A stretch of 64,000 bases of DNA from Daphnia carinata (Eukaryota; Arthropoda; Branchiopoda; Diplostraca; Daphniidae). The stretch is from contig NC_081334.1 in assembly GCF_022539665.2 (NCBI RefSeq), positions 5,302,424 to 5,366,423 on the forward strand, read 5' to 3'. Made by a program: the position numbers and the translations under genes. Positions 1 to 64,000 of this stretch are shown here, one piece after another. The notes beneath the pieces were generated by a model that saw nothing but the letters and a program-made list of their open reading frames with translations, was not told where the DNA came from and did no database searches. Numbering within the stretch: position 1 is the first letter of the stretch; each line of letters opens with the position of its first letter.

Positions 1-2515
1 GTGGTAGTTTCAGATTGATGAGGGTGCCATTTTTTGGTCGGCTGTTCACGCGTCGTTCCACTACTAATCGAATGAGCCCCGACGGCCGCGTTTACTGGCG
101 CACTGTTGGATGGCTTGGCGATGATTTGGCTACTGGACGAGAGGGTCTTGACCGCGGGAACTGTCACCACCGTCGGGTTGTCTGTCGCCTTCTTTTCGGC
201 CGGCGGGGTTACAGAAACCGAGGCGGGATCCGGCGCCGTCGGACTGGACGGCGAAATAACGTGAGTCAAAATAACAGGCTCCGATTTAGAAACGGTTGCT
301 GGAGCAGTAATCTGTTTCGTGCGGCTCGCCGCCTGGAATTTGGGAGCAAAAACGGCCGGACTGGCAGGTTTGCTTGTCGTCTGCGATTGTGCGAGTTCAG
401 TCTTGGGTTGGCTTTTGGCGAGGCCAATCAAGACGGTGTTGGACGCGGCCGTCACTAAAAGCTCCTCTTTTTTCGAGACAGAGTCAACGTCATCCTTGGG
501 TGCCAACTCTTCGAGCACAACGGGTTTGTCGTTGTGAATGACAGGTGACTTTGGCTGAGGTCTGATGACGCCCACCTGCCTCGATTGGACTGAGCCTAAC
601 GAAAACGGCGACTTGTCGTCCTTCTTCTCGTCAAAGTTGAACTTGACGCTATTGCTCTCCTCACGAATGTTATCTAAGGCAGTTTTAGATATGATTTTGA
701 AGCCGTGACCACCGGCATGATTTTCCAATTCATCCTTGTTGTCAAGTTGGTCGCTAGATTCTTTACTAGTCGGGGCAGTCACGCTGGATACAAAGGCGGC
801 GGTTGGGGCAGGTTGGGCGGCGAGTTTCGCGGGAGGGGCCGTCGTCCGTTGGAGGGACGGTGCCCCGTTAGACGACGACGATTGCACTACACGTGTTTTG
901 TCGATGACAACGGCCGGTTTTGGACTCAAGACGGCCGGCTTGGGTCCAATGGGAGACGGTTTAGTTATAACAACTGGTTTGGTATCGGACGATACCAATT
1001 CAGTGATACGCGGCGTGCTCTCTGACTTTTTGCGCGCCACCGAAGAAATGCTCTTGTTGTTCACCAAGTTGACTTGATTCATTCGATGAATGTTCGATTT
1101 TTCAATCGTCTGGTTTGCAGCTGAGAGAGGCGTTCGGTTGATGCCCGGTCCGGCACTCTGAGATCGCCGAGTACTCAACACCTTGCGACCTGATCCGCTC
1201 TCGAAAATGCGCTTGACTTGGCGCACTGTATCCGGAGCTGGCAGCTCGGCGTCCTCCACATTGTAGCGAATGTTTGTGGGCAAAGTTCGGCGCGCTTTCG
1301 ACGCTCCGGGTGAGGAGGCCGTGGGAGCCGTATGGGCGGTTACGGCAGCCACGGTGCCCTTGCTCTCGTCGGTTGCGGCCACTTGATTGTCGTCTTTGTC
1401 GACGATGACAATGGCATCTTTGCCCAAGAGCAGGTGAACCGGTGTTTTGGGACTCGAGACAGTTGGGCTAGGTGGCACGGTGGCCTGGGCTTTTGAAGGC
1501 TTCGGCTGTTGCTGGGCAGAAGGCACGACAACCAAATCACTGGCAGCAACACTTCGCCATGTCGGCTGCTGTGACACGCAGTCGACGGATCGAGTCTTCT
1601 TCAAATCGCGAATCTTGACGGGGCTGGAAGAGAGGGGCCGCGGTGGTAACTTGGGTTCGGCCGTTGGAGCCGCCAAGTTTAAAGAGGCAGGCCGTTCGCT
1701 CTTGGCCCTGCCGTTGGACGAACGCACGAGAACTGCAAAATTATTGTCGTTCGACGATGGATGCGGAGGACTCGAGTCTTTGTCGAGCCAGTCTTCCAGG
1801 CTGGCGGCACGACGGAGCGACGGTCGACGGGACTCGCCGAGCGGTCTTTCACGTAACGTACGACTCAAGTACCGTGATTTGAGCTTGTTAACGATTCCCG
1901 GACCGTACTGGAGTTCTTCGTCTTCATTGTCCCGGTTGCCAGTCATGGCTTTCAAAGCGTTTAGTCCCTTGGTGGTGATTTTCGGTCGGTTGCCAACCAT
2001 GTCGACCTGCGAGGCGGTTGAGCTCTTCATTCGTGTTTCTTCTACCATGATCGTTCGCGTCCTATTGGGTTCCGACAGGCGTCGGGTGGGTGTTGTTGCC
2101 AGAGGTTGATTGTGATTGGGGGCGATGACGTGCTCGATGACACTTGCGCTGTTGGCACTGTTTGTTACACGGGCGCCAGGCAGATCAGTGAAGCGGTTGG
2201 GTGAGCGACCGCTCACCGATCGCGACTGACTGGAACTGAAAGCCTCAATGGAAGACTCTTTTCCCGCCCCTAACTGCGTTGTATTAGATAGCGGAGGCGG
2301 ATTGGAGGCGGATTCCAAACCGTGTAGAGGGCCAGCACCTTGCAATGGCCGGGCCAACATCCTGCCTTCTCCCAGCGGCTCACCTTCTACTAGCGGTTCG
2401 TAAACCGTCTGCAATGAGGCCACTAGACCTTTACTAGGGATCCGCAATCGCTCTCGCGTACGGTTTTCCAAACCAAGTGTAATGGCAGATGGTTGTCCTC
2501 TTATTCCTCTCCAAT
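1..2515 (-). CDS. Long disordered Ser/Pro/Lys-rich protein, partial (possible taperin/phostensin relative)
   Basis: A single open frame runs on the minus strand from a splice acceptor (TTATTGCAG just upstream of 2515) to the left edge with no stop, about 838 codons. Neither the true start nor the stop is in the window. The protein is low-complexity, rich in Ser, Pro, Ala, Lys and Thr, with no membrane segment. The best-conserved-looking block is near 1190-1275: RYNVEDAELPAPDTVRQVKR followed by IFESGSGRK. Other blocks are RRPSLRRAASLEDWLDKD (near 1790-1840) and SNSVKFNFDEKKDD (near 615-655). The APDTVRQVKRIFE block recalls the actin/PP1-associated taperin-phostensin family, and VKFNF is close to a PP1 RVxF-type docking motif, but this is from memory. 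It could be any cytoskeletal scaffold. Plus-strand open frames over the same bases are shadows. Confidence 0.6.
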
Positions 2516-5500
2516 CTGCAATAAGACGTTACGTTAAACAAAAAAAAATGAGTTAGTAATTAAAAAATAAACAAATAAACAAAAGAAACAAAAACAAAAT
2601 CCAGCCTACAAAAAAAAAGTATATTGCGAGTGTTAAAAACTCTCGACTGTTTTCTACAAACAGATAAAATGAGATTTTCTTTTTCTTACATTCCTAGGTT
2701 TTTTTTTTGGCGATTGAGAAATAAACAATAGAAACTCAGTTTGCGTTGTTTTTTCGATAACAGGTCATATCAGCACGTCATGGCCGTTCGCGTGACAAAC
2801 GACGAGGAAAAAATGTTGATTTACACTACTGTAACATTCCAAATTGCATCAACACTGAAAGAGAAAAAAAAAGAAAGACAACGATAGGCAGTTGAGATGA
2901 CGGGGATGTTCTAAGTTTGCCTGGCGTGACTGATCCCGTTATCATACAAGAATTATTATCCGAAAGATGGCCGCTCGTCTTGTCTGGCGCCTCCGTTCGC
3001 CCTTACGCATACCTAGTACTACCACGATAGCCGTTGGCTTCGTCATCAAGCAGATGCTACAATTCTTTTCAACATTCGGTACGGGAGTTATGCATTTCTC
3101 AAAATTAACAAAACCTCTATTGCGTAAACATCTCAGCATACGAATTATACCGTGACACAAACCGTCGGCATAATAAGTATCTTATAGATTTAAGTTACAC
3201 GAAAGGTTTCCAAGTGCTCTAATTCGATAACAACACGTCCCTGAAAGGATTCTCTCTGTCGGTTCAATACCAGCGCTAAATACAACAGCTCGAACTCCCA
3301 TTGCTGTATTGATCGGCCACTGTCGCTGCTTTCCCTTTTTGGCTCCACCGCGAGAAAATGAAAGTGAACGTACACATTACGCTATGGCACCTCGCTTTTC
3401 GTCAATATCGGAAATAAACGAAACGAGTGACGAAGAGTCCCTCAAAGTTGATAAGTTACGCCCCATAATTTAACGGGGAAATAAAGGTTAACTAAATAAC
3501 TTGATAGTTCCTTTTGTCCTATAAGAGGAAAAAAACACGCGTTCCTCTATGCAAATTCGTGAAAATGTATCATGCGGCGAACTGTACGAAAAGAAACGGT
3601 TCTGTGAGATACCTGATTGAACGTTACAAGATCCAAGTCCATTGTTTAGCCTTTTTTTACGAATCAGCTCCCGTTTCCAAGCAGGAAGACAAGAAATCTG
3701 TGCTTCTGCCTCGGTCGAGCCAATACACATATCAATACCCGCTGACTGGCCAACACAGTCGGGCGATGTTTGACATAACACTCCGTCCATTCTGATAACA
3801 CTGCGGTTTCTTTCCCTCCTTCTTACACTTCAAAACAGACGATTCACCACTTTCTGGAATGTTTCACGTAAACGAATTGAAATCTTTCTGCACACGCGGG
3901 AATAACTCCCCTTTCCAAAGTCTGAAACCAAACTGAAGGACAGCAACGGGACTTAAGCGAGTCTCAATGCAGCGCAGACGGAATGGACATTGTAAATGCA
4001 CGCATGACTGTTGCGGACAGGGCGTTCTCCCCGCGGTGTCCGTGGCGGCGGGAAGCATGGTGTCCATGAAGGCTAGGAACCTTTCGAGTGCATTGCCTCC
4101 TAAGAACGCCATGTGGGAAAGTCTTGGCTTCATAAACAAAGCTTTTACTTCACTACTTCATTACCCTTTTTTCTTTTTCTCTCTAATCACTTTTATTCGC
4201 CGTTCACAGATGTATAAAAGTTTTATATTAATTTGTGAACACTTGGTAAAATACGAACGGGCCATTGCAATCCTGAATTCGACCCTAGTATAGGCCAGGT
4301 GTCAGGAAATCTTATTTCCTTTCATATCCAGCCTTACTTGTTGTCTTGGCTCTTTAATGCATCAGCCAGGATTTTCTTTACATTCAAAAGGAGGTGGCAT
4401 CATTACATCATTACAGAAAAGCCATGCACATAAAGTAATTGTGTGCTACAGTGCTTAAAAAACTACTTGCCTGTTTAGCCTGGCTAATACGAAGGAAAAA
4501 GATTTTCTGAGTTAAAAAAAACCAAAAAAACAGCTCGACAAGCAAAAATCACCAATTGCTACTATGTTTGGCTTGCTTTAATTATTCTGGATCTTTTGTA
4601 CATGGAGGACGCTTCATTTTTTTAATGTGTGGTCCATTTGATGCAAGAAAGAAGTCAACAACCACTCTTTGACTTGATTCATCCAAGAATAACAAACATG
4701 AAACAAGCTCAAACAAACCAATCTTTGTTTCTCAATCTACCAAACGGAATAATTTAGCTGTCGGGTATCTATAAACTAAAACATATCAAACCTAACTATG
4801 CTATAATTTAAAATACGAGAACTGAAGCACTAGTCGCGCCCACCATAAAACAAGAATTCCAGTTTGCTCAAACTTAAAATTAAAATTTTTCACATGAATT
4901 TTACTTACCCAAGTTTGATGCCAAATACTATTTGTTTCACAGTACACATTCACACTGAATTTTAGGATAGAATAGAAGGCTTCTACTGGAATTTTCGTTG
5001 CACTTTTGACAGGCGAAAAGGCGCCATGACAGATGACAGGCCGTGCTGTTTTTTCCGCCCATCGGGTTAATAGTTAGCCAAGTCCAGGCGGCTGCGAGCA
5101 CAGCTAAAAGGGATTTGGATTCATCAACAATTAATTATTCCCCCTATAGCAAAACCGTCGTGTCAGTGGATGTTTTTTTTTTACTTACGGTATTCTTAGA
5201 ATCCTATTATGTGCACCGTGCTTTTTCCTATTTTTATTTATTTATTCATTTATTTCGTAATTGAGGCGTTTAAAGCATTCCTTGTAACGTCTCAGTTCTC
5301 GCAGTTAAAAGTGATTCCCACAGATGGCTGTATCTAAATTGGAAGGATGAGAAAAATTTTTTGGGTAACGGGCCGAAGGATATTATTGGCCCTCTCCTCT
5401 TCGATTTCCTATTGTGGAAGGTGAAGGAGAAATTTGTATCAGACGGGACGTGTCAAAGGGAAAAACAAAAATCATCACGAATCGCCATTTCTCTGTTTTC

Positions 5501-5532
5501 ACTATCCACTGGTGCCCACAGTCGACTTCAAA
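2516..5532. other. Intergenic / upstream intron sequence, no gene recognised
   Basis: This AT-rich stretch should hold the upstream intron(s) and 5' end of the minus-strand gene at 1-2515 and the promoter and 5' leader of the IRP gene that starts at 5533. A minus-strand frame at 3864-4139 opens with MFMKPRLSHMAFLGG and is GC-richer than its surroundings. It could be an upstream exon of the first gene, but no good donor in the right phase was found. No RNA gene or repeat was recognised. Confidence 0.4.
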
Positions 5533-8500
5533 ATGGAGAGCCGAGGTGATATTTTTAAAGATCTTGTTATCGTTCGCCCAATTATCGAAAATTCTGTTTT
5601 TCAGAAGGATCGAATCCCTACAATAATGTTAAATGTTCACTGTCTGTAAATGACAAGGAATATTATTACTTCAATCTCCGAAGCGTTGACCCAGGAAAAT
5701 ACGGTAATCAAGCTTAAGTTTTTTTTCAAGTTATGTGTCACCCTGGAACAATCTTGTTTTACATACCAAACTTCATTTATTTTCAGTATGTGTTATTAAC
5801 ATTCCATTGGTTCTTTACTCTAGATAAGTTGCCCTTTTCTATTCGTGTTTTGCTCGAATCTGGAGTTCGTAACTGTGATGGTTTTCATGTTACAAAAGAA
5901 GATGTGGAAAAAATCTATAATTGGGAGCTCCATCAAAAAAGTGAACAAGCCATAGAAGTGTCATTCAAGCCTTCAAGAGTTATTCTTCAAGATTTCACTG
6001 GGGTACCTGCCCTTGTTGATTTTGCTGCTATGAGAGATGCTGTAAATCAATTTGGAGGCAACCCTATGACTATCAACCCTATTTGCCCTGCTGATCTAGT
6101 GATTGATCATTCAGTTCAAGTTGACTTTGCACGCAGGTAAATATCTTTAATAAGACCTAGGTATCCTGAAGGTGCTATTTTGGCCTTCTGAATTGGTTTA
6201 ACTTATTTAGGGAAACATTCAATGATTTAACAGCTAAAGCATTGTTTTGGAATTTGTTTTGTACTCCATGAAAATGTGCTTTTCAATGGTTTAGCACTTA
6301 CAAATATTATTAGTGACAAAATTGAATGTTCTTGCAATGAGATTTCAGGGGCATTGTGGTGACTGCTGTGCTTTTCACATAGTTTTGGAGGGAATGTTGG
6401 TTAACTCCAATCTCCCATTGTCAAAATTACAGGAAATTTGCCCCTGAAATTCTATTGAAAACAATTGAATTTTGATTTTGTGAAGTTAACTGACACAACC
6501 AATCATGTGTGGTCACATTCAGTGCAAAAGGCACAGCAGCACCAACAGACTTCGGATCTTCGCCTACACTTCGTGTCGTAGATTTAGAAGACGCTTACGG
6601 TAGCTTGAGGTCTCACACAGCACGTCATCGCTTGCCTGTTTTCCTTAATCTGAAAGACGATTCTTCGAATATCCATCCGATCAGTGGGCGGGGCACTCCT
6701 CATCGGACTCGAGAGACGGAGCCTTCATTCAAGAACTCTTGTCATTCAATCGAACATCTACCGGCTGTTCCAAGAAATCTGAACGAAGGATCGGAATCTA
6801 GTGTCCCACGAAGACGTGTCTCGCCCGTTCGGGCTTTGTGCGGAGGCCAATGCGATGGCGTGACCTGCATGCTCTCCACAACGAGTGTCATCGAATCCCC
6901 GTGTCTTAGAGTCGAAGAAATCAAAGAAAATCTTGGTAAACGTTTGGGTTTGACAGCAATCCCGATCCCGGATCGTCTATGCCCGACTTTGATGGACCAA
7001 ATTTGCCCGTTCCATCACATTCCCTCTTTGTGGTTAGTTCCACGTTGTTCTTTTATGATATCACCTCCCGCCTCAAATGTATGTTCGTCAAAGCAGTCGA
7101 TGATCAATGGAGTCTAAAAAAAAGCGTACGTAAAAAATATCATGAACACCGAGCTTCAAGGCTGGAAAGTGTCCAGACAGATATTTGTGCGAAACTTTTC
7201 TGTTTTCCCCTTAGTTAACTGGCATGTTGTTATTAATTTCAAATATTTCTTGCGTTAAGCAGGAAAAGTTTTGATATGATGTCTAAAATTCTGTTTTTAA
7301 CGTTTTATATGACGGGAACTGATGCCTGTGTTATTAAGTTAGAAACTTCTTCTATTATTTCACATAGGTCAGATGCTTTGGATAAAAATCAAGATTTGGA
7401 GTTCGAGCGCAATAAGGAGCGTTTCGCGTTCTTGAAGGTACGTGCAGTTTTTGTTGCAAGGTTGTTCTTTTCACTCTCAAAACGTTTTCTCTCAATAGTG
7501 GGGAGCGCAGAACTTCAAAAATATGTTGGTTGTCCCTCCTGGTTCTGGAATCGTTCATCAAGTAAATTTGGAATATTTGGCTCGTGTTGTTTTTGACCAA
7601 GATGGTCTGCTCTACCCAGATTCAGTTGTCGGGACAGATTCGCACACAACAATGATTAATGGACTTGGCGTTGTAGGATGGGGAGTTGGCGGTATTGAGG
7701 CGGAAGCGGTCATGCTTGGTATTGTCAGTTGTAAAGTGAGCTTCCTACAATTTCATTTCCATATTTTTTTTTTTTTTATGTATAGGCCAAGCTATTTCAA
7801 TGGTACTCCCGAAGGTTGTTGGATATCGGATTTTCGGGCAGCTTAGTCAGTTAGCCACTTCAACTGACGTAGTCCTCACGGTACGTATTATGAAGTAAAT
7901 AATTTAACAATGCAATTGTCTAATTCATATTTTGTGTTACAGATCACGAAACATCTTCGTCAGGTTTGGTCCACATTTGTGATTGGTTTCCTGGTAACTT
8001 TTTAATAATTTGGGTGTAATACTTTGAAACAGGTTGGCGTGGTAGGAAAATTTGTAGAATTTTATGGGCCAGGCGTTACAGAACTCTCGATTGCCGATCG
8101 TACGAAATTTATTCCGTTTTATTAATTTTTTTCTTGGTTTAATATTTGGTTTATTGGGAAAATGATTTGTTTAGGTGCAACTATCAGTAACATGTGTCCT
8201 GAGTATGGAGCCACAGTTGGTTTCTTTCCGGTTGACGAGAAAACCATCGCTTATCTTAGACAAACAAGTAATTTTTTCTTTGTTATGCCTCCGCAAATTT
8301 GCACGCAAATGCCGAAACCAATTTTCCTTTTTTGTTAATTAATTTTTCTTTCTTTCTTTTTTTTAATTCTTTTTTTTTTTTTAATGTAGACCGCCCCGCT
8401 GAACAAATTGCTTACGTTGAATCGTATATGAAAGCAGCTGGCATGTTTAGGGATTTTAATAAGCACGACGAAGATCCTGTCTTTTCTGAAACGTACGAAC

Positions 8501-10759
8501 TTGACCTGAGTACAGTGGTCCCATCTCTCTCTGGTCCTAAGCGTCCCCAAGATCGAATTGCTCAATCAGATTTCAAGTTGGATTTCAACGAATGCCTGAG
8601 GAATAAGGTAGAGGCTTTTTTTTTTATTCGCGCCAAACAATTAAATTTTCATTTCAATTACGCCGATCAGGTTGGCTTCAAGGGGTTTGGCATAGCAGAA
8701 GAAAAATTGGCCACAGCCGCACCGTTTGAGTACGAAGGAGCAACGTATACCCTTCGACATGGCTCAGTGGTTATTGCTGCCATAACCAGTTGTACTAATA
8801 CATCAAATCCATCAGTAATGCTTGGTGCTGGTAAGCAAAGAATTAAAAAAAAAAATCTTTAATGCATAGAATGGATGAACAAATTTGGCTTGCGTATGCA
8901 GGACTATTAGCCAAAAAAGCTGTGGAAGCTGGATTAGAAGTGGCACCATACATAAAGACTTCGTTATCTCCCGGAAGCGGTGTCGTTACGTATTACCTTA
9001 AAGAATCGGGAGTTATTCCAGCATTGGAAAAACTCGGATTCAACATTGTCGGGGTAAAAAATGTTGATGACCTACGATACCATTGACACCCATACATGTA
9101 TTTTTTATTGTTGCAGTATGGCTGTATGACTTGTATTGGGAATAGCGGTCCGCTGCCCGACGCCGTTGTTGAAGCTATTGAAAAGAATGACCTAGTGTGC
9201 TGTGGCATACTGTCTGGAAACCGAAATTTTGAAGGCAGAATCCACCCAAATACTCGGGCTAACTATTTAGCCTCTCCTCTCTTGGTTGTAGCCTATGCCA
9301 TTGCAGGTAAATTCCGTTGTGTCCCAGAAATTTACGTGTTTTCTTAGTAGTATTTGAAAACAAAAACAGAAAACGACGAAACCAAATTTATTTCGACAAC
9401 GTTTTATTAAATCCTCAGGTACGGTAGATATCGACTTTGAAACCGAGCCGCTTGGCTATTCTGCAGATAAGAAGCCCGTCTTTTTGCGAGACATCTACCC
9501 AACCCGCAAAGAAATACAGGCTGTCGAACAACAGTTTGTGATTCCTGCAATGTTTCAACATGTCTATTCGCGCATCACGATAGGCAGTGACTCGTGGAAT
9601 AAGCTCGAATCCCCAAAATGCAATCTATATCCGTGGGATGACAATTCAACCTATATTAAGAGACCTCCATTTTTTGACAACATGACTAAAGACATTCCAG
9701 CATTAGAATCTATTAAAGAAGCCCATGTTCTACTTCTTTTAGGAGATTCAGTTACTACTGACCATATTTCACCGGCTGGCAGTATTGCACGCAATAGCCC
9801 TGCTGCTCGATATTTGGCTTCTCACGGGTAAATTAGTTTCCACTTTAGCCATCATTTGAAGGAGGCTTGTAATGTTTTCGAATTTATTTCCTTTAAAGGT
9901 TATCTCCTCGTGAATTTAATTCGTATGGGGCGCGTCGTGGAAATGACGAAATAATGGCACGTGGTACTTTTGCCAACATTCGTCTCATCAATTATTTGGT
10001 GTCAAAACCTGGTCCGAGAACCATCCACATCCCATCAGGGGAAGAAATGGACATTTTCGATGCAGCCGAGCGCTATCGTAAGGAAGGACATGATTTGATC
10101 GTAATAGCTGGAAAAGAATACGGCACTGGCTCCTCCCGAGATTGGGCAGCTAAAGGTCCCTGGAAACTTGGAGTGACAGGTATTACAACGTAGAGTTAAA
10201 TGTCTTCAACATAAAAAACGAGTTTTATTGCATTGTGATAGCGGTTATTGCCGAATCTTTTGAACGGATCCATCGATCAAATTTGGTTGGAATGGGTATC
10301 TTACCATTGCAGTTTCTTGAAGGACAAAATCCCAAAAGTCTTGGTTTGACGGGAAAAGAAAAATTTACCATCAATATTCCCCAAGATATTAAGCCAGGAC
10401 AAGTAATTGATATCCAGGTAATTTTCGTTTTTTTTTTGTGATTATTATTTATTTATTTATTATTATTTTAAAAGATACGCTCTCAATTACGATACAACAT
10501 TTTTTGTCTTAATACTAGAATAGTCGATAAGAATTGTGTGGAACATTTAGAATACTTTGTATCGATTCTTAAATTGCATTAACAGGTTGCTGAAGGTAGC
10601 AGTTTCCAGGCACAAGTGAGAATTGATACCGATGTAGAACTTGCCTATGTCAGGAACAAAGGTATGAAATAGCATAAAAATCATTAAAAATTTTGATTTT
10701 AGTATTTTCTTCTTTAACCACCAGGTATTCTGAACTATATGGTTAGAAAGCTAGCCTAA
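5533..10759 (+). CDS. IRP1 (ACO1): Iron regulatory protein 1 / cytosolic aconitase
   Basis: This is the bifunctional cytosolic protein that is an aconitase with a 4Fe-4S cluster and an IRE-binding repressor or stabiliser without it. Exons: 5533-5545, 5605-5703, 5824-6136, 7368-7437, 7499-7718, 7786-7880, 7943-7963, 8033-8099, 8175-8267, 8390-8607, 8671-8830, 8902-9053, 9117-9306, 9419-9827, 9899-10179, 10242-10417, 10586-10661, 10725-10759. All phases join and give 895 aa, against about 889 in vertebrate IRP1. The cluster cysteines are visible in [10 protein letters not shown] and [14 protein letters not shown]. Substrate/RNA-binding arginines lie in [19 protein letters not shown] and [12 protein letters not shown]. 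The end is [11 protein letters not shown]. The start, MESR joined to EGSNPY, is the only ATG whose short exon splices in phase. One exon is only 21 nt (ITKHLRQ). Intron 3 is 1.2 kb and holds a further in-frame exon, listed separately. Confidence 0.95.
6523..7032 (+). CDS. Predicted cassette exon of the IRP gene (170 codons, IRP2-like insert)
   Basis: Inside the third IRP intron lies a 510-nt segment with acceptor TCACATTCAG and donor GTG/GTTAGT. It is open throughout and symmetric (phase 2 in, phase 2 out), so inclusion or skipping both keep frame. Included, it would follow VDFAR and precede SDALDKNQ, giving a 1065-aa isoform. The encoded insert is Cys-rich: [26 protein letters not shown] and [12 protein letters not shown]. 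This is the site of the 73-residue insert of vertebrate IRP2. As I recall that protein, its insert also ends in a CPFH motif, 11 residues before KNQ, and CPFH to KNQ here is also 11 residues. By my arithmetic, a chance open frame of 170 codons has probability about 3 in 10,000. No transcript evidence is available here. Confidence 0.65.
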
Positions 10760-12794
10760 AGTGAGCTTTGCCTACAAAAGAAATATATTCTGATGAATTA
10801 TGTTGTTGGTTTTCCAATGGGGATAAATTGCTCACTTTTATTTTATTTTCTTCAGCTATTGTTATATCTATATGGTTACAATATACATGAAAAGATAATT
10901 ATCATTACAGGTCCAATGTGCAGATTCATATGCTCTTTTCACATTTGTTTTTCAAGTTTTTATAGGCATTTAATGATTTTGCGGTAACATTATACAATCG
11001 CACAGACGGCCAAAGGAAAAACCCTTCGTAAAATTTGCACAAAAACGGTTTCGTCTGCCTTTACTTGCGTTTATGAAACTTAGTAAAAACTATTTTCTAT
11101 GACAATGAGAGCAAAAGCTCGAAGGATGCACGATGCGCAGAATAGTGTTGGTAATACAAAGCCACTTCACTTGTTCTAAAGCAAACATAGCCTGCCTTTT
11201 CTTAGGGACTTTGAGTGGGTTATTCAGCTACGTTTGTAGGATTCCAAAATGAATAAAAAAATGGTATCGACGTCTGCCACTCAAAGTATCTGCAAGGAAC
11301 AATTCAATTCAGTAGACAATTCTGAAAATGGTTCAAAGTTTGCCAAGGGTAATTGTCAAAATGATCTTGCACGTGCCGTGAACGTTGTTACATGAAAGAC
11401 TACAAGTTTTGGAATACGAATATCGTGCGAGGTGGAAAAACTCAGCTTATTACTTAACATATGAATTTCTATAACGTGTCTCAGGTCATTCAATCCCCGG
11501 TTAAAGGAACAAATGATCTTTAGTATGCTTTAGAAAATCAAACGAAAGAAATTCAAGGTAAGCCAAAGAAATCAAACCTGTGTTTCCTCTTTTGTTGTTG
11601 TCGGTTGTATTAACTCGTGGAATACGGCTACTTTTTCCCAGATTGGTTAGCTTTGCACCTAGAGCCACATGTCCTCACTTCTGCGTAAGCAAAATGACGG
11701 GGATTCGTCTTGCTTGGTATGGAGTTAATATTTTCTTCTAATCTTTCGTTATTGTTTCTACTCTTACTAAATCGCTCGTTTCTACTCGGCGTGCTACTCG
11801 TTTTTTGTTTTCGCAATAATACGCTCGAATAAAACCTGCTAAGCTCTACTCTCTCCTAAACTAGACGTATAACTCTTTTCCCAACCACTAGGTTGCAGCG
11901 CTGTCTCCCTCAACTTACGTACTTTGAAAAGAAGGGAAAGGAGGTATGGTACGGAGGGAGATAGCGTTCCTTCAGGCTTTCTAGATTCACTGTACATTAG
12001 TCGCTCAGTGCGAGTAAACGTCTGACGCGTTGGGTTTGGATTTCTCGTTTTCGGTAAGTCAACATTTTTGGTGATTTATCATTTTCCTGTTTAAGATTAA
12101 GATTTATCATGCAAAACTCGTATCCTACGCAAGCAAAACGTTACGTGTAGTTCTTCTCGACAACATACGTACTGCAATGTGGTTGTGATACATGGCCATC
12201 GGACTTCCGATGGCTCCGGCAAAAAACGGTCGCCGTGGCCCAGATTTGAAAGCACATGGCCGGCTCTCGAAGTCGGCAAACTCGCCTCTCTGAAACCTCA
12301 CTCAGTTTGTTTCGTGTTTTCCACTTGTAAACGGATAGTTATTAAAAATTGTCATTCCAAATTAGCATAGACAATTTGTTTTTTTTTTCTGTTTATTCTT
12401 AATTCTCGAATTGGCGGGGAAATTTTATTGAAAGTTCGTTTGGAAGAGGTAGGGAAGGGAGATCTAAAGCGTCTAGCGAGGTTCTCATGAAAACATGGCG
12501 GGTCGGCGGGCTCATCTTGTCGCCTCGTATGAGGCCCCCCTCATCAACGACCGCGCACAGTTTAGCTAACGTCGTAGTTCGTTTAAACTTTTGAAATAAT
12601 AACGTCGTTGATTTGGTTGTGATTTACCAACAGTAATTTTTGTATTAACATTAATTATCAGAATGATTTTTTATTTTTGGTATAAAATCATTTTTTTACA
12701 ATTTCCTCTGCCCCTTAGGTTAAGCTGAATTGAAAACGTTAGATTATACAATGATTATTGTTGTTTTGAATATTATTAGATCTAGTGGGTTTCC
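10760..12794. other. Intergenic region with the UBF 5' leader
   Basis: No protein gene was recognised between the IRP stop and about 12000. A likely non-coding leader exon of the next gene ends at 12053 (TTTTCG/GTAAGT). Its partner acceptor is TATTATTAG at 12771-12779, 15 bases before the UBF start codon, so a leader intron of about 726 bp is inferred. Sequence around 11990-12040 is the probable promoter and transcription start. The small open frames at 12097-12370 lie inside that intron and show no family resemblance. Confidence 0.4.
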
Positions 12795-15700
12795 ATGGCA
12801 AACGAAAAAAAGGCTAAAAATAAAAATCGTGAGGATAAAATTGCGGTACCGGCATCTTCAACCATGGCGCGAAAAGCTAAAGGTATACCGACATAGATAG
12901 TTACTATTTACTAAATACCATGTTTTCCACTAACCATTTTTTTTTTTTTTTGTTTCTTCTTTTTTTCAGCTTCCAAGAAAATTGAAGTACCTCCGAGTCC
13001 CCCAGAAAATGAACAACCATTTTCTCCATCAGGTACATTTACTTTTTTGCGTGTTTGCGATCGAATTAGATATTGTTTTTATATGTGTATTTTTTATATT
13101 ACAGATGAAGATGACGAAGACAGAGAAGTAGATGAAGAGGAAGAGAAAGGGAAAGAAGATATCGATGAAGGAGTTGTTGACGAAGAAGACGAAGATGAAG
13201 GCGAAGAGGAAGACGTAGATGAAGACGCAGATGTAAATGCAGATGAAGATGAAATTGAAGAAGATAAAAACGGAGCTCCCTTAAGTAAAACTGACGTACA
13301 TTTTAGAACCTATTTCATAATAATTTTTGTTTTGTAATGACAGGTTGGCCAAAAAGCGACACTTTAGATCTTGTGGAACGTATTCGGAAAGCTTGCCCAA
13401 AAGACGATGCGATGAAGTACGATTCTCGCGTAAACCACGTTGATTGGGAAGCCGTAAGTTTTTCGAGATAATTCGTTACAAATGTTAGTGTTGCCGCATT
13501 TTCAAATTTAAAAAACCTTTTTATTTTATTCTAGATTAAGTTTGGGGAATATTCTGCTGACCAGTGTAAAACTCGTTGGCTGGACATTCAAGTAAGTAAA
13601 ACAAAAGTCGTGTGATCCGTCAAAATCTTTTTCATAAGGGTTATTTTTAGGCTCATCTAAGACACTATCGGCTACTTAGTGAAGTTTTAACAGATGCTGT
13701 GACATGGGTAGATAGGCCATGGCATAATTTCAACAAAGGGGGAAAAGTACGTATTTCTTAACACAGAAGAATTATTTGAACTCTAATTAGCAAACTTTAT
13801 GTCGTCTTCCAGAATAATCAGAAGCATCCTGATCAGCCCAAAAAACCCCTTACATCTTACATGCTGTTTTATATGGACCAAAAAGATTCAATTTTGGAGA
13901 AGCAGCCAGGTCTTGGAATGGTATTGTGAATTGTGTTGTTATTTTTTTATAAGTTTTACTTATGGTATAATAATTGGTATAATAATTGCAGACGGAACTG
14001 AGCAAGATCATTGCAAAAATGTATCACGAACTTAATGACCGCAAGAAACAGAAATATGCTGAAATGGCTGAAAAAGAAAAAGAAGCATACCTGGAAAAAA
14101 TGAAGAAGTTCACGTAAAGTCGATCAACGTTTTAATATTTTTCGATCAATTTATTTCTATATTATTTCTCTATTTTAGGGAGGCACACCCTGACTATGTC
14201 GTTCCCAAATCTAAGCAAAGTTCCAAGCCAGTTCCACCAAAACTACCCACGCCCTTTAAATTGTTTAGCGATGACAAAATGGCAAAGTTGTTGGCGCAAG
14301 GAATGACAGTAACTGAGGCTAAGTAAGACATTGATTTGATTTTTTCTTTTAATTGTATTTCATTTCGAAAAACATCTAAAGAAATGTTTTGCTCCACAGA
14401 GAACGTTGCAGAGAGGCCTATAAGGAATTGAAGGATAAGCAAAAATTGAAATGGATTTATCAAGCTCTAGAGCATGAAATCAAGTACAACGTAAGTCTCA
14501 TCGTCGTATTTGAAGTATCTTCGTAACAACCATTAATGCTCATTTTGATAGGAGGAGATGGAAAACTTTAAAGCGAAGTACCCTGACGTGGAAGCTTCAG
14601 CCAAGAAACCGAGTCTTCTTACCAAAGATGAACTGCAGATTAAACATAAGTAATTTCAGCTCGGCTAGTTTGACAGGAGAAAGCATATCCTAATTTTTCT
14701 TTTTTTTTTTAATATAAGACATGAAGGAAAACCAGATAAGCCACCCAATTCTGGATACAGTTTGTTTTCGAAAAAACTGCTAAGTAGCAACGCGCTCAAG
14801 CAGTTTGAATCAAAGGAGAGGATGACAGAAATTTCACGGCTTTGGAAAGAACTCAGTGATGATGAAAAAGCAGCGTACAACGCCAAAGCCACACAGGTAA
14901 TCATTTAAAAAATAATAGTAATTTGTCTTAGGACTTCAATATTCTCTCAATTATTACAGTTGAACCACTTGTACAAGATGAAATATGCTTCTTATCTTGA
15001 GACACTTACACCTGAGCAAAGAAATGCAGAATTAATAAGTTCTGTAAGCAAGAATATAAAAAGAGTTTCTGGTAAAAAAGGAGAAGAAGAGGTAATAAGG
15101 ATATGATGAAATTTAACTGGCAATTTATAGGAAGTCTTAAAATTTCGTATTCGTAGCCGGCAGACAAAAAAATCAAAATTAGTCTACCACATGGTTTGGA
15201 GCTCTCAGACGCAGAGAGCGATGATGATGTTGGCAGTGACGAGGATGACTTTGAACTTCCTCCGAAAACAGCAATCCAAAAACCTAACTCTTCGCTGCAA
15301 ATGTTTTGCGATACCAACATGGATAAGTACACCACCAAACACCCCAAACTGACAAAACAGGAACTAACCAGATTGATGGCCAAAGAATTCGCTAAATTAA
15401 GCGAAGAGAAAAAGAAAATTTATGGAAACATGGCACAGAAATCCAAAAATGAAATGCCGTCTTCCACCAAAAAGGCAGCAAACACGGCCTCAAAGGCTAA
15501 GACAGCGAAAGCAACAGCAACTTCAAAAAAGGCAGCCGCAAAATCAGTCACCACTGCTACCGTAAAATCCCTCGAACCAACCGTTTCCCCGTCTAAAAAA
15601 TCCACGGCTAAAAGCGAAGTACAAGCTGCCAAGTCGCCTTCAAAAATTAAACCATCCTTAAATGCCAACGCAAAATCCTCGACACAAAAGGAATCTTCAA

Positions 15701-16274
15701 AGACACCAAAAGTCCCATTGTGGGCAGCGAATCAAGTGCTGTTCAATACCGAAAAGACGAAGGAACCACCGAAAGTACCAGAGTAAGTATACAATGATAT
15801 CGTGGTACAATGGTTAAGTATAGGAACTTTATTTTCTTTTTAACATATCATTAGGAGCGCTGCGGCATACTATGCGTATACTCAACATTCCAAGGACGGA
15901 GATGTTAGCGCAGCTGAAATTGACACTTTGTGGGGAAAGGTGCCAGAGAAGCAAAAGAATAAATGTATAGAGGAGCATAAGAAAAAGCAGAAAGAATACG
16001 TAGCGAATTTCGAAAAGTTTGTTCGGGTAAACAAACAGCTATTTCATAATAAGAATTCATTAATTTATTGAATCTTTAATAGTCGTTGAACACAGAGGAA
16101 CTTAAAGCTTATCGGGCGTTCATGAAGAAACGCGAACAGGCTCAGAAAGCGGCCAAAGATGCTAAAACGGACGAAAGTTCTGACGAAGAAGCTGATCCGG
16201 GTAGTTCAAATGAAGAAGAAGGAAGTGCTGCAAGCACAGACGATGAACAGCAAAGGTCTTCGGAGGAAGACTGA
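12795..16274 (+). CDS. UBTF: UBF-type nucleolar transcription factor with HMG boxes
   Basis: UBF binds rDNA in the nucleolus and opens it for RNA polymerase I. Sixteen exons: 12795-12882, 12970-13032, 13105-13284, 13344-13453, 13535-13591, 13651-13746, 13813-13920, 13992-14113, 14179-14322, 14400-14490, 14552-14649, 14719-14896, 14960-15091, 15157-15782, 15855-16026, 16083-16274. They join in frame to 818 aa (human about 764). The N-terminal part has a Glu/Asp tract, then HMG boxes seen at KHPDQPKKPLTSYMLFYMD, PPKLPTPFKLFSDDKM, GKPDKPPNSGYSLFSKKLL, NSSLQMFCDTNMDKY and SAAAYYAYTQHSKDG. The segment LTKDELQIKHKHEGKPDKPP matches the UBF signature before box 3. The tail is acidic and Ser-rich (SSDEEADPGSSNEEEGSA), like the UBF C-terminus. 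A Lys/Ala/Ser-rich linker of about 100 residues in exon 14 is longer than I expect. Confidence 0.9.
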
Positions 16275-16739
16275 AACCTACCGGTGGAAAAGTGTCATTG
16301 AAAAAATAAGTTATGTGTAGAATTTCACCAGTTGTAAATCCGCAATTGTCATGAAGTGCCTGTAGTACTTTTTAAGTTGACGGCCGTTACATTGGTTTTC
16401 AATGTTGATTGTTTAATCCGGAAATGGGGATATTATAAATTCCCTGATGGTTCAAGCGTTTTATTTCCGCAAGGACAATGACCAAGAATTTGTAACGTGT
16501 AAGAATCGTTTTTTAAGTTTCAGTAAACTGATTTCATTCAATATACTGCTCTGCAGCATCGAATTGGCTGAATTCCCTAGTAAGAACTCGAAACCTCTAA
16601 TGACAAGTTGCATATTTTAACCATATAAAAATCAGAGCCTTCAAAAATAGATACAACAGAACAAAATAGAAGAAGTGTTAAAAGAAAAAAGAGAAAGCTA
16701 GAAAGAAATCAAATTGTTACTTTTTCATTAAGTCAACCG

Positions 16740-17560
16740 TTTTTTAAATACACCGAATATTTGCGCTGTATCGCGCAAAATGCTAGCGCGCCAGTACGTG
16801 ATAGCGCCTCGTACCTTTTATTTTTATTTTTACCCAAATTTAGCTCAAAATACATGACTTCCATTCAGAATTAAACGCTGATCACGGAAATCAAATTTAG
16901 TTTTCAATTGGCCTTATAGTTTTTGAAATAAACGCAGAAAATGACCGTGGGAAAATTGCATCAAAAACCTGCAAAAACTGACCCTCGTTGGAATTGGTTA
17001 AAAAATTCATAATATACTCAAAATTCAATGCTGATTACGGGAAAATTGTTATTTTTTTCCTTAAGTCAACCGTTTTTTAAATACACCGAATATTTGTGCT
17101 GTATCGCGCAAAATGCTAGCGCGCCAGTACGTGATAGCGCTTTGTACCTTTTTTTTCATTTTCAACCAAATTTAGCTCAAAATAAGTGAAGTCGATTCAG
17201 AATCCAACGCTGATCATGAAAATCAAATTTATTTTTCAATTGGCCTTATAGTTTTTGAAATAAACGAAGAAAATGACCGTGGGAAAATTGCATCAAAAAC
17301 CTGCAAAAACTGACACTCGTTGGAATTGGTTCAAAAATTCAGAATATTATGGCAATCCGTTTTACACAAAAAAAAAAAAAAAAATTTCGCCAAAAAAAAA
17401 ATCACACTTTTTTCTTTTTTTCCGACACGTAGCCATCTACCGCTTAGACTCGTTATTACTGGCGTAGGCAATTTCAGTCCATTGGATGCCATTCGCAGTT
17501 AGTTCAGTAACGTGGATGGAGAATAACGCGTGGCTGGAGGAACAATTGAAAAATGGATAA
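16740..17560. repeat. AT-rich tandem/dispersed repeat bordering palindrome 1
   Basis: Two adjacent copies of a roughly 330-bp unit (about 16740-17050 and 17060-17400) share the runs TGCTGTATCGCGCAAAATGC, ACGTGATAGCGC and ATGACCGTGGGAAAATTGC. The same unit occurs inverted at 22380-22565, and degenerate relatives occur at 46080-46530 and 61900-62690. It seems to be the outer border sequence of the palindromic repeat family. Confidence 0.7.
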
Positions 17561-18312
17561 GATAATACAACAAAAGGATGGTAAGTATCAACATTATTAT
17601 ATTGGTTTTCAATTATTAATTATTGTTTATTAGATCAAATTATGAAGCTGCAGGCCCAATTATTGGAACAACACAAAATATTAGATAACAGCAAAGCTAA
17701 GGATGGTAAGGCCTAATACGTAATGATTCTATTTATTTGCTTTTATTCATTTGTGTTTTGTAGTTCAAATTTTGATACTACAAGCTCAGCTAGGGGAAAA
17801 GAACAAATTGGAATGGAACAGTTTCCAAACAGTGAAGGAGGTTTTTCCAAACTCATCCCTAACTGAACATGAGGATGAATTGGCATTAGGCGAACACAGT
17901 CAGGTACCTAAACTTTTCAAATAAGAATTCAAAATAAGTATAGAATTTTAACAAACAATTATTTATTGCTTAGTTATTCAGTCTACCACCTGACAGCTTG
18001 TTAAAGTTAAATTCTGTTAGTGCTGCACTAAAAGAATTGTTAGTAATAAGTCCATGCAGCGAAGGAAGTGAACAATTGTGGGATCGTATTTGGGCTGAAA
18101 ATAGGTGTGGTACGGAAACCCAGAAATAGCATGAGTTCAACATAAAACATGAATTAGGTACTTTTTGTTTTTTGTCTATCGAAAAAGTATTTTTAATGCT
18201 ATTATTTTGCATTCACAGAATTTTAGTGGGGGATCAAGTCAAGTCTGGAAGTGTTACAGGATGGAAGAGTGAGCCTACAGATGAAAAAACACTGAGAGTG
18301 CATTACCGTTAA
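17553..18312 (+). CDS. Repeat-borne spliced gene, 154 aa, coiled-coil start (left arm copy)
   Basis: Five exons join in phase: 17553-17580, 17634-17705, 17764-17903, 17974-18104, 18219-18312. The product starts MDKIIQQKDDQIMKLQAQLL, continues with a second Gln/Leu/Lys-rich helix (VQILILQAQLGEKNKLEW), then SLPPDSLLKLNSVSAALKEL, and ends TLRVHYR. The N-terminal third looks like a short coiled coil. I do not recognise the family. The same exon structure is intact in the right arm and broken in the palindrome 2 right arm. Conservation of all splice sites in two copies argues for a real gene, but recent duplication alone could also explain it. Confidence 0.55.
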
Positions 18313-18454
18313 GGTGTGAGGTAAATTAATAGAGTAATGCAAATTGCCTAATGAGAAGTACCATCTTGTGTTAATGAATCCAGTACAACAGCAATCCTTT
18401 ATAGTTCTGTCACAGCTAGAAGCCTCAAATAATTCTGCTTCCCTTGCTAAAGAA

Positions 18455-18565
18455 CAACTTGTCCTTTACACTCAGAGTGTTGGTGAAGCTGGGTACTTAA
18501 ATGGCCCTAAAGATGTTTCACTTCACTGGCATTGCAGCAATGAACATCATACATGGACTCTTTAG
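18455..18565 (+). pseudogene. Fragment like RNA polymerase III largest subunit, frameshifted (left arm)
   Basis: The bases around 18480-18565 encode QSVGEAGYL and then, after a one-base insertion, the LK.FH..GIAAMNIIHG pattern. The better-preserved relative at 58235-58358 matches the QSIGEPGTQMTLKTFHFAG segment of RPC1-type subunits. In this copy an extra A after TACTTA breaks the frame, so it is a relic. Confidence 0.5.
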
Positions 18566-19018
18566 GTATGAAAGGATTTTTCTTCAAATAATTTTAAATT
18601 TATGACGAAGAACTTCTCCTCCTTTTTGCCAACCAGGTCTAATCTACCAAAAAAAATTTTATCCAATAGGAAAGGATTTTCATGTACTGGGAACACAACT
18701 ATCAACAATGCAACATTCTACAGGTGCTAGTTTATCATTCAAGAACCTTATACAATGATGTTAATCTGCAATTTGTATGTCCTTTCCCAAGCTTCCACCA
18801 GAAGTTGAATCTATGAGTCATGTAAGTTACATGGTCAACAATTGATATGTTTAATGGTGTTGTTTTTCTTTTCTCAATATAGGTTAATAGTAACATTGGA
18901 TCTGAAAAGATTCTTGGTTGGGGCAAGACACTGAATAAATTGTATTGATTGGATGGATGACATGACATTTCTATACTTAATTCGGATTCCCCAGACGGTA
19001 TTTGATATTAAAAAAATT

Positions 19019-19395
19019 GAAGTGCATATCTGGGCTCCCTTCTTTTCTGAAGCCCCGTTTCCCCTTGACTCATAATAAGCCCGTAGGGGGTCATGCCCCT
19101 ACTGTACGGTATATATAAAAACAACATATACCGAGGTTTGGAGGGCTCTGGCCGGAAAGGGGACGTGGAGGTCCGCTTAGTCCGATGATGTGTTCACGGA
19201 GGGCGACGTGGCTACCCACAAATCCGAACTAAAGGTTAATCGCTCCTGTAAAAATGTTCCAAATCTTCAGCTCTTCTTCCGGCTTCTCTTAGCCAATCAC
19301 CGGGTAATCTCCCCGGTGGGTCAACAAGGCAGTGTCTCCCCCTGCCTGGGTTGACGGCAACTTTTGAAAGGGCTATTGTGCCTTTTTAAAGTTGC
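19019..19395 (-). repeat. Hairpin-rich 377-bp module, copy 1
   Basis: A non-coding block ending the left arm of palindrome 1. Read on the plus strand it holds successive perfect or near-perfect stems: GTAGGGG/CCCCTAC, GGTATAT/ATATACC, CACCGGG/CCCGGTG, GTCAAC..GTTGAC with an inner AGGCAG/CTGCCT, and GCAACTTT/AAAGTTGC. The strand given is relative to copy 2. It may encode a structured RNA or be a recombination or protein-binding site. No known RNA family was recognised. Confidence 0.6.
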
Positions 19396-19602
19396 AAAAA
19401 TAATTGTAATTTGCAGAGTAATATCAATACAATTTATGTTTTTTAAACAAAAAAAGCAAAACTTGTGTTTTCAATTTTATTGTTACTGTGCGCTTTTTTT
19501 TCCTTGTTTTTTTTTCCACACATGTAGCTACAATGTATGTATTATCCTTGTTTGTTGATACATACCTGAAAGCCTTATTTGTTTTGATTGAGCTTTCAAT
19601 TT

Positions 19603-19674
19603 TGACTCATTGGGGAATCGAACCCTGGATGTTCGGCATACCGCGCCGATGTTCTACCAATGTGCCATGAATCA
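19603..19674 (-). tRNA. tRNA-like unit 1 (palindrome 1 spacer)
   Basis: Exactly 72 nt. The acceptor strands TGATTCA and TGAGTCA pair over 7 of 7 positions (one G-U). The anticodon stem TCGGC/GCCGA is perfect around loop GCGGTAT, and a B box (GGGTTCGATTCC) is present. The D stem is poor and position 33 is C, so it is probably a degenerate tRNA or tRNA-derived sequence rather than a working tRNA. Confidence 0.4.
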
Positions 19675-19790
19675 TATGATATTATGTTGGCTTTTTTCTT
19701 GTGACTTACGGACTTACATTTACACTTAGAATAAAATTGAAATGCAATGCTGCAATATTCTTTTCTATAATTATTCTTCTTCATTTTCAG

Positions 19791-19862
19791 TACATCAACT
19801 GAGGTTTGAACCCAGGGTAACAAATATCGCAGCTATAGGCTCTACCACAGAGCTATAAACCT
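19791..19862 (-). tRNA. tRNA-like unit 2 (palindrome 1 spacer)
   Basis: On the minus strand this reads TAGCTCTGTGGTAGAGC (A box with a good GCTC/GAGC D stem), then about 30 nt, then GGGTTCAAACC (B box). The anticodon stem is weak. It has a homologue at 59595-59666. Confidence 0.35.
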
Positions 19863-19958
19863 TATGAATGCAATAGAAAGATAAACATATAGTTGTGAAA
19901 GACTGCATAAATATCCTAGACGATAACATATGATATGCGATAATAAAATATTTAGATA

Positions 19959-20030
19959 TATCTCGTGGCTCAATGTTAGAGCATCGGCGTTGCATGCTGA
20001 ATGCCTGGGGATCGATTCCCATACGAGTTA
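19959..20030 (+). tRNA. tRNA-like unit 3, Ala(UGC)-like (palindrome 1 spacer)
   Basis: 72 nt. The A box is TGGCTCAATGTTAGAGC and the anticodon stem TCGGC/GCTGA encloses loop GTTGCAT, so the anticodon would be TGC (Ala) after a normal T33. The B box is GGATCGATTCC. The acceptor strands TATCTCG and CGAGTTA pair at six of seven positions. It is the most tRNA-like of the set but still imperfect. Confidence 0.45.
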
Positions 20031-20350
20031 AACAAAATACAAAATTACTTCAAAAAATATCCAGATATTACACGATGTTCCTTGAATCTCAGTTGAAGAA
20101 TTCAAAGAGTGTAAAAAATAGTAATTGAATACTTACAGATAAACGATAAACCGATAGAAACAATGCTTACCATCAAAGGTGAAAAAACAAATACAGCAAA
20201 CCAAAAAAAAAAAGTTGATAAATGTAATGTGTGTGTGTGTGTAAAATGTGTGAACACAGCTAACCCAGACAATGAAAGAAACAAGTTTTGCAAAAAATAT
20301 TTTATAAAAAAAATTTTATTGACAATTCTCTGCACATTGCAATTATTTTT

Positions 20351-20728
20351 GCAACTTTAAAAAGGCACAATAGCCCTTTCAAAAGTTGCCGTCAACCCAG
20401 GCAGGGGGAGACACTGCCTTGTTGACCCACCGGGGAGATTACCCGGTGATTGGCTAAGAGAAGCCGGAAGAAGAGCTGAAGATTTGGAACATTTTTACAG
20501 GAGCGATTAACCTTTAGTTCGGATTTGTGGGTAGCCACGTCGCCCTCCGTGAACACATCATCGGACTAAGCGGACCTCCACGTCCCCTTTCCGGCCAGAG
20601 CCCTCCAAACCTCGGTATATGTTGTTTTTATATATACCGTACAGTAGGGGCATGACCCCCTACGGGCTTATTATGAGTCAAGGGGAAACGGGGCTTCAGA
20701 AAAGAAGGGAGCCCAGATATGCACTTCA
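20351..20728 (+). repeat. Hairpin-rich module, copy 2 (right arm of palindrome 1)
   Basis: Reverse complement of copy 1 with essentially no differences that I could see, and used here as the reference orientation. It starts GCAACTTTAAAAAGGC and ends ATATGCACTTC. The same stems are present in reverse order. It abuts a poly-T run, which would end Pol III transcription on this strand. Confidence 0.6.
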
Positions 20729-21180
20729 ATTTTTTTAATATCAAATACCGTCTGGGGAATCCGAATTAAGTATAGAAATGTCATGTCATCCATCCAATCA
20801 ATACAATTTATTCAGTGTCTTGCCCCAACCAAGAATCTTTTCAGATCCAATGTTACTATTAACCTATATTGAGAAAAGAAAAACAACACCATTAAACATA
20901 TTAATTGTTGACCATGTAACTTACATGACTCATAGATTCAACTTCTGGTGGAAGCTTGGGAAAGGACATACAAATTGCAGATTAACATCATTGTATAAGG
21001 TTCTTGAATGATAAACTAGCACCTGTAGAATGTTGCATTGTTGATAGTTGTGTTCCCAGTACATGAAAATCCTTTCCTATTGGATAAAATTTTTTTTGGT
21101 AGATTAGACCTGGTTGGCAAAAAGGAGGAGAAGTTCTTCGTCATAAATTTAAAATTATTTGAAGAAAAATCCTTTCATAC

Positions 21181-21290
21181 CTAAAGAGTCCATGTATGAT
21201 GTTCATTGCTGCAATGCCAGTGAAGTGAAACATCTTTAGGGCCATTTAAGTACCCAGCTTCACCAACACTCTGAGTGTAAAGGACAAGTT
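21181..21290 (-). pseudogene. Fragment like RNA polymerase III largest subunit, frameshifted (right arm)
   Basis: Mirror image of the relic at 18455-18565, with the same one-base insertion. The break therefore predates the palindrome or was copied by gene conversion between arms. Confidence 0.5.
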
Positions 21291-21433
21291 GTTCTTTAGC
21301 AAGGGAAGCAGAATTATTTGAGGCTTCTAGCTGTGACAGAACTATAAAGGATTGCTGTTGTACTGGATTCATTAACACAAGATGGTACTTCTCATTAGGC
21401 AATTTGCATTACTCTATTAATTTACCTCACACC

Positions 21434-22194
21434 TTAACGGTAATGCACTCTCAGTGTTTTTTCATCTGTAGGCTCACTCTTCCATCCTGTAACACTTCCA
21501 GACTTGACTTGATCCCCCACTAAAATTCTGTGAATGCAAAATAATAGCATTAAAAATACTTTTTCGATAGACAAAAAACCGAGAAGTACCTAACCCATGT
21601 TTTATGTTGAACTCATGCTATTTCTGGGTTTCCGTACCACACCTATTTTCAGCCCAAATACGGTCCCACAATTGTTCACTTCCTTCGCTGCATGGACTTA
21701 TTACTAACAATTCTTTTAGTGCAGCACTAACAGAATTTAACTTTAACAAGCTGTCAGGTGGTAGACTGAATAACTAAGCAATAAATAATTGTTTGTTAAA
21801 ATTCTATACTTATTTTGAATTCTTATTTGAAAAGTTTAGGTACCTGACTGTGTTCGCCTAATGCCAATTCATCCTCATGTTCAGTTAGGGATGAGTTTGG
21901 AAAAACCTCCTTCACTGTTTGGAAACTGTTCCATTCCAATTTGTTCTTTTCCCCTAGCTGAGCTTGTAGTATCAAAATTTGAACTACAAAACACAAATGA
22001 ATAAAAGCAAATAAATAGAATCATTACGTATTAGGCCTTACCATCCTTAGCTTTGCTGTTATCTAATATTTTGTGTTGTTCCAATAATTGGGCCTGCAGC
22101 TTCATAATTTGATCTAATAAACAATAATTAATAATTGAAAACCAATATAATAATGTTGATACTTACCATCCTTTTGTTGTATTATCTTATCCAT
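21434..22194 (-). CDS. Repeat-borne spliced gene, 154 aa (right arm copy)
   Basis: This is the inverted copy of the gene at 17553-18312. The ATG is at 22192-22194 and the stop at 21434-21436, with the same five exons and GT/AG sites. Start MDKIIQQKDDQIMKLQ and end VHYR are kept. I see no frameshift or premature stop. Function is unknown. The two copies face away from the spacer and could pair as a long double-stranded RNA if transcribed through. Confidence 0.5.
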
Positions 22195-22565
22195 TTTTCA
22201 ATTGTTCCTCCAGCCACGCGTTATTCTCCATCCACGTTACTGAACTAACTGCGAATGGCATCCAATGGACTGAAATTGCCTACGCCAGTAATAACGAGTC
22301 TAAGCGGTAGATGGCTACGTGTCGGAAAAAAAGAAAAAAGTGTGATTTTTTTTTTGGCGAAATTTTTTTTTTTTTTTGTGTAAAACGGATTGCCATAATA
22401 TTCTGAATTTTTGAACCAATTCCAACGAGGGTCAGTTTTTGCAGGTTTTTGATGCAATTTTCCCACGGTCATTTTCTGCGTTTATTTCAAAAACTATAAG
22501 GCCAATTGAAAACTAAATTTGATTTCCGTGATCAGCGTTTAATTCTGAATGGAAGTCATGTATTT

Positions 22566-23020
22566 TGTGAAAATCTTCCAAAAACGGAATCTCTTCGAAT
22601 TCTAGAAAAATAACAAGGAGTAATCCACATCGAGCGCTGATTTCGATTCCGGGATTAGTTTTCTCGTTCATCTAGCCGTTTTTTTTAAGAAAGTAAAATG
22701 TGTTTTAAAGTCAGGTTTATTTTCAAGACCAACAATTTGACGCAAAAAAACTATGATGCCAATTGAAAGATAAATTTGATTGCTATGATCACCATTGAAT
22801 TTTGAATCAATTTCGTGTATTCTAATCCACATTTGGCCAAATATTAAATGCGATAATTAATGTTAAACATTTCCTTGTTTCAATATAACTTTATTACACC
22901 ATTTGATCAGATAATTTAAAGCAGGGTGCGAAAACTCATAGTAAGAGAACTAGTATAAAAATGTTAATATTTGCTTGCAATCAATAATGAATCTGCCGCC
23001 TTGTACACGTCATCCAAGTA
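22566..23020. repeat. Degenerate border repeat and USP1 downstream sequence
   Basis: Older, diverged relatives of the palindrome border repeat (runs such as GCCAATTGAAAG and TAAATTTGATTGC) fill most of this stretch. The last part should hold the 3' untranslated region of the USP1-like gene. No gene was seen. Confidence 0.4.
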
Positions 23021-25751
23021 CTACTTCATAACATTGGCTCCAGAATGAGCCACCTGAAAAGTAACGCAAAGACTTAGTTTTTGTTTCATCGTTTTTAATA
23101 AGAGCAATCTTACTTGAACGTAAAATAATAGGTAAGGTGTAAGGGCAGAAGTTCGTGGTTTACGGCTCAGGAGATCCTCGAGTTCTCGCATTCGTAGTAC
23201 ACGGATGACTTCATCGTCGCATTCCAGCCAAACATCCTCTGCCGTGCTACTGCTATTCACGTTACTGGCCCCGATAGGACTCTCTCTACCAGAACATTCT
23301 TTTTCGGAATATTCCGGAAATAGTTTACGTGGCCTGGGACTGCAGCAGTCAATAGACCTGCGAATATGGGAAAAAAATAGGCCACAAGTGGTAAAAAATT
23401 CTAATTGGTAAACAAAAAGTCAACAGGCTTACTTGCACAAAGATAGAGGTGCAGCGCCTCCAGAATTGTTGATCGATTCTGTGTTAAGAGCAGTGCTAGA
23501 TTTGGGCTTAAAAAATCGCAATATACCTCCCCCGCTATTACTATTGCCAGTATTCCGTTCGGCATTCGGCCTGTTAGTATTCGGTGACAATGAACTAGGC
23601 ATCGCTTTGGCTCGAGGACATGAAGCATAGTCAGCTATAGAGGGGCATACCCTGGTATAAGCTACATAATGCCCTGATGCCATTGTCGCCCCCAAATGCA
23701 TAATAATAGCATAAAGTTTATAAGAATGTAGTGGTGTTTCAGGGATGGCTTGGCAATGTTCGCAGAAGCAGTCCAACTGCATAGGAGTCGGCATATAGTC
23801 GTTAACCTTCGACGTGTGAACTGTTGATCTAAACAAGAAACAATTCACTAAATATAGGTTTTATAAATTTGGAACATGTACAATAATTTATAGTAAATTC
23901 TGAAAACAAGATTGGCTGAGAATCAAAGTTGCCATACCCGAACGACAGGGAAAAGCGTTTTAGTTGGAGTACTAGAAGACGTGGTAATTTTTCATAGTGA
24001 ACTGAGCGACGGGCTTCATTATAACGAACGCATTGTTCACACCAGTATTTATTTGTGTCACGTAAGAAGTCCACCTCCATTAATGTAGAAGCAAAGAACG
24101 CAGACGGACTTTGCGGCACTTCATCTCCAGAAGGACAGTCATTAGTAATGGGAACACATATATCCATAAAAGATTCCTTTCTTTCCGTTACGTATTCACA
24201 CTCCAAGCAGGTAGTTCTTAAAACGGTTACTCCTTCAAAACTTTCAGAAATAAAATCGCGGGTTTCTGATGCGGGATTGTTTGTTTCTTCTACCACCACC
24301 TGCAATAGATATGGATACTTTAATTCAATGGAATAACATTTCTTATTCCATGAGAAAAGAAAAGTATGAACCTTTGGAAGTTGGTCATGGTCAGCGGCTG
24401 AATTTATAGGGCTGTTGGAAAAGGAACTATTGCCAGATCCCCGTTTTCCTTTCTTAACATCTTTTTCTTTCTCGGCAAAAATCTTTTTACTCTTTTTTTT
24501 CTTCTCAGAGTTTTGTTTACCTCTTTTAATAACGCTTAAGTCAGTATTGTTTTGCTCAGCATTCATGCCGGCTTCGGAGTTCTCGTCAAGCGACTTATTT
24601 TGAGCTTTGTCGACTAGTTGGCACGCTTCACGTAAGTAATCTAGAGAACAAACGAGAAGTTCGTGGGCGTCTTGCTGTTGATTTCCTTGGAAAAGTGGAT
24701 TTACCTCTCGCAACGCTTGCAAGAACGCATCAGCTTGGAACGGTTCGTTCAAGTCACCCTTTTGTTCGGCATTGTGCAGCGTCTGAAGAAGTTCGTGTAA
24801 ACGTTCAGTCAATACAAGAGTTTTTCTTTTAGCAGGATTAATTTGAACGTTGTTTTCATCGATGATACTTGGTGCCAAGGAAGACAGGGACTTGGTTCTC
24901 AGACCAGGACTGCCAGATGAAAGAAATCCCATTTTTTTCTCATTGGCTCCTAGTGACGAGAGCAATTTTTTCTCAGTCAAATCGGTAGCTAAGTGATGCA
25001 GAAGGTGTGCAAACCCTGGTGTGAACCTCAGTGTATATAAGACGCTGTTTAAAAAACAGGTGTTGCCAAGGTTAAGCAATGTTGCTACAGGTGGAAGAAA
25101 AGGTGGTTTTTCATTTAAAGGTGGCTCTAGTCTTAGAGGTCTTTCGCGCTCGTAAACATCAATCTCTCCATTCATATCCATACGACTGTACGGCGGAGTT
25201 ATGAGGCCCATTCCACTTCCAGTGTAGGACACATGTAAACTCATGGGGTCAAGCAAATTTGGCCGAATATTTTGCATTTTTTGAGATATGTTTTCTTTGC
25301 TTGTAGAAGGAAATGGAGCTAAAGGGAAAATATAAATGATTAAGAAAAAACTGAATAGCCATCCATGTTTAGATACAAAGGACACATCCTAGTTAAAATA
25401 CGAAAATGAGAATATTAGAAATATTCAATCGATGGATGTTAAGGCAATTTCAGATCTAATAATAAGAGTTTAATGTTAGCAGTAACCTCTTCATAAGTAA
25501 CGAGATAGCAGTACAGAGAAAACTCCTGTCTTGGTTTCTTATATCAATAACAAAAATTATTTGCAGTAATGTACGTTACCTCTCTTGGAATGATTTATGG
25601 AACCAAGGAATTTCTGCCCTTTGAGTGATAACCTCAATCTTTTATGTGGTGGGCTCAGGTTGGCTGTTGATTCATCTACAGATAAGGTGTGGTAGCATGG
25701 AGAAATGGAGGAATTATCAGTCTCCAGAATGTTTTTGGGGCGAACTGTCAT
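23021..25751 (-). CDS. USP1: USP1-like ubiquitin carboxyl-terminal hydrolase
   Basis: USP1 removes ubiquitin from PCNA and FANCD2 with UAF1. Six exons: 25580-25751, 24372-25318, 23938-24299, 23433-23828, 23114-23357, 23021-23053. These give 717 aa in frame (human 785). The Cys box is LLNLGNTCFLNSVLYTLRF. The His box is MASGHYVAYTR. The C-terminal block EDVWLECDDEVIRVL followed by TPYLLFY resembles the end of USP1. The zinc-ribbon cysteines C-x2-C appear in RTTCLECEYVTER and YWCEQCVRYNEA. A Lys/Ser-rich insert (KKKKSKKIFAEKEKD) splits the catalytic domain, as is usual in this subfamily. The intron at 24300-24371 keeps an open frame, so an intron-retaining form would also read through. The start MTVRPKNI is the first ATG of an exon that splices in phase. 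Confidence 0.88.
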
Positions 25752-27157
25752 TCTGCCTTAAAGAGGAAACCAAGGTTTGGCTGTAGGATTAGCACACATC
25801 ATAGAAGTTAAATCACAAGCAATATTTTGGTAGGCGATCTGTCAAATAACTAAATCAAATCGTATTTTTTACGGAAAAAAATAAGCTTTTGAAAATTTAT
25901 GTCTTACTTGGCTGACTTCATGTGGAATGCCGATAGGAGCGAAGACACAGAAAATACAACACTGAAGAAAATACAAACAAAACAATAGTTTCAGGAACAA
26001 TACTCGTAAATTTCACAACTAGCCGTTCTTATTTTCATGGGACTACAGAATTTTTTTCCCACTTGTAAAGAAAGGAACCACTTTTGCTAATTGTGAATAA
26101 GAATCAGACTCAGAACTGGTATCCTGAGTGTCACACGACTGACACGACTATTCCTTATGTTCAAGCCAGTGCATATAGATCCAGGGCCCTCCGCTGGCTA
26201 CCTAGCAATACTCGCAAGTAAGCCTTACTTAATAAATAAGGCCTACTAAGATTCACTTCACGAACTGGATGAAAGGAACAGGCTATATCGCGTACTTGGG
26301 ACGTGGGAAGATATAACATGGAAATAACGTGGAAACAAGCTGGTATCAGCCGTCGCGGAGGTACATTACGTTATTAGGTACGGTCCTGGCGGTCGTGAGC
26401 GTGCAGCATTTCTGGATTTTCCCCATACAAGTAAGTGTACTAACCTCAATGACTGGAGCACTCTGGCGGTCTAAAACATGTCAAATACCGGAGTGTACTG
26501 GCGATCTGAGCCGCACCACCATCTCTGGAACTTAACGTGCGTAGCTCAAGTGGTTTTGGGTTTTGCATGCGTTACTACTCCTGGTATACTTCATGCATAT
26601 CGATGGCAAATAGCTTTTAGCAGGCTTTAACTTTTAGAAATAGTTTAAGAAAATAGTAATGGCAAAAACCGACGGATTAATCGTAAAGATGGATTACATT
26701 GTAGGCCTACTGAGTGACTGATAACATTCGGGGGGGGGGGAGGGATGAAAAATGAAACAAAATAATTGCCACACGACTAGCAATTTAATCATTTCCCTCG
26801 AATAATCTTTCTCGTACTTCTAACTTTTTAAATATGCCGAAAAATGTTGGCCAGTTTCAATTATCGAAACCTGGACTTTATTGGTATTATTGGTGTTACC
26901 GTGACATCTATAATAATCACCCATTCTCAGACTAAAGATTTATTGAAGTTATGCACTCAATATTTTCCAGGAACAGCAGAAGGCTATTGAAATAAAAGAA
27001 TTTCGTGGAATGATAATCCAGGGAATAACCATATGAAGAATTCCATTAAAACATAGTGACGGCAACATTAGGTTTTCTGTACATGATTTATAAAAGCTAT
27101 TGGACTCCATTTTAAATTCAAGTGTTCCAGGTGATATTAAGAAGTCTGCGGAGAAAA
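25752..27157. other. Intergenic region between USP1 and FPGS
   Basis: This should contain the USP1 promoter side (about 25752-26000) and the 3' untranslated region of FPGS (ending near 26940). A G10 homopolymer lies near 26731. The stretch 26150-26560 is less AT-rich and has short open frames, none recognised. No RNA gene was supported. Confidence 0.35.
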
Positions 27158-29377
27158 TTAATTGGTTTTGCCAACCTGGAGGAAGTTGTGATCTGTATCC
27201 AAGAGTGATAGAACTCCACCCACGAGATGTAAAGAACCGGTGACTAGTACATCTAACTGCACAGCGTAAAATGAAATACAAAATACCCAAATACAATTTT
27301 TACCTGTTTCGCAAAATTTCTTACCTCGCCAGTTTCATTGTCGACTAGTTCAGTATTGACATAATCAAGAGCTGAGCTTATCGTGGGTAAAGCTACAACA
27401 ATTTGCTTCTGCGATGATGTACCATTGGATCTAAAACCATTTTCGAGCCAGGCATCACTGTTAACATTACTCCTGCGGACTGTTATTTCAACGAATCCAC
27501 TTTTAAAAACATAGTTATCAAAAATTATATCACAGATTTATGTCTAACCTTGTTGATCTTTAGTCACCATAAGGTTCAGTAAATCTAGACAAATGAGAAC
27601 AACATCAATGTAGAGAAGAAGTGCCAATGAAGAAGTAACATACTGACCTTTAGATGCTGATTCATTATCTATGCAAATAATATTTGAACAGAATATTGCA
27701 ACGTCGAACTGGCAGCGTATTAAAGGTGCAAGTAGCAAACTGGCATTTCGATCACCTGTTGTATTGAACATCAACACTCTCTTTCGTCTACTTAGAAAGC
27801 ATTAGATATGCGGAAATAATTAAATGAAAGGATTGAAAAGGCACACTACCTTCGATTTGATGAAGTCGCATGTAGAAACCACTCAACGCAAGCCTCAATG
27901 CTCTCTGGTGTATGCGCACCGTCAACATAAAAAGTTGCGCCCTTCAGACGAAGAATTTGAGAGCGACCCGGCCAGAAAGTTTGAGCTAATCCCAGGGCAT
28001 CAGGTAAATGGATTTGAAATGGTAAAGCACGGACTGGAAAGATAAACTTTTCTTGCTCAGCGGGTCCACTTTCAATTTTAGGGTTTAAAAATGCACGGCT
28101 CAACTGTAGGGCCAAAGAGGCATTTTTCCTTTGGACCTTTCCAGACAAACCTAAGTTGATTTGGTAAGGAGCCCAATGATATTCGTCAAGTGAAGGTACA
28201 ATATACAAAGGACACTGTGAAGAGTTATAAAGTACAACCATCACTTGGCTTTGTGGGATAAAAAAGACTGATGAAATAAAATACCTTGATTTCTAATGCT
28301 TTCTCAGCTAGTATGTGCAAGCTTTCTCCAGGTTGATCACTGACAGTATAGGTGGGCACTGAGGGCTTCATAATTCCTGCTTTATGAAAAGCTATTTTTT
28401 CCACAGTGTTACCTAATAAGCTAACATGATCCAGTCCCAATGAAGTGATGCCTACAACCACTGGTTTTCTAAGGTAATTGGATATAGTCTAATGCATGAG
28501 CAGGTTATTGAATATTTTTCTGCAAACTTGTTTACCTTATGACATTTGTACAATCATAAAGTCCACCTATGCCTACTTCAAAAACAGCCACTTCAACTTC
28601 CTCATTCAAGAAAACATAAAATGCCATAATAGTCATAAATTTGAAGTAAGCTGGCATGTCATGTTCATCATCCTATGACAAATGTTATACATGTAAGTTC
28701 TTCTATAACTATTACTATTGATTTAAAAATAATAGTACCATATAATTTTTTAATGGATTGTAGACTTCCCAGAAGTATCTGGCAAATTCCTCTTTGCTCA
28801 GTGGTTTTCCGTTTATTCTAATTCTTTCACGCACCTCAATTAGATGAGGTGAGGAATAAAATCCTGTTTTCAAGCCATGGTGACGAAGTATTGATTCACA
28901 AAATGCACAGGTTGATCCTTTGCCCTTGGAAGTAGAAAAAAAAAATCAGCATGTTATTCACAACCACAATTTAAATATTCATCCACCTTAGTACCAGAAA
29001 CATGGATAATTTTGAGTTGTTGATCAATTTTGTCAAGTGATATTCCTAGACGATTAAGGTACTTTTCGGTGAAGGGAACATTTGTGATTGCTTGTCTATC
29101 TTTCTGTAGCCGGGCTTTTTCGAGAACAGACGCATTAGACTGCAGGGAGTTAAGAGTTTCTACAGCAGCCTGTTTAATACGCAAAATTGTGCAAAATCAA
29201 TATGCGAACATTGACAACGAACTGTCGACTTACCTCGTAATTATTTTCCTTGTAACATGAGAATGTTTTAAGATCCGCATAATCCATCGTTAAAAACTTT
29301 GTCTTGCTAAATGGTTTTAAAGCATGCAATATAGAGAAATTTAATCTCTTAACCGAATAAGTAAACAAGACATGCAT
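27158..29377 (-). CDS. FPGS: Folylpolyglutamate synthase
   Basis: The enzyme adds glutamates to folates with ATP, retaining them in cytosol and mitochondria. Nine exons: 29234-29377, 28987-29169, 28739-28924, 28536-28672, 28285-28468, 27850-28214, 27644-27787, 27325-27499, 27158-27256. They join to 538 aa (human 587). The P-loop is [15 protein letters not shown] across an exon junction. Other family blocks are [73 protein letters not shown] and [13 protein letters not shown]. Two in-frame starts lie in exon 1: M1 opens [20 protein letters not shown], a basic/hydrophobic mitochondrial-type leader, and M31 opens [12 protein letters not shown]. The exon 7 donor is the least certain: a CA/GTATGT site gives the only in-frame join to the [10 protein letters not shown] exon. 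Confidence 0.92.
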
Positions 29378-29441
29378 GGTTATTGTTGAACGTTGCCAGA
29401 AAAGTCAAATTGAAACGTGCGGGAATTTGCGTTTCACCATC

Positions 29442-29475
29442 GGCCACGCCCCCGCTCTTTGGTGTGGGCGTGGCC
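29442..29475. promoter_or_regulatory. GC-box palindrome upstream of FPGS
   Basis: Two perfect inverted arms, GGCCACGCCC and GGGCGTGGCC, are 14 bases apart and 65-98 bp upstream of the FPGS start codon. Each contains a CACGCCC/GGGCGTG box of the Sp1/KLF/Egr type. In this AT-rich intergenic DNA the pair stands out as a likely proximal promoter element. Confidence 0.5.
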
Positions 29476-30038
29476 ACCCTTCCCACTTTTTCATTTGTGG
29501 TCAAATTTCAAATTCTGCTTAGAATATGATTTCAATTCTAACTAAACATAGAAAATAAAAAATAAAATTGGAGCGCTGACAACATTTTGTTTCGTTTCTT
29601 TAAAAACGACTTGTTTAACGAAAAAAGCAATCAGTTAATCGATATTAGCGTACATAGCAAGTCTGCTATGTATTTTTTCGTATAGCAACAATAAAATCAA
29701 TTTTCATTAAATTAAAAATCAATCATTTTCGATTGATTAATCTAAAACGTCTCGAATCGCGTATATCGTTATAGCATTTGATTTTGCTTCTTGTTTTTCT
29801 CACACCAAAAACGGGTCCCAAGTAACTTTTACTATCATGTGCCTTTTTCATAGTATATTGTAATTAGGGGTACATAAAGCCAAAGCGTAATACAGAATAA
29901 TGGAATTTCATCAAGCTTACGTGGAGGTATAACAAGAAGCTTTTGTTTATTTTGTTGCATTTTTTAAATATCAGAAGATTAAAAACTAAAACAATTTTAG
30001 TTGTCATTCGTGGAGAGAGGAAAAACGTTCAGCGATCT
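29476..30038. other. Intergenic, nothing recognised
   Basis: AT-rich sequence between the FPGS promoter and the 3' end of the first Kazal gene. No open frame, RNA gene or repeat could be supported. Confidence 0.4.
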
Positions 30039-30473
30039 TCAAACTTCGGTCGCGGTTTTGCATTCACCGTCGTGAGCCTTCGTAACAGAAGACTTTGCAT
30101 TTCCGCACAAACCCTTTGTCTTGACACCCAATACACATTCGTTGGAGTACGTTTTGCCGTCTGTTCCACAAACTGGTTGATAGTTTTTCTTGCAATTGCA
30201 GCTAGGATCTTGATCTTGTGGCACTGAAATAACAAAAATAAGGAGATGTTATTGAATACCTATTTTTAAAGAAAAGTAATAGAGAACAATACACCTACTT
30301 CCTTGAACGCCCATCTGGTTGCTGAGCAACACAAATGAAATAAGAATGATGAAAAATACAACTGTGCTTGTGTGTTTCTGTATTTTGAAAAACACCACGT
30401 TCAAATTAAACGAATCATAATTAGTAAAAAACTTGGGGAAACATTTCAAAACTAAGTTTTTGAAAAATACCAT
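30039..30473 (-). CDS. Secreted single-domain Kazal serine protease inhibitor
   Basis: Three exons: 30471-30473 (just the ATG), 30299-30377, 30039-30223, giving 88 aa. The signal peptide is M-KHTSTVVFFIILISFVLL, with likely cleavage after VQG. The mature part has one Kazal domain: PSCNCKKNYQPVCGTDGKTY, then SNECVLGVKTKGLCGNAKSS and DGEC. Six cysteines fit the pattern C-x-C-x7-C-x10-C-x9-C-x14-C as I read it. Kazal domains block serine proteases through the loop near the second cysteine. The split start codon exon mirrors the neighbouring gene at 31917, which also splices immediately after an ATG, so the two are tandem duplicates. Exon 1 is inferred from that parallel; an alternative is read-through from the same ATG. 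Confidence 0.8.
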
Positions 30474-31916
30474 TTTGAATTAAACGGTGGCTTAGGTGGG
30501 GCTATCGTTATAGCTGCTGCGAAAAAATGGAGAACGTTTCCTGTTTTGTAAGCTTGACAAGTAGGGATGACCGTCGCACTAACAATGGATAACTGAGCTC
30601 TGTTGGTGTCCAAGCGACTTATATATATGCGAAAGATTTTAACCACCCCATCCATCAAGTCGTAGCCAAATGGAAGAACGTAAGGTTTCATCGCTAGCGG
30701 GCTCTCTTTTGGTTGGTGGATGCTTATAAGGAATTTTATTATTGTGGAAAACATAACCTGCGATTCCAGGTTATCCGCTTCAGTCAGTACAATCTAAAAT
30801 TCACCTTGGCGCAACAATAACACGCACAAGAAAGTGTCACGAACAAGTAAGCTTAGTTTCTCTTGGGACAGTGTAACAAATGAATCCATATTTGACGACT
30901 CACAATTATTCAAAACAATGTCAATATTTGGATTTCGAAAGTTTTATTAAACACCAATAGTACGAAATTCAAGAGCCGAAACATGGAATGCGACACATGG
31001 CATGTTTCACGATAACTCTTAAAACAGGAGGCTACATCATAGCGTCTATTTAATTCCGGCTTGTAACCGTTTGAAATACATCGTACATTATGCATTTGTC
31101 AGTGGGAAACGGGGCGATAAAGAAACCCATGAGATATTACAAGGTGACTGGTATGAAAACGAAATGAGAACCAAAACCAAAATAATCTAACATTCAACAT
31201 CATGAAAAATGCAACTTCTATCCTTCTGAAAAACGGATGTCAGTTAACTCTACAGAGCAGGACGCATCACACAAAGCAAGTCTATGTCAAGTGAAAGAAA
31301 ACTGATTACAATAAAGTATCAAGGCTAGGGCGAAACGTTTCCTCCGGTTTTTTTCCTTTTAAAAAGTTGTTTTTGAGTCCTTGCCAACCAGGAAAAAAGA
31401 AGATTGGTTGCTTGGCGAGATTAGTCACGGAAATTGCACTCGTCTCCATTAATGGATTCAAATAAACCAGCTGTTTCTAGCCAACGTTTCAGGTTCCAGT
31501 CCAAGCCGTTATCGGTGCCTTCGTTGTCATCTCGCTCGTTGGTTGCATTGTTTAATAAATTTTTAATGCTTCGTTCGTCCCGATTCCAGAATTCCGAGAG
31601 TTAACGTCAACATGACAAAGTAAAATAATTTAAAATCTCTTTAGTTTTTAATTTTCCCACAACATACATTTGTACACAGGTGCCTGGAAATCATCGATCC
31701 AGATGGTTATTCATACTTTAATCATTCTTGTTCACCGATTGGTATTCCTGAAATGCGGAACACCAACTCATGTTCAGAAATTTGAAAATAACATTTAAGG
31801 CGCGATAAACAAATTCGCAACAATAACAAAATAACACGACGATAAAACAGGGGAACACTTTCTTTGTGGCAGGTGCTTTTTGTTCCTTGTTCTTTTGCAC
31901 GACATACATTATTTTT
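30474..31916. other. Spacer between the Kazal genes
   Basis: It holds the upstream region of the first Kazal gene and the 3' untranslated region of the second. A minus-strand 60-codon open segment at 31421-31600 is listed separately. The rest is AT-rich with no recognised feature. Confidence 0.35.
31421..31600 (-). other. Coding-like open segment without a start codon
   Basis: A minus-strand frame of 60 codons ends in TAA at 31421. It reads acidic, Trp-containing sequence (FWNRDERSIKNLLNNATNER, then GLDWNLKRWLETAGLFES). It has no ATG and no convincing acceptor, so it could be a terminal exon of an unseen transcript, a relic, or chance. I do not recognise a family. Confidence 0.25.
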
Positions 31917-32431
31917 TCATTGTTGTCTGAACGCGTTCACTACGACGGTCGCAAAAAGGACGTAAATTAAGGCAGAAGAACACAATTTTTCACCTGTTGC
32001 AGCTGTATTTTCTTGTTTACATTCACCTTCGTAAGACTCGCTGACGAGTGACTTTATCGTTCCGCATTTTGTAGTCAGAACTCTCAGACAGCCTTCGTTT
32101 ACATAAGTGTTTCCATCTGTTCCGCAAACTGGGGCCCAGAGTTTGCTACAGGCACATTGAGGTTCGATTTCTTTCGGAACTTCTTGCGAAACTGCGAGTG
32201 ACAATAATTCCGTTTTGCGTTCAACTGAAAAGACGGATGAATAGTATTGAATCGTATAATACCTCCTTGGGCGCCCGACCAGTTGTTTATCAGAATACAA
32301 TAGACAACTATGAAATGTAAAGCGGTGCTGCCGAGCTTCTATCGGTCAAAGAAAAAGAAATTCAATGTCGCGTGATGAACAAAATGTTGAATTGCGCTAA
32401 TTGGATATACCATTGGAATGATTAAGCGCAT
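31917..32431 (-). CDS. Kazal inhibitor with C-terminal hydrophobic tail
   Basis: Three exons: 32411-32431, 32263-32338, 31917-32224, giving 134 aa. The start is MRLIIPM, spliced in phase 0 to KLGSTALHFIVVYCILI, which completes a signal peptide ending near GAQG. One Kazal domain follows: PQCACSKLWAPVCGTDGNTY, VNEGCLRVLTTKCGTIK, YEGEC. Unlike its neighbour, the protein continues for about 37 residues and ends with a hydrophobic stretch, SSALIYVLFATVVVNAF, then RQQ. This suggests a membrane anchor, possibly by GPI after removal of the tail. It shares intron positions and phases with the gene at 30039-30473, about 1.4 kb away on the same strand. Confidence 0.82.
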
Positions 32432-33390
32432 TTTCCCGTTGCTAGATGGGCTAAATGTTAGCAAATGAAGAGCTGTTAGCTGAAATCTTGAATGAAAAAA
32501 GTGCGTGAGAAGTAACGAACTGTTTAAGACTAGTCGGACCTAGTTACTATACTTTTACTGGCCATCCTTCGACAGTTTGTTCCACATTGTCAAAGCCTGT
32601 CGTGAGATGTCAACGCCCAGCGCTAGCGGGCACCCTAAACTCGTTTCAGCTTCAAATACGTACTGCGATCCTGCTTTTAATGTTATAAGGATTGCTGATT
32701 AATTGTTATAAGCTAGCTGTTGCAGTTGGACTATCAACATGAATTATTGCTTTCTCTACAGGTATATTCGCGAATAGACCTATACATACTCCCATGAACC
32801 ACTTAGACTTTAGCTTGGGGAAACACCAATGCTAGGTTTCATGTTACAGGAAACGTGCATGATTGTGTTACTTACTGCCAACTGTTCAACAAAGGAATAA
32901 GTAAAATTTTCAAGGAGGGACGACGTTTTCTTTTTCAAGAAAATCTGAGGATCCAATATTTTGTATGTGGCAAGCTTCAGTACCAATGTCATCAGTTAGT
33001 TGTCGACTTTTGAAAAACGCCCAGCCACGAAAGCTAATTATACAAGGAGAGTTCAACATTTCCTGTTTACTGGAAAAAAACAACAAACGGGTTGGGATTT
33101 TACCTTAGCGTTATGAAGGAACAGGACTTGGGGTGACGGTTTTTTTTTTATCATTAGGTTTTCTTTTCGGATTGGGGTTTCTAGTATTAACCGTTAGATG
33201 GCATAGCGCTAAAGTTTGTATTCATTCTTCACCTTGAATGTGCGGTTGAGGGAAGAAGCCTTTTTTTTTTAAATCTATAGCTGATCTGATAAGGTTCGTT
33301 TCTCGTAAACGCTTCTAATAAATATTAAATTTATGATTCGCTATATGTAGGCAATTCTGGCTTCAGTTCATTAGAAATCAGATCTAAAAA
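32432..33390. other. Divergent intergenic region, Kazal 2 / MED23
   Basis: The promoters of the minus-strand Kazal gene and the plus-strand MED23 gene must both lie here. Sequence is AT-rich, with poly-T and poly-A runs near 33140 and 33260. No specific site could be supported. Confidence 0.35.
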
Positions 33391-36300
33391 ATGGCAGTGG
33401 AAGGAAGTAAGGTGCAAGCCTTGGTTTCAGATGTGTTGGTAAAACAATCTTTTCCAATTTGTTCTTTAAATAAATAGTAATGCTTGGGTGAATTACAGAA
33501 AGTTGATGCAATTGAAGAAGCCTTCAATGATTTCCTGGTTCAACGCAAGGATGAAGGAATCAAATACAGTGCTTTGGAAAAGGAGATCATAGCAATGATG
33601 AATGATACCCAAGGTGAATCACAAGATGCGGTTTTGCCACAACTTGTTGGTGTTATTTCTTCTGTCAGTAGTGATTCCCATTCAAAGCTCTTATTTAAAC
33701 TTCTGGAAAGTGTTGTGAATGCAAATATTGCAACTGCACGGTAAGTGCTGAAATTTTAGTTCATACTTACAGCTCTTATCCACATTGTTTTATTTTTAAT
33801 AGGAAAGTGTGTGATACTCTTCTAGCTAATGAAAAGCTTACACCATCAAATCCATTATTATGGCAAGGAAGCTTTTCAGTAATCAGAAAAATTGTTTGCC
33901 ATGTGGACTATAAAGGAGTTAGAGAAATAATGAAAACTTGTCTGGAAAAGGCCCAACTGCTGCCCAGCCGCTTCTCCACCTCAGAATTTCCCAATGTTAC
34001 AGCACTGGAACATACCTTAAAGCACATTCTTGATCGTCAAGTCTGTCTGTTACCAGCATATTTCATTGTCAATGAAATCAGGAAGATGTACCCAGATAAC
34101 AAAGACTGGCCTCACTGGAAACTGGCCGGGCTTTTATCGGAAGTAGTGGATAGCTTTCGCCCTTTAGTGCAAATGCTTTCTCCCATAGGAAGACCTTTGA
34201 TGTTTCCTGTGGTCGACCCTTCAGCTCATGGCGTCCACCATAGTTGGAAACTTGAACAGGGCACCCTGAAACTTGCCCTGAAAGGAAATCTTCCCTATGA
34301 AAAGGAGTATACCGAACCACAGACTCGCCTGATACGCTATGTTTTAGAGCAACCTTACTCTCGTGAAGTCCTTTGTGGAATGTTGGGTCTACAAAAGCAG
34401 CACAAGCAGAGGCATGCGGTATTGGAAGAACAACTTGTAGAACTTCTGGTACAAGCAATGGAACGCGCTGAAAATACCCCTGAACAAGATTCAGATGCTG
34501 CTGATGAACTGGGTGTTTCACATTGGCTCTGGCATCACCTGTCTAGCCAAATTATTTACTTTGTTCTCTTCCAGTTCGCCTCCTTTTCTCACCTGGTCAC
34601 GCTTTTGCACGAAAAATTGGCAGAACGAAAACTACGGAAGGGACGCGACCAATTGATGTGGGTCCTTCTCCAATACATATCTGGCAGCATTCAGAAGAAT
34701 CCATTGGCTGAATTTTTGCCACTCTTGCGCCTCTATGATCTCCTGTACCCAGAACGGGAACCCTTGCCCGTCCCTGACTACACCCGACCTATCTGCGTGC
34801 ATCAGATGGCTGTTGCATGTATATGGATACATATTGTGAAGAAGGCTCAAACTGAACAACAAAATGCGCAGAAAGAAATTGCTGCTGCTTCTGCGGCTGC
34901 TGCCGGTTCCGGAGGAATTGCTCCATCCCCTGCTCAACCGCCGGTGGAAAAACGGATTCACGAGCTTTCACAACACTACTTCAGAGACATTTCCCACAAG
35001 CGCTCAAAAATCATCAAGAATTCTTGCAACACAATGCACTTAATCCTCCTAGCAGCGCCCCTTCTGGGGACTACAGGGTAGCACTACTTTGCAATGCCTT
35101 CTCCACAACCTTGGACTGTTTGGCCCGTCCCATGGGTTCACTAATGGAATCTTTGCACGGTAACCTCAGCCAAAAAGGTTCTGGCAATGCAGGAGGCGGC
35201 ACCGGTGGCATGCCAAACACAGGACCTATTTCTCCAATTCCTCTGGCCTTCTTGGATGCATTGACTGTCCATGCAAAAATGTCACTGATCCATAGGTGAT
35301 TAACTTTCCTCTTTCTTAACCTTCAAAGTGCCATTAATAATCTTTTCTTTCATTGGCATATTCAGCATAGTGACGCACGTGATCAAGTGTGCTCAAACCA
35401 AAATGAATGTACCACTGGCACCAGCTCTCGTTGAGACGTATAGCCGCCTGCTGGTCTACACTGAAATCGAGTCACTGGGCATCAAGGGCTTTATTACTCA
35501 AGTAATGACGAGTGTTTCGAAATCACAAGCATGGGGCATCTTCCATACATTGGTGGAAATGTTCACTTTTCGTGTTCACCACATGCAGCCACAATATCGC
35601 ATTCAGCTGTTAACTCTGTTACACTCGTGTGCCGTGCCACAGCAACATCAGACACAGTTGACGCTTTGTGTCGAGAATGCCGCTCTAAGGCTGATTGGAT
35701 TACTTGGTGCAGCGGAAATGCAGCCATGGTAAAAACAAAAACAACACATTTTCTGTTAAAAATAGATTTATATCATAATGTAACATTTAACGCCATTTAC
35801 AGTTATTCACGTTCAGCTGCTGACATCAAGCCATTGTTTTCCAGCGATTCCGAAGAACTTAATCGGGCTCTAATTCTGACTCTCGCTCGGGTTATCAGTG
35901 TCGCTGGCTGTGAGACTCAACATAGCAGTTGGTACAAAGACCTTTTGACGCTTATCCAACAGCAGACGCCACATAGCTGGTCGAGCAACACCAGGGATTG
36001 TTTCCCGCCGCCGCTTGCCGAATTCTTCAGCCAGGCACAGAACCAACCTGCCAAAGAATCGAAGCAACAATTGAAACAGTCTATTGAAGAAGAGCATCGG
36101 AAAGTCCTAGCCATGAATCCAGACGATTGGCCAGCTCACTTTGCTCCTCAATCGAACAACCCACCATTTTTCCTATGTCTTTTGTGGAAACAACTTCTCG
36201 AAACCGAGCGTATCAACCCTGTTGCTTACAAATGCATCGACCGTATAGGCGCCCGTGGATTGGGGAGTCACTTGCGAACATTCTGCGACTTTTTGGTCTA

Positions 36301-37887
36301 CGAATTCGCCAACTCGGGTAAAGGCCAGCACGTCAACAAGTGCATAGATGTGCTAAACGAAATGGTGTGGCAGTATAACGTCGTCACTATCGAACGACTA
36401 GTCCTCTGTTTAGCATTGTGAGTATTTAGTGATTACAATTACATGAATTTGCCAAACTAATGAAAGGTTTTGATTCTAGACGACCGCTAGAAGGAAATGA
36501 AGCTCAGGTTTGCTGTTTCATCATTCAGCTCTTGCTTCTCAAGACACCACAGTTCCGTTCGCGTGTTCAAGACTTCGTGAAAGATAATTCGTCGGAGCAT
36601 TGGCGCCAAAACAATTGGCATGAAAAGCATTTAGCCTTCCAGCGAAAGTTTCCCGAACGTTTTGGACCGCCCGAGTCAGTGCTGGAGACTATAGGGCAGG
36701 GTGGATCTTACCAATCCCTTCCTACGTACTTTGGCAATGTGTGCCTCCGTTTCCTACCAGTTTTCGACATCACCATTCATCGTTTCACAGAAATTCCACC
36801 CGTCACCAAGTCACTGGAAACGATCCTGGAACACCTAGGCTGCCTGTACAAATTTCACGATCGTCCAGTAACGTACCTTTACACTACGTTACATTACTAT
36901 GAACGCAAGCTGCGTGATAGGCCGCTTCTGAAGCGAAAACTAGTTTCCTCCATCATGGGCTCTCTGAAGGATGTCCGACCTCAAGGATGGGCTTTGTCTG
37001 AGGCCTATTTAAGTTATAGCGTTCGCTCGGCCGAAGACCTAAATTGGTTGCCAGAATTAGATTACTACGTCAAGTTAGTGGGTCGTCTGGTTGATACCAC
37101 TGCCGGTCGATCACCATTCCCGTTCCCAGCTATGGATTGGCGGTTTAATGAGTTCCCTAATGCTAGCTGCCATGCTCTGTACGTTACAGCGGTTGAACTT
37201 TTGGCTCTTCCTGCTTCTCCTGCTATCGTGGCCAATGCACTAATGGATGTCGTCTTACAAGGCTATAATCTTTTGCCAGTTTCGGAAGCGACGCCAGTGG
37301 AATCGTGGGTCAATGCCGTAGGTCTCCTACTGACATACTTGCCCGAATCCTACTGGTCTGTCTTGTATGAGCGGATCGTTGAGTTGTTGAGTGGCCCGCA
37401 GCTTTCTTGCTACACCTATCCCTGTTCACCGCTTCATCTGTTTCATTTTTCGACTGTCGTCGGCCAAGGTCTAGACGCGCCATTTGTCCTATTGCTAGCT
37501 GTCGCCCACGCATTTTTCACCCATGCAAATATAGGTCAGATGGGCGGTCTTCCTCAGTTTGTCAAAGATCGTCTACATCCTCTGATTCGTACTGAGGAGC
37601 AGTACCTTTGGCTATGCCATTTGATTGGCCCCACTTTACAGAGGTTTAGTGTGGACAAGCCCAAGTGCGTTTTTGATTTGACTGTGGAATTATACGAACT
37701 CCTTGAGCAGGTAGACAAAAATGTTGCTGAAATCAGGATGATTGATCCTATCTGTGATCTTCTCTACCACATTAAGTACATGTTCACTGGCGATCAAGTT
37801 AAAACAGAAGTAGAACAGGTCATCCGGAACTTGAAACCTCCATTACGATTACGACTCAGGTTCATCAGCCACTTAAACCCACAATAA
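33391..37887 (+). CDS. MED23: Mediator complex subunit 23
   Basis: MED23 is the Mediator tail subunit (Sur-2/CRSP3) that relays signals from activators such as Elk1 to RNA polymerase II. Exons: 33391-33438, 33499-33740, 33803-35295, 35366-35728, 35803-36417, 36480-37887. Expected length is about 1390 aa (human 1368). Family blocks include WPHWKLAGLLSEVVDSFRPL, GDYRVALLCNAFSTT, APALVETYSRLLVY, ESLGIKGFI, FFLCLLWKQLLETERIN, YFGNVCLRFLPVFDI, FHDRPVTYLYTTLHYYE and DPICDLLYHIKYMFTGD. The 33803-35295 exon does not keep one frame: upstream sequence reads through about 34940, while downstream homology (HQEFLQHNALNPP) is in another frame. This points to a one-base indel at A5 near 34952 or a small missed intron. 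The other exons join in phase. Confidence 0.9.
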
Positions 37888-38874
37888 AATTGAAGCGAAA
37901 GCGATTTCAATAGAAAAAACCGAAATATTTGCCAACTTCCCAATCGCTTCATAATTTTTCGACGCTTTTGATAAAATGTATGTACAAAATGAATCGTATT
38001 AAATTAAACGATTTTTGGGTTCACCTTAGTTCTTTCTACTGTAACTGTTAATGTTGCTGTAGGATAATATAACATCTTTGGAAACTGAAAAAAAAGTTGT
38101 TACAGGCTCCTCATAAAAATAGGTGCTGGTAAAGTATATTTTCCAATAGTCTTGATAACATAATATCCATAAATGCCTATCTCACTCACCTAGTTTCGGC
38201 TCCCAGACTATTATACAACAAAAACAAAACGTTAAATTTTTGTGGTATCTTATCTCATATTTTTTGTGCCTTGTTTATTATACGATAATTGAGATACTAT
38301 GCAGTGGCTGATAAGAGTAGTACGCATGTGGGATCAAGAAGATTGGCTTATAAATTGTAAACAATGAACGACGATAAAACATTGAAAAGATGCAGTCAGC
38401 AGTAGAACGAAGACATGAATGATTGACAATGCGTACTATTGTTGACAGTATGTTTTCATGGAGGATTTCGTGTTTACCGCGCCGAAAGCTGGTTAGAATT
38501 ATTGAAAGAGGTTCCTAGTTCATTGTGAATCCGCTGCTAGAAATTTGGCAGGTCGGTTTGGTCGCGCGACTCAATTGTCAAGTGCAGAAGTTCTTGAAGC
38601 TGGGCTTGGTGTAGTTCGTTGTGTTTCATAAGCTCGTTCCGATGACAGTTTTTAATGCATCCAATTTGCCATTCAAACCCTTTATTATAAAACCTACAAG
38701 CGAATAGATCACCAACAACCCACAACATTTCATTGTGAGTAACAGATAATTTGGTTTATCTTGGTCAGTTATGGCCACGTCGCAGATAAAATCTGTTGCG
38801 CGTATGTTCTTTCAAACGTTAGTTTAAAGTGATATAATTTTACCCATTGATGTTTTTTTCTAGAAATTTTCAGA
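37888..38874. other. Intergenic region MED23 / LPCAT with a small minus-strand open frame
   Basis: After the MED23 3' end the sequence is AT-rich. A minus-strand frame at 38537-38728 encodes 63 residues (MLWVVGDLFACRFYNKGFEW, later HQAQLQELLHLTIESRDQ). It could be a small gene or a terminal exon, but no family was recognised and upstream sequence soon runs into the LPCAT promoter. Otherwise nothing was seen. Confidence 0.3.
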
Positions 38875-41800
38875 ATGAATGGTACTTCAGGCTTGAGGCA
38901 TCGGACAGCAGTCCCCATTTCAAAAAGTAACACCAAGGACTGCTTATCACCTCCCCCAGTGAACCCATTTGTGCATAACGTCGACTTGGGGCCATACGAC
39001 AAGATCAAAGTTTACATTTTGACTGTGGTATTGCTCCCTCTCAGGCTTGTTGCCGTTTTTGCCTGCCTTTTCATTGCATACTTGCTGGCGTGTATTGGCA
39101 CCATAGGTTTATCCCAAGAAGACTTGATTGACAAGCCTATGAAAGGATGGAGAAGGTAACATCTGACCACTTTTATTCTTTAACTTTCTTGTTACTTAAT
39201 GATCAGTGATGTCATGTTGCCCGACATTGAAGAAAGGTGCATTGGGAAGTGGGAAGAAGCATTAAAAGTGTAGCTTTTGTGTAAGGTTTCTGTCCAAGAT
39301 TTGGACTGTACCAATAATCTCTCATTCTCTTGAGCTTCCTTATTGGCTCATGTGCTACAGAACTACCATCCAAAATTTGTTTACTTCTTTTTGCAGAAAG
39401 CATGTTTTGGGTGCTCAAGATCATTTAGTGAGGAGACACTGTAAGAAAAATAGTTCAGGAACCAATTGTTTAATGTCTGCTGTTCAGCTCTAAAGACAAC
39501 ACTGGCTTGATTGAGGGCAGGGAATCGCATGCCATCACTCGTTCGAAAACGTCATACGATTTAATTCATAGCGTAATAATGGTTAAATAGGCAGCTTCGC
39601 ACGGTGATCTGCTGGTGGATGTGCAAGATGTTCTTCAATATGGGGTTCTACCGAGTAACAGTCAAGGGCATAAGGGCCACCGAGAGGGAAGCGCCAATCT
39701 TAGCGTTGGCACCGCACTCGAGTTTTTCGGATGCGTTCCCTGTTGTCCTGCTCACGGCGCCCAGCCTCGTTGTCAAGCAAGAAGTCCAGCACATCCCATT
39801 CTTTGCCAGTGAGTGAATACATTTTTTTCCGAAAAACAATCGTTTCTTTCATACTCACTTTCCAATTTTTACTTTAAAAAATTTTTCATTTCCAAATTTT
39901 GTTATGGTCCATGGTTTTTTTTTTTATTTCTTTCGTTAGCTTGGTTACTGCTTGGCTCCGTTATCATATCCCAGACCCAGTATACTTTCATTTCGTTTTT
40001 TTCTCTGTTATGTTCGCCATAGTTAGCACCCAAACAGAAAGACCGACTTTCTTTTCCGATAACATTCGTATCACGTAGATGTTGATGGAAAGCTCTTATT
40101 AAATACTTCTGTGTGGCGTTAGCATTTGATCTGCATGAAATTTTTTTAATTTTACAAAACGCCTTTTTTTTGTTGCATTGTAATAGCGATATCGGGATAT
40201 CTTTAAACGTCAAAAAATTGAATCGCTAGTAGCTCCAGGAGTACAAGTAATACCGATAAGCAGCTGGAGGTCATTAAACGCTGTCCTATTTATAACGATA
40301 CATGGACCCTTGCGTTGAAGTCTGTTAGATTGACCGCGCAGCCATACTTTACGAAACAAAAAAAAACGAGAGAAGAATGGCTTAGACTATCTGCCACGCC
40401 CCACCTTGGCACGCTCAGCTTTTCTGTGTTTTCGGATGACACAGAAGAAGTTCTTATTGATTTATCGACTGGAAGCCTTCATTATTTTATTTAAATATTT
40501 TTTTATGTAATCTATTTTCTTTATTAAATCTTCTGGAACCTTTGCTCAGCCGAAACAGAGATCTGCACTTTTGTCGCTTGAATTTCCATTTCGGCGTTTT
40601 TGTTAAATTAATTTTGAGGGCGGATCCAAGCAACAACCAACAGTTTTGATTGGACCTTTCAATTAGATATTTTAAATGCATTATCTTGAGCGACAATCAC
40701 GAGGCTGAACGTCGTGAATGAATCACGCACATCTTCTGAATAGCTTGCGACATAAAAAATTAATTGCTGCACAACCCTGATACGCAACAACCGCTATTGA
40801 TTGCTTGGCGCCACGGATGTTCATCTGTTATTGCAATGTTTGGCTGACTGGACATTTATTAATTTTTTCGTACATTTGTTCATGCCTAACGGGGTGGGAA
40901 AGAATAACTGGATGTGAACCTACTTTTATTTTTTGAAAATAATTCAGCTGACGGCTTAAGTGTACTGTGTACTACTGTGTGGATTGATGCGCATGCAGAT
41001 CTCTGTCGAAGCTGATCACAGCCACTTCGCGCTTATGCTTCCGATCTTGTGGTTACCGTGTGCGCGTGATTGGCCAACAGGCCACGGCCAAAGAAGCGCC
41101 AATCTTGATCTTCTCCCCGCACAGTAGTTTTCTTGACGCCTTTGTAGCCCACTGGACCGGCCTGCCCTGCCTCATCGTCCGAAGTCAAGACAGAAAGACA
41201 CCCATTTTCGGACGTAAGTAGTTGTATACACCCACAAAACAAGAGCATCGAAGATTCCTTTCTTCTGCTAACATCGCGTCAGTCTGTTTTCCCACCACAT
41301 TTCGTCGTCTAGAATTCATCGATACGGATCAATCGGTTGCACATAATTCATGTGTCTCGCATTTTCGACAAGTCTTTCGCCTTTTTTATTGTTACATTGC
41401 CGAGTAACCAGATTACCTTTCGCCCTAATTATTTAAATTTCGAGTTGCATTCTGGTTTCGGTCGTCTACGGATGCTTCAAAGTTGGATGCCCAGAGGGTT
41501 AGAAGCTTAATCGAGCCTTCTTTACATGCAAGCTTCCTATTTTCTTCTATTTGCTTTTCCCTTTCAGATCCTTTTCGTTTCTTTTGTTTGGGGGTTTCTC
41601 TTTTTCCCTTCTGCTTATTAACAACGTCCGCTTTTTCGACACCTCTGAATTCTTGTATGTGTTTATCTCATTATCCACCATCTTACATTTGCCATTTACT
41701 ATTAGAACTTATCAACTATACGCAACCAGTTTACGTTTGGAGGGAAGATCCCAATTCTCGACAAAATACCATCAAAGAGATCAAAAGGCGCACCACCTCG

Positions 41801-43082
41801 CCTGATGGTTGGCAGCAGATCCTCATATTCCCAGAGGGAACATGCTCCAACCGAACAGGATTGATCACTTTCAAACCGGGGGCCTTTTACCCTGGTGTGC
41901 CCGTCCAACCTGTCTGCATCAGATATCCTAATCGACTGGATACCGTTTCATGGACTTGGCAGGGACCCGGCGCGTAAGTTCATGATTTTCAACATTAAGG
42001 TAGAGTGCTGTGAACTGGAAATTCTATGTTTTCCTGACTGCTAGTTTGGAGCTCCTCTGGTTGACTATGACTCAATTTTACACTTATTGCGAGCTGGAAT
42101 TCCTACCCGTGTATGTTCCTACAGAGGAAGAGAAGTGCAATCCGAAACTGTTTGCAAGCAACGTCAGAGACGTCATGGCCAAGTAAGCTTTTCACTTTTC
42201 CTTTCTTGCAGGGAACACGTTTCGTGTATTGACTGTTGTTTCCGTTTCAGAGCACTGCAAGTACCAGTAACAGATTACTCATATGAAGACTGTAGACTTA
42301 TGAGTAAAGCCAAAAAATTTGGCCTACCTCCTTCAATTGGATTAATCGAAGTCCAGAACGTCCGTGAAGAATTTGGGTAAAAATTTTAAGTCTGCTTCGT
42401 CATCTTTTATGTTTGTTTCATAACAAAGGATGTGTTTTCATTACCTAGTTTGGACGCACGGGTGCTGGAAACTGACTTCTTAGAAAAATTTGCTAAATTT
42501 GCAGACCACTCAACTGGTTTGGCCGATGCCAAACAATTTGCTAAATATTTGCACCTCCCAGTGGATCACCCTAAAGCAATGGAACTCTTTGACATTAACG
42601 ATTCGGTATACCCCCTAAGACCTAGATCCCTTTCATATTCATATTCAGTTTTCCAGCTAATGTGTTACTACGAAATTCATACCTATTATTGTTCTTACTG
42701 TAAGAAGACAAAAGAAACTTTAGGCTTAAGTGCCGTTTAAATATTTCAGGATCGATCCGGGACGCTGAGTTTCAAAAAGTATGTTCGAGGTCGCTGCACG
42801 TTGAGTGGTTCTACCAAGAACTCTATTGGAACCAATGGCAGTTGGGATGTTGTCAAACGACGCCTTAAACTATCACCAGAGAATTTGGAAACTATTGACT
42901 CTTTTGTTGTAAATTTAAAATCGGATGCGAATGAAAACGGTAATGAACATCTCTATTTGAAATGCACGATTTTTATTTAACTAGTTCCTTATTCCAACAC
43001 AGACGTATTGGATCACCTCTACGCCGCAGTACCAGAATGGAGTTGGATTGTTTCAGAATTGTGCAACTCATCGTCGCCATAA
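38875..43082 (+). CDS. LPCAT: Lysophosphatidylcholine acyltransferase (LPCAT1/2 type)
   Basis: An ER membrane enzyme that transfers acyl groups from acyl-CoA to lysophospholipids (Lands cycle). Exons: 38875-39155, then 39591-39808 or 40999-41213 as alternatives, 41706-41973, 42045-42182, 42251-42376, 42449-42605, 42750-42939, 43003-43082. The joined product is 485 aa with the first alternative and 484 with the second. The N-terminus has NPFVHNVDLGPYDKIKV and a membrane segment VVLLPLRLVAVFACLFIAYL. The catalytic motif is APHSSFSD or SPHSSFLD. EGTC is in ILIFPEGTCSNRTGLITF, and LDTVSWTWQGPGA follows. The C-terminal EF-hand region is reduced to one loop, DSDRSGTLSFKK, with Lys in place of the final Glu, so calcium binding is doubtful. 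The two long introns around the alternative exons are otherwise empty. Confidence 0.92.
39591..39808 (+). CDS. LPCAT alternative catalytic exon a
   Basis: 218 nt, phase 2 in and phase 1 out, acceptor GGTTAAATAG, donor CCA/GTGAGT. It encodes RQLRTVICWWMCKMFFNMGF, YRVTVKGIRATEREAPILAL, APHSSFSDAFPVVLL and ends QHIPFFA. It supplies the HxxxxD catalytic motif. Confidence 0.8.
40999..41213 (+). CDS. LPCAT alternative catalytic exon b
   Basis: 215 nt, also phase 2 in and phase 1 out, acceptor GCGCATGCAG, donor GAC/GTAAGT. It encodes a second version of the same segment: CGYRVRVIGQQATAKEAPIL, IFSPHSSFLDAFVAHWTGLP, and ends RKTPIFG. Exons a and b align end to end with about one-third identity and each joins the same flanking exons in frame. 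Both together would shift the frame, so use must be mutually exclusive. Confidence 0.75.
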
Positions 43083-43804
43083 TTAAAGGTCCATCTCAAT
43101 AATTTATCAGCGAACGTTAACCAACTATCCTTTTCTTCCCATACGTCATCCACTAAAAAAATTATGTATTAAGAATTCCTGTTACACATACCCCTTCCGA
43201 AGGAGGTAAATTTAAGACATGTCTCTTCTCATTGCCGAGAGCAAATCTACGTCAGCAAGATGTTGAAACGATTGCTGTGTACTAGTCGTACGAAATCTTG
43301 GGTGTCGTGCTTTTTGGCTGTCTCTAAGTGTACTTAGCTGATCGTTTTCAGTATACAGCGCGCGTTTCTTCATCGATAAGTATTTCAAACAGATTGCAAT
43401 CCACAAACTTGCATTCTGTGTTGGGCTTCAGTTGCCGTCCCTTTAAAGGCAGTTTTTCAAAATATAACGATCTTATTCATTAGGATATTTGTTGCACCTT
43501 TGCTTGCTACCCTCCTGAAAATTTAAAATGGCTGATTTGTGTCGTTAAGTGCGATTTCTGCGGAACATTAAGTGGCAAGCTTTTAATTCGTAAAAAGTTT
43601 TGGTCAGAAAAACCAATTCCTCGAGCAGTGTTTCATCGTGTGGTTTTTCATTTAAGTATTTTATAAGGGTGTTCTTTGTGTGATAGGGATACTGGTATGT
43701 GTGTGAGTGTTTGACTTGAGCAATCATACGACCTACAGAACGAACAATACACAACATCAAATATAATAAAGTCTCATATTTATATTTCGCTAAATTTACA
43801 AAGG
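43083..43804. other. Convergent 3' region, LPCAT / CLP1
   Basis: LPCAT (plus) and CLP1 (minus) end here. Sequence is compatible with 3' untranslated regions, with an AATAAA-like ATATAATAAAG at about 43760 on the plus strand. No gene was seen. Confidence 0.4.
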
Positions 43805-45623
43805 TTAGTGGGAGTCCATATATTGGATGTCAGATATGAGCAGTCGGGTTCGAGGTAATGGTCGGGGCTGAGGTGACAAAACTGTGAGCATCTGCCGTTC
43901 CAGGTCGACGTTGTTCCTGTTCGAAACATTAGGAAATCTTAATCCACTATCACCCTACTTATGCTATCCCACTTACACACAAATGAATCCAGTCACATTG
44001 GTCTGTATGATATCTTCATCGCCAGATTCAGCCATACTAATTGAGATCAAATGGTGCAGCAATTGTAAACCTATAAAAAAGTTCCGTGTGATTTGATAAC
44101 GTTACACAAGCTTAATGCAACAGCCTACTTGGTTGCACCGTGACCAGTTTTGTAAGTTGATCTTCTGCTTTCATTCCTAGAGGCATTAAGGAATCTGGCA
44201 AGGCTGGAGCCCCAATTTTAAATATTTTTACATCGGAAAATCTGACTTCAAACGAATGTGGGTAAAACTGGGCTGCTGAACCATAGAAATATTCACGAAT
44301 TCTCTGATCTCGGGCCTCTATTCTAGCTTGCCGACTTCTTTCAACGACCTAAATACAGAAAAATTAAACTTTTGCGAAGTGAACAAACAGCTAGAAGACG
44401 TACCCCACCACTCTTAGGTTGGAATACAACCTTCACACTCTCCGGCAAATCACGCACCAGCTCATTGTAAAGCCTTTCTTGGTCAAGTACAATTATTAAA
44501 TCAACTTCAAATGCTTTGGCGGCATGGATCAGCATTTGGTACCCTTGTCCTTTTACCCAACCACAGGTATTGATAATTACTCCACTCACAGCATCTAAAT
44601 AAAAAACAAATACACAAATTATCACTTAAAAACGATTAAACAAAATTTAACAGGATTTTTTCTCATACTCTGTCTATTCGCTTCCATTCTTTCTGCAACT
44701 GTTTGGGCTAACTTTGTGACAAGTAGATTGTACAGCATAACATTACTTCCAGGTTCTTTGTAGCCATAGTGGTAGATCAGTGGGCAGACCTGAGAAAATC
44801 CTTCTTCAACATCTGCAGGACGCTCAATTGCCATAGCACCAATAGTACCAGGAATTGAAAGTTGGCCCTGGCCAACATCTAAATCAACATATATTGGCCT
44901 GTTTGTAGAACAATATGTTGTTTTTAATTATTTAGAAACAACGGGAAAAAAGAAAAGAAAACTCATTTGATGAAAAAAGAACTTGCTCTGTACCGTATGA
45001 AAAAGAAGTGCAAAATATTTACCTTCTACCCATTCTTACAGCATAGTTTAGCAGCAATTTACAAACAGTTGATTTTCCAACATCTGTTGGACCAACAACC
45101 ATTGCAATCGGTCCTCTTTTGGTTTCATCTAAATCAGCCTTTTTGCGAATCTGACAAAGATATGTGATTTCTTAGTATAAGGAAATTCATTTTCTTCTAT
45201 TAACAAACTTTATTGTACTTCATCTTGGGGTAATAATAGGATAAAATTTACCTGTTCCAGGCCAGCATGAGTATTAAGATAAATGATCATAGGAGTTTCT
45301 CTGGCAACATATGCTGCTTCTGTTTTTCCTCTTAATTCTAAAAGACAACCTTGCCAAGTGAATACAGCAATTTTTGAGCCACCACTGAAAGTGTACACTT
45401 TTCCCTTAACAATTTCTGTTCCAAATACTTCCGCCAATCCAGATTTCAGCTAAGAAACAAAACTGTTAACTAAAATGTTGATCCGTTTAGAATAGACATA
45501 AAACTAACGTACTTCCAGTGTGGCTTTCTCCTTGCTTTCCACTTCGAAACGAAGTTCATTATCTTGTTCTAGCTTGAATTCTTGTACCACTTCGGATTCT
45601 TTTTGTCGTTGCTCTTCCGACAT
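43805..45623 (-). CDS. CLP1: CLP1 polyribonucleotide 5'-hydroxyl kinase
   Basis: CLP1 phosphorylates RNA 5' ends and acts in pre-mRNA 3' cleavage (CFII) and tRNA splicing. Eight exons: 45513-45623, 45252-45449, 45023-45150, 44669-44898, 44404-44594, 44129-44348, 43977-44070, 43805-43916. They join to 427 aa (human 425). The N-terminal domain shows [15 protein letters not shown]. The Walker A motif is [20 protein letters not shown]. Walker B-type [19 protein letters not shown], then [20 protein letters not shown] and [15 protein letters not shown] follow. The C-terminal domain ends with [20 protein letters not shown] and YMDSH. All catalytic motifs look intact. The start [11 protein letters not shown] is the only upstream ATG in frame. 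Confidence 0.95.
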
Positions 45624-47284
45624 TGTTTCAAAACAACAGTGCACCGTTCGGATTTAATGACAGAGATTGTTATGATATACGACTATTTGTTGCTAAACTT
45701 AAAGGACGAAATCACCATAAATTTTGAACTCGCTGTCAGTAGGCATGCTATTCTATCGGTAAAGCCTGAAACCAGTTCAAACGTGAAAATCCCTGGTGGT
45801 GATGGGCGGGTCTTTGGCTAGAACTGATGTCAGCGCCACCGTTGGATTAAAACTAGAATCGACCCAATTTGAAATTGTAATCTAATTGTGATATCTGTCA
45901 TTCCGTTACATTTTAAATCCCACTTATAATTACCATGGGAAACTGAAAGCTAATCCTGCTGCACCAAGCTACTCACCAAGTAATACTTCCCGCTTTGGCT
46001 GTTGGAGGTAATCTTACACTGACTAGAAAAAAATTAACCGTCTTTTAAACAAACGAAACATGTCTGCGCACCAATGTAATTATGAAAATATCATTATAAC
46101 AAATTTACCGCAATCAGCGTTCAATTTTGCAAATATTTTGTGATTTTCAACCAATTCCAATGAGCGACAGTTTTTGCAGGTACAAATTTTAAGCCCGACA
46201 AAATAAGTGTGTTTTTTTACGTTTAATTAAAAAACTGTACAGCCAATTAAAAAATAAACTTGATTTTCGCGATCAGCGTTTAATCCTGAATCGGTTTCAT
46301 GTATTTTAAGCCAAGTTTAACTAAAAATGAAAAAGTGGATAAAAAGCGCTATAACGTACTGGCGCGCTAGGTTTTTGCATGTACAAATTTTAAGCCCGAC
46401 AAAAAATATAAGCCCGACTTTTGTATTTTTGACGTAAAACGATCAAACTTGGCCTAAAATATATGAAATCGATTCAGAATTAAACGCTGATCACGGAAAT
46501 CAAGTTTATTTTTCAATTGGTCATCCGACTGGAGCCGACAATCCGGCTGGAATCCATGCGCCGTCAATAACGGCGGATGCTCACACCTGTGCCTTGCTCT
46601 GCCAGCTGGATCTAATGGCAGTTCGTCGCTTCGGTCACAAACAACGGCTTCGTCTACAACAGTTGCATCGTCCTCTTCATCAGCTTTGTCGGCAGCTACA
46701 ACTATATCTGTTTCTATATATAGCTATTTCACTATATTCTGTGATTTCTATGGCAATCCGTTTTACCCAAAATAAAAATAAAATATATTGGCCTTTTTTC
46801 TGTTTTACTGCTATTGCCATCTACCGGTCACATTTCTAGTTAATTTAGTTAACGAAAATTCATCATACTCCATTTTAGAATAAACTAAAGGAAAAGAGCA
46901 AGAAATTAAAGTGTGTTCCCCCAAGTACTACGCTTTTTTTCTTTTTTAAAAAGTTAAATCTTGATTTGGATGATTACTTTAAATTTGTTTAAAAACATTT
47001 AATTTGTGACGGATAAAGTTTCTCGTAATGACCTTTGCGTCCACAAGAGGCGCCTTAAACCGTGGCTCATCGGGCAGTTGTTTTTTCAGGCATATTTCTA
47101 GATTGGCTTAGCGCGTGCAGTCTGCCTTCCTCGCTCGATTTTGCTTCTTGACCACGTGGCTTTGGCGATTTTTGGCGTTTAATTTACTCATTTTTCAACG
47201 CTTTTCAAGGTGTGCTAATAGATAATAATTAATAGCTGATACTAATGTTTGAATAATTTTGAGTTGGACAAATTTTTTTGTCTT
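45624..47284. repeat. Intergenic DNA with dispersed repeats of the palindrome border family
   Basis: Segments at about 46080-46530 and 46740-46830 match the AT-rich border repeat of the palindromes (CAGCGTTTAATCCTGAATCG, AAGCCCGACAAAA, ACTGGCGCGCTAG, TGGCAATCCGTTTTAC). A short insert with a different composition, rich in CAGC/CGTC trinucleotides, lies at 46525-46720. This looks like an old solo or deleted copy of the element. The CLP1 promoter should be within the first 300 bases. Confidence 0.5.
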
Positions 47285-48785
47285 TGAAAGATTAGGAGGT
47301 GGAAGTCGTACTTGCCATGAGGTAAGAAAAATAAAAATACTATTCGGGTTAGTACATTCAAGTCTGGCTAAACCATAGTTATTAAACAGTTTGGAAAAGG
47401 ACATTTTTCCATGGAATGCCCACAAGGAGGAGGTGGGAGTCGAGCATGTAGGTGTCATAAGGTCAATATGAGACTTGTATCTAGTTTTCTTTTATTAAAG
47501 TTTAGTGTTCATTTCCAACCAAGAAGTGGTCCATGTAGCAAGGGATTTTCCACAAGGAGGGGTCATTGGTGGCAGCAAGTGTTACAATGTAAACATCAAT
47601 TGTATCTTCACAAAAAATATTTTATGTTCCAGTGTTCATTGTCTTACCCCTAGTGTCATGAAGTTGGCCACACCTCAAAAGGCTGTACGTATCTATTCGT
47701 GAATTGACGAAAAACGGAAAGCCGCGTGAACAATACATTCCGGAAGCTGTGACAAGCGATGAAAAGGAACTGTTTAAGTGGGATCGTCTGTGGGGAACGC
47801 TTTAACAATTTTGATAAAGTCGTTCTCCATCGAATCCAGGTAAGCCATTTTTCGAAACAGTATTTAATGATTTGAAAATATCTATTGGGTTTGCTTCAGG
47901 TTACAGGAAAAGATGTACCTCAATACATAAAATCACTCGAAAAAGGCGGCCTGCGCCCACTACTACTTCAAAACATTAAGAATTCTGGCTACATAAAACC
48001 AACACCTGTACAGAAAGCTTCAGTTGCAGTTAGTCCTTGTTCTTGCCAAAAGATATTTGATTGCTTGTGCTGTCACGGGCTCCGGCAAAACGGTAATCCA
48101 ATTCATTAACGCTGTGTAATTCTGAAACCTTGATGCCCTCGTACTAACTTGATTCGAATGGGTCGGTATGAACTGGGTAAGTTGAGGTAAAAGTAATTTT
48201 GAGTGGGCACGTCGGTGATTGCGACTGCTAAAAGGTCCAATTGCATCTAAGATACTCAACAAACCCTTCGTGATATTCGTTGATTAAGTCATCTAAAATT
48301 TCACATTTCTTCATATAGGCGGCGTACTTGGTACCGGTTATGAACATATTGTTAGAACAAGGTGTTGCTGGTGCGTCGCCGCCATGGTCCAAAAGCCAGA
48401 AGTTGTAATTGTCGCACTTACTCGTGAATTTTCGATTCGAATTCACCGCGGGTCGTGTAAATTCTCCTACAATTCGGTTTTAAAATCTGTCATTATATAT
48501 GAAGGTACTGTCGCGAGCCATCAGCGGTCAAATCTTCAAGCTGGGTGCAATACTCTTGTCGCGACCGCGGGGCGACTCGAGGATTTTCTCAACCGTGGAG
48601 TATTTTACTTCTCGACGGCCAGGTTTTTAATTTTGGACGAAGCTGATCGAATGCTTTATGGTTTTCGGTCCCGATATTGAAAAACTTGTCAGCCATCCAA
48701 CGATGCCTACGAAAGTATGTTCTCGATGGCTTTTGAGTATGAGATTTGACTGATGTAATGCTATTTGTTTCTCTGTAGGGAATCC
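47285..48785 (+). pseudogene. vasa-like DEAD-box helicase relic with zinc knuckles
   Basis: Degenerate pieces of a vasa-type gene lie in order. Zinc-knuckle remnants GHFSMECPQGGGGSRAC (about 47400) and VARDFPQGG (about 47530) come first. Then GKPREQYIPEAVTSDEKELF (47720), VTGKDVPQYIKSLEKGG (47899), SGYIKPTPVQKASVAV, and a Q-motif to P-loop segment CAVTGSGKT (about 48070). Last come PEVVIVALTREFSIRIHRGS, SHQRSNLQAGCNTLVATAGR and FLILDEADRML (to 48655). Stops and frameshifts break it repeatedly, for example before 47805 and at 48670. Introns are still present (GTAAGCCATT..TTCAG at 47839-47898), so it came from DNA-level duplication and not from a processed transcript. It stops at about 48790, where polymerase delta sequence begins. 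Confidence 0.8.
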
Positions 48786-50070
48786 GTCGTGTTTGTATGT
48801 TTACGGTTTCACTGGCGCCCAAGTAGGAAAATTGCCTTGTCTGGAAATTTCGCAAAGTGTGACGGCGTTTGGCAGAACTATGATTGAGAAAACAAGAGAG
48901 GATGTGGAGTCTAAATTTTGCGTCGAGAATGGCTATGCCCATGACGCCAAAGTAATATCCCTGGATTGTGAATAATTATTTGCAGAAGTACTGACTAATG
49001 GATTTTCTTTTAATTTAATATCACGTCAGGTAATCTATGGTAACACAGATTCCGTAATGGTGAAATTCGGTGTACCCACGGTGGCCGAAGCCATGGAATT
49101 AGGCCGAGAAGCTGCCGCATTTGTGTCGGCAAAATTTGTCAAACCCATTAATTTGGAATTGGGAAAAGTCTATTACCCCTATGTATTGATCAACAAAAAG
49201 AGGAAATTACGGTTCTGATTTATAAAGACTTGTTAGATGAGATACCAGTTGTACTGACTGTTTCTGTCTTCACAGGTATGCAGGATTGTATTGGACCAAA
49301 CCTGAAAAGTTTGACAAAATGGATTGTAAGGGTATAGAAACCGTTCGTCGTGATAATTGTCAACTCGTTGCCAATCTTATCAATAGCTGTCTGCAGAAAA
49401 TTTTGATGGAGCGGTAAACAAAAAGTCATCAATTTTAGTATTCGAAGTTTGAGGGTTTGATATTTTCTCATAGAGACCAGGATGGAGCCTTAGAATACGC
49501 TAAACAAACAACTTCCGACTTGCTGTGCAACAAAGTCGATATCTCACTTCTGGTGATTACCAAGGTAGAGCGTAACTATGTTTTGGAATACTGTGATTTT
49601 ATCCGTTTGCCTTCTTTTATAAAAAAGGAGCTGACTAAAACAGATACAGACTACGCCAGCAAACAGGCACGTGTGGAACTAGCTCACAAGATGCGTAAGC
49701 GAGATGCTGGTACAACCCCAAAATTAGGGGATCGAGTTCCGTTTATCATTATCGCAGCTGCTAAAAATACACCAGCCTACCTCAAGGTTCGTCTTTGGAT
49801 TTCAAGGGATTCAATTTCTTTATGCTCTCGAAGAGAAGTTTAATCGTTTATGGACAGAATGACAACGGTGCCAGGGAAATCTCAACGAAGAGATTCTTTG
49901 TTCCAAGTAAATAGTTTGAGTGATATCATAATCATGTTACATACTTAATACTAATCATTTGTCAAATTTAGCCGAGATTGCCCCATCTTTTATTTGAGGA
50001 CAAAAATTAGAAAAGATCTCACGGAACAGGATAAACTTATGAAAAGATTCGGCCTACCCTGACAACCTAC
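48786..50070 (+). pseudogene. DNA polymerase delta catalytic subunit relic (3' part)
   Basis: Blocks match the C-terminal half of POLD1: [40 protein letters not shown] (motif C, intact YGNTDS), [79 protein letters not shown], and the zinc-ribbon end [20 protein letters not shown] ending FGLP at about 50060. The donor after INKKR is lost (GG/GA instead of GT). About 130 residues between PAYLK and FNRLW are missing, and a TGA interrupts WTE-QRCQGN. No functional enzyme can be made. Confidence 0.85.
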
Positions 50071-52000
50071 CGCTCTCGTCAATGATGGTGCATACAGGTA
50101 ATGGTTTGGCTTCTGTAAAATAGATTGAAAACAATTAATTACACTACTCATTGTTCAGTAAGTTCCCCATAACCAAAAGATTTTAATAAAAATTGTGTAT
50201 AGCGTCGTAAGAGTCTCGGAGGGAGTAGGCGGTAAAATGCGTGATGTCATGTAATTCCGTATTTTGAAAAACGAATGTTGATGGCATTAGTAAGTATATG
50301 TATAAGTTATTATTAGAAACGTCACGTTGTTGCGAATGATCCAGTCGGCGAAACATCGTACGAACTAACGCACATTGAATTAATTAGATTAAGTTCTTAG
50401 TCTTTCTGTTTTTGTTTTTTTTGTGGTTTATTTCAATATCTAGATTTTTTTCTTCCCATCCCATTTAAAAATTTTTTTCATTAGCAACAAATTTTACTTC
50501 CATTTGATTTATTTTTTTCTTTCCTTTTTTTCTTTTTATTACTGCCACCCGCGAAAGATGTAGCAAATTTGCAATAGATTTAAATTCATAATTTTTTTTA
50601 AAATTCAGTAATTAATTCATTTGTAATTTGATTTTACTTTTTAGGAAGTGCTAATTTATACAAACTCATTATTCTTAACGCCCAATTAAAGTCGTATTTG
50701 TCAAACAAAATGTTTGCTTTAGTCTCGTAGGGGGCTAGTCGCTAGGTGGCCCAGGTGCTGTGCTGAGCTGAGCTGAGCTGCTGATGGCAACATTTAACAT
50801 GGCGTCGTAGCGGCTGGTTATATCACGGCAGCCGAACGTGGCAGACCTTCCTTTTTGTAGGTGAAATTGAAGGGAGGAACTGCAAATGCTCGGCGACATC
50901 TTGTACGAACGATGTGGTCTGACGAACACCTTGCCAAGGTGACCATGCATTACCTTTGAGTGTATTTAAGGTATACCATTTACTTGCTTTGTTACAGCTA
51001 GGTTTTTAACTTGTGCATCATAACGATTTTGAATTGGGTATGTTGCAAGTCGGTAGATTTGCTCCGCAGTTTCCCGGATACCAGCATCCTGCTTCGCGAG
51101 AACTACTCTACGTTGTTCTGGGGGGCTTAGACGAACATCTGAATCCGATTTTGAAGAAGTCTTGCATCGATGGTCACTTGACAAAATATAGGTGAAATAG
51201 CAAGTTTTTTTTATTAGCAAGGTTCATTTGTGTTCCAATTCATTTTATTTTTCAGGAAGCTACACATGAATGTTGGGTATTTTATCATAAGTAGAATACA
51301 GAAAGATTCTGTAGTAGTATATTTCTTTAGTTGGGTATTGAAATTAGCTATGATATGTCTGGGGTCCGATGGGGTTTCAGTTGCAATTGATCCTACTTGT
51401 TACTTATCACTGCCAATGTCAGTCGAAAAGGAAGTACCAGTTGACCTGTATCTGGCTTATATGAATCTTTTAGCAGAAAGTTTTCTGCTTTCAAGGGATT
51501 CGAAGAGTTTGCAAAATATTATGTCACTAGGATTCCACAGTTTTACGTAATTCAATTGGCTAGAAATTTATACACTAATTCTTGTTTTATTTTTCTAAAG
51601 GCAGATTCGTAATTATAAAGAATTGGGAAAGAAAATTGACGGAGGCTCAGTGCCAAACAAATTATGGTAGTTGGAATGATTACCGAAGCTCTTCGGATTC
51701 GTTTATTTCACGCGTTATAGTATTTAAAGAAAATAAACGTGTACCTGGGCCCCTTTGTATCTGTGACCCGATTTCCTCTTCACTTGTGATAATTCTGCAG
51801 CGGGTCATGCAGATACTGGGATCAGCAGAGAAGGTTAGAAGTGCGCTGCCCGGAAAGCAAATTTGGGGTAAAAGAAAAAAACTTATTCCAACTAGTAAGC
51901 CATTTCCAAATTCAACCAACAAAAAGGTACACAGTGAGATTTGTTTAACAATTATGTTTCTTTAATTGATTTTAAAATTACGAAAAGGTGGAAGGAAAAA
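50071..52000. other. Unassigned region with coding-like open frames
   Basis: Open frames on both strands, at 50735-51220 and 51230-51960, have no stop for 60-120 codons and uneven composition. On the minus strand, 50966-51220 reads DVRLSPPEQRRVVLAKQDAG, then ETAEQIYRLATYPIQNRY, which looks protein-like. I could not assign a family or a splice structure. This may be a further relic in the same duplicated block as the vasa/POLD1 chimera. Confidence 0.25.
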
Positions 52001-54177
52001 CTTCGTTCTCAGGTAGTTTTTTAGTTAAAATCCTTTTTGTGCAAATTCATTTTTGAAATTGTTTATTTCATTTTCGAATGGTTCCGTTCACATTTGTTGT
52101 TCATGTGAGATGTTGTATTTACTACTATTGTAAGATGTTTGTTTAGGAATTACTACTGTTTTGTTTATCTGGAATGTTGTGTGGGAGTCCATCTGGAACT
52201 GCTGGTCTGCAGTAAATTTGTTAGGTATATGTTAACTTTGATCAGCAAAATGTTCTGCACTAATTGTGTTTGGTTTTCTTGGTATAGGCTAGGTGATGAA
52301 GATCAATGAATCAGAAAATGTTCTGACAGTTTTAACAGTTGTGATGTGGTGTATTTCACTTCCACGCATCATGGTATTTTTATCTATCAGTTGACTTGTA
52401 TGGTTAATTTTCTGTTCGTGTAACCTCATTTCCTCTTGACTCATCTAGTAGAGGTTGGTGACCTGATACAATGAACATGGAAAAATCACCTGCGCCCACG
52501 TTGACGAAGATACCTGTACCGAAGTGCTGGAAACTAAAATTAATTTTCTTTACAATTTTGTTTCAGGCTATCTTTATCATATTTTAATAGTTTTGCGTTT
52601 ATTGATGAGTCCGCAAGCTCTTAGCTGATTTCCTCCTTTAGATACCGCCTGTCGACGATTTGACAGCCTCCCACAATTAAAGAACGTATGCCAAAAAGTA
52701 ATTGATTCAATTTAATGAATGCAATGTATACTAATTACACCATTCAAAACAATATTCCAGGCCAAAGTGAGCTCTTCCGAGTAGAAAAGTGACGGCGTAT
52801 CCATTTAATTGAAAATAGGCACAAGATAACGCACAATTAGCGCCCTTGTCTCAATGGAGAAATTTTGCCGTGGAACTTGTAACCGAAATACCATTGCAGC
52901 TGTTAAAAAAAAGAAAAGTGTATTATCATACAGATGTTGACTAACTAACAATCCAGAGATACGTCAACTTGCGAAATTTCTAGATGTGTGTGAAGCGCAA
53001 TCAGCATCCTTGTTGAACTGTGAACACAAATCATGTATTTTCCTAGAAATATCTAGGTTTTTGGATAAATAAATAAAAGAGTGAAAAAATCGGGCTCAAA
53101 AACATGTTAAATCGGTATATCTTAAAAATGCCGTTCGTGGTTTTGGTCGCTGTATTTGTTAAAATAAAATTGAAATGGTAGTAGCCAATATGGGGGGGGG
53201 GGATTCACGCTCTAAAAGTATGTTTAAAGAGTTCACATCAGTGCAGTTCCCGTCTCAAAAAAGCAAGATTTTCAATTTTGATGAATTTTTTGGTTGTTAA
53301 TTGGAAAACAAGATGACGCTGCTGTGCCACTATTTACTTGCTGACTATGTGGGAGCGGTGAAAGCTGTGTTCGAAAGTTTTTGTTAAATATGTCATATTC
53401 CCATGGAAAACTTAAGAAAATCTAATGGTGCTTCTGTACGTTTTCATCCCTGAGTGTGTTTTAGAAGTGAAGCCCACAGTATGCTTGGTGTTTATGGTAC
53501 ATGTCTTTTAATCACCTATGTCAGCTGACAAACCAAAAAACTATTAGCAACCTACTATGTTGCATCATCAAACTGTACGAGTGCTCATTGAGAGGTATAA
53601 GACTAATGTTTTGTTATCAGAATCTCATTGCCGAATTTTGCTTTTAAGGTTTAGCTCATGAAACTTCATTTGTAAAGAATACTTCCTGTTGAGGAATGTC
53701 ACCAAAGATTCAAATCCTATGAGTAGGAATACCATAATATCATTCTTCTACTCTTTAACCACTCATGGTCTTCTGTCAATCGTGATCTGAGTGGTGCACC
53801 ATTCTTACTAAGATTTAAAAATTCTTCTCTCATATTCATCTTTGTTGGAGTGTCAACTGTAACAACAGTCATTTCGGCAGTTGTAATCTCTACTTAGCCT
53901 ACCAACAGACATAGACATGTACCTCAACACAATTTCTACTGGTATTTTATATTTTTCTTATGCCTCATATAGTTTGCTTTTTTATTTAAATTGAACATTC
54001 AACCATAGAACTGCCACCTCTTAGCCGTTTGCTGCCTATTTGCTGGCCCTACAGTCTTTCTAGCCTTTGAACAGCAGAAGTAAGTCAAATTGCTTTCAAC
54101 ATTTGGTTACAACAACAATCTTATATTTCCCACTAACTAGTTCTTTTTCTTTACTTTTACGATTTAGAACAAAGCCT
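52001..54177. other. Intergenic, nothing recognised
   Basis: AT-rich sequence with a G10 homopolymer near 53190. No coding, RNA or repeat signal could be supported by eye. Confidence 0.35.
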
Positions 54178-54470
54178 TCTTCGTCTTCGCCACGCTCGTC
54201 GTCACCTCGCCCGTCATCCCGTCTTCGCTTCGGCCGTCGTCCCGTCTTCGCTTCGCCCGTCTTCGCCTCGCCAGTCGCCCCGTCTTCGCCTCGCCCGTCG
54301 CCCCTTCTTCGCCTCGTGGTCGCGCCGTCTTCACCTCGCCCGTCGCCCCTTCTTCGCCTCGCCCGTCGTCCCGTCTCCGCCTCGCCCATCGCCCGGTCTT
54401 CGCGTCGTGGCCACGCCGTCTTCGCCTCCCCTATCGCCCCTTCGTCACCTCGTGGTCGCCTCGTCTTCGT
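54178..54470. repeat. GC-rich minisatellite
   Basis: About 14 imperfect repeats of a roughly 20-bp CTTCGCCTCGCCCGTCGCCC-type unit. Both strands stay open for over 100 codons because of the composition; the minus-strand frame reads GRGEDGATTRRRRGDGRGED-like repeats. I treat these as repeat-driven and not as a gene. Confidence 0.75.
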
Positions 54471-54513
54471 GGTATGGTTGTGTTTTGTCTTATGTTGTAT
54501 TATGTCTTGCAAA

Positions 54514-54828
54514 TTAACCCGTTGGCTGCCACCCACCCACTTTGATCCCCTTTTTTTTGTAGCTTGACAGGGACGGGCCGCGCTGTTCTGCTCCATGGTC
54601 TATCTGCCATGGGGTGGAGCAGCGCCACTGCCCAAGATTGGCCGAATGGCCCCAGGCAATGCACCACAGGGAATCCCTTGACCGAGACGGCGATGTAGAC
54701 CTGGGATGTGCATTTCCGTAAAGGTCTCATCGCCGTCTCAGCCCGGCCCACCCGGCCCCCTTGGTCGCTATCCCTTTGATAGCGACAGTAGCTATTGTAG
54801 ATAGGTGGCGTGGCAGCCAACGGGTTAG
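54514..54828. mobile_element. MITE-like element with TTAA end
   Basis: About 315 bp bounded by inverted termini TTAACCCGTTGGCTGCCAC and GTGGCAGCCAACGGGTTAG. The left end carries TTAA and the right end TTAG, so the piggyBac-type TTAA duplication is intact on one side and one base off on the other. The interior is GC-rich, has no open frame of note and contains a further stem (GAGACGGCGATG with CATCGCCGTCTC). Confidence 0.6.
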
Positions 54829-54984
54829 TTTTAAGTGTATTTGTGTATGTATTGTATGTTGTGTACTGTATTTTGAATGTATGTAAAAGTGGTGGATCTG
54901 TGGGTGGAAGGAGGGACAATAAAAACGATTTTACACTATTTACTTTTTGTATTTATTATTTAGCTATACATTAGCTGATATGAG

Positions 54985-55050
54985 GATTGAACCCTAGTAT
55001 TCTAGCGTGATAAGCACACGCTTTACCATTATTCCAACCATGAACTTATG
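54985..55050 (-). tRNA. tRNA-like unit 4
   Basis: On the minus strand the A-box-like TGGTTGGAATAATGGTAAAG and B-box-like GGGTTCAATCC are separated by a central stem (AGCGTG.. and CACGCT). Acceptor pairing is not clear. Probably a tRNA-derived relic. Confidence 0.3.
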
Positions 55051-55132
55051 AACTACTAATGTGCATTCAATAATAAGCTAATGTGAATTGCATATCTATA
55101 TAGGTATCACAATCCTAAACAATATTAACAAG

Positions 55133-55204
55133 AGCAGCTATGGCATAACAGTAGTATGCTGGCCTGAGACGCAGGAAGTCTGTGGTTCGATCCCCATATC
55201 AGTA
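55133..55204 (+). tRNA. tRNA-like unit 5
   Basis: It shows TATGGCATAACAGTAGTATG (A-box-like, GCAT/ATGC D stem), loop CTGAGAC with T33, and B box GGTTCGATCCC. Acceptor strands do not pair well. Probably a tRNA-derived relic. Confidence 0.3.
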
Positions 55205-55341
55205 TAGCGGAAATTTAAAAAAAGTTGATAAAAATAATGTGTGAACACAGCGAAAACAGACAATGAAAGAAAAAAATTTTGGAAAAAATATTTTATAAAA
55301 AAAATTTTATTGACAATTCTCTGCACATTACAATTATTTTT

Positions 55342-55718
55342 GCAACTTTAAAAAGGCACGATAGCCCTTTCAAAAGTTGCCGTCAACCCAGGCAGGGGGA
55401 GACACTGCCTTGTTGACCCACCGGGGAGATTACCCGGTGATTGGCTAAGAGAAGCCGGAAGAAGAGCTGAAGATTTGGAACATTTTTACAGGAGCGATTA
55501 ACCTTTAGTTCGGATTTGTGGGTAGCCACAGAGCCCTCCGTGAACACATCATCGGACTAAGCGGACATCCACGTCCCCTTTCCGGCCAGAGCCCTCCAAA
55601 CCTCGGTATATGTTGTTTTTATATATACCGTACAGTAGGGGCATGACCCCCTACGGGCTTATTACGAGTCAAGGGGAAACGGGGCTACGGAAAGGAAGGG
55701 AGCCCAGATATGCACTTC
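55342..55718 (+). repeat. Hairpin-rich module, copy 3
   Basis: Same block as copies 1 and 2, 377 bp. It shares with copies 4 and 5 the variant GTAGCCACAGAGCCC (copies 1-2 have GTAGCCACGTCGCCC), so there are two sub-types. All stems are kept. Confidence 0.6.
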
Positions 55719-57809
55719 AATTTTTAAATAATTAATACCGTAATACGCGGGAATACACAGGCGACTGATGGAGGGAAATTCAATTCCGTACTTCAAATTA
55801 TTGTAACTTTTCGTTATCACATCCCAACCAGAAACCTTCGCAGGTTCACTATTGCTATTAATCTAAATTAAGAAAATAAAACATAGATAAGCATAAGACG
55901 TTCTTATTAATATCGCTTACATGGTACATAAATTCATCATCTGCCATATTCCTGTAGATTCATGGCAGGAGCTTCTAAAAGGCTATACAGTTGTAAATGA
56001 TCACCATAGCCAAAACTTGAATACGAAAGTTTGCGAGAACCTTTCGTGTTGGCCACAGAGACCTTCCATGGGCTTTCCGATTGGACGTTCCATGCACCTT
56101 AAAAAAAAAAAGAAAGGTTACATAGTTGGTTGTTTTGATCACTAAACGTGAAGGTAAAGAAGGTCCATGGTCTCGGCAGTCTTGACGACAATTTCCATTA
56201 TAACCTCATATCACCTGATTTTATGGAAAAAGAATTTCGTAGGCGACAGTTCAGAATAGAAAATGGTTGCATTCAAATCTTTTGACAGGTGGGATTAAGG
56301 AATGTCGCCTTAGGGAGTGCAAACCGCGATTTTCAAAACAATTAAATGCTTGTTAGGCATTGAAAGATTGCTGGCTGACGCAGACAATCGTTTGGGACAT
56401 GATTAATGAGCTGCTTTGTGGATAAAGCTCGTTTTTTTTAGTCCTCTCCAGGATGACATGAATTCCAGCATGTTCTACACATGTATCAGCACTTAGCGAT
56501 ACACCAATTAAAACAATAAAAAAATGTAAAATAGTACCACCTTTTAATGTTTTTGACTCCATGATTCATCTTCGTTGCAATTGTGAAGGCAAGACAACTG
56601 ACCTATGGTGATTTATTCATCGCACTTGCCATAACCGTTTTCCCAATGTATCAGCTATTCTGCCAACAGTAGTTTACTAATACAACATTGACGATTAAAA
56701 TTAGAAAACTAAACAAACTCAGCAGAAAAGCTTTACCAGGGAGTATCATCTTGAATGTTGACGAAGAATCCTTGGTTTATTATGTACATGGCAGAATATC
56801 CACATTGCCTGGATGGCGCAATCCTTTGTGTAATCACACAAATAGTAACTAAAACATATTGAATTGAAACAAAATTTTAATGAAGTTTTACACAACAGCC
56901 GGCTGCACCTCTGAATTCCAAAACTACGTCTACACATTCATATCAAGCTTTTCGAGCATGTCTCACCTTTGGCATTTGTTCAAATCATTCCTTCAAAAAT
57001 TTTTAATAAATGTAAATAAAGTAAACAATTGATATTTATGTGACGTCGGAGTACCATTTGGCTGTCAAGCATTCCATACAAGATAGGCATTTTGAAGAAT
57101 CAGTGGCAGCAATCAAGTGCTACAATTTGAATATGGGCTAGGTGTTATAGTCACTGAGGGCTCTCAATCCCCAAACTGAACCTTGCTCACTGATGTGACA
57201 ATCTATAAAAGGATTTAAATCTTAATTAATGAGATATGCAGGATACTGTATAAAATTATAGTAAAGATGGTACCAAATGCTGAGTTACTAGAAATTTTGC
57301 CTGGGAAATCTCCAACTGACCATGTGAAACAGAAATCAGCTGTACTGCATTTGCAAATCCATTGTTCAAGTAACCATATCCAATCCATATCTGAAGGAAT
57401 GAATGAGAAAATTAAATAGGAATCTGGCCGCTAGATGGCCATAGCTGTAAAAAAGAGGGGGTTAAAATGGATTGCCATAGATTGCATCAAACTTACCCAT
57501 TCGGCAACTCAAGTGTGGATATGTTTTTCTTTGATAATTATTTTATTTTGCTAGTATGTCTGGTAAACTGCAATCGTGCCCAATATTTTCGCCTTTGCAT
57601 TTTAGGTCAACTCTTAGGTGATCTATACCTGATCCTGTGTTTTAAAGTGATCTGCTTTCACAGCTACATTTCTGTGTTCTTTTCCGTTGGTCTATGGTTG
57701 TGAATTGAGGCAAGTATATCTATTACGCTATGTCACTAAGTACTATAGGGAAGGGAATAACTGAAGTTGATTGAGATCTATTCTGATTCTCCTGATATCC
57801 ATCTCAACA

Positions 57810-57905
57810 GGTTTTTATTTGCTTTTCAACATCCATTTCATAGTGGGACGTATGGCTTTGATTAATATTGCCATAAAGACTGCCGAAAATGGGTGTGGTA
57901 CGGAA
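57810..57905 (+). pseudogene. Fragment like RNA polymerase III largest subunit (AMVKTAE region)
   Basis: The plus strand reads FNIHFIVGRMALINIAIKTA then ENG, which parallels the segment [23 protein letters not shown] of RPC1-type subunits as I remember it. It lies directly upstream of the point where palindrome 2's left arm begins. It is a captured gene piece, too short to be functional. Confidence 0.5.
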
Positions 57906-58234
57906 ACCCAGAAATGTGATGAGTTCAACATCAAACATGGATTAGGTACTTTTCGGTTTTTTGTCTATCAAAATAGTATTTTTAATGCTATTATTTTGCA
58001 TTCACAGAATTTTAGTGGGGGGATCAAGTCAAGTCTGGAAGTGTTACAGGATGGAAGAGTGAGCCTACAGTTGATAAAACACTGAGAGTGCATTACCATT
58101 AAGGTATGAGGTAAAGTAATAGAGTATGCACATTGTCTAATGAGAAGTACCATCTTGTGTAAATGAATCTTGTATAACAGCAATCTTTTATAGTTCTGTC
58201 ACAGCTAGAAGCCTCAAATAATTCTGCTTCTCTT

Positions 58235-58358
58235 GCCAAACAACAACTTATCCTTTACGTTCAGAGTGTTGGTGAAGCTGGGTACTTAATGGCCCTAAAG
58301 ATGTTTCACTTTGCTGGCATTGCAGCGATGAACATCATACATGGAATCTTAAGGTATG
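58235..58358 (+). pseudogene. RNA polymerase III largest-subunit-like fragment, best preserved copy
   Basis: The frame reads LYVQSVGEAGYLMALKMFHF then AGIAAMNIIHGILR before a GTATGA donor-like site. I recall [31 protein letters not shown] as the RPC1 segment at the trigger loop/bridge region, so roughly half the positions match, including FHFAG and MNI. No intact frame extends either side. Confidence 0.6.
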
Positions 58359-58798
58359 AACAGAATTTTCTTGACAAAATTTTGAATTTATGACGAAACA
58401 TTTCTCCTCCTTTTTGCCAACCATGTCTAATCTACAAAAAAAAAATTATCCAATAGAAAGGATTTTCAGCATACTGGGAACACAACTATCAACAATGCAA
58501 CATTCTAGGGGTGCTATTTTATCATTCAAGAGCCTTATACAATGATTTTCATCTGCAATCTGTATGGCCTTTCCCAAGCTTCTGCCAGAAGTTGAATCTA
58601 TAAGTCATGTAAGTCACATGAGCAACAATTGAGATGCTTAATGGTGTTGTTTTTCTTTTCTCAGCATAGGTAACATTGGATCTGAAAAGATTCTTGGTTG
58701 GGGCAAGACACTGAATAAATTGTAATGATTGAATGGATGACATGACATTTCTATACTTAATTTGGATTCCCGAGACGGTATTTTATATTTAAAAAATT

Positions 58799-59175
58799 GA
58801 AGTGCATATCTGGGCTCCCTTCCTTTCCGTAGCCCCGTTTCCCCTTGACTCGTAATAAGCCCGTAGGGGGTCATGCCCCTACTGTACGGTATATATAAAA
58901 ACAACATATACCGAGGTTTGGAGGGCTCTGGCCGGAAAGGGGACGTGGATGTCCGCTTAGTCCGATGATGTGTTCACGGAGGGCTCTGTGGCTACCCACA
59001 AATCCGAACTAAAGGTTAATCGCTCCTGTAAAAATGTTCCAAATCTTCAGCTCTTCTTCCGGCTTCTCTTAGCCAATCACCGGGTAATCTCCCCGGTGGG
59101 TCAACAAGGCAGTGTCTCCCCCTGCCTGGGTTGACGGCAACTTTTGAAAGGGCTATTGTGCCTTTTTAAAGTTGC
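58799..59175 (-). repeat. Hairpin-rich module, copy 4
   Basis: 377 bp, inverted relative to copy 2, at the inner end of the left arm of palindrome 2. All five stems are conserved. Confidence 0.6.
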
Positions 59176-59422
59176 AAAAATAATTGTAATGTGCAGAGAA
59201 TTGTCAATAAAATTTTTTTTAAAAAAAGGTTTTTTGCAAAATTGGTTTCTTTCATTGTCTGTGTTCACACATTACATTTATCAACTTTTTTTTATTTAGC
59301 TTGCTCATTTCACCTTTATTGTTTTTGCCACCGTTGTATCGTTTATCTGTAAGTATTCAATTATTATTTATTACACTAATACATGGATATTTTCTGAAGT
59401 AATTTTGTATTTGTATATTGTT

Positions 59423-59494
59423 TTACTGGTATGGGAATCGATCCCCAGACATTCAGCGTGCAACGCCGATGCTCTAACATTGAGCCACTAGATA
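59423..59494 (-). tRNA. tRNA-like unit 3', Ala(UGC)-like
   Basis: Homologue of the unit at 19959-20030, here on the minus strand. A box TGGCTCAATGTTAGAGC, anticodon loop GTTGCAC (TGC) and B box GGATCGATTCC are kept. Acceptor pairing has decayed. Confidence 0.4.
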
Positions 59495-59594
59495 TATCTA
59501 CCATATTATATCTATTATCGGATATCATATGTTATAGTCTAGGATGTTTATGTAGTCTTTCACAAGTATATATTTATCTTTTTATAGTTTTATA

Positions 59595-59666
59595 AGGTTC
59601 ATAGCTCTGTGGTAGAGCATTCAGCTGCGGTAACTGTTACCCTGGGTTCAAACCTTAGTAGATGTA
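59595..59666 (+). tRNA. tRNA-like unit 2'
   Basis: Homologue of 19791-19862 in the opposite orientation. TAGCTCTGTGGTAGAGC and GGGTTCAAACC are conserved, and the central stem differs. Confidence 0.35.
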
Positions 59667-59746
59667 TAAAGATCTACGTTTCAATTTTATTCAAAGTGTA
59701 AATGCAAGTCCGCAAGTGACTAGAAAAAAGCTAACCTGACATCGTA

Positions 59747-59818
59747 TGATTCATGGCTCATTGGTAGAGCATCGGCGCGGTATGCCGAACATCCAGGGTT
59801 CGATCCCTGGATAATAAT
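59747..59818 (+). tRNA. tRNA-like unit 1'
   Basis: Homologue of 19603-19674 in the opposite orientation. D stem GCTC/GAGC is better here, and anticodon stem TCGGC/GCCGA with loop GCGGTAT is identical. The 3' acceptor strand is lost (ATAATAA instead of a pairing partner). Confidence 0.4.
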
Positions 59819-60034
59819 TGAATGCTAACAGATAAACGAGAAAACATGGAAACAATGCTTATCATCAAAGATGGCATCAACAATAAAGGTGAATTGAGCA
59901 AGCTAACTAAAAAAAAGTTGATAAGTGTAATGTGTGAGCAAAGCGAACACAGACAATGAAAGAAAAAAATTTTGCAAAAAATATTTTATAAAAAAAATTT
60001 TATTGACAATTCTCTGGACACTACAATTATTTTT

Positions 60035-60411
60035 GCAACTTTAAAAAGGCACAATAGCCCTTTCAAAAGTTGCCGTCAACCCAGGCAGGGGGAGACACTG
60101 CCTTGTTGACCCACCGGGGAGATTACCCGGTGATTGGCTAAGAGAAGCCGGAAGAAGAGCTGAAGATTTGGAACATTTTTACAGGAGCGATTAACCTTTA
60201 GTTCGGATTTGTGGGTAGCCACAGAGCCCTCCGTGAACACATCATCGGACTAAGCGGACATCCACGTCCCCTTTCCGGCCAGAGCCCTCCAAACCTCGGT
60301 ATATGTTGTTTTTATATATACCGTACAGTAGGGGCATGACCCCCTACGGGCTTATTACGAGTCAAGGGGAAACGGGGCTACGGAAAGGAAGGGAGCCCAG
60401 ATATGCACTTC
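60035..60411 (+). repeat. Hairpin-rich module, copy 5
   Basis: 377 bp at the inner end of the right arm of palindrome 2. It matches copy 3 apart from scattered substitutions. A long open frame that starts inside it (60303-60668) is not conserved in the other copies. Confidence 0.6.
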
Positions 60412-61023
60412 AATTTTTTAAATATAAAATACCGTCTCGGGAATCCAAATTAAGTATAGAAATGTCATGTCATCCATTCAATCATTACAATTTATTCAGT
60501 GTCTTGCCCCAACCAAGAATCTTTTCAGATCCAATGTTACTATTAACCTATGCTGAGAAAAGAAAAACAACACCATTAAGCATCTCAATTGTTGCTCATG
60601 TGACTTACATGACTTATAGATTCAACTTCTGGCAGAAGCTTGGGAAAGGCCATACAGATTGCAGATGAAAATCATTGTATAAGGCTCTTGAATGATAAAA
60701 TAGCACCCCTAGAATGTTGCATTGTTGATAGTTGTGTTCCCAGTATGCTGAAAATCCTTTCCTATTGGATAATTTTTTTTTTTAGATTAGACATGGTTGG
60801 CAAAAAGCAGGAGAAATGCTTTGTCATAAATTCAAAAAATTTTCAAGAAAATTCCTTTCATACCTAAAAGTCCATGTATGATGTAGAATTATGAAAGCAG
60901 AATTATTTGAGGCTTCTAGCTGTGACAGAACTATAAAGGATTGCTGTTACACAGGATTCATTCACACAAGATGGCACTTCTCATTAGACAATTTGCATAC
61001 TCTATTACTTTACCTCATACCTT

Positions 61024-61779
61024 AATGGTAATGCACTTTCAGTGTTTTTCAACTGTAGGCTCACTCTTCCATCCTGTAACACTTCCAGACTTGACTTGAT
61101 CCCCCACTAAAATTCTGTGAATGCAAAATAATAGCATTAAAAATACTTTTTCGATAGACAAAAAACCGAAAAGTACCTAATTCATGTTTTATGTTGAACT
61201 CGTGCTATTTCTGGGTTTCCGTACCACACCTATTTTCAGCCCAAATACGGTCCCACAATTGTTCACTTCCTTCGCTGCATGGACTTATTACTAACAATTC
61301 TTTTAGTGCAGCACTAACAGAATTTAACTTTAACACACTGTCAGGTGGTAGACTGAATAACTAAGCAATAAATAATTGTTCGTTAAAATTCTATACTTAT
61401 TTTGAATTCTTATTTGAAAAGTTTAGGTACCTGACTGTTCGCCTAATGCCAATTCATCCTCATGTTCAGTTAGGGATGAGTTTGGAAAAACCTCCTTCAC
61501 TGTTTGGAAACTGTTCCGTTCCAATTTGTTCTTTTCCCCTAGCTGAGCTTGTAGTATCAAAATTTGAACTACAAAACACAAATGAATAAAAGCAAATAAA
61601 TAGAATCATTACGTATTAGGCCTTACCATCCTTAGCTTTGCTGTTATCTAATATTTTGTGTTGTTCCAATAATTGGGCCTGCAGCTTCATAATTTGATCT
61701 AATAAACAATAGTTAATAATTGAAAACCAATATAATAATGTTGATACTTACCATCCTTTTGTTGTATTATCTTATCCAT
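61024..61779 (-). pseudogene. Broken copy of the repeat-borne 154-aa gene
   Basis: The start at 61777-61779 and the splice sites are recognisable, but exon 3 has lost two bases (GCGAACAGTCAG against GCGAACACAGTCAG) and exon 5 has lost one A in the TTGAAAAACAC run. It cannot encode the full product. Confidence 0.6.
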
Positions 61780-61899
61780 TTTAACATATTTTTCTCCAGC
61801 CACGCGTTTTTCTCCAGCCACGCTACTCGACTAACTGACAATGGGATCCAATGGACTCAAATTAACATGCCAGTATTAACGATTCTGACCGGTAGATGG

Positions 61900-62690
61900 C
61901 TACGGATTGAAAAAAAAAGAAAAAAGTTAGATTTTTTTTTTTTTGGCGAATTTTTTTTTTTTTTTGTGTAAAACGGATTGCCATATTCCAATGAGTTTCA
62001 TTTTTTGCAGGTACAAATTTTAAGCCCGACAAAATTAGCCCGGCCTTGTGTTTTTTACGTTTAATTAAAAAACTGTACGACCAATTGAAAAATAACATGT
62101 GCACGTGCTGTATCGCGCAAAATGCTAGCGCGCCAGTACGTGATAGCATCTTGTACCTTTTTTTTTTCATTTTTATCCAAATTAAGGTCAAAATACATGA
62201 TTTCGATTCAGAATTGGACACTAATCACGGAAATCAAATTTGTGTTTCAATTGGCTTTATAATTTTTGAAATAAACGTCAAAATGCAAAAAAGGGTACAA
62301 AGCGCTATACGTACTGGCGAGTTAGCATTTGGTGCGATGCAGCACGAATATTCGTGGTATTTAAAAAACGGTTGACTTAATGAAAAATGAAAAAGTGGAT
62401 AGAAAACGCTAGCACGTACTGGCGCGCTAATTTTAGCGCGATGCACCGCACTCTTTTCTCGTTAAATAAGCCGTTTTAAAGAAATGAAACAAAATGATGT
62501 CACCGCACCAAGTTTTTTTTTTGTGTTTTTTTACGATTATTTAAAATACCATAACTGAAAATAATCCCGGAAAAATAAGCCCGAAAAAATAAGCCCGATT
62601 TTTCTATCAATTTTGTATTTTTCAAAAAACCTTAAAGTTAATTGGAAAATGAGCTTGGTTTTCGGGACTTTCATTCAATTTTGAATTGTA
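61900..62690. repeat. Border repeat cluster beside palindrome 2
   Basis: Several units of the AT-rich border repeat, including three occurrences of the ACGTACTGGCG-type motif (near 62130, 62310 and 62405, in both orientations) and repeated AAGCCCGA-AAAAATAAGCCCGA runs near 62575-62600. Confidence 0.6.
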
Positions 62691-63083
62691 GCCATCGATT
62701 GTTCGAATGTATTCTTTTGAGGAGGGGAGGAGTTGCAATGTACAACAGTAGAATTTCTTGTGTCACAAAAAATAGAAAATCAAAGCACTTTACAATGTAT
62801 CTCGCTCCGACGTGAAAAGAAATAGAATCAGGAGTTTGTAAAATGTAGACATTTTTTTCATTTATATGCTGATATATATGCGACTTTTTGGAATGATTCG
62901 ATAATTTTACGAAAACGGACAGAGGAAAGAAGGACGAATCTCACACATTTTCTTGTTTCGTGTTGTCTCTCTGCTTCGTTCGTCTCTTCCTGAAGCAGAG
63001 GCAAAACAAGACAAGACAAATAGACTAAACGGGCACAACAAAAAATTCTTCCAAATATATTCAAAAAGGAAAAGGAACCTCCA
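62691..63083. other. 3' flank of the inscuteable gene
   Basis: Downstream of the stop at 63084 on the minus strand. Likely its 3' untranslated region. No separate feature was seen. Confidence 0.4.
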
Positions 63084-64000
63084 TCAGACGTAACTTTCCG
63101 GTCGCGAGGAGTATTCGAGAAACACGTCGAGGAGTCGATTTTCAATCAGATCGGAGGCGCCGCGACGATCAAGTTCGTCCGTTCCGCATGCGGTGGCTAT
63201 TTTATGCAAAGCAGCCTGAAGTCAGAAGCAAGGAAATAATCAATTAGCTTTTGGTCGCCTACATTCATAAGAAATCAATTAATTACCAAGCAGGCGACCA
63301 ACACTCCGTCGGAATAGTTCCTCTCGCGAGGATCTCTGACCAGCTGGGCCAGTCGTTCAATGCCCTCCAATTCGACAATCTGACGGGCAGCATTTTCTTC
63401 ACCGCAAACCCTAGATAAGAAAAATGGAAACCCGTTTGAGTTAAATGGATCCGGTCTAAGGAAGGGGGGGGGGGGGGGGGAGCGAGTTGTCACAGTGAGT
63501 TTTTTAAATATGAAAACCAAAAATAATTACCGTGATAGAGCGATGGCCGACTTTTTCAGCACTCTTTCAGAGGCCGTGACTTCAGCCGGACGCTGCATCG
63601 GGGACGGCCTCAATTGCAGGAAACTGACCAAAGTGACCAGGGCGCCGTGGGATACCAACTCTGCTCGGGCGGAGTAGACGGCTGCCATGTTGGCCAGGAT
63701 CGTGGCAATCTAACGCGTTTCAATCGTTAGTTTGACGTCAGTCACTGGCTGAAGGGTGAATGCACTCAAATAACTCACCTGATCTTGGATGAATACGGAC
63801 AGGTCTTTGCGAAGACCTGAAGCCTGGACTAGGACTTGAGCTGTGCGGTACTTTGCCATCAGCTGGACGGCTTCCGAATGACTGAAGGTCAAGTTGGCCA
63901 AAGCGGCCGTGGACAACAAGAGCGTCTCTTCCGTTTCCGTCTGGCTGCTCAGTTCTAAAACGCATTTCAAAGGAAATGAGAGTTTTATTCCAGGATGTTC
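63084..64000 (-). CDS. INSC: Inscuteable-type armadillo-repeat adaptor, 3' part
   Basis: Inscuteable links the Par3/Bazooka polarity complex to Pins/LGN for spindle orientation. Exons seen, in transcript order: 63779-63954 (possibly extending to the right edge), 63531-63709, 63287-63410, 63084-63215. All join in frame. They encode armadillo-type helices: LLLSTAALANLTFSHSEAVQ, TILANMAAVYSARAELVSHG, ALVTLVSFLQLRPSP, NAARQIVELEGIERLAQLVR and DPRERNYSDGVLVACLAALH. The last exon ends RPESYV-stop, a class I PDZ ligand (S-x-V). As I recall, vertebrate INSC ends ESFV. The 5' part, including the LGN-binding region, lies beyond the window. A G16 run sits in the intron at about 63467. Confidence 0.8.

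Follow-up and report, generated by a model that had tools for sequence, protein, structure and literature searches.

An IRP2-type insert is encoded by an exon of an IRP1-type gene in Daphnia carinata and occurs beyond the vertebrates

The 73-aa insert of vertebrate IRP2 is called unique to that protein in passages of three papers, which describe its function as unclear or disputed (PMC2854138, PMC4056636, and PMC2267205), the wording in the second being that the function is not clear. In the sections of PMC2267205 that bear on the insert, it is proposed to be an iron or heme sensor, with C201 as the proposed heme site and C168, C174, and C178 as the proposed iron sites; the same sections report that insert-less mutants are still degraded and cite opposing data. 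That mutants without the insert are still degraded in mammals is stated both there and in part of PMC2854138 (PMC2267205 and PMC2854138), and an excerpt of the latter describes the insert as unstructured and as having another effect on tumour growth (PMC2854138). Regarding invertebrates, excerpts of two papers describe IRP2 as absent in the ark clam (PMC8947174) and an IRP1 homologue as the only form in sponges (PMC7034838). A full-text literature search, outside which subscription papers mostly lie, returned no publication on an invertebrate occurrence of the insert. New here is an IRP2-type insert that is an exon of an IRP1-type gene, with a distribution wider than the vertebrates.

The window analysed is a stretch of 64,000 nt from Daphnia carinata contig NC_081334.1, and coordinates are positions within this window unless another locus is named. 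The gene model was rebuilt from the raw sequence, with intron 3 as a whole spanning 6137-7367, and the features referred to below are as follows.

5533..10759, plus strand: coding span of the IRP / cytosolic aconitase gene, with ATG at 5533 and stop TAA at 10757-10759; 18 exons plus the cassette.
5824..6136, plus strand: exon 3, ending in VDFAR; one donor serves both forms.
6137..6522, plus strand: intron 5′ of the cassette, 386 nt.
6523..7032, plus strand: cassette exon, 510 nt, of symmetric phase, adding 170 net codons.
6839..6904, plus strand: Cys cluster ending in SPC, with every Cys of the cluster retained in D. sinensis.
6959..7032, plus strand: conserved 3′ end of the insert, with two Cys-Pro sites.
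7033..7367, plus strand: intron 3′ of the cassette, 335 nt.
7368..7437, plus strand: exon 4.
About 1434-1518 of locus L009 (genome C2), minus strand: IRE-like hairpin of a ferritin gene, where the context supports an IRE.

The predicted protein is 895 aa when the cassette is skipped and 1065 aa when it is included. The 895-aa protein was matched by phmmer over most of its length to the IRP1 chains 2b3x and 3sn2 and the IRP2 chain 6vcd of the PDB. By these comparisons the aconitase core and the C-terminal domain are present at full length, and the D. sinensis orthologue carries PF00330, PF00694, and TIGR01341. The Fe-S cluster cysteine motifs SCTNTS and GYGCMTC (SCTN and GCMTC) are kept in both forms. 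The ferritin hairpin has a CAGUGU loop 84 nt upstream of the ATG and scored 26.2 bits (E 0.067), which is under the Rfam cut-off of 34. Judging from the cysteine motifs together with this hairpin, the most likely product of the gene is a functional IRP that has ferritin as a target. An aconitase-family search of the genome returned two loci, the IRP gene and one on C1 that is taken to be the mitochondrial aconitase. A hidden IRP2 paralogue was considered and rejected, as no third aconitase locus was found in the genome and the tree described below places the gene away from IRP2. Upstream of the IRP gene, at window positions 265-2109, both strands carry a number of long open frames that overlap one another, and the longest of them (1438-2106) had no Pfam match. 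Downstream, a gene at about 12796-16071 on the plus strand combines an acidic stretch with HMG-box exons (Pfam HMG_box over the cut-off at 15157-15783 and just under it at 14669-14905) and is presumably a UBF-type nucleolar HMG-box protein.

A sequence-only reading of this DNA had described the cassette as a 510-nt, open, phase-symmetric exon at 6523-7032 within intron 3 of the IRP gene, and its coordinates, junctions, and stop-free IRP frame were all found to be correct. The constitutive junctions are GCAG|gtaaat at the end of exon 3 (6136) and acatag|GTCA at the start of exon 4 (7368), and the cassette is bordered by cattcag|TGCA at 6523 and TGTG|gttagt at 7032. The stop-to-stop frame that holds the cassette is 207 codons long; base shuffling of the intron produced a plus-frame open run of at least 170 codons 8 times in 5000, and shuffling of the cassette left the IRP frame open 8 times in 20000. 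The G+C content is 50% in the cassette vs 34-35% in the flanking intron. When scored by the codon usage of the gene itself, the IRP frame of the cassette was the best of the six (-0.01, with the other frames at -0.15 to -0.27), a value below the 0.12 of the single core exon scored. The two introns flanking the cassette (386 and 335 nt) are longer than the other 16 introns of the gene (59-168 nt). The cassette splice sites are weakish, with 5 of the 17 constitutive donors and 2 of the 17 acceptors scoring below them, and unused GT and AG sites inside the intron outscore them in the small matrix that was used, so this matrix does not single the cassette sites out. No Pfam domain was detected within the insert at E ≤ 1. 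The cassette was found at one place when its DNA was searched against the 108-Mb genome; a repeated or transposed exon was therefore rejected, as no second copy was found. The letters CAG|TGC across the cassette acceptor (6520-6525) are those of an IRE loop, yet the site is stemless by eye and is taken as chance; likewise, no Rfam IRE was found at E ≤ 1 in 5000-11500, and two matches below the gathering score are taken as chance.

The frame of the cassette is conserved in a related species at the protein level, a point on which the sequence-only reading had made its proposal depend. Of 307 candidates in a protein search with residues 139-325 (the insert with short flanks), one passed E ≤ 1, namely a Daphnia sinensis protein of 1065 aa annotated as 'putative aconitate hydratase 1'. 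The two proteins align without gaps, with 145 of 171 residues identical in the insert (85%) and 863 of 894 in the remainder, and all seven insert cysteines (7/7) as well as both Cys-Pro sites are retained. At the protein level, the insert is thus faster-evolving than the core in Daphnia, with its length and cysteines held. At about 6959-7012, the Daphnia insert contains two close Cys-Pro units, DRLCP and DQICP, and it looks as if a DxxCP unit had been doubled; among the 12 other long forms listed below, a second CP is found in just Nucella and Rhipicephalus, further upstream.

The position and the ending of the cassette were compared with human IRP2. The insert lies at the vertebrate IRP2 insert site, between VDFxR and KNQ in domain 1, and it ends in ICPFH, 11 residues ahead of KNQ as in human IRP2, both points having been put forward from the sequence alone. 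The human ending given there is correct: chain 6vcd_A reads ILCPFHLQPVPEPETVLKNQ, with CPFH 11 residues before KNQ, and the human insert sequence used here is identical to that of the chain. Unaided, phmmer aligned the end of the cassette (before SDALDKNQ) to LCPFHLQPVPE before PETVLKNQ of 6vcd_A. Counted along this chain, the CPFH cysteine of human IRP2 is residue 201. The chance of CPFH at one fixed place is about 4e-6 from the insert's own composition. A P[ND]PGGG block at the 5′ end is present in human IRP2 and absent from the window and D. sinensis inserts. The Cys cluster of the window insert is kept in D. sinensis, with a spacing unlike that of human C168, C174, and C178. The label 'IRP2-like' given to the long form is apt for the insert but not for the core, which keeps the Fe-S cysteine motifs of IRP1/aconitase.

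Insert-bearing IRPs of other animals were retrieved by a second protein search with residues 288-347, which span the CPFH end and the first part of the core. This search gave 694 matches at E ≤ 1 from 700 candidates, and 120 of the 694 were listed. The listed proteins that carry CP[FM]H ahead of KN[QL] number 13 and fill the first 13 places of the list; they are from D. sinensis, Saccoglossus (a truncated protein), Petrolisthes, Amphiura, Nucella, Babylonia, Holothuria, two Amblyomma, Rhipicephalus, Batillaria, Stegodyphus, and lamprey; thus, the 12 non-Daphnia long forms among the matches listed come from a hemichordate, echinoderms, gastropods, ticks, a spider, a crab, and lamprey. CP[FM]H is exactly 11 residues before KN[QL] in 13/13 listed long forms (12/12 non-Daphnia), and CPFH followed by 6 aa and the exon end is common to human IRP2 and the listed long forms, with CPMH in the spider. 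As the query itself held ICPFH, the top ranking of CP[FM]H proteins and the CPFH counts were partly selected by the Daphnia tail, and long forms without CPxH would rank low or fall outside the 120 of 694 matches listed. Insert lengths are 170 aa in the window, 278 aa in the crab, and 32-114 aa in the other listed long forms. No insert was present in 91 of the 120 listed proteins, which have a linker of 6-13 residues. In a sponge IRP, 6 residues are added and CPxH is absent; the data therefore give no reason to date the insert to before the bilaterians. A third search, with the Holothuria insert, returned just itself among 3 candidates, so the coverage of phyla given here is that of the second search with its 120 listed matches of 694, a sample rather than a census. 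At or near the same site, non-CPxH inserts were also seen in IRP1 of carp, Polypterus, and Erpetoichthys (P0054-P0057, P0064-P0068, P0070, and P0084, with P0058 unparsed); the site seems to tolerate repeated insertion, and errors in the fish gene models are possible.

We consider it likely that these observations have a joint account in which the cassette is an exon orthologous to the IRP2 insert, skippable, and carried by an unduplicated IRP1-type gene, in which a later duplication partitioned the two forms, and in which the long form would be heme- or redox-responsive. In mechanistic terms, inclusion would lengthen the protein to 1065 aa by a long loop in domain 1 that is Cys-rich and probably disordered, and the CPFH at the end of this loop would sit beside the core. 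Thiol and His ligands of the loop (the Cys and His of CPFH and the Cys cluster) would make the long form heme- or redox-responsive, and the loop would also alter its stability or partners. Heme/redox sensing is proposed as the most likely function of the long form, a role that is disputed for the insert in mammals. Another reading, which we regard as possible but clearly less probable, is that the insert is a flexible spacer or a protein-interaction loop that does no heme/redox sensing, with CPFH used for packing or partner binding. The 7-position heme-motif pattern, in the form found in a section of PMC3904948, matches only human ILCPFHL and lamprey SLCPFHL and none of the 13 invertebrate long forms (0/13, window included), which weakens heme sensing as the ancestral role and agrees with a spacer. 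Also in line with a spacer, the structure model of the D. sinensis long form gave the insert a pLDDT mostly of 23-40 and almost no secondary structure, within a model that is too poor overall for fold claims (mean pLDDT 54.7 from 15 sequences). Against this, the CP and the His are kept while the loop spans 32-278 aa, a pattern more like ligand chemistry (the motif being also the basis of retrieval), and the insert cysteines are all retained in D. sinensis. An exon-wise search of the genome, which may miss such a domain, found no hemerythrin domain and hence no FBXL5.

Indirect evidence bears on whether the exon can be skipped. Skipping of the cassette would give a standard bifunctional IRP1 of 895 aa, which would sense iron through the Fe-S cluster alone. 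A D. pulicaria protein labelled 'isoform X2' is 895 aa long and is without the insert. Four further short proteins (P0015-P0018) derive from contigs of 2.9-3.6 kb in which the reading frame is complete or almost so (P0016 is without its start) and which are thus probably transcripts; P0015 and P0018 group with Daphnia in the core tree. Isoform labels of the X2/X3 type are also borne by the long forms of Babylonia, Amphiura, Amblyomma americanum, and lamprey and by the short form of Littorina, and such labels imply several forms per gene. A long and a short form in one species were not seen among the listed proteins. From the isoform labels, the short relatives, and the gene anatomy, we infer alternative splicing of the cassette, and the best reading is that the insert exon is skippable in several lineages. 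It is unlikely that the exon, while homologous to the IRP2 insert, is constitutive in Daphnia, with the short form an annotation gap or a minor product: the D. sinensis protein that was found is the long form only, as such a view would have it, but the X2 label of the short D. pulicaria protein implies at least two forms, and the short P0015-P0018 are probably transcripts, two of which group with Daphnia in the tree.

The common origin of the inserts was examined at both ends of the loop. At the end opposite to CPFH, and outside the query, P[ND]PGGG was found in 10 of the 12 non-Daphnia long forms among the matches listed; the crab Petrolisthes has the variant DPGGGG in its place and lamprey is without the block. 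In Holothuria and human IRP2, NAPNPGGG is letter-identical. This sharing of P[ND]PGGG at the 5′ end is the strongest evidence, within the sequence comparisons, that the inserts have one origin. When the insert ends of Petrolisthes and Daphnia were compared (IPIQDEVCPFHERISEWSDALQKNQ vs a 33-residue stretch), IPIxD..CP and SDALxKNQ were common to both, and by these motifs the crab links the Daphnia insert to the remaining long forms. An anchored profile, 19 residues wide and made from 12 non-Daphnia tails, gave the Daphnia tail 26.9 bits, a score that was reached by 0 of 1,000,000 random tails of insert composition, with the other windows of the insert all at or below -1.2; the columns of this profile were set by eye, its signal is mostly CPFH, and 11 of its 12 rows (all but human) were retrieved with the Daphnia tail and so are not independent of the query. 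By an unanchored HMM of 13 non-Daphnia inserts, the window insert ranked second of 2,002 (2,000 shuffles and the two Daphnia inserts), with one shuffle higher. The anchored test is the clearer of the two. The loops vary in length and are of low complexity, and as judged by these profiles the loop body is diverged beyond recognition, with signal at the ends only. Convergence, in which unrelated loops gained CP motifs at one permissive site, is rated as very improbable: the bridge species were themselves retrieved with the CPFH end, and 11 listed fish IRP1 entries parsed long with inserts that have no CPxH, both of which would suit it, but the spacing is fixed in every listed case, the second motif is at the opposite, unqueried end, and the human block recurs unchanged in Holothuria. 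The weak splice sites and the better-scoring decoys in the intron could point to a cryptic exon with no function, or to an artefact of an intron that happens to be open; this reading is next to negligible in view of the 85% identity over 171 gap-free residues with all Cys kept in D. sinensis and of motifs common across phyla.

A maximum-likelihood tree was built from 25 insert-free cores, namely 22 of the 120 listed proteins, the window, human IRP1, and human IRP2; it has no outgroup and is unrooted, with long branches for human IRP2 and the sponge. Long and short forms were found to interleave, with the window and D. sinensis (long) beside D. pulicaria (short) and with Nucella, Babylonia, and Batillaria (long) grouped with Littorina (short). 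A branch with support of 100/99 parts the five vertebrate rows (IRP1, IRP2, and lamprey) from the 20 invertebrate rows. Lamprey sides with IRP2 (98/95), and is thus no independent witness for an insert before the duplication. The window core groups with Daphnia short forms and arthropods, apart from vertebrate IRP2; by its placement in this tree, the gene is an IRP with an IRP2-type insert and not an IRP2 orthologue. With a root placed among the invertebrates, where the species tree would put it, the insert would be a feature of the gene before its duplication, and its absence from vertebrate IRP1 a loss. That the insert predates the vertebrates, as proposed from the sequence alone, is upheld by (i) long forms in deuterostomes, gastropods, chelicerates, and a crab; (ii) the unqueried 5′ motif shared by 10/12; and (iii) the 100/99 branch. 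These comparisons give good support both to the homology with the insert of vertebrate IRP2 and to its origin before the vertebrates. The duplication history that we infer is one in which the ancestral bilaterian IRP gene would have carried the insert exon, IRP2 would have kept the insert after the vertebrate duplication while IRP1 lost it, and one splice choice probably became two genes. For a further proposal we hold belief and doubt in equal measure, namely that the bilaterian ancestor had one IRP gene that made IRP1-like and IRP2-like proteins by means of one exon, that the vertebrate duplication fixed both splice forms as separate genes, and that Daphnia and other invertebrates still splice Fe-S and heme/redox sensors from one locus.

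An insert described as special to vertebrate IRP2 thus appears to be older than the vertebrates, and its presence across bilaterian phyla provides comparative data, in which what matters is CPFH, set at a constant distance from the core, and not the length of the loop. These results also suggest that vertebrate IRP1 and IRP2 may have partitioned an older splice choice, which is testable in Daphnia, ticks, and snails. Hypoxia induces haemoglobin in Daphnia, and the question is raised whether heme, hypoxia, or iron shifts the splicing of the cassette.

Compared with known systems, the Daphnia gene combines features of both vertebrate proteins. With vertebrate IRP1 / cytosolic aconitase (2b3x and 3sn2) it has in common the core, SCTN and GCMTC, and the linker of the short form; the IRP1 chains are without the insert, whereas the Daphnia gene has the cassette. 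With the 73-aa insert of vertebrate IRP2 (IREB2; 73d, the iron-dependent degradation domain; 6vcd_A), the Daphnia insert has in common its site and the CPFH spacing, and it has an upstream Cys cluster that is spaced differently from the human one. It differs in being 170 aa rather than 73 aa long, in having two CP sites, and in lacking P[ND]PGGG and the strict heme-motif pattern. Moreover, in Daphnia it is an optional-looking exon of an IRP1-type gene, whereas vertebrate IRP2 is a separate paralogue. The other invertebrate insert-bearing IRPs (crab, ticks, Stegodyphus, gastropods, Holothuria, Amphiura, and Saccoglossus) have CP[FM]H at the spacing found in Daphnia and, unlike Daphnia, 10 of these 11 listed non-Daphnia invertebrate inserts have P[ND]PGGG.
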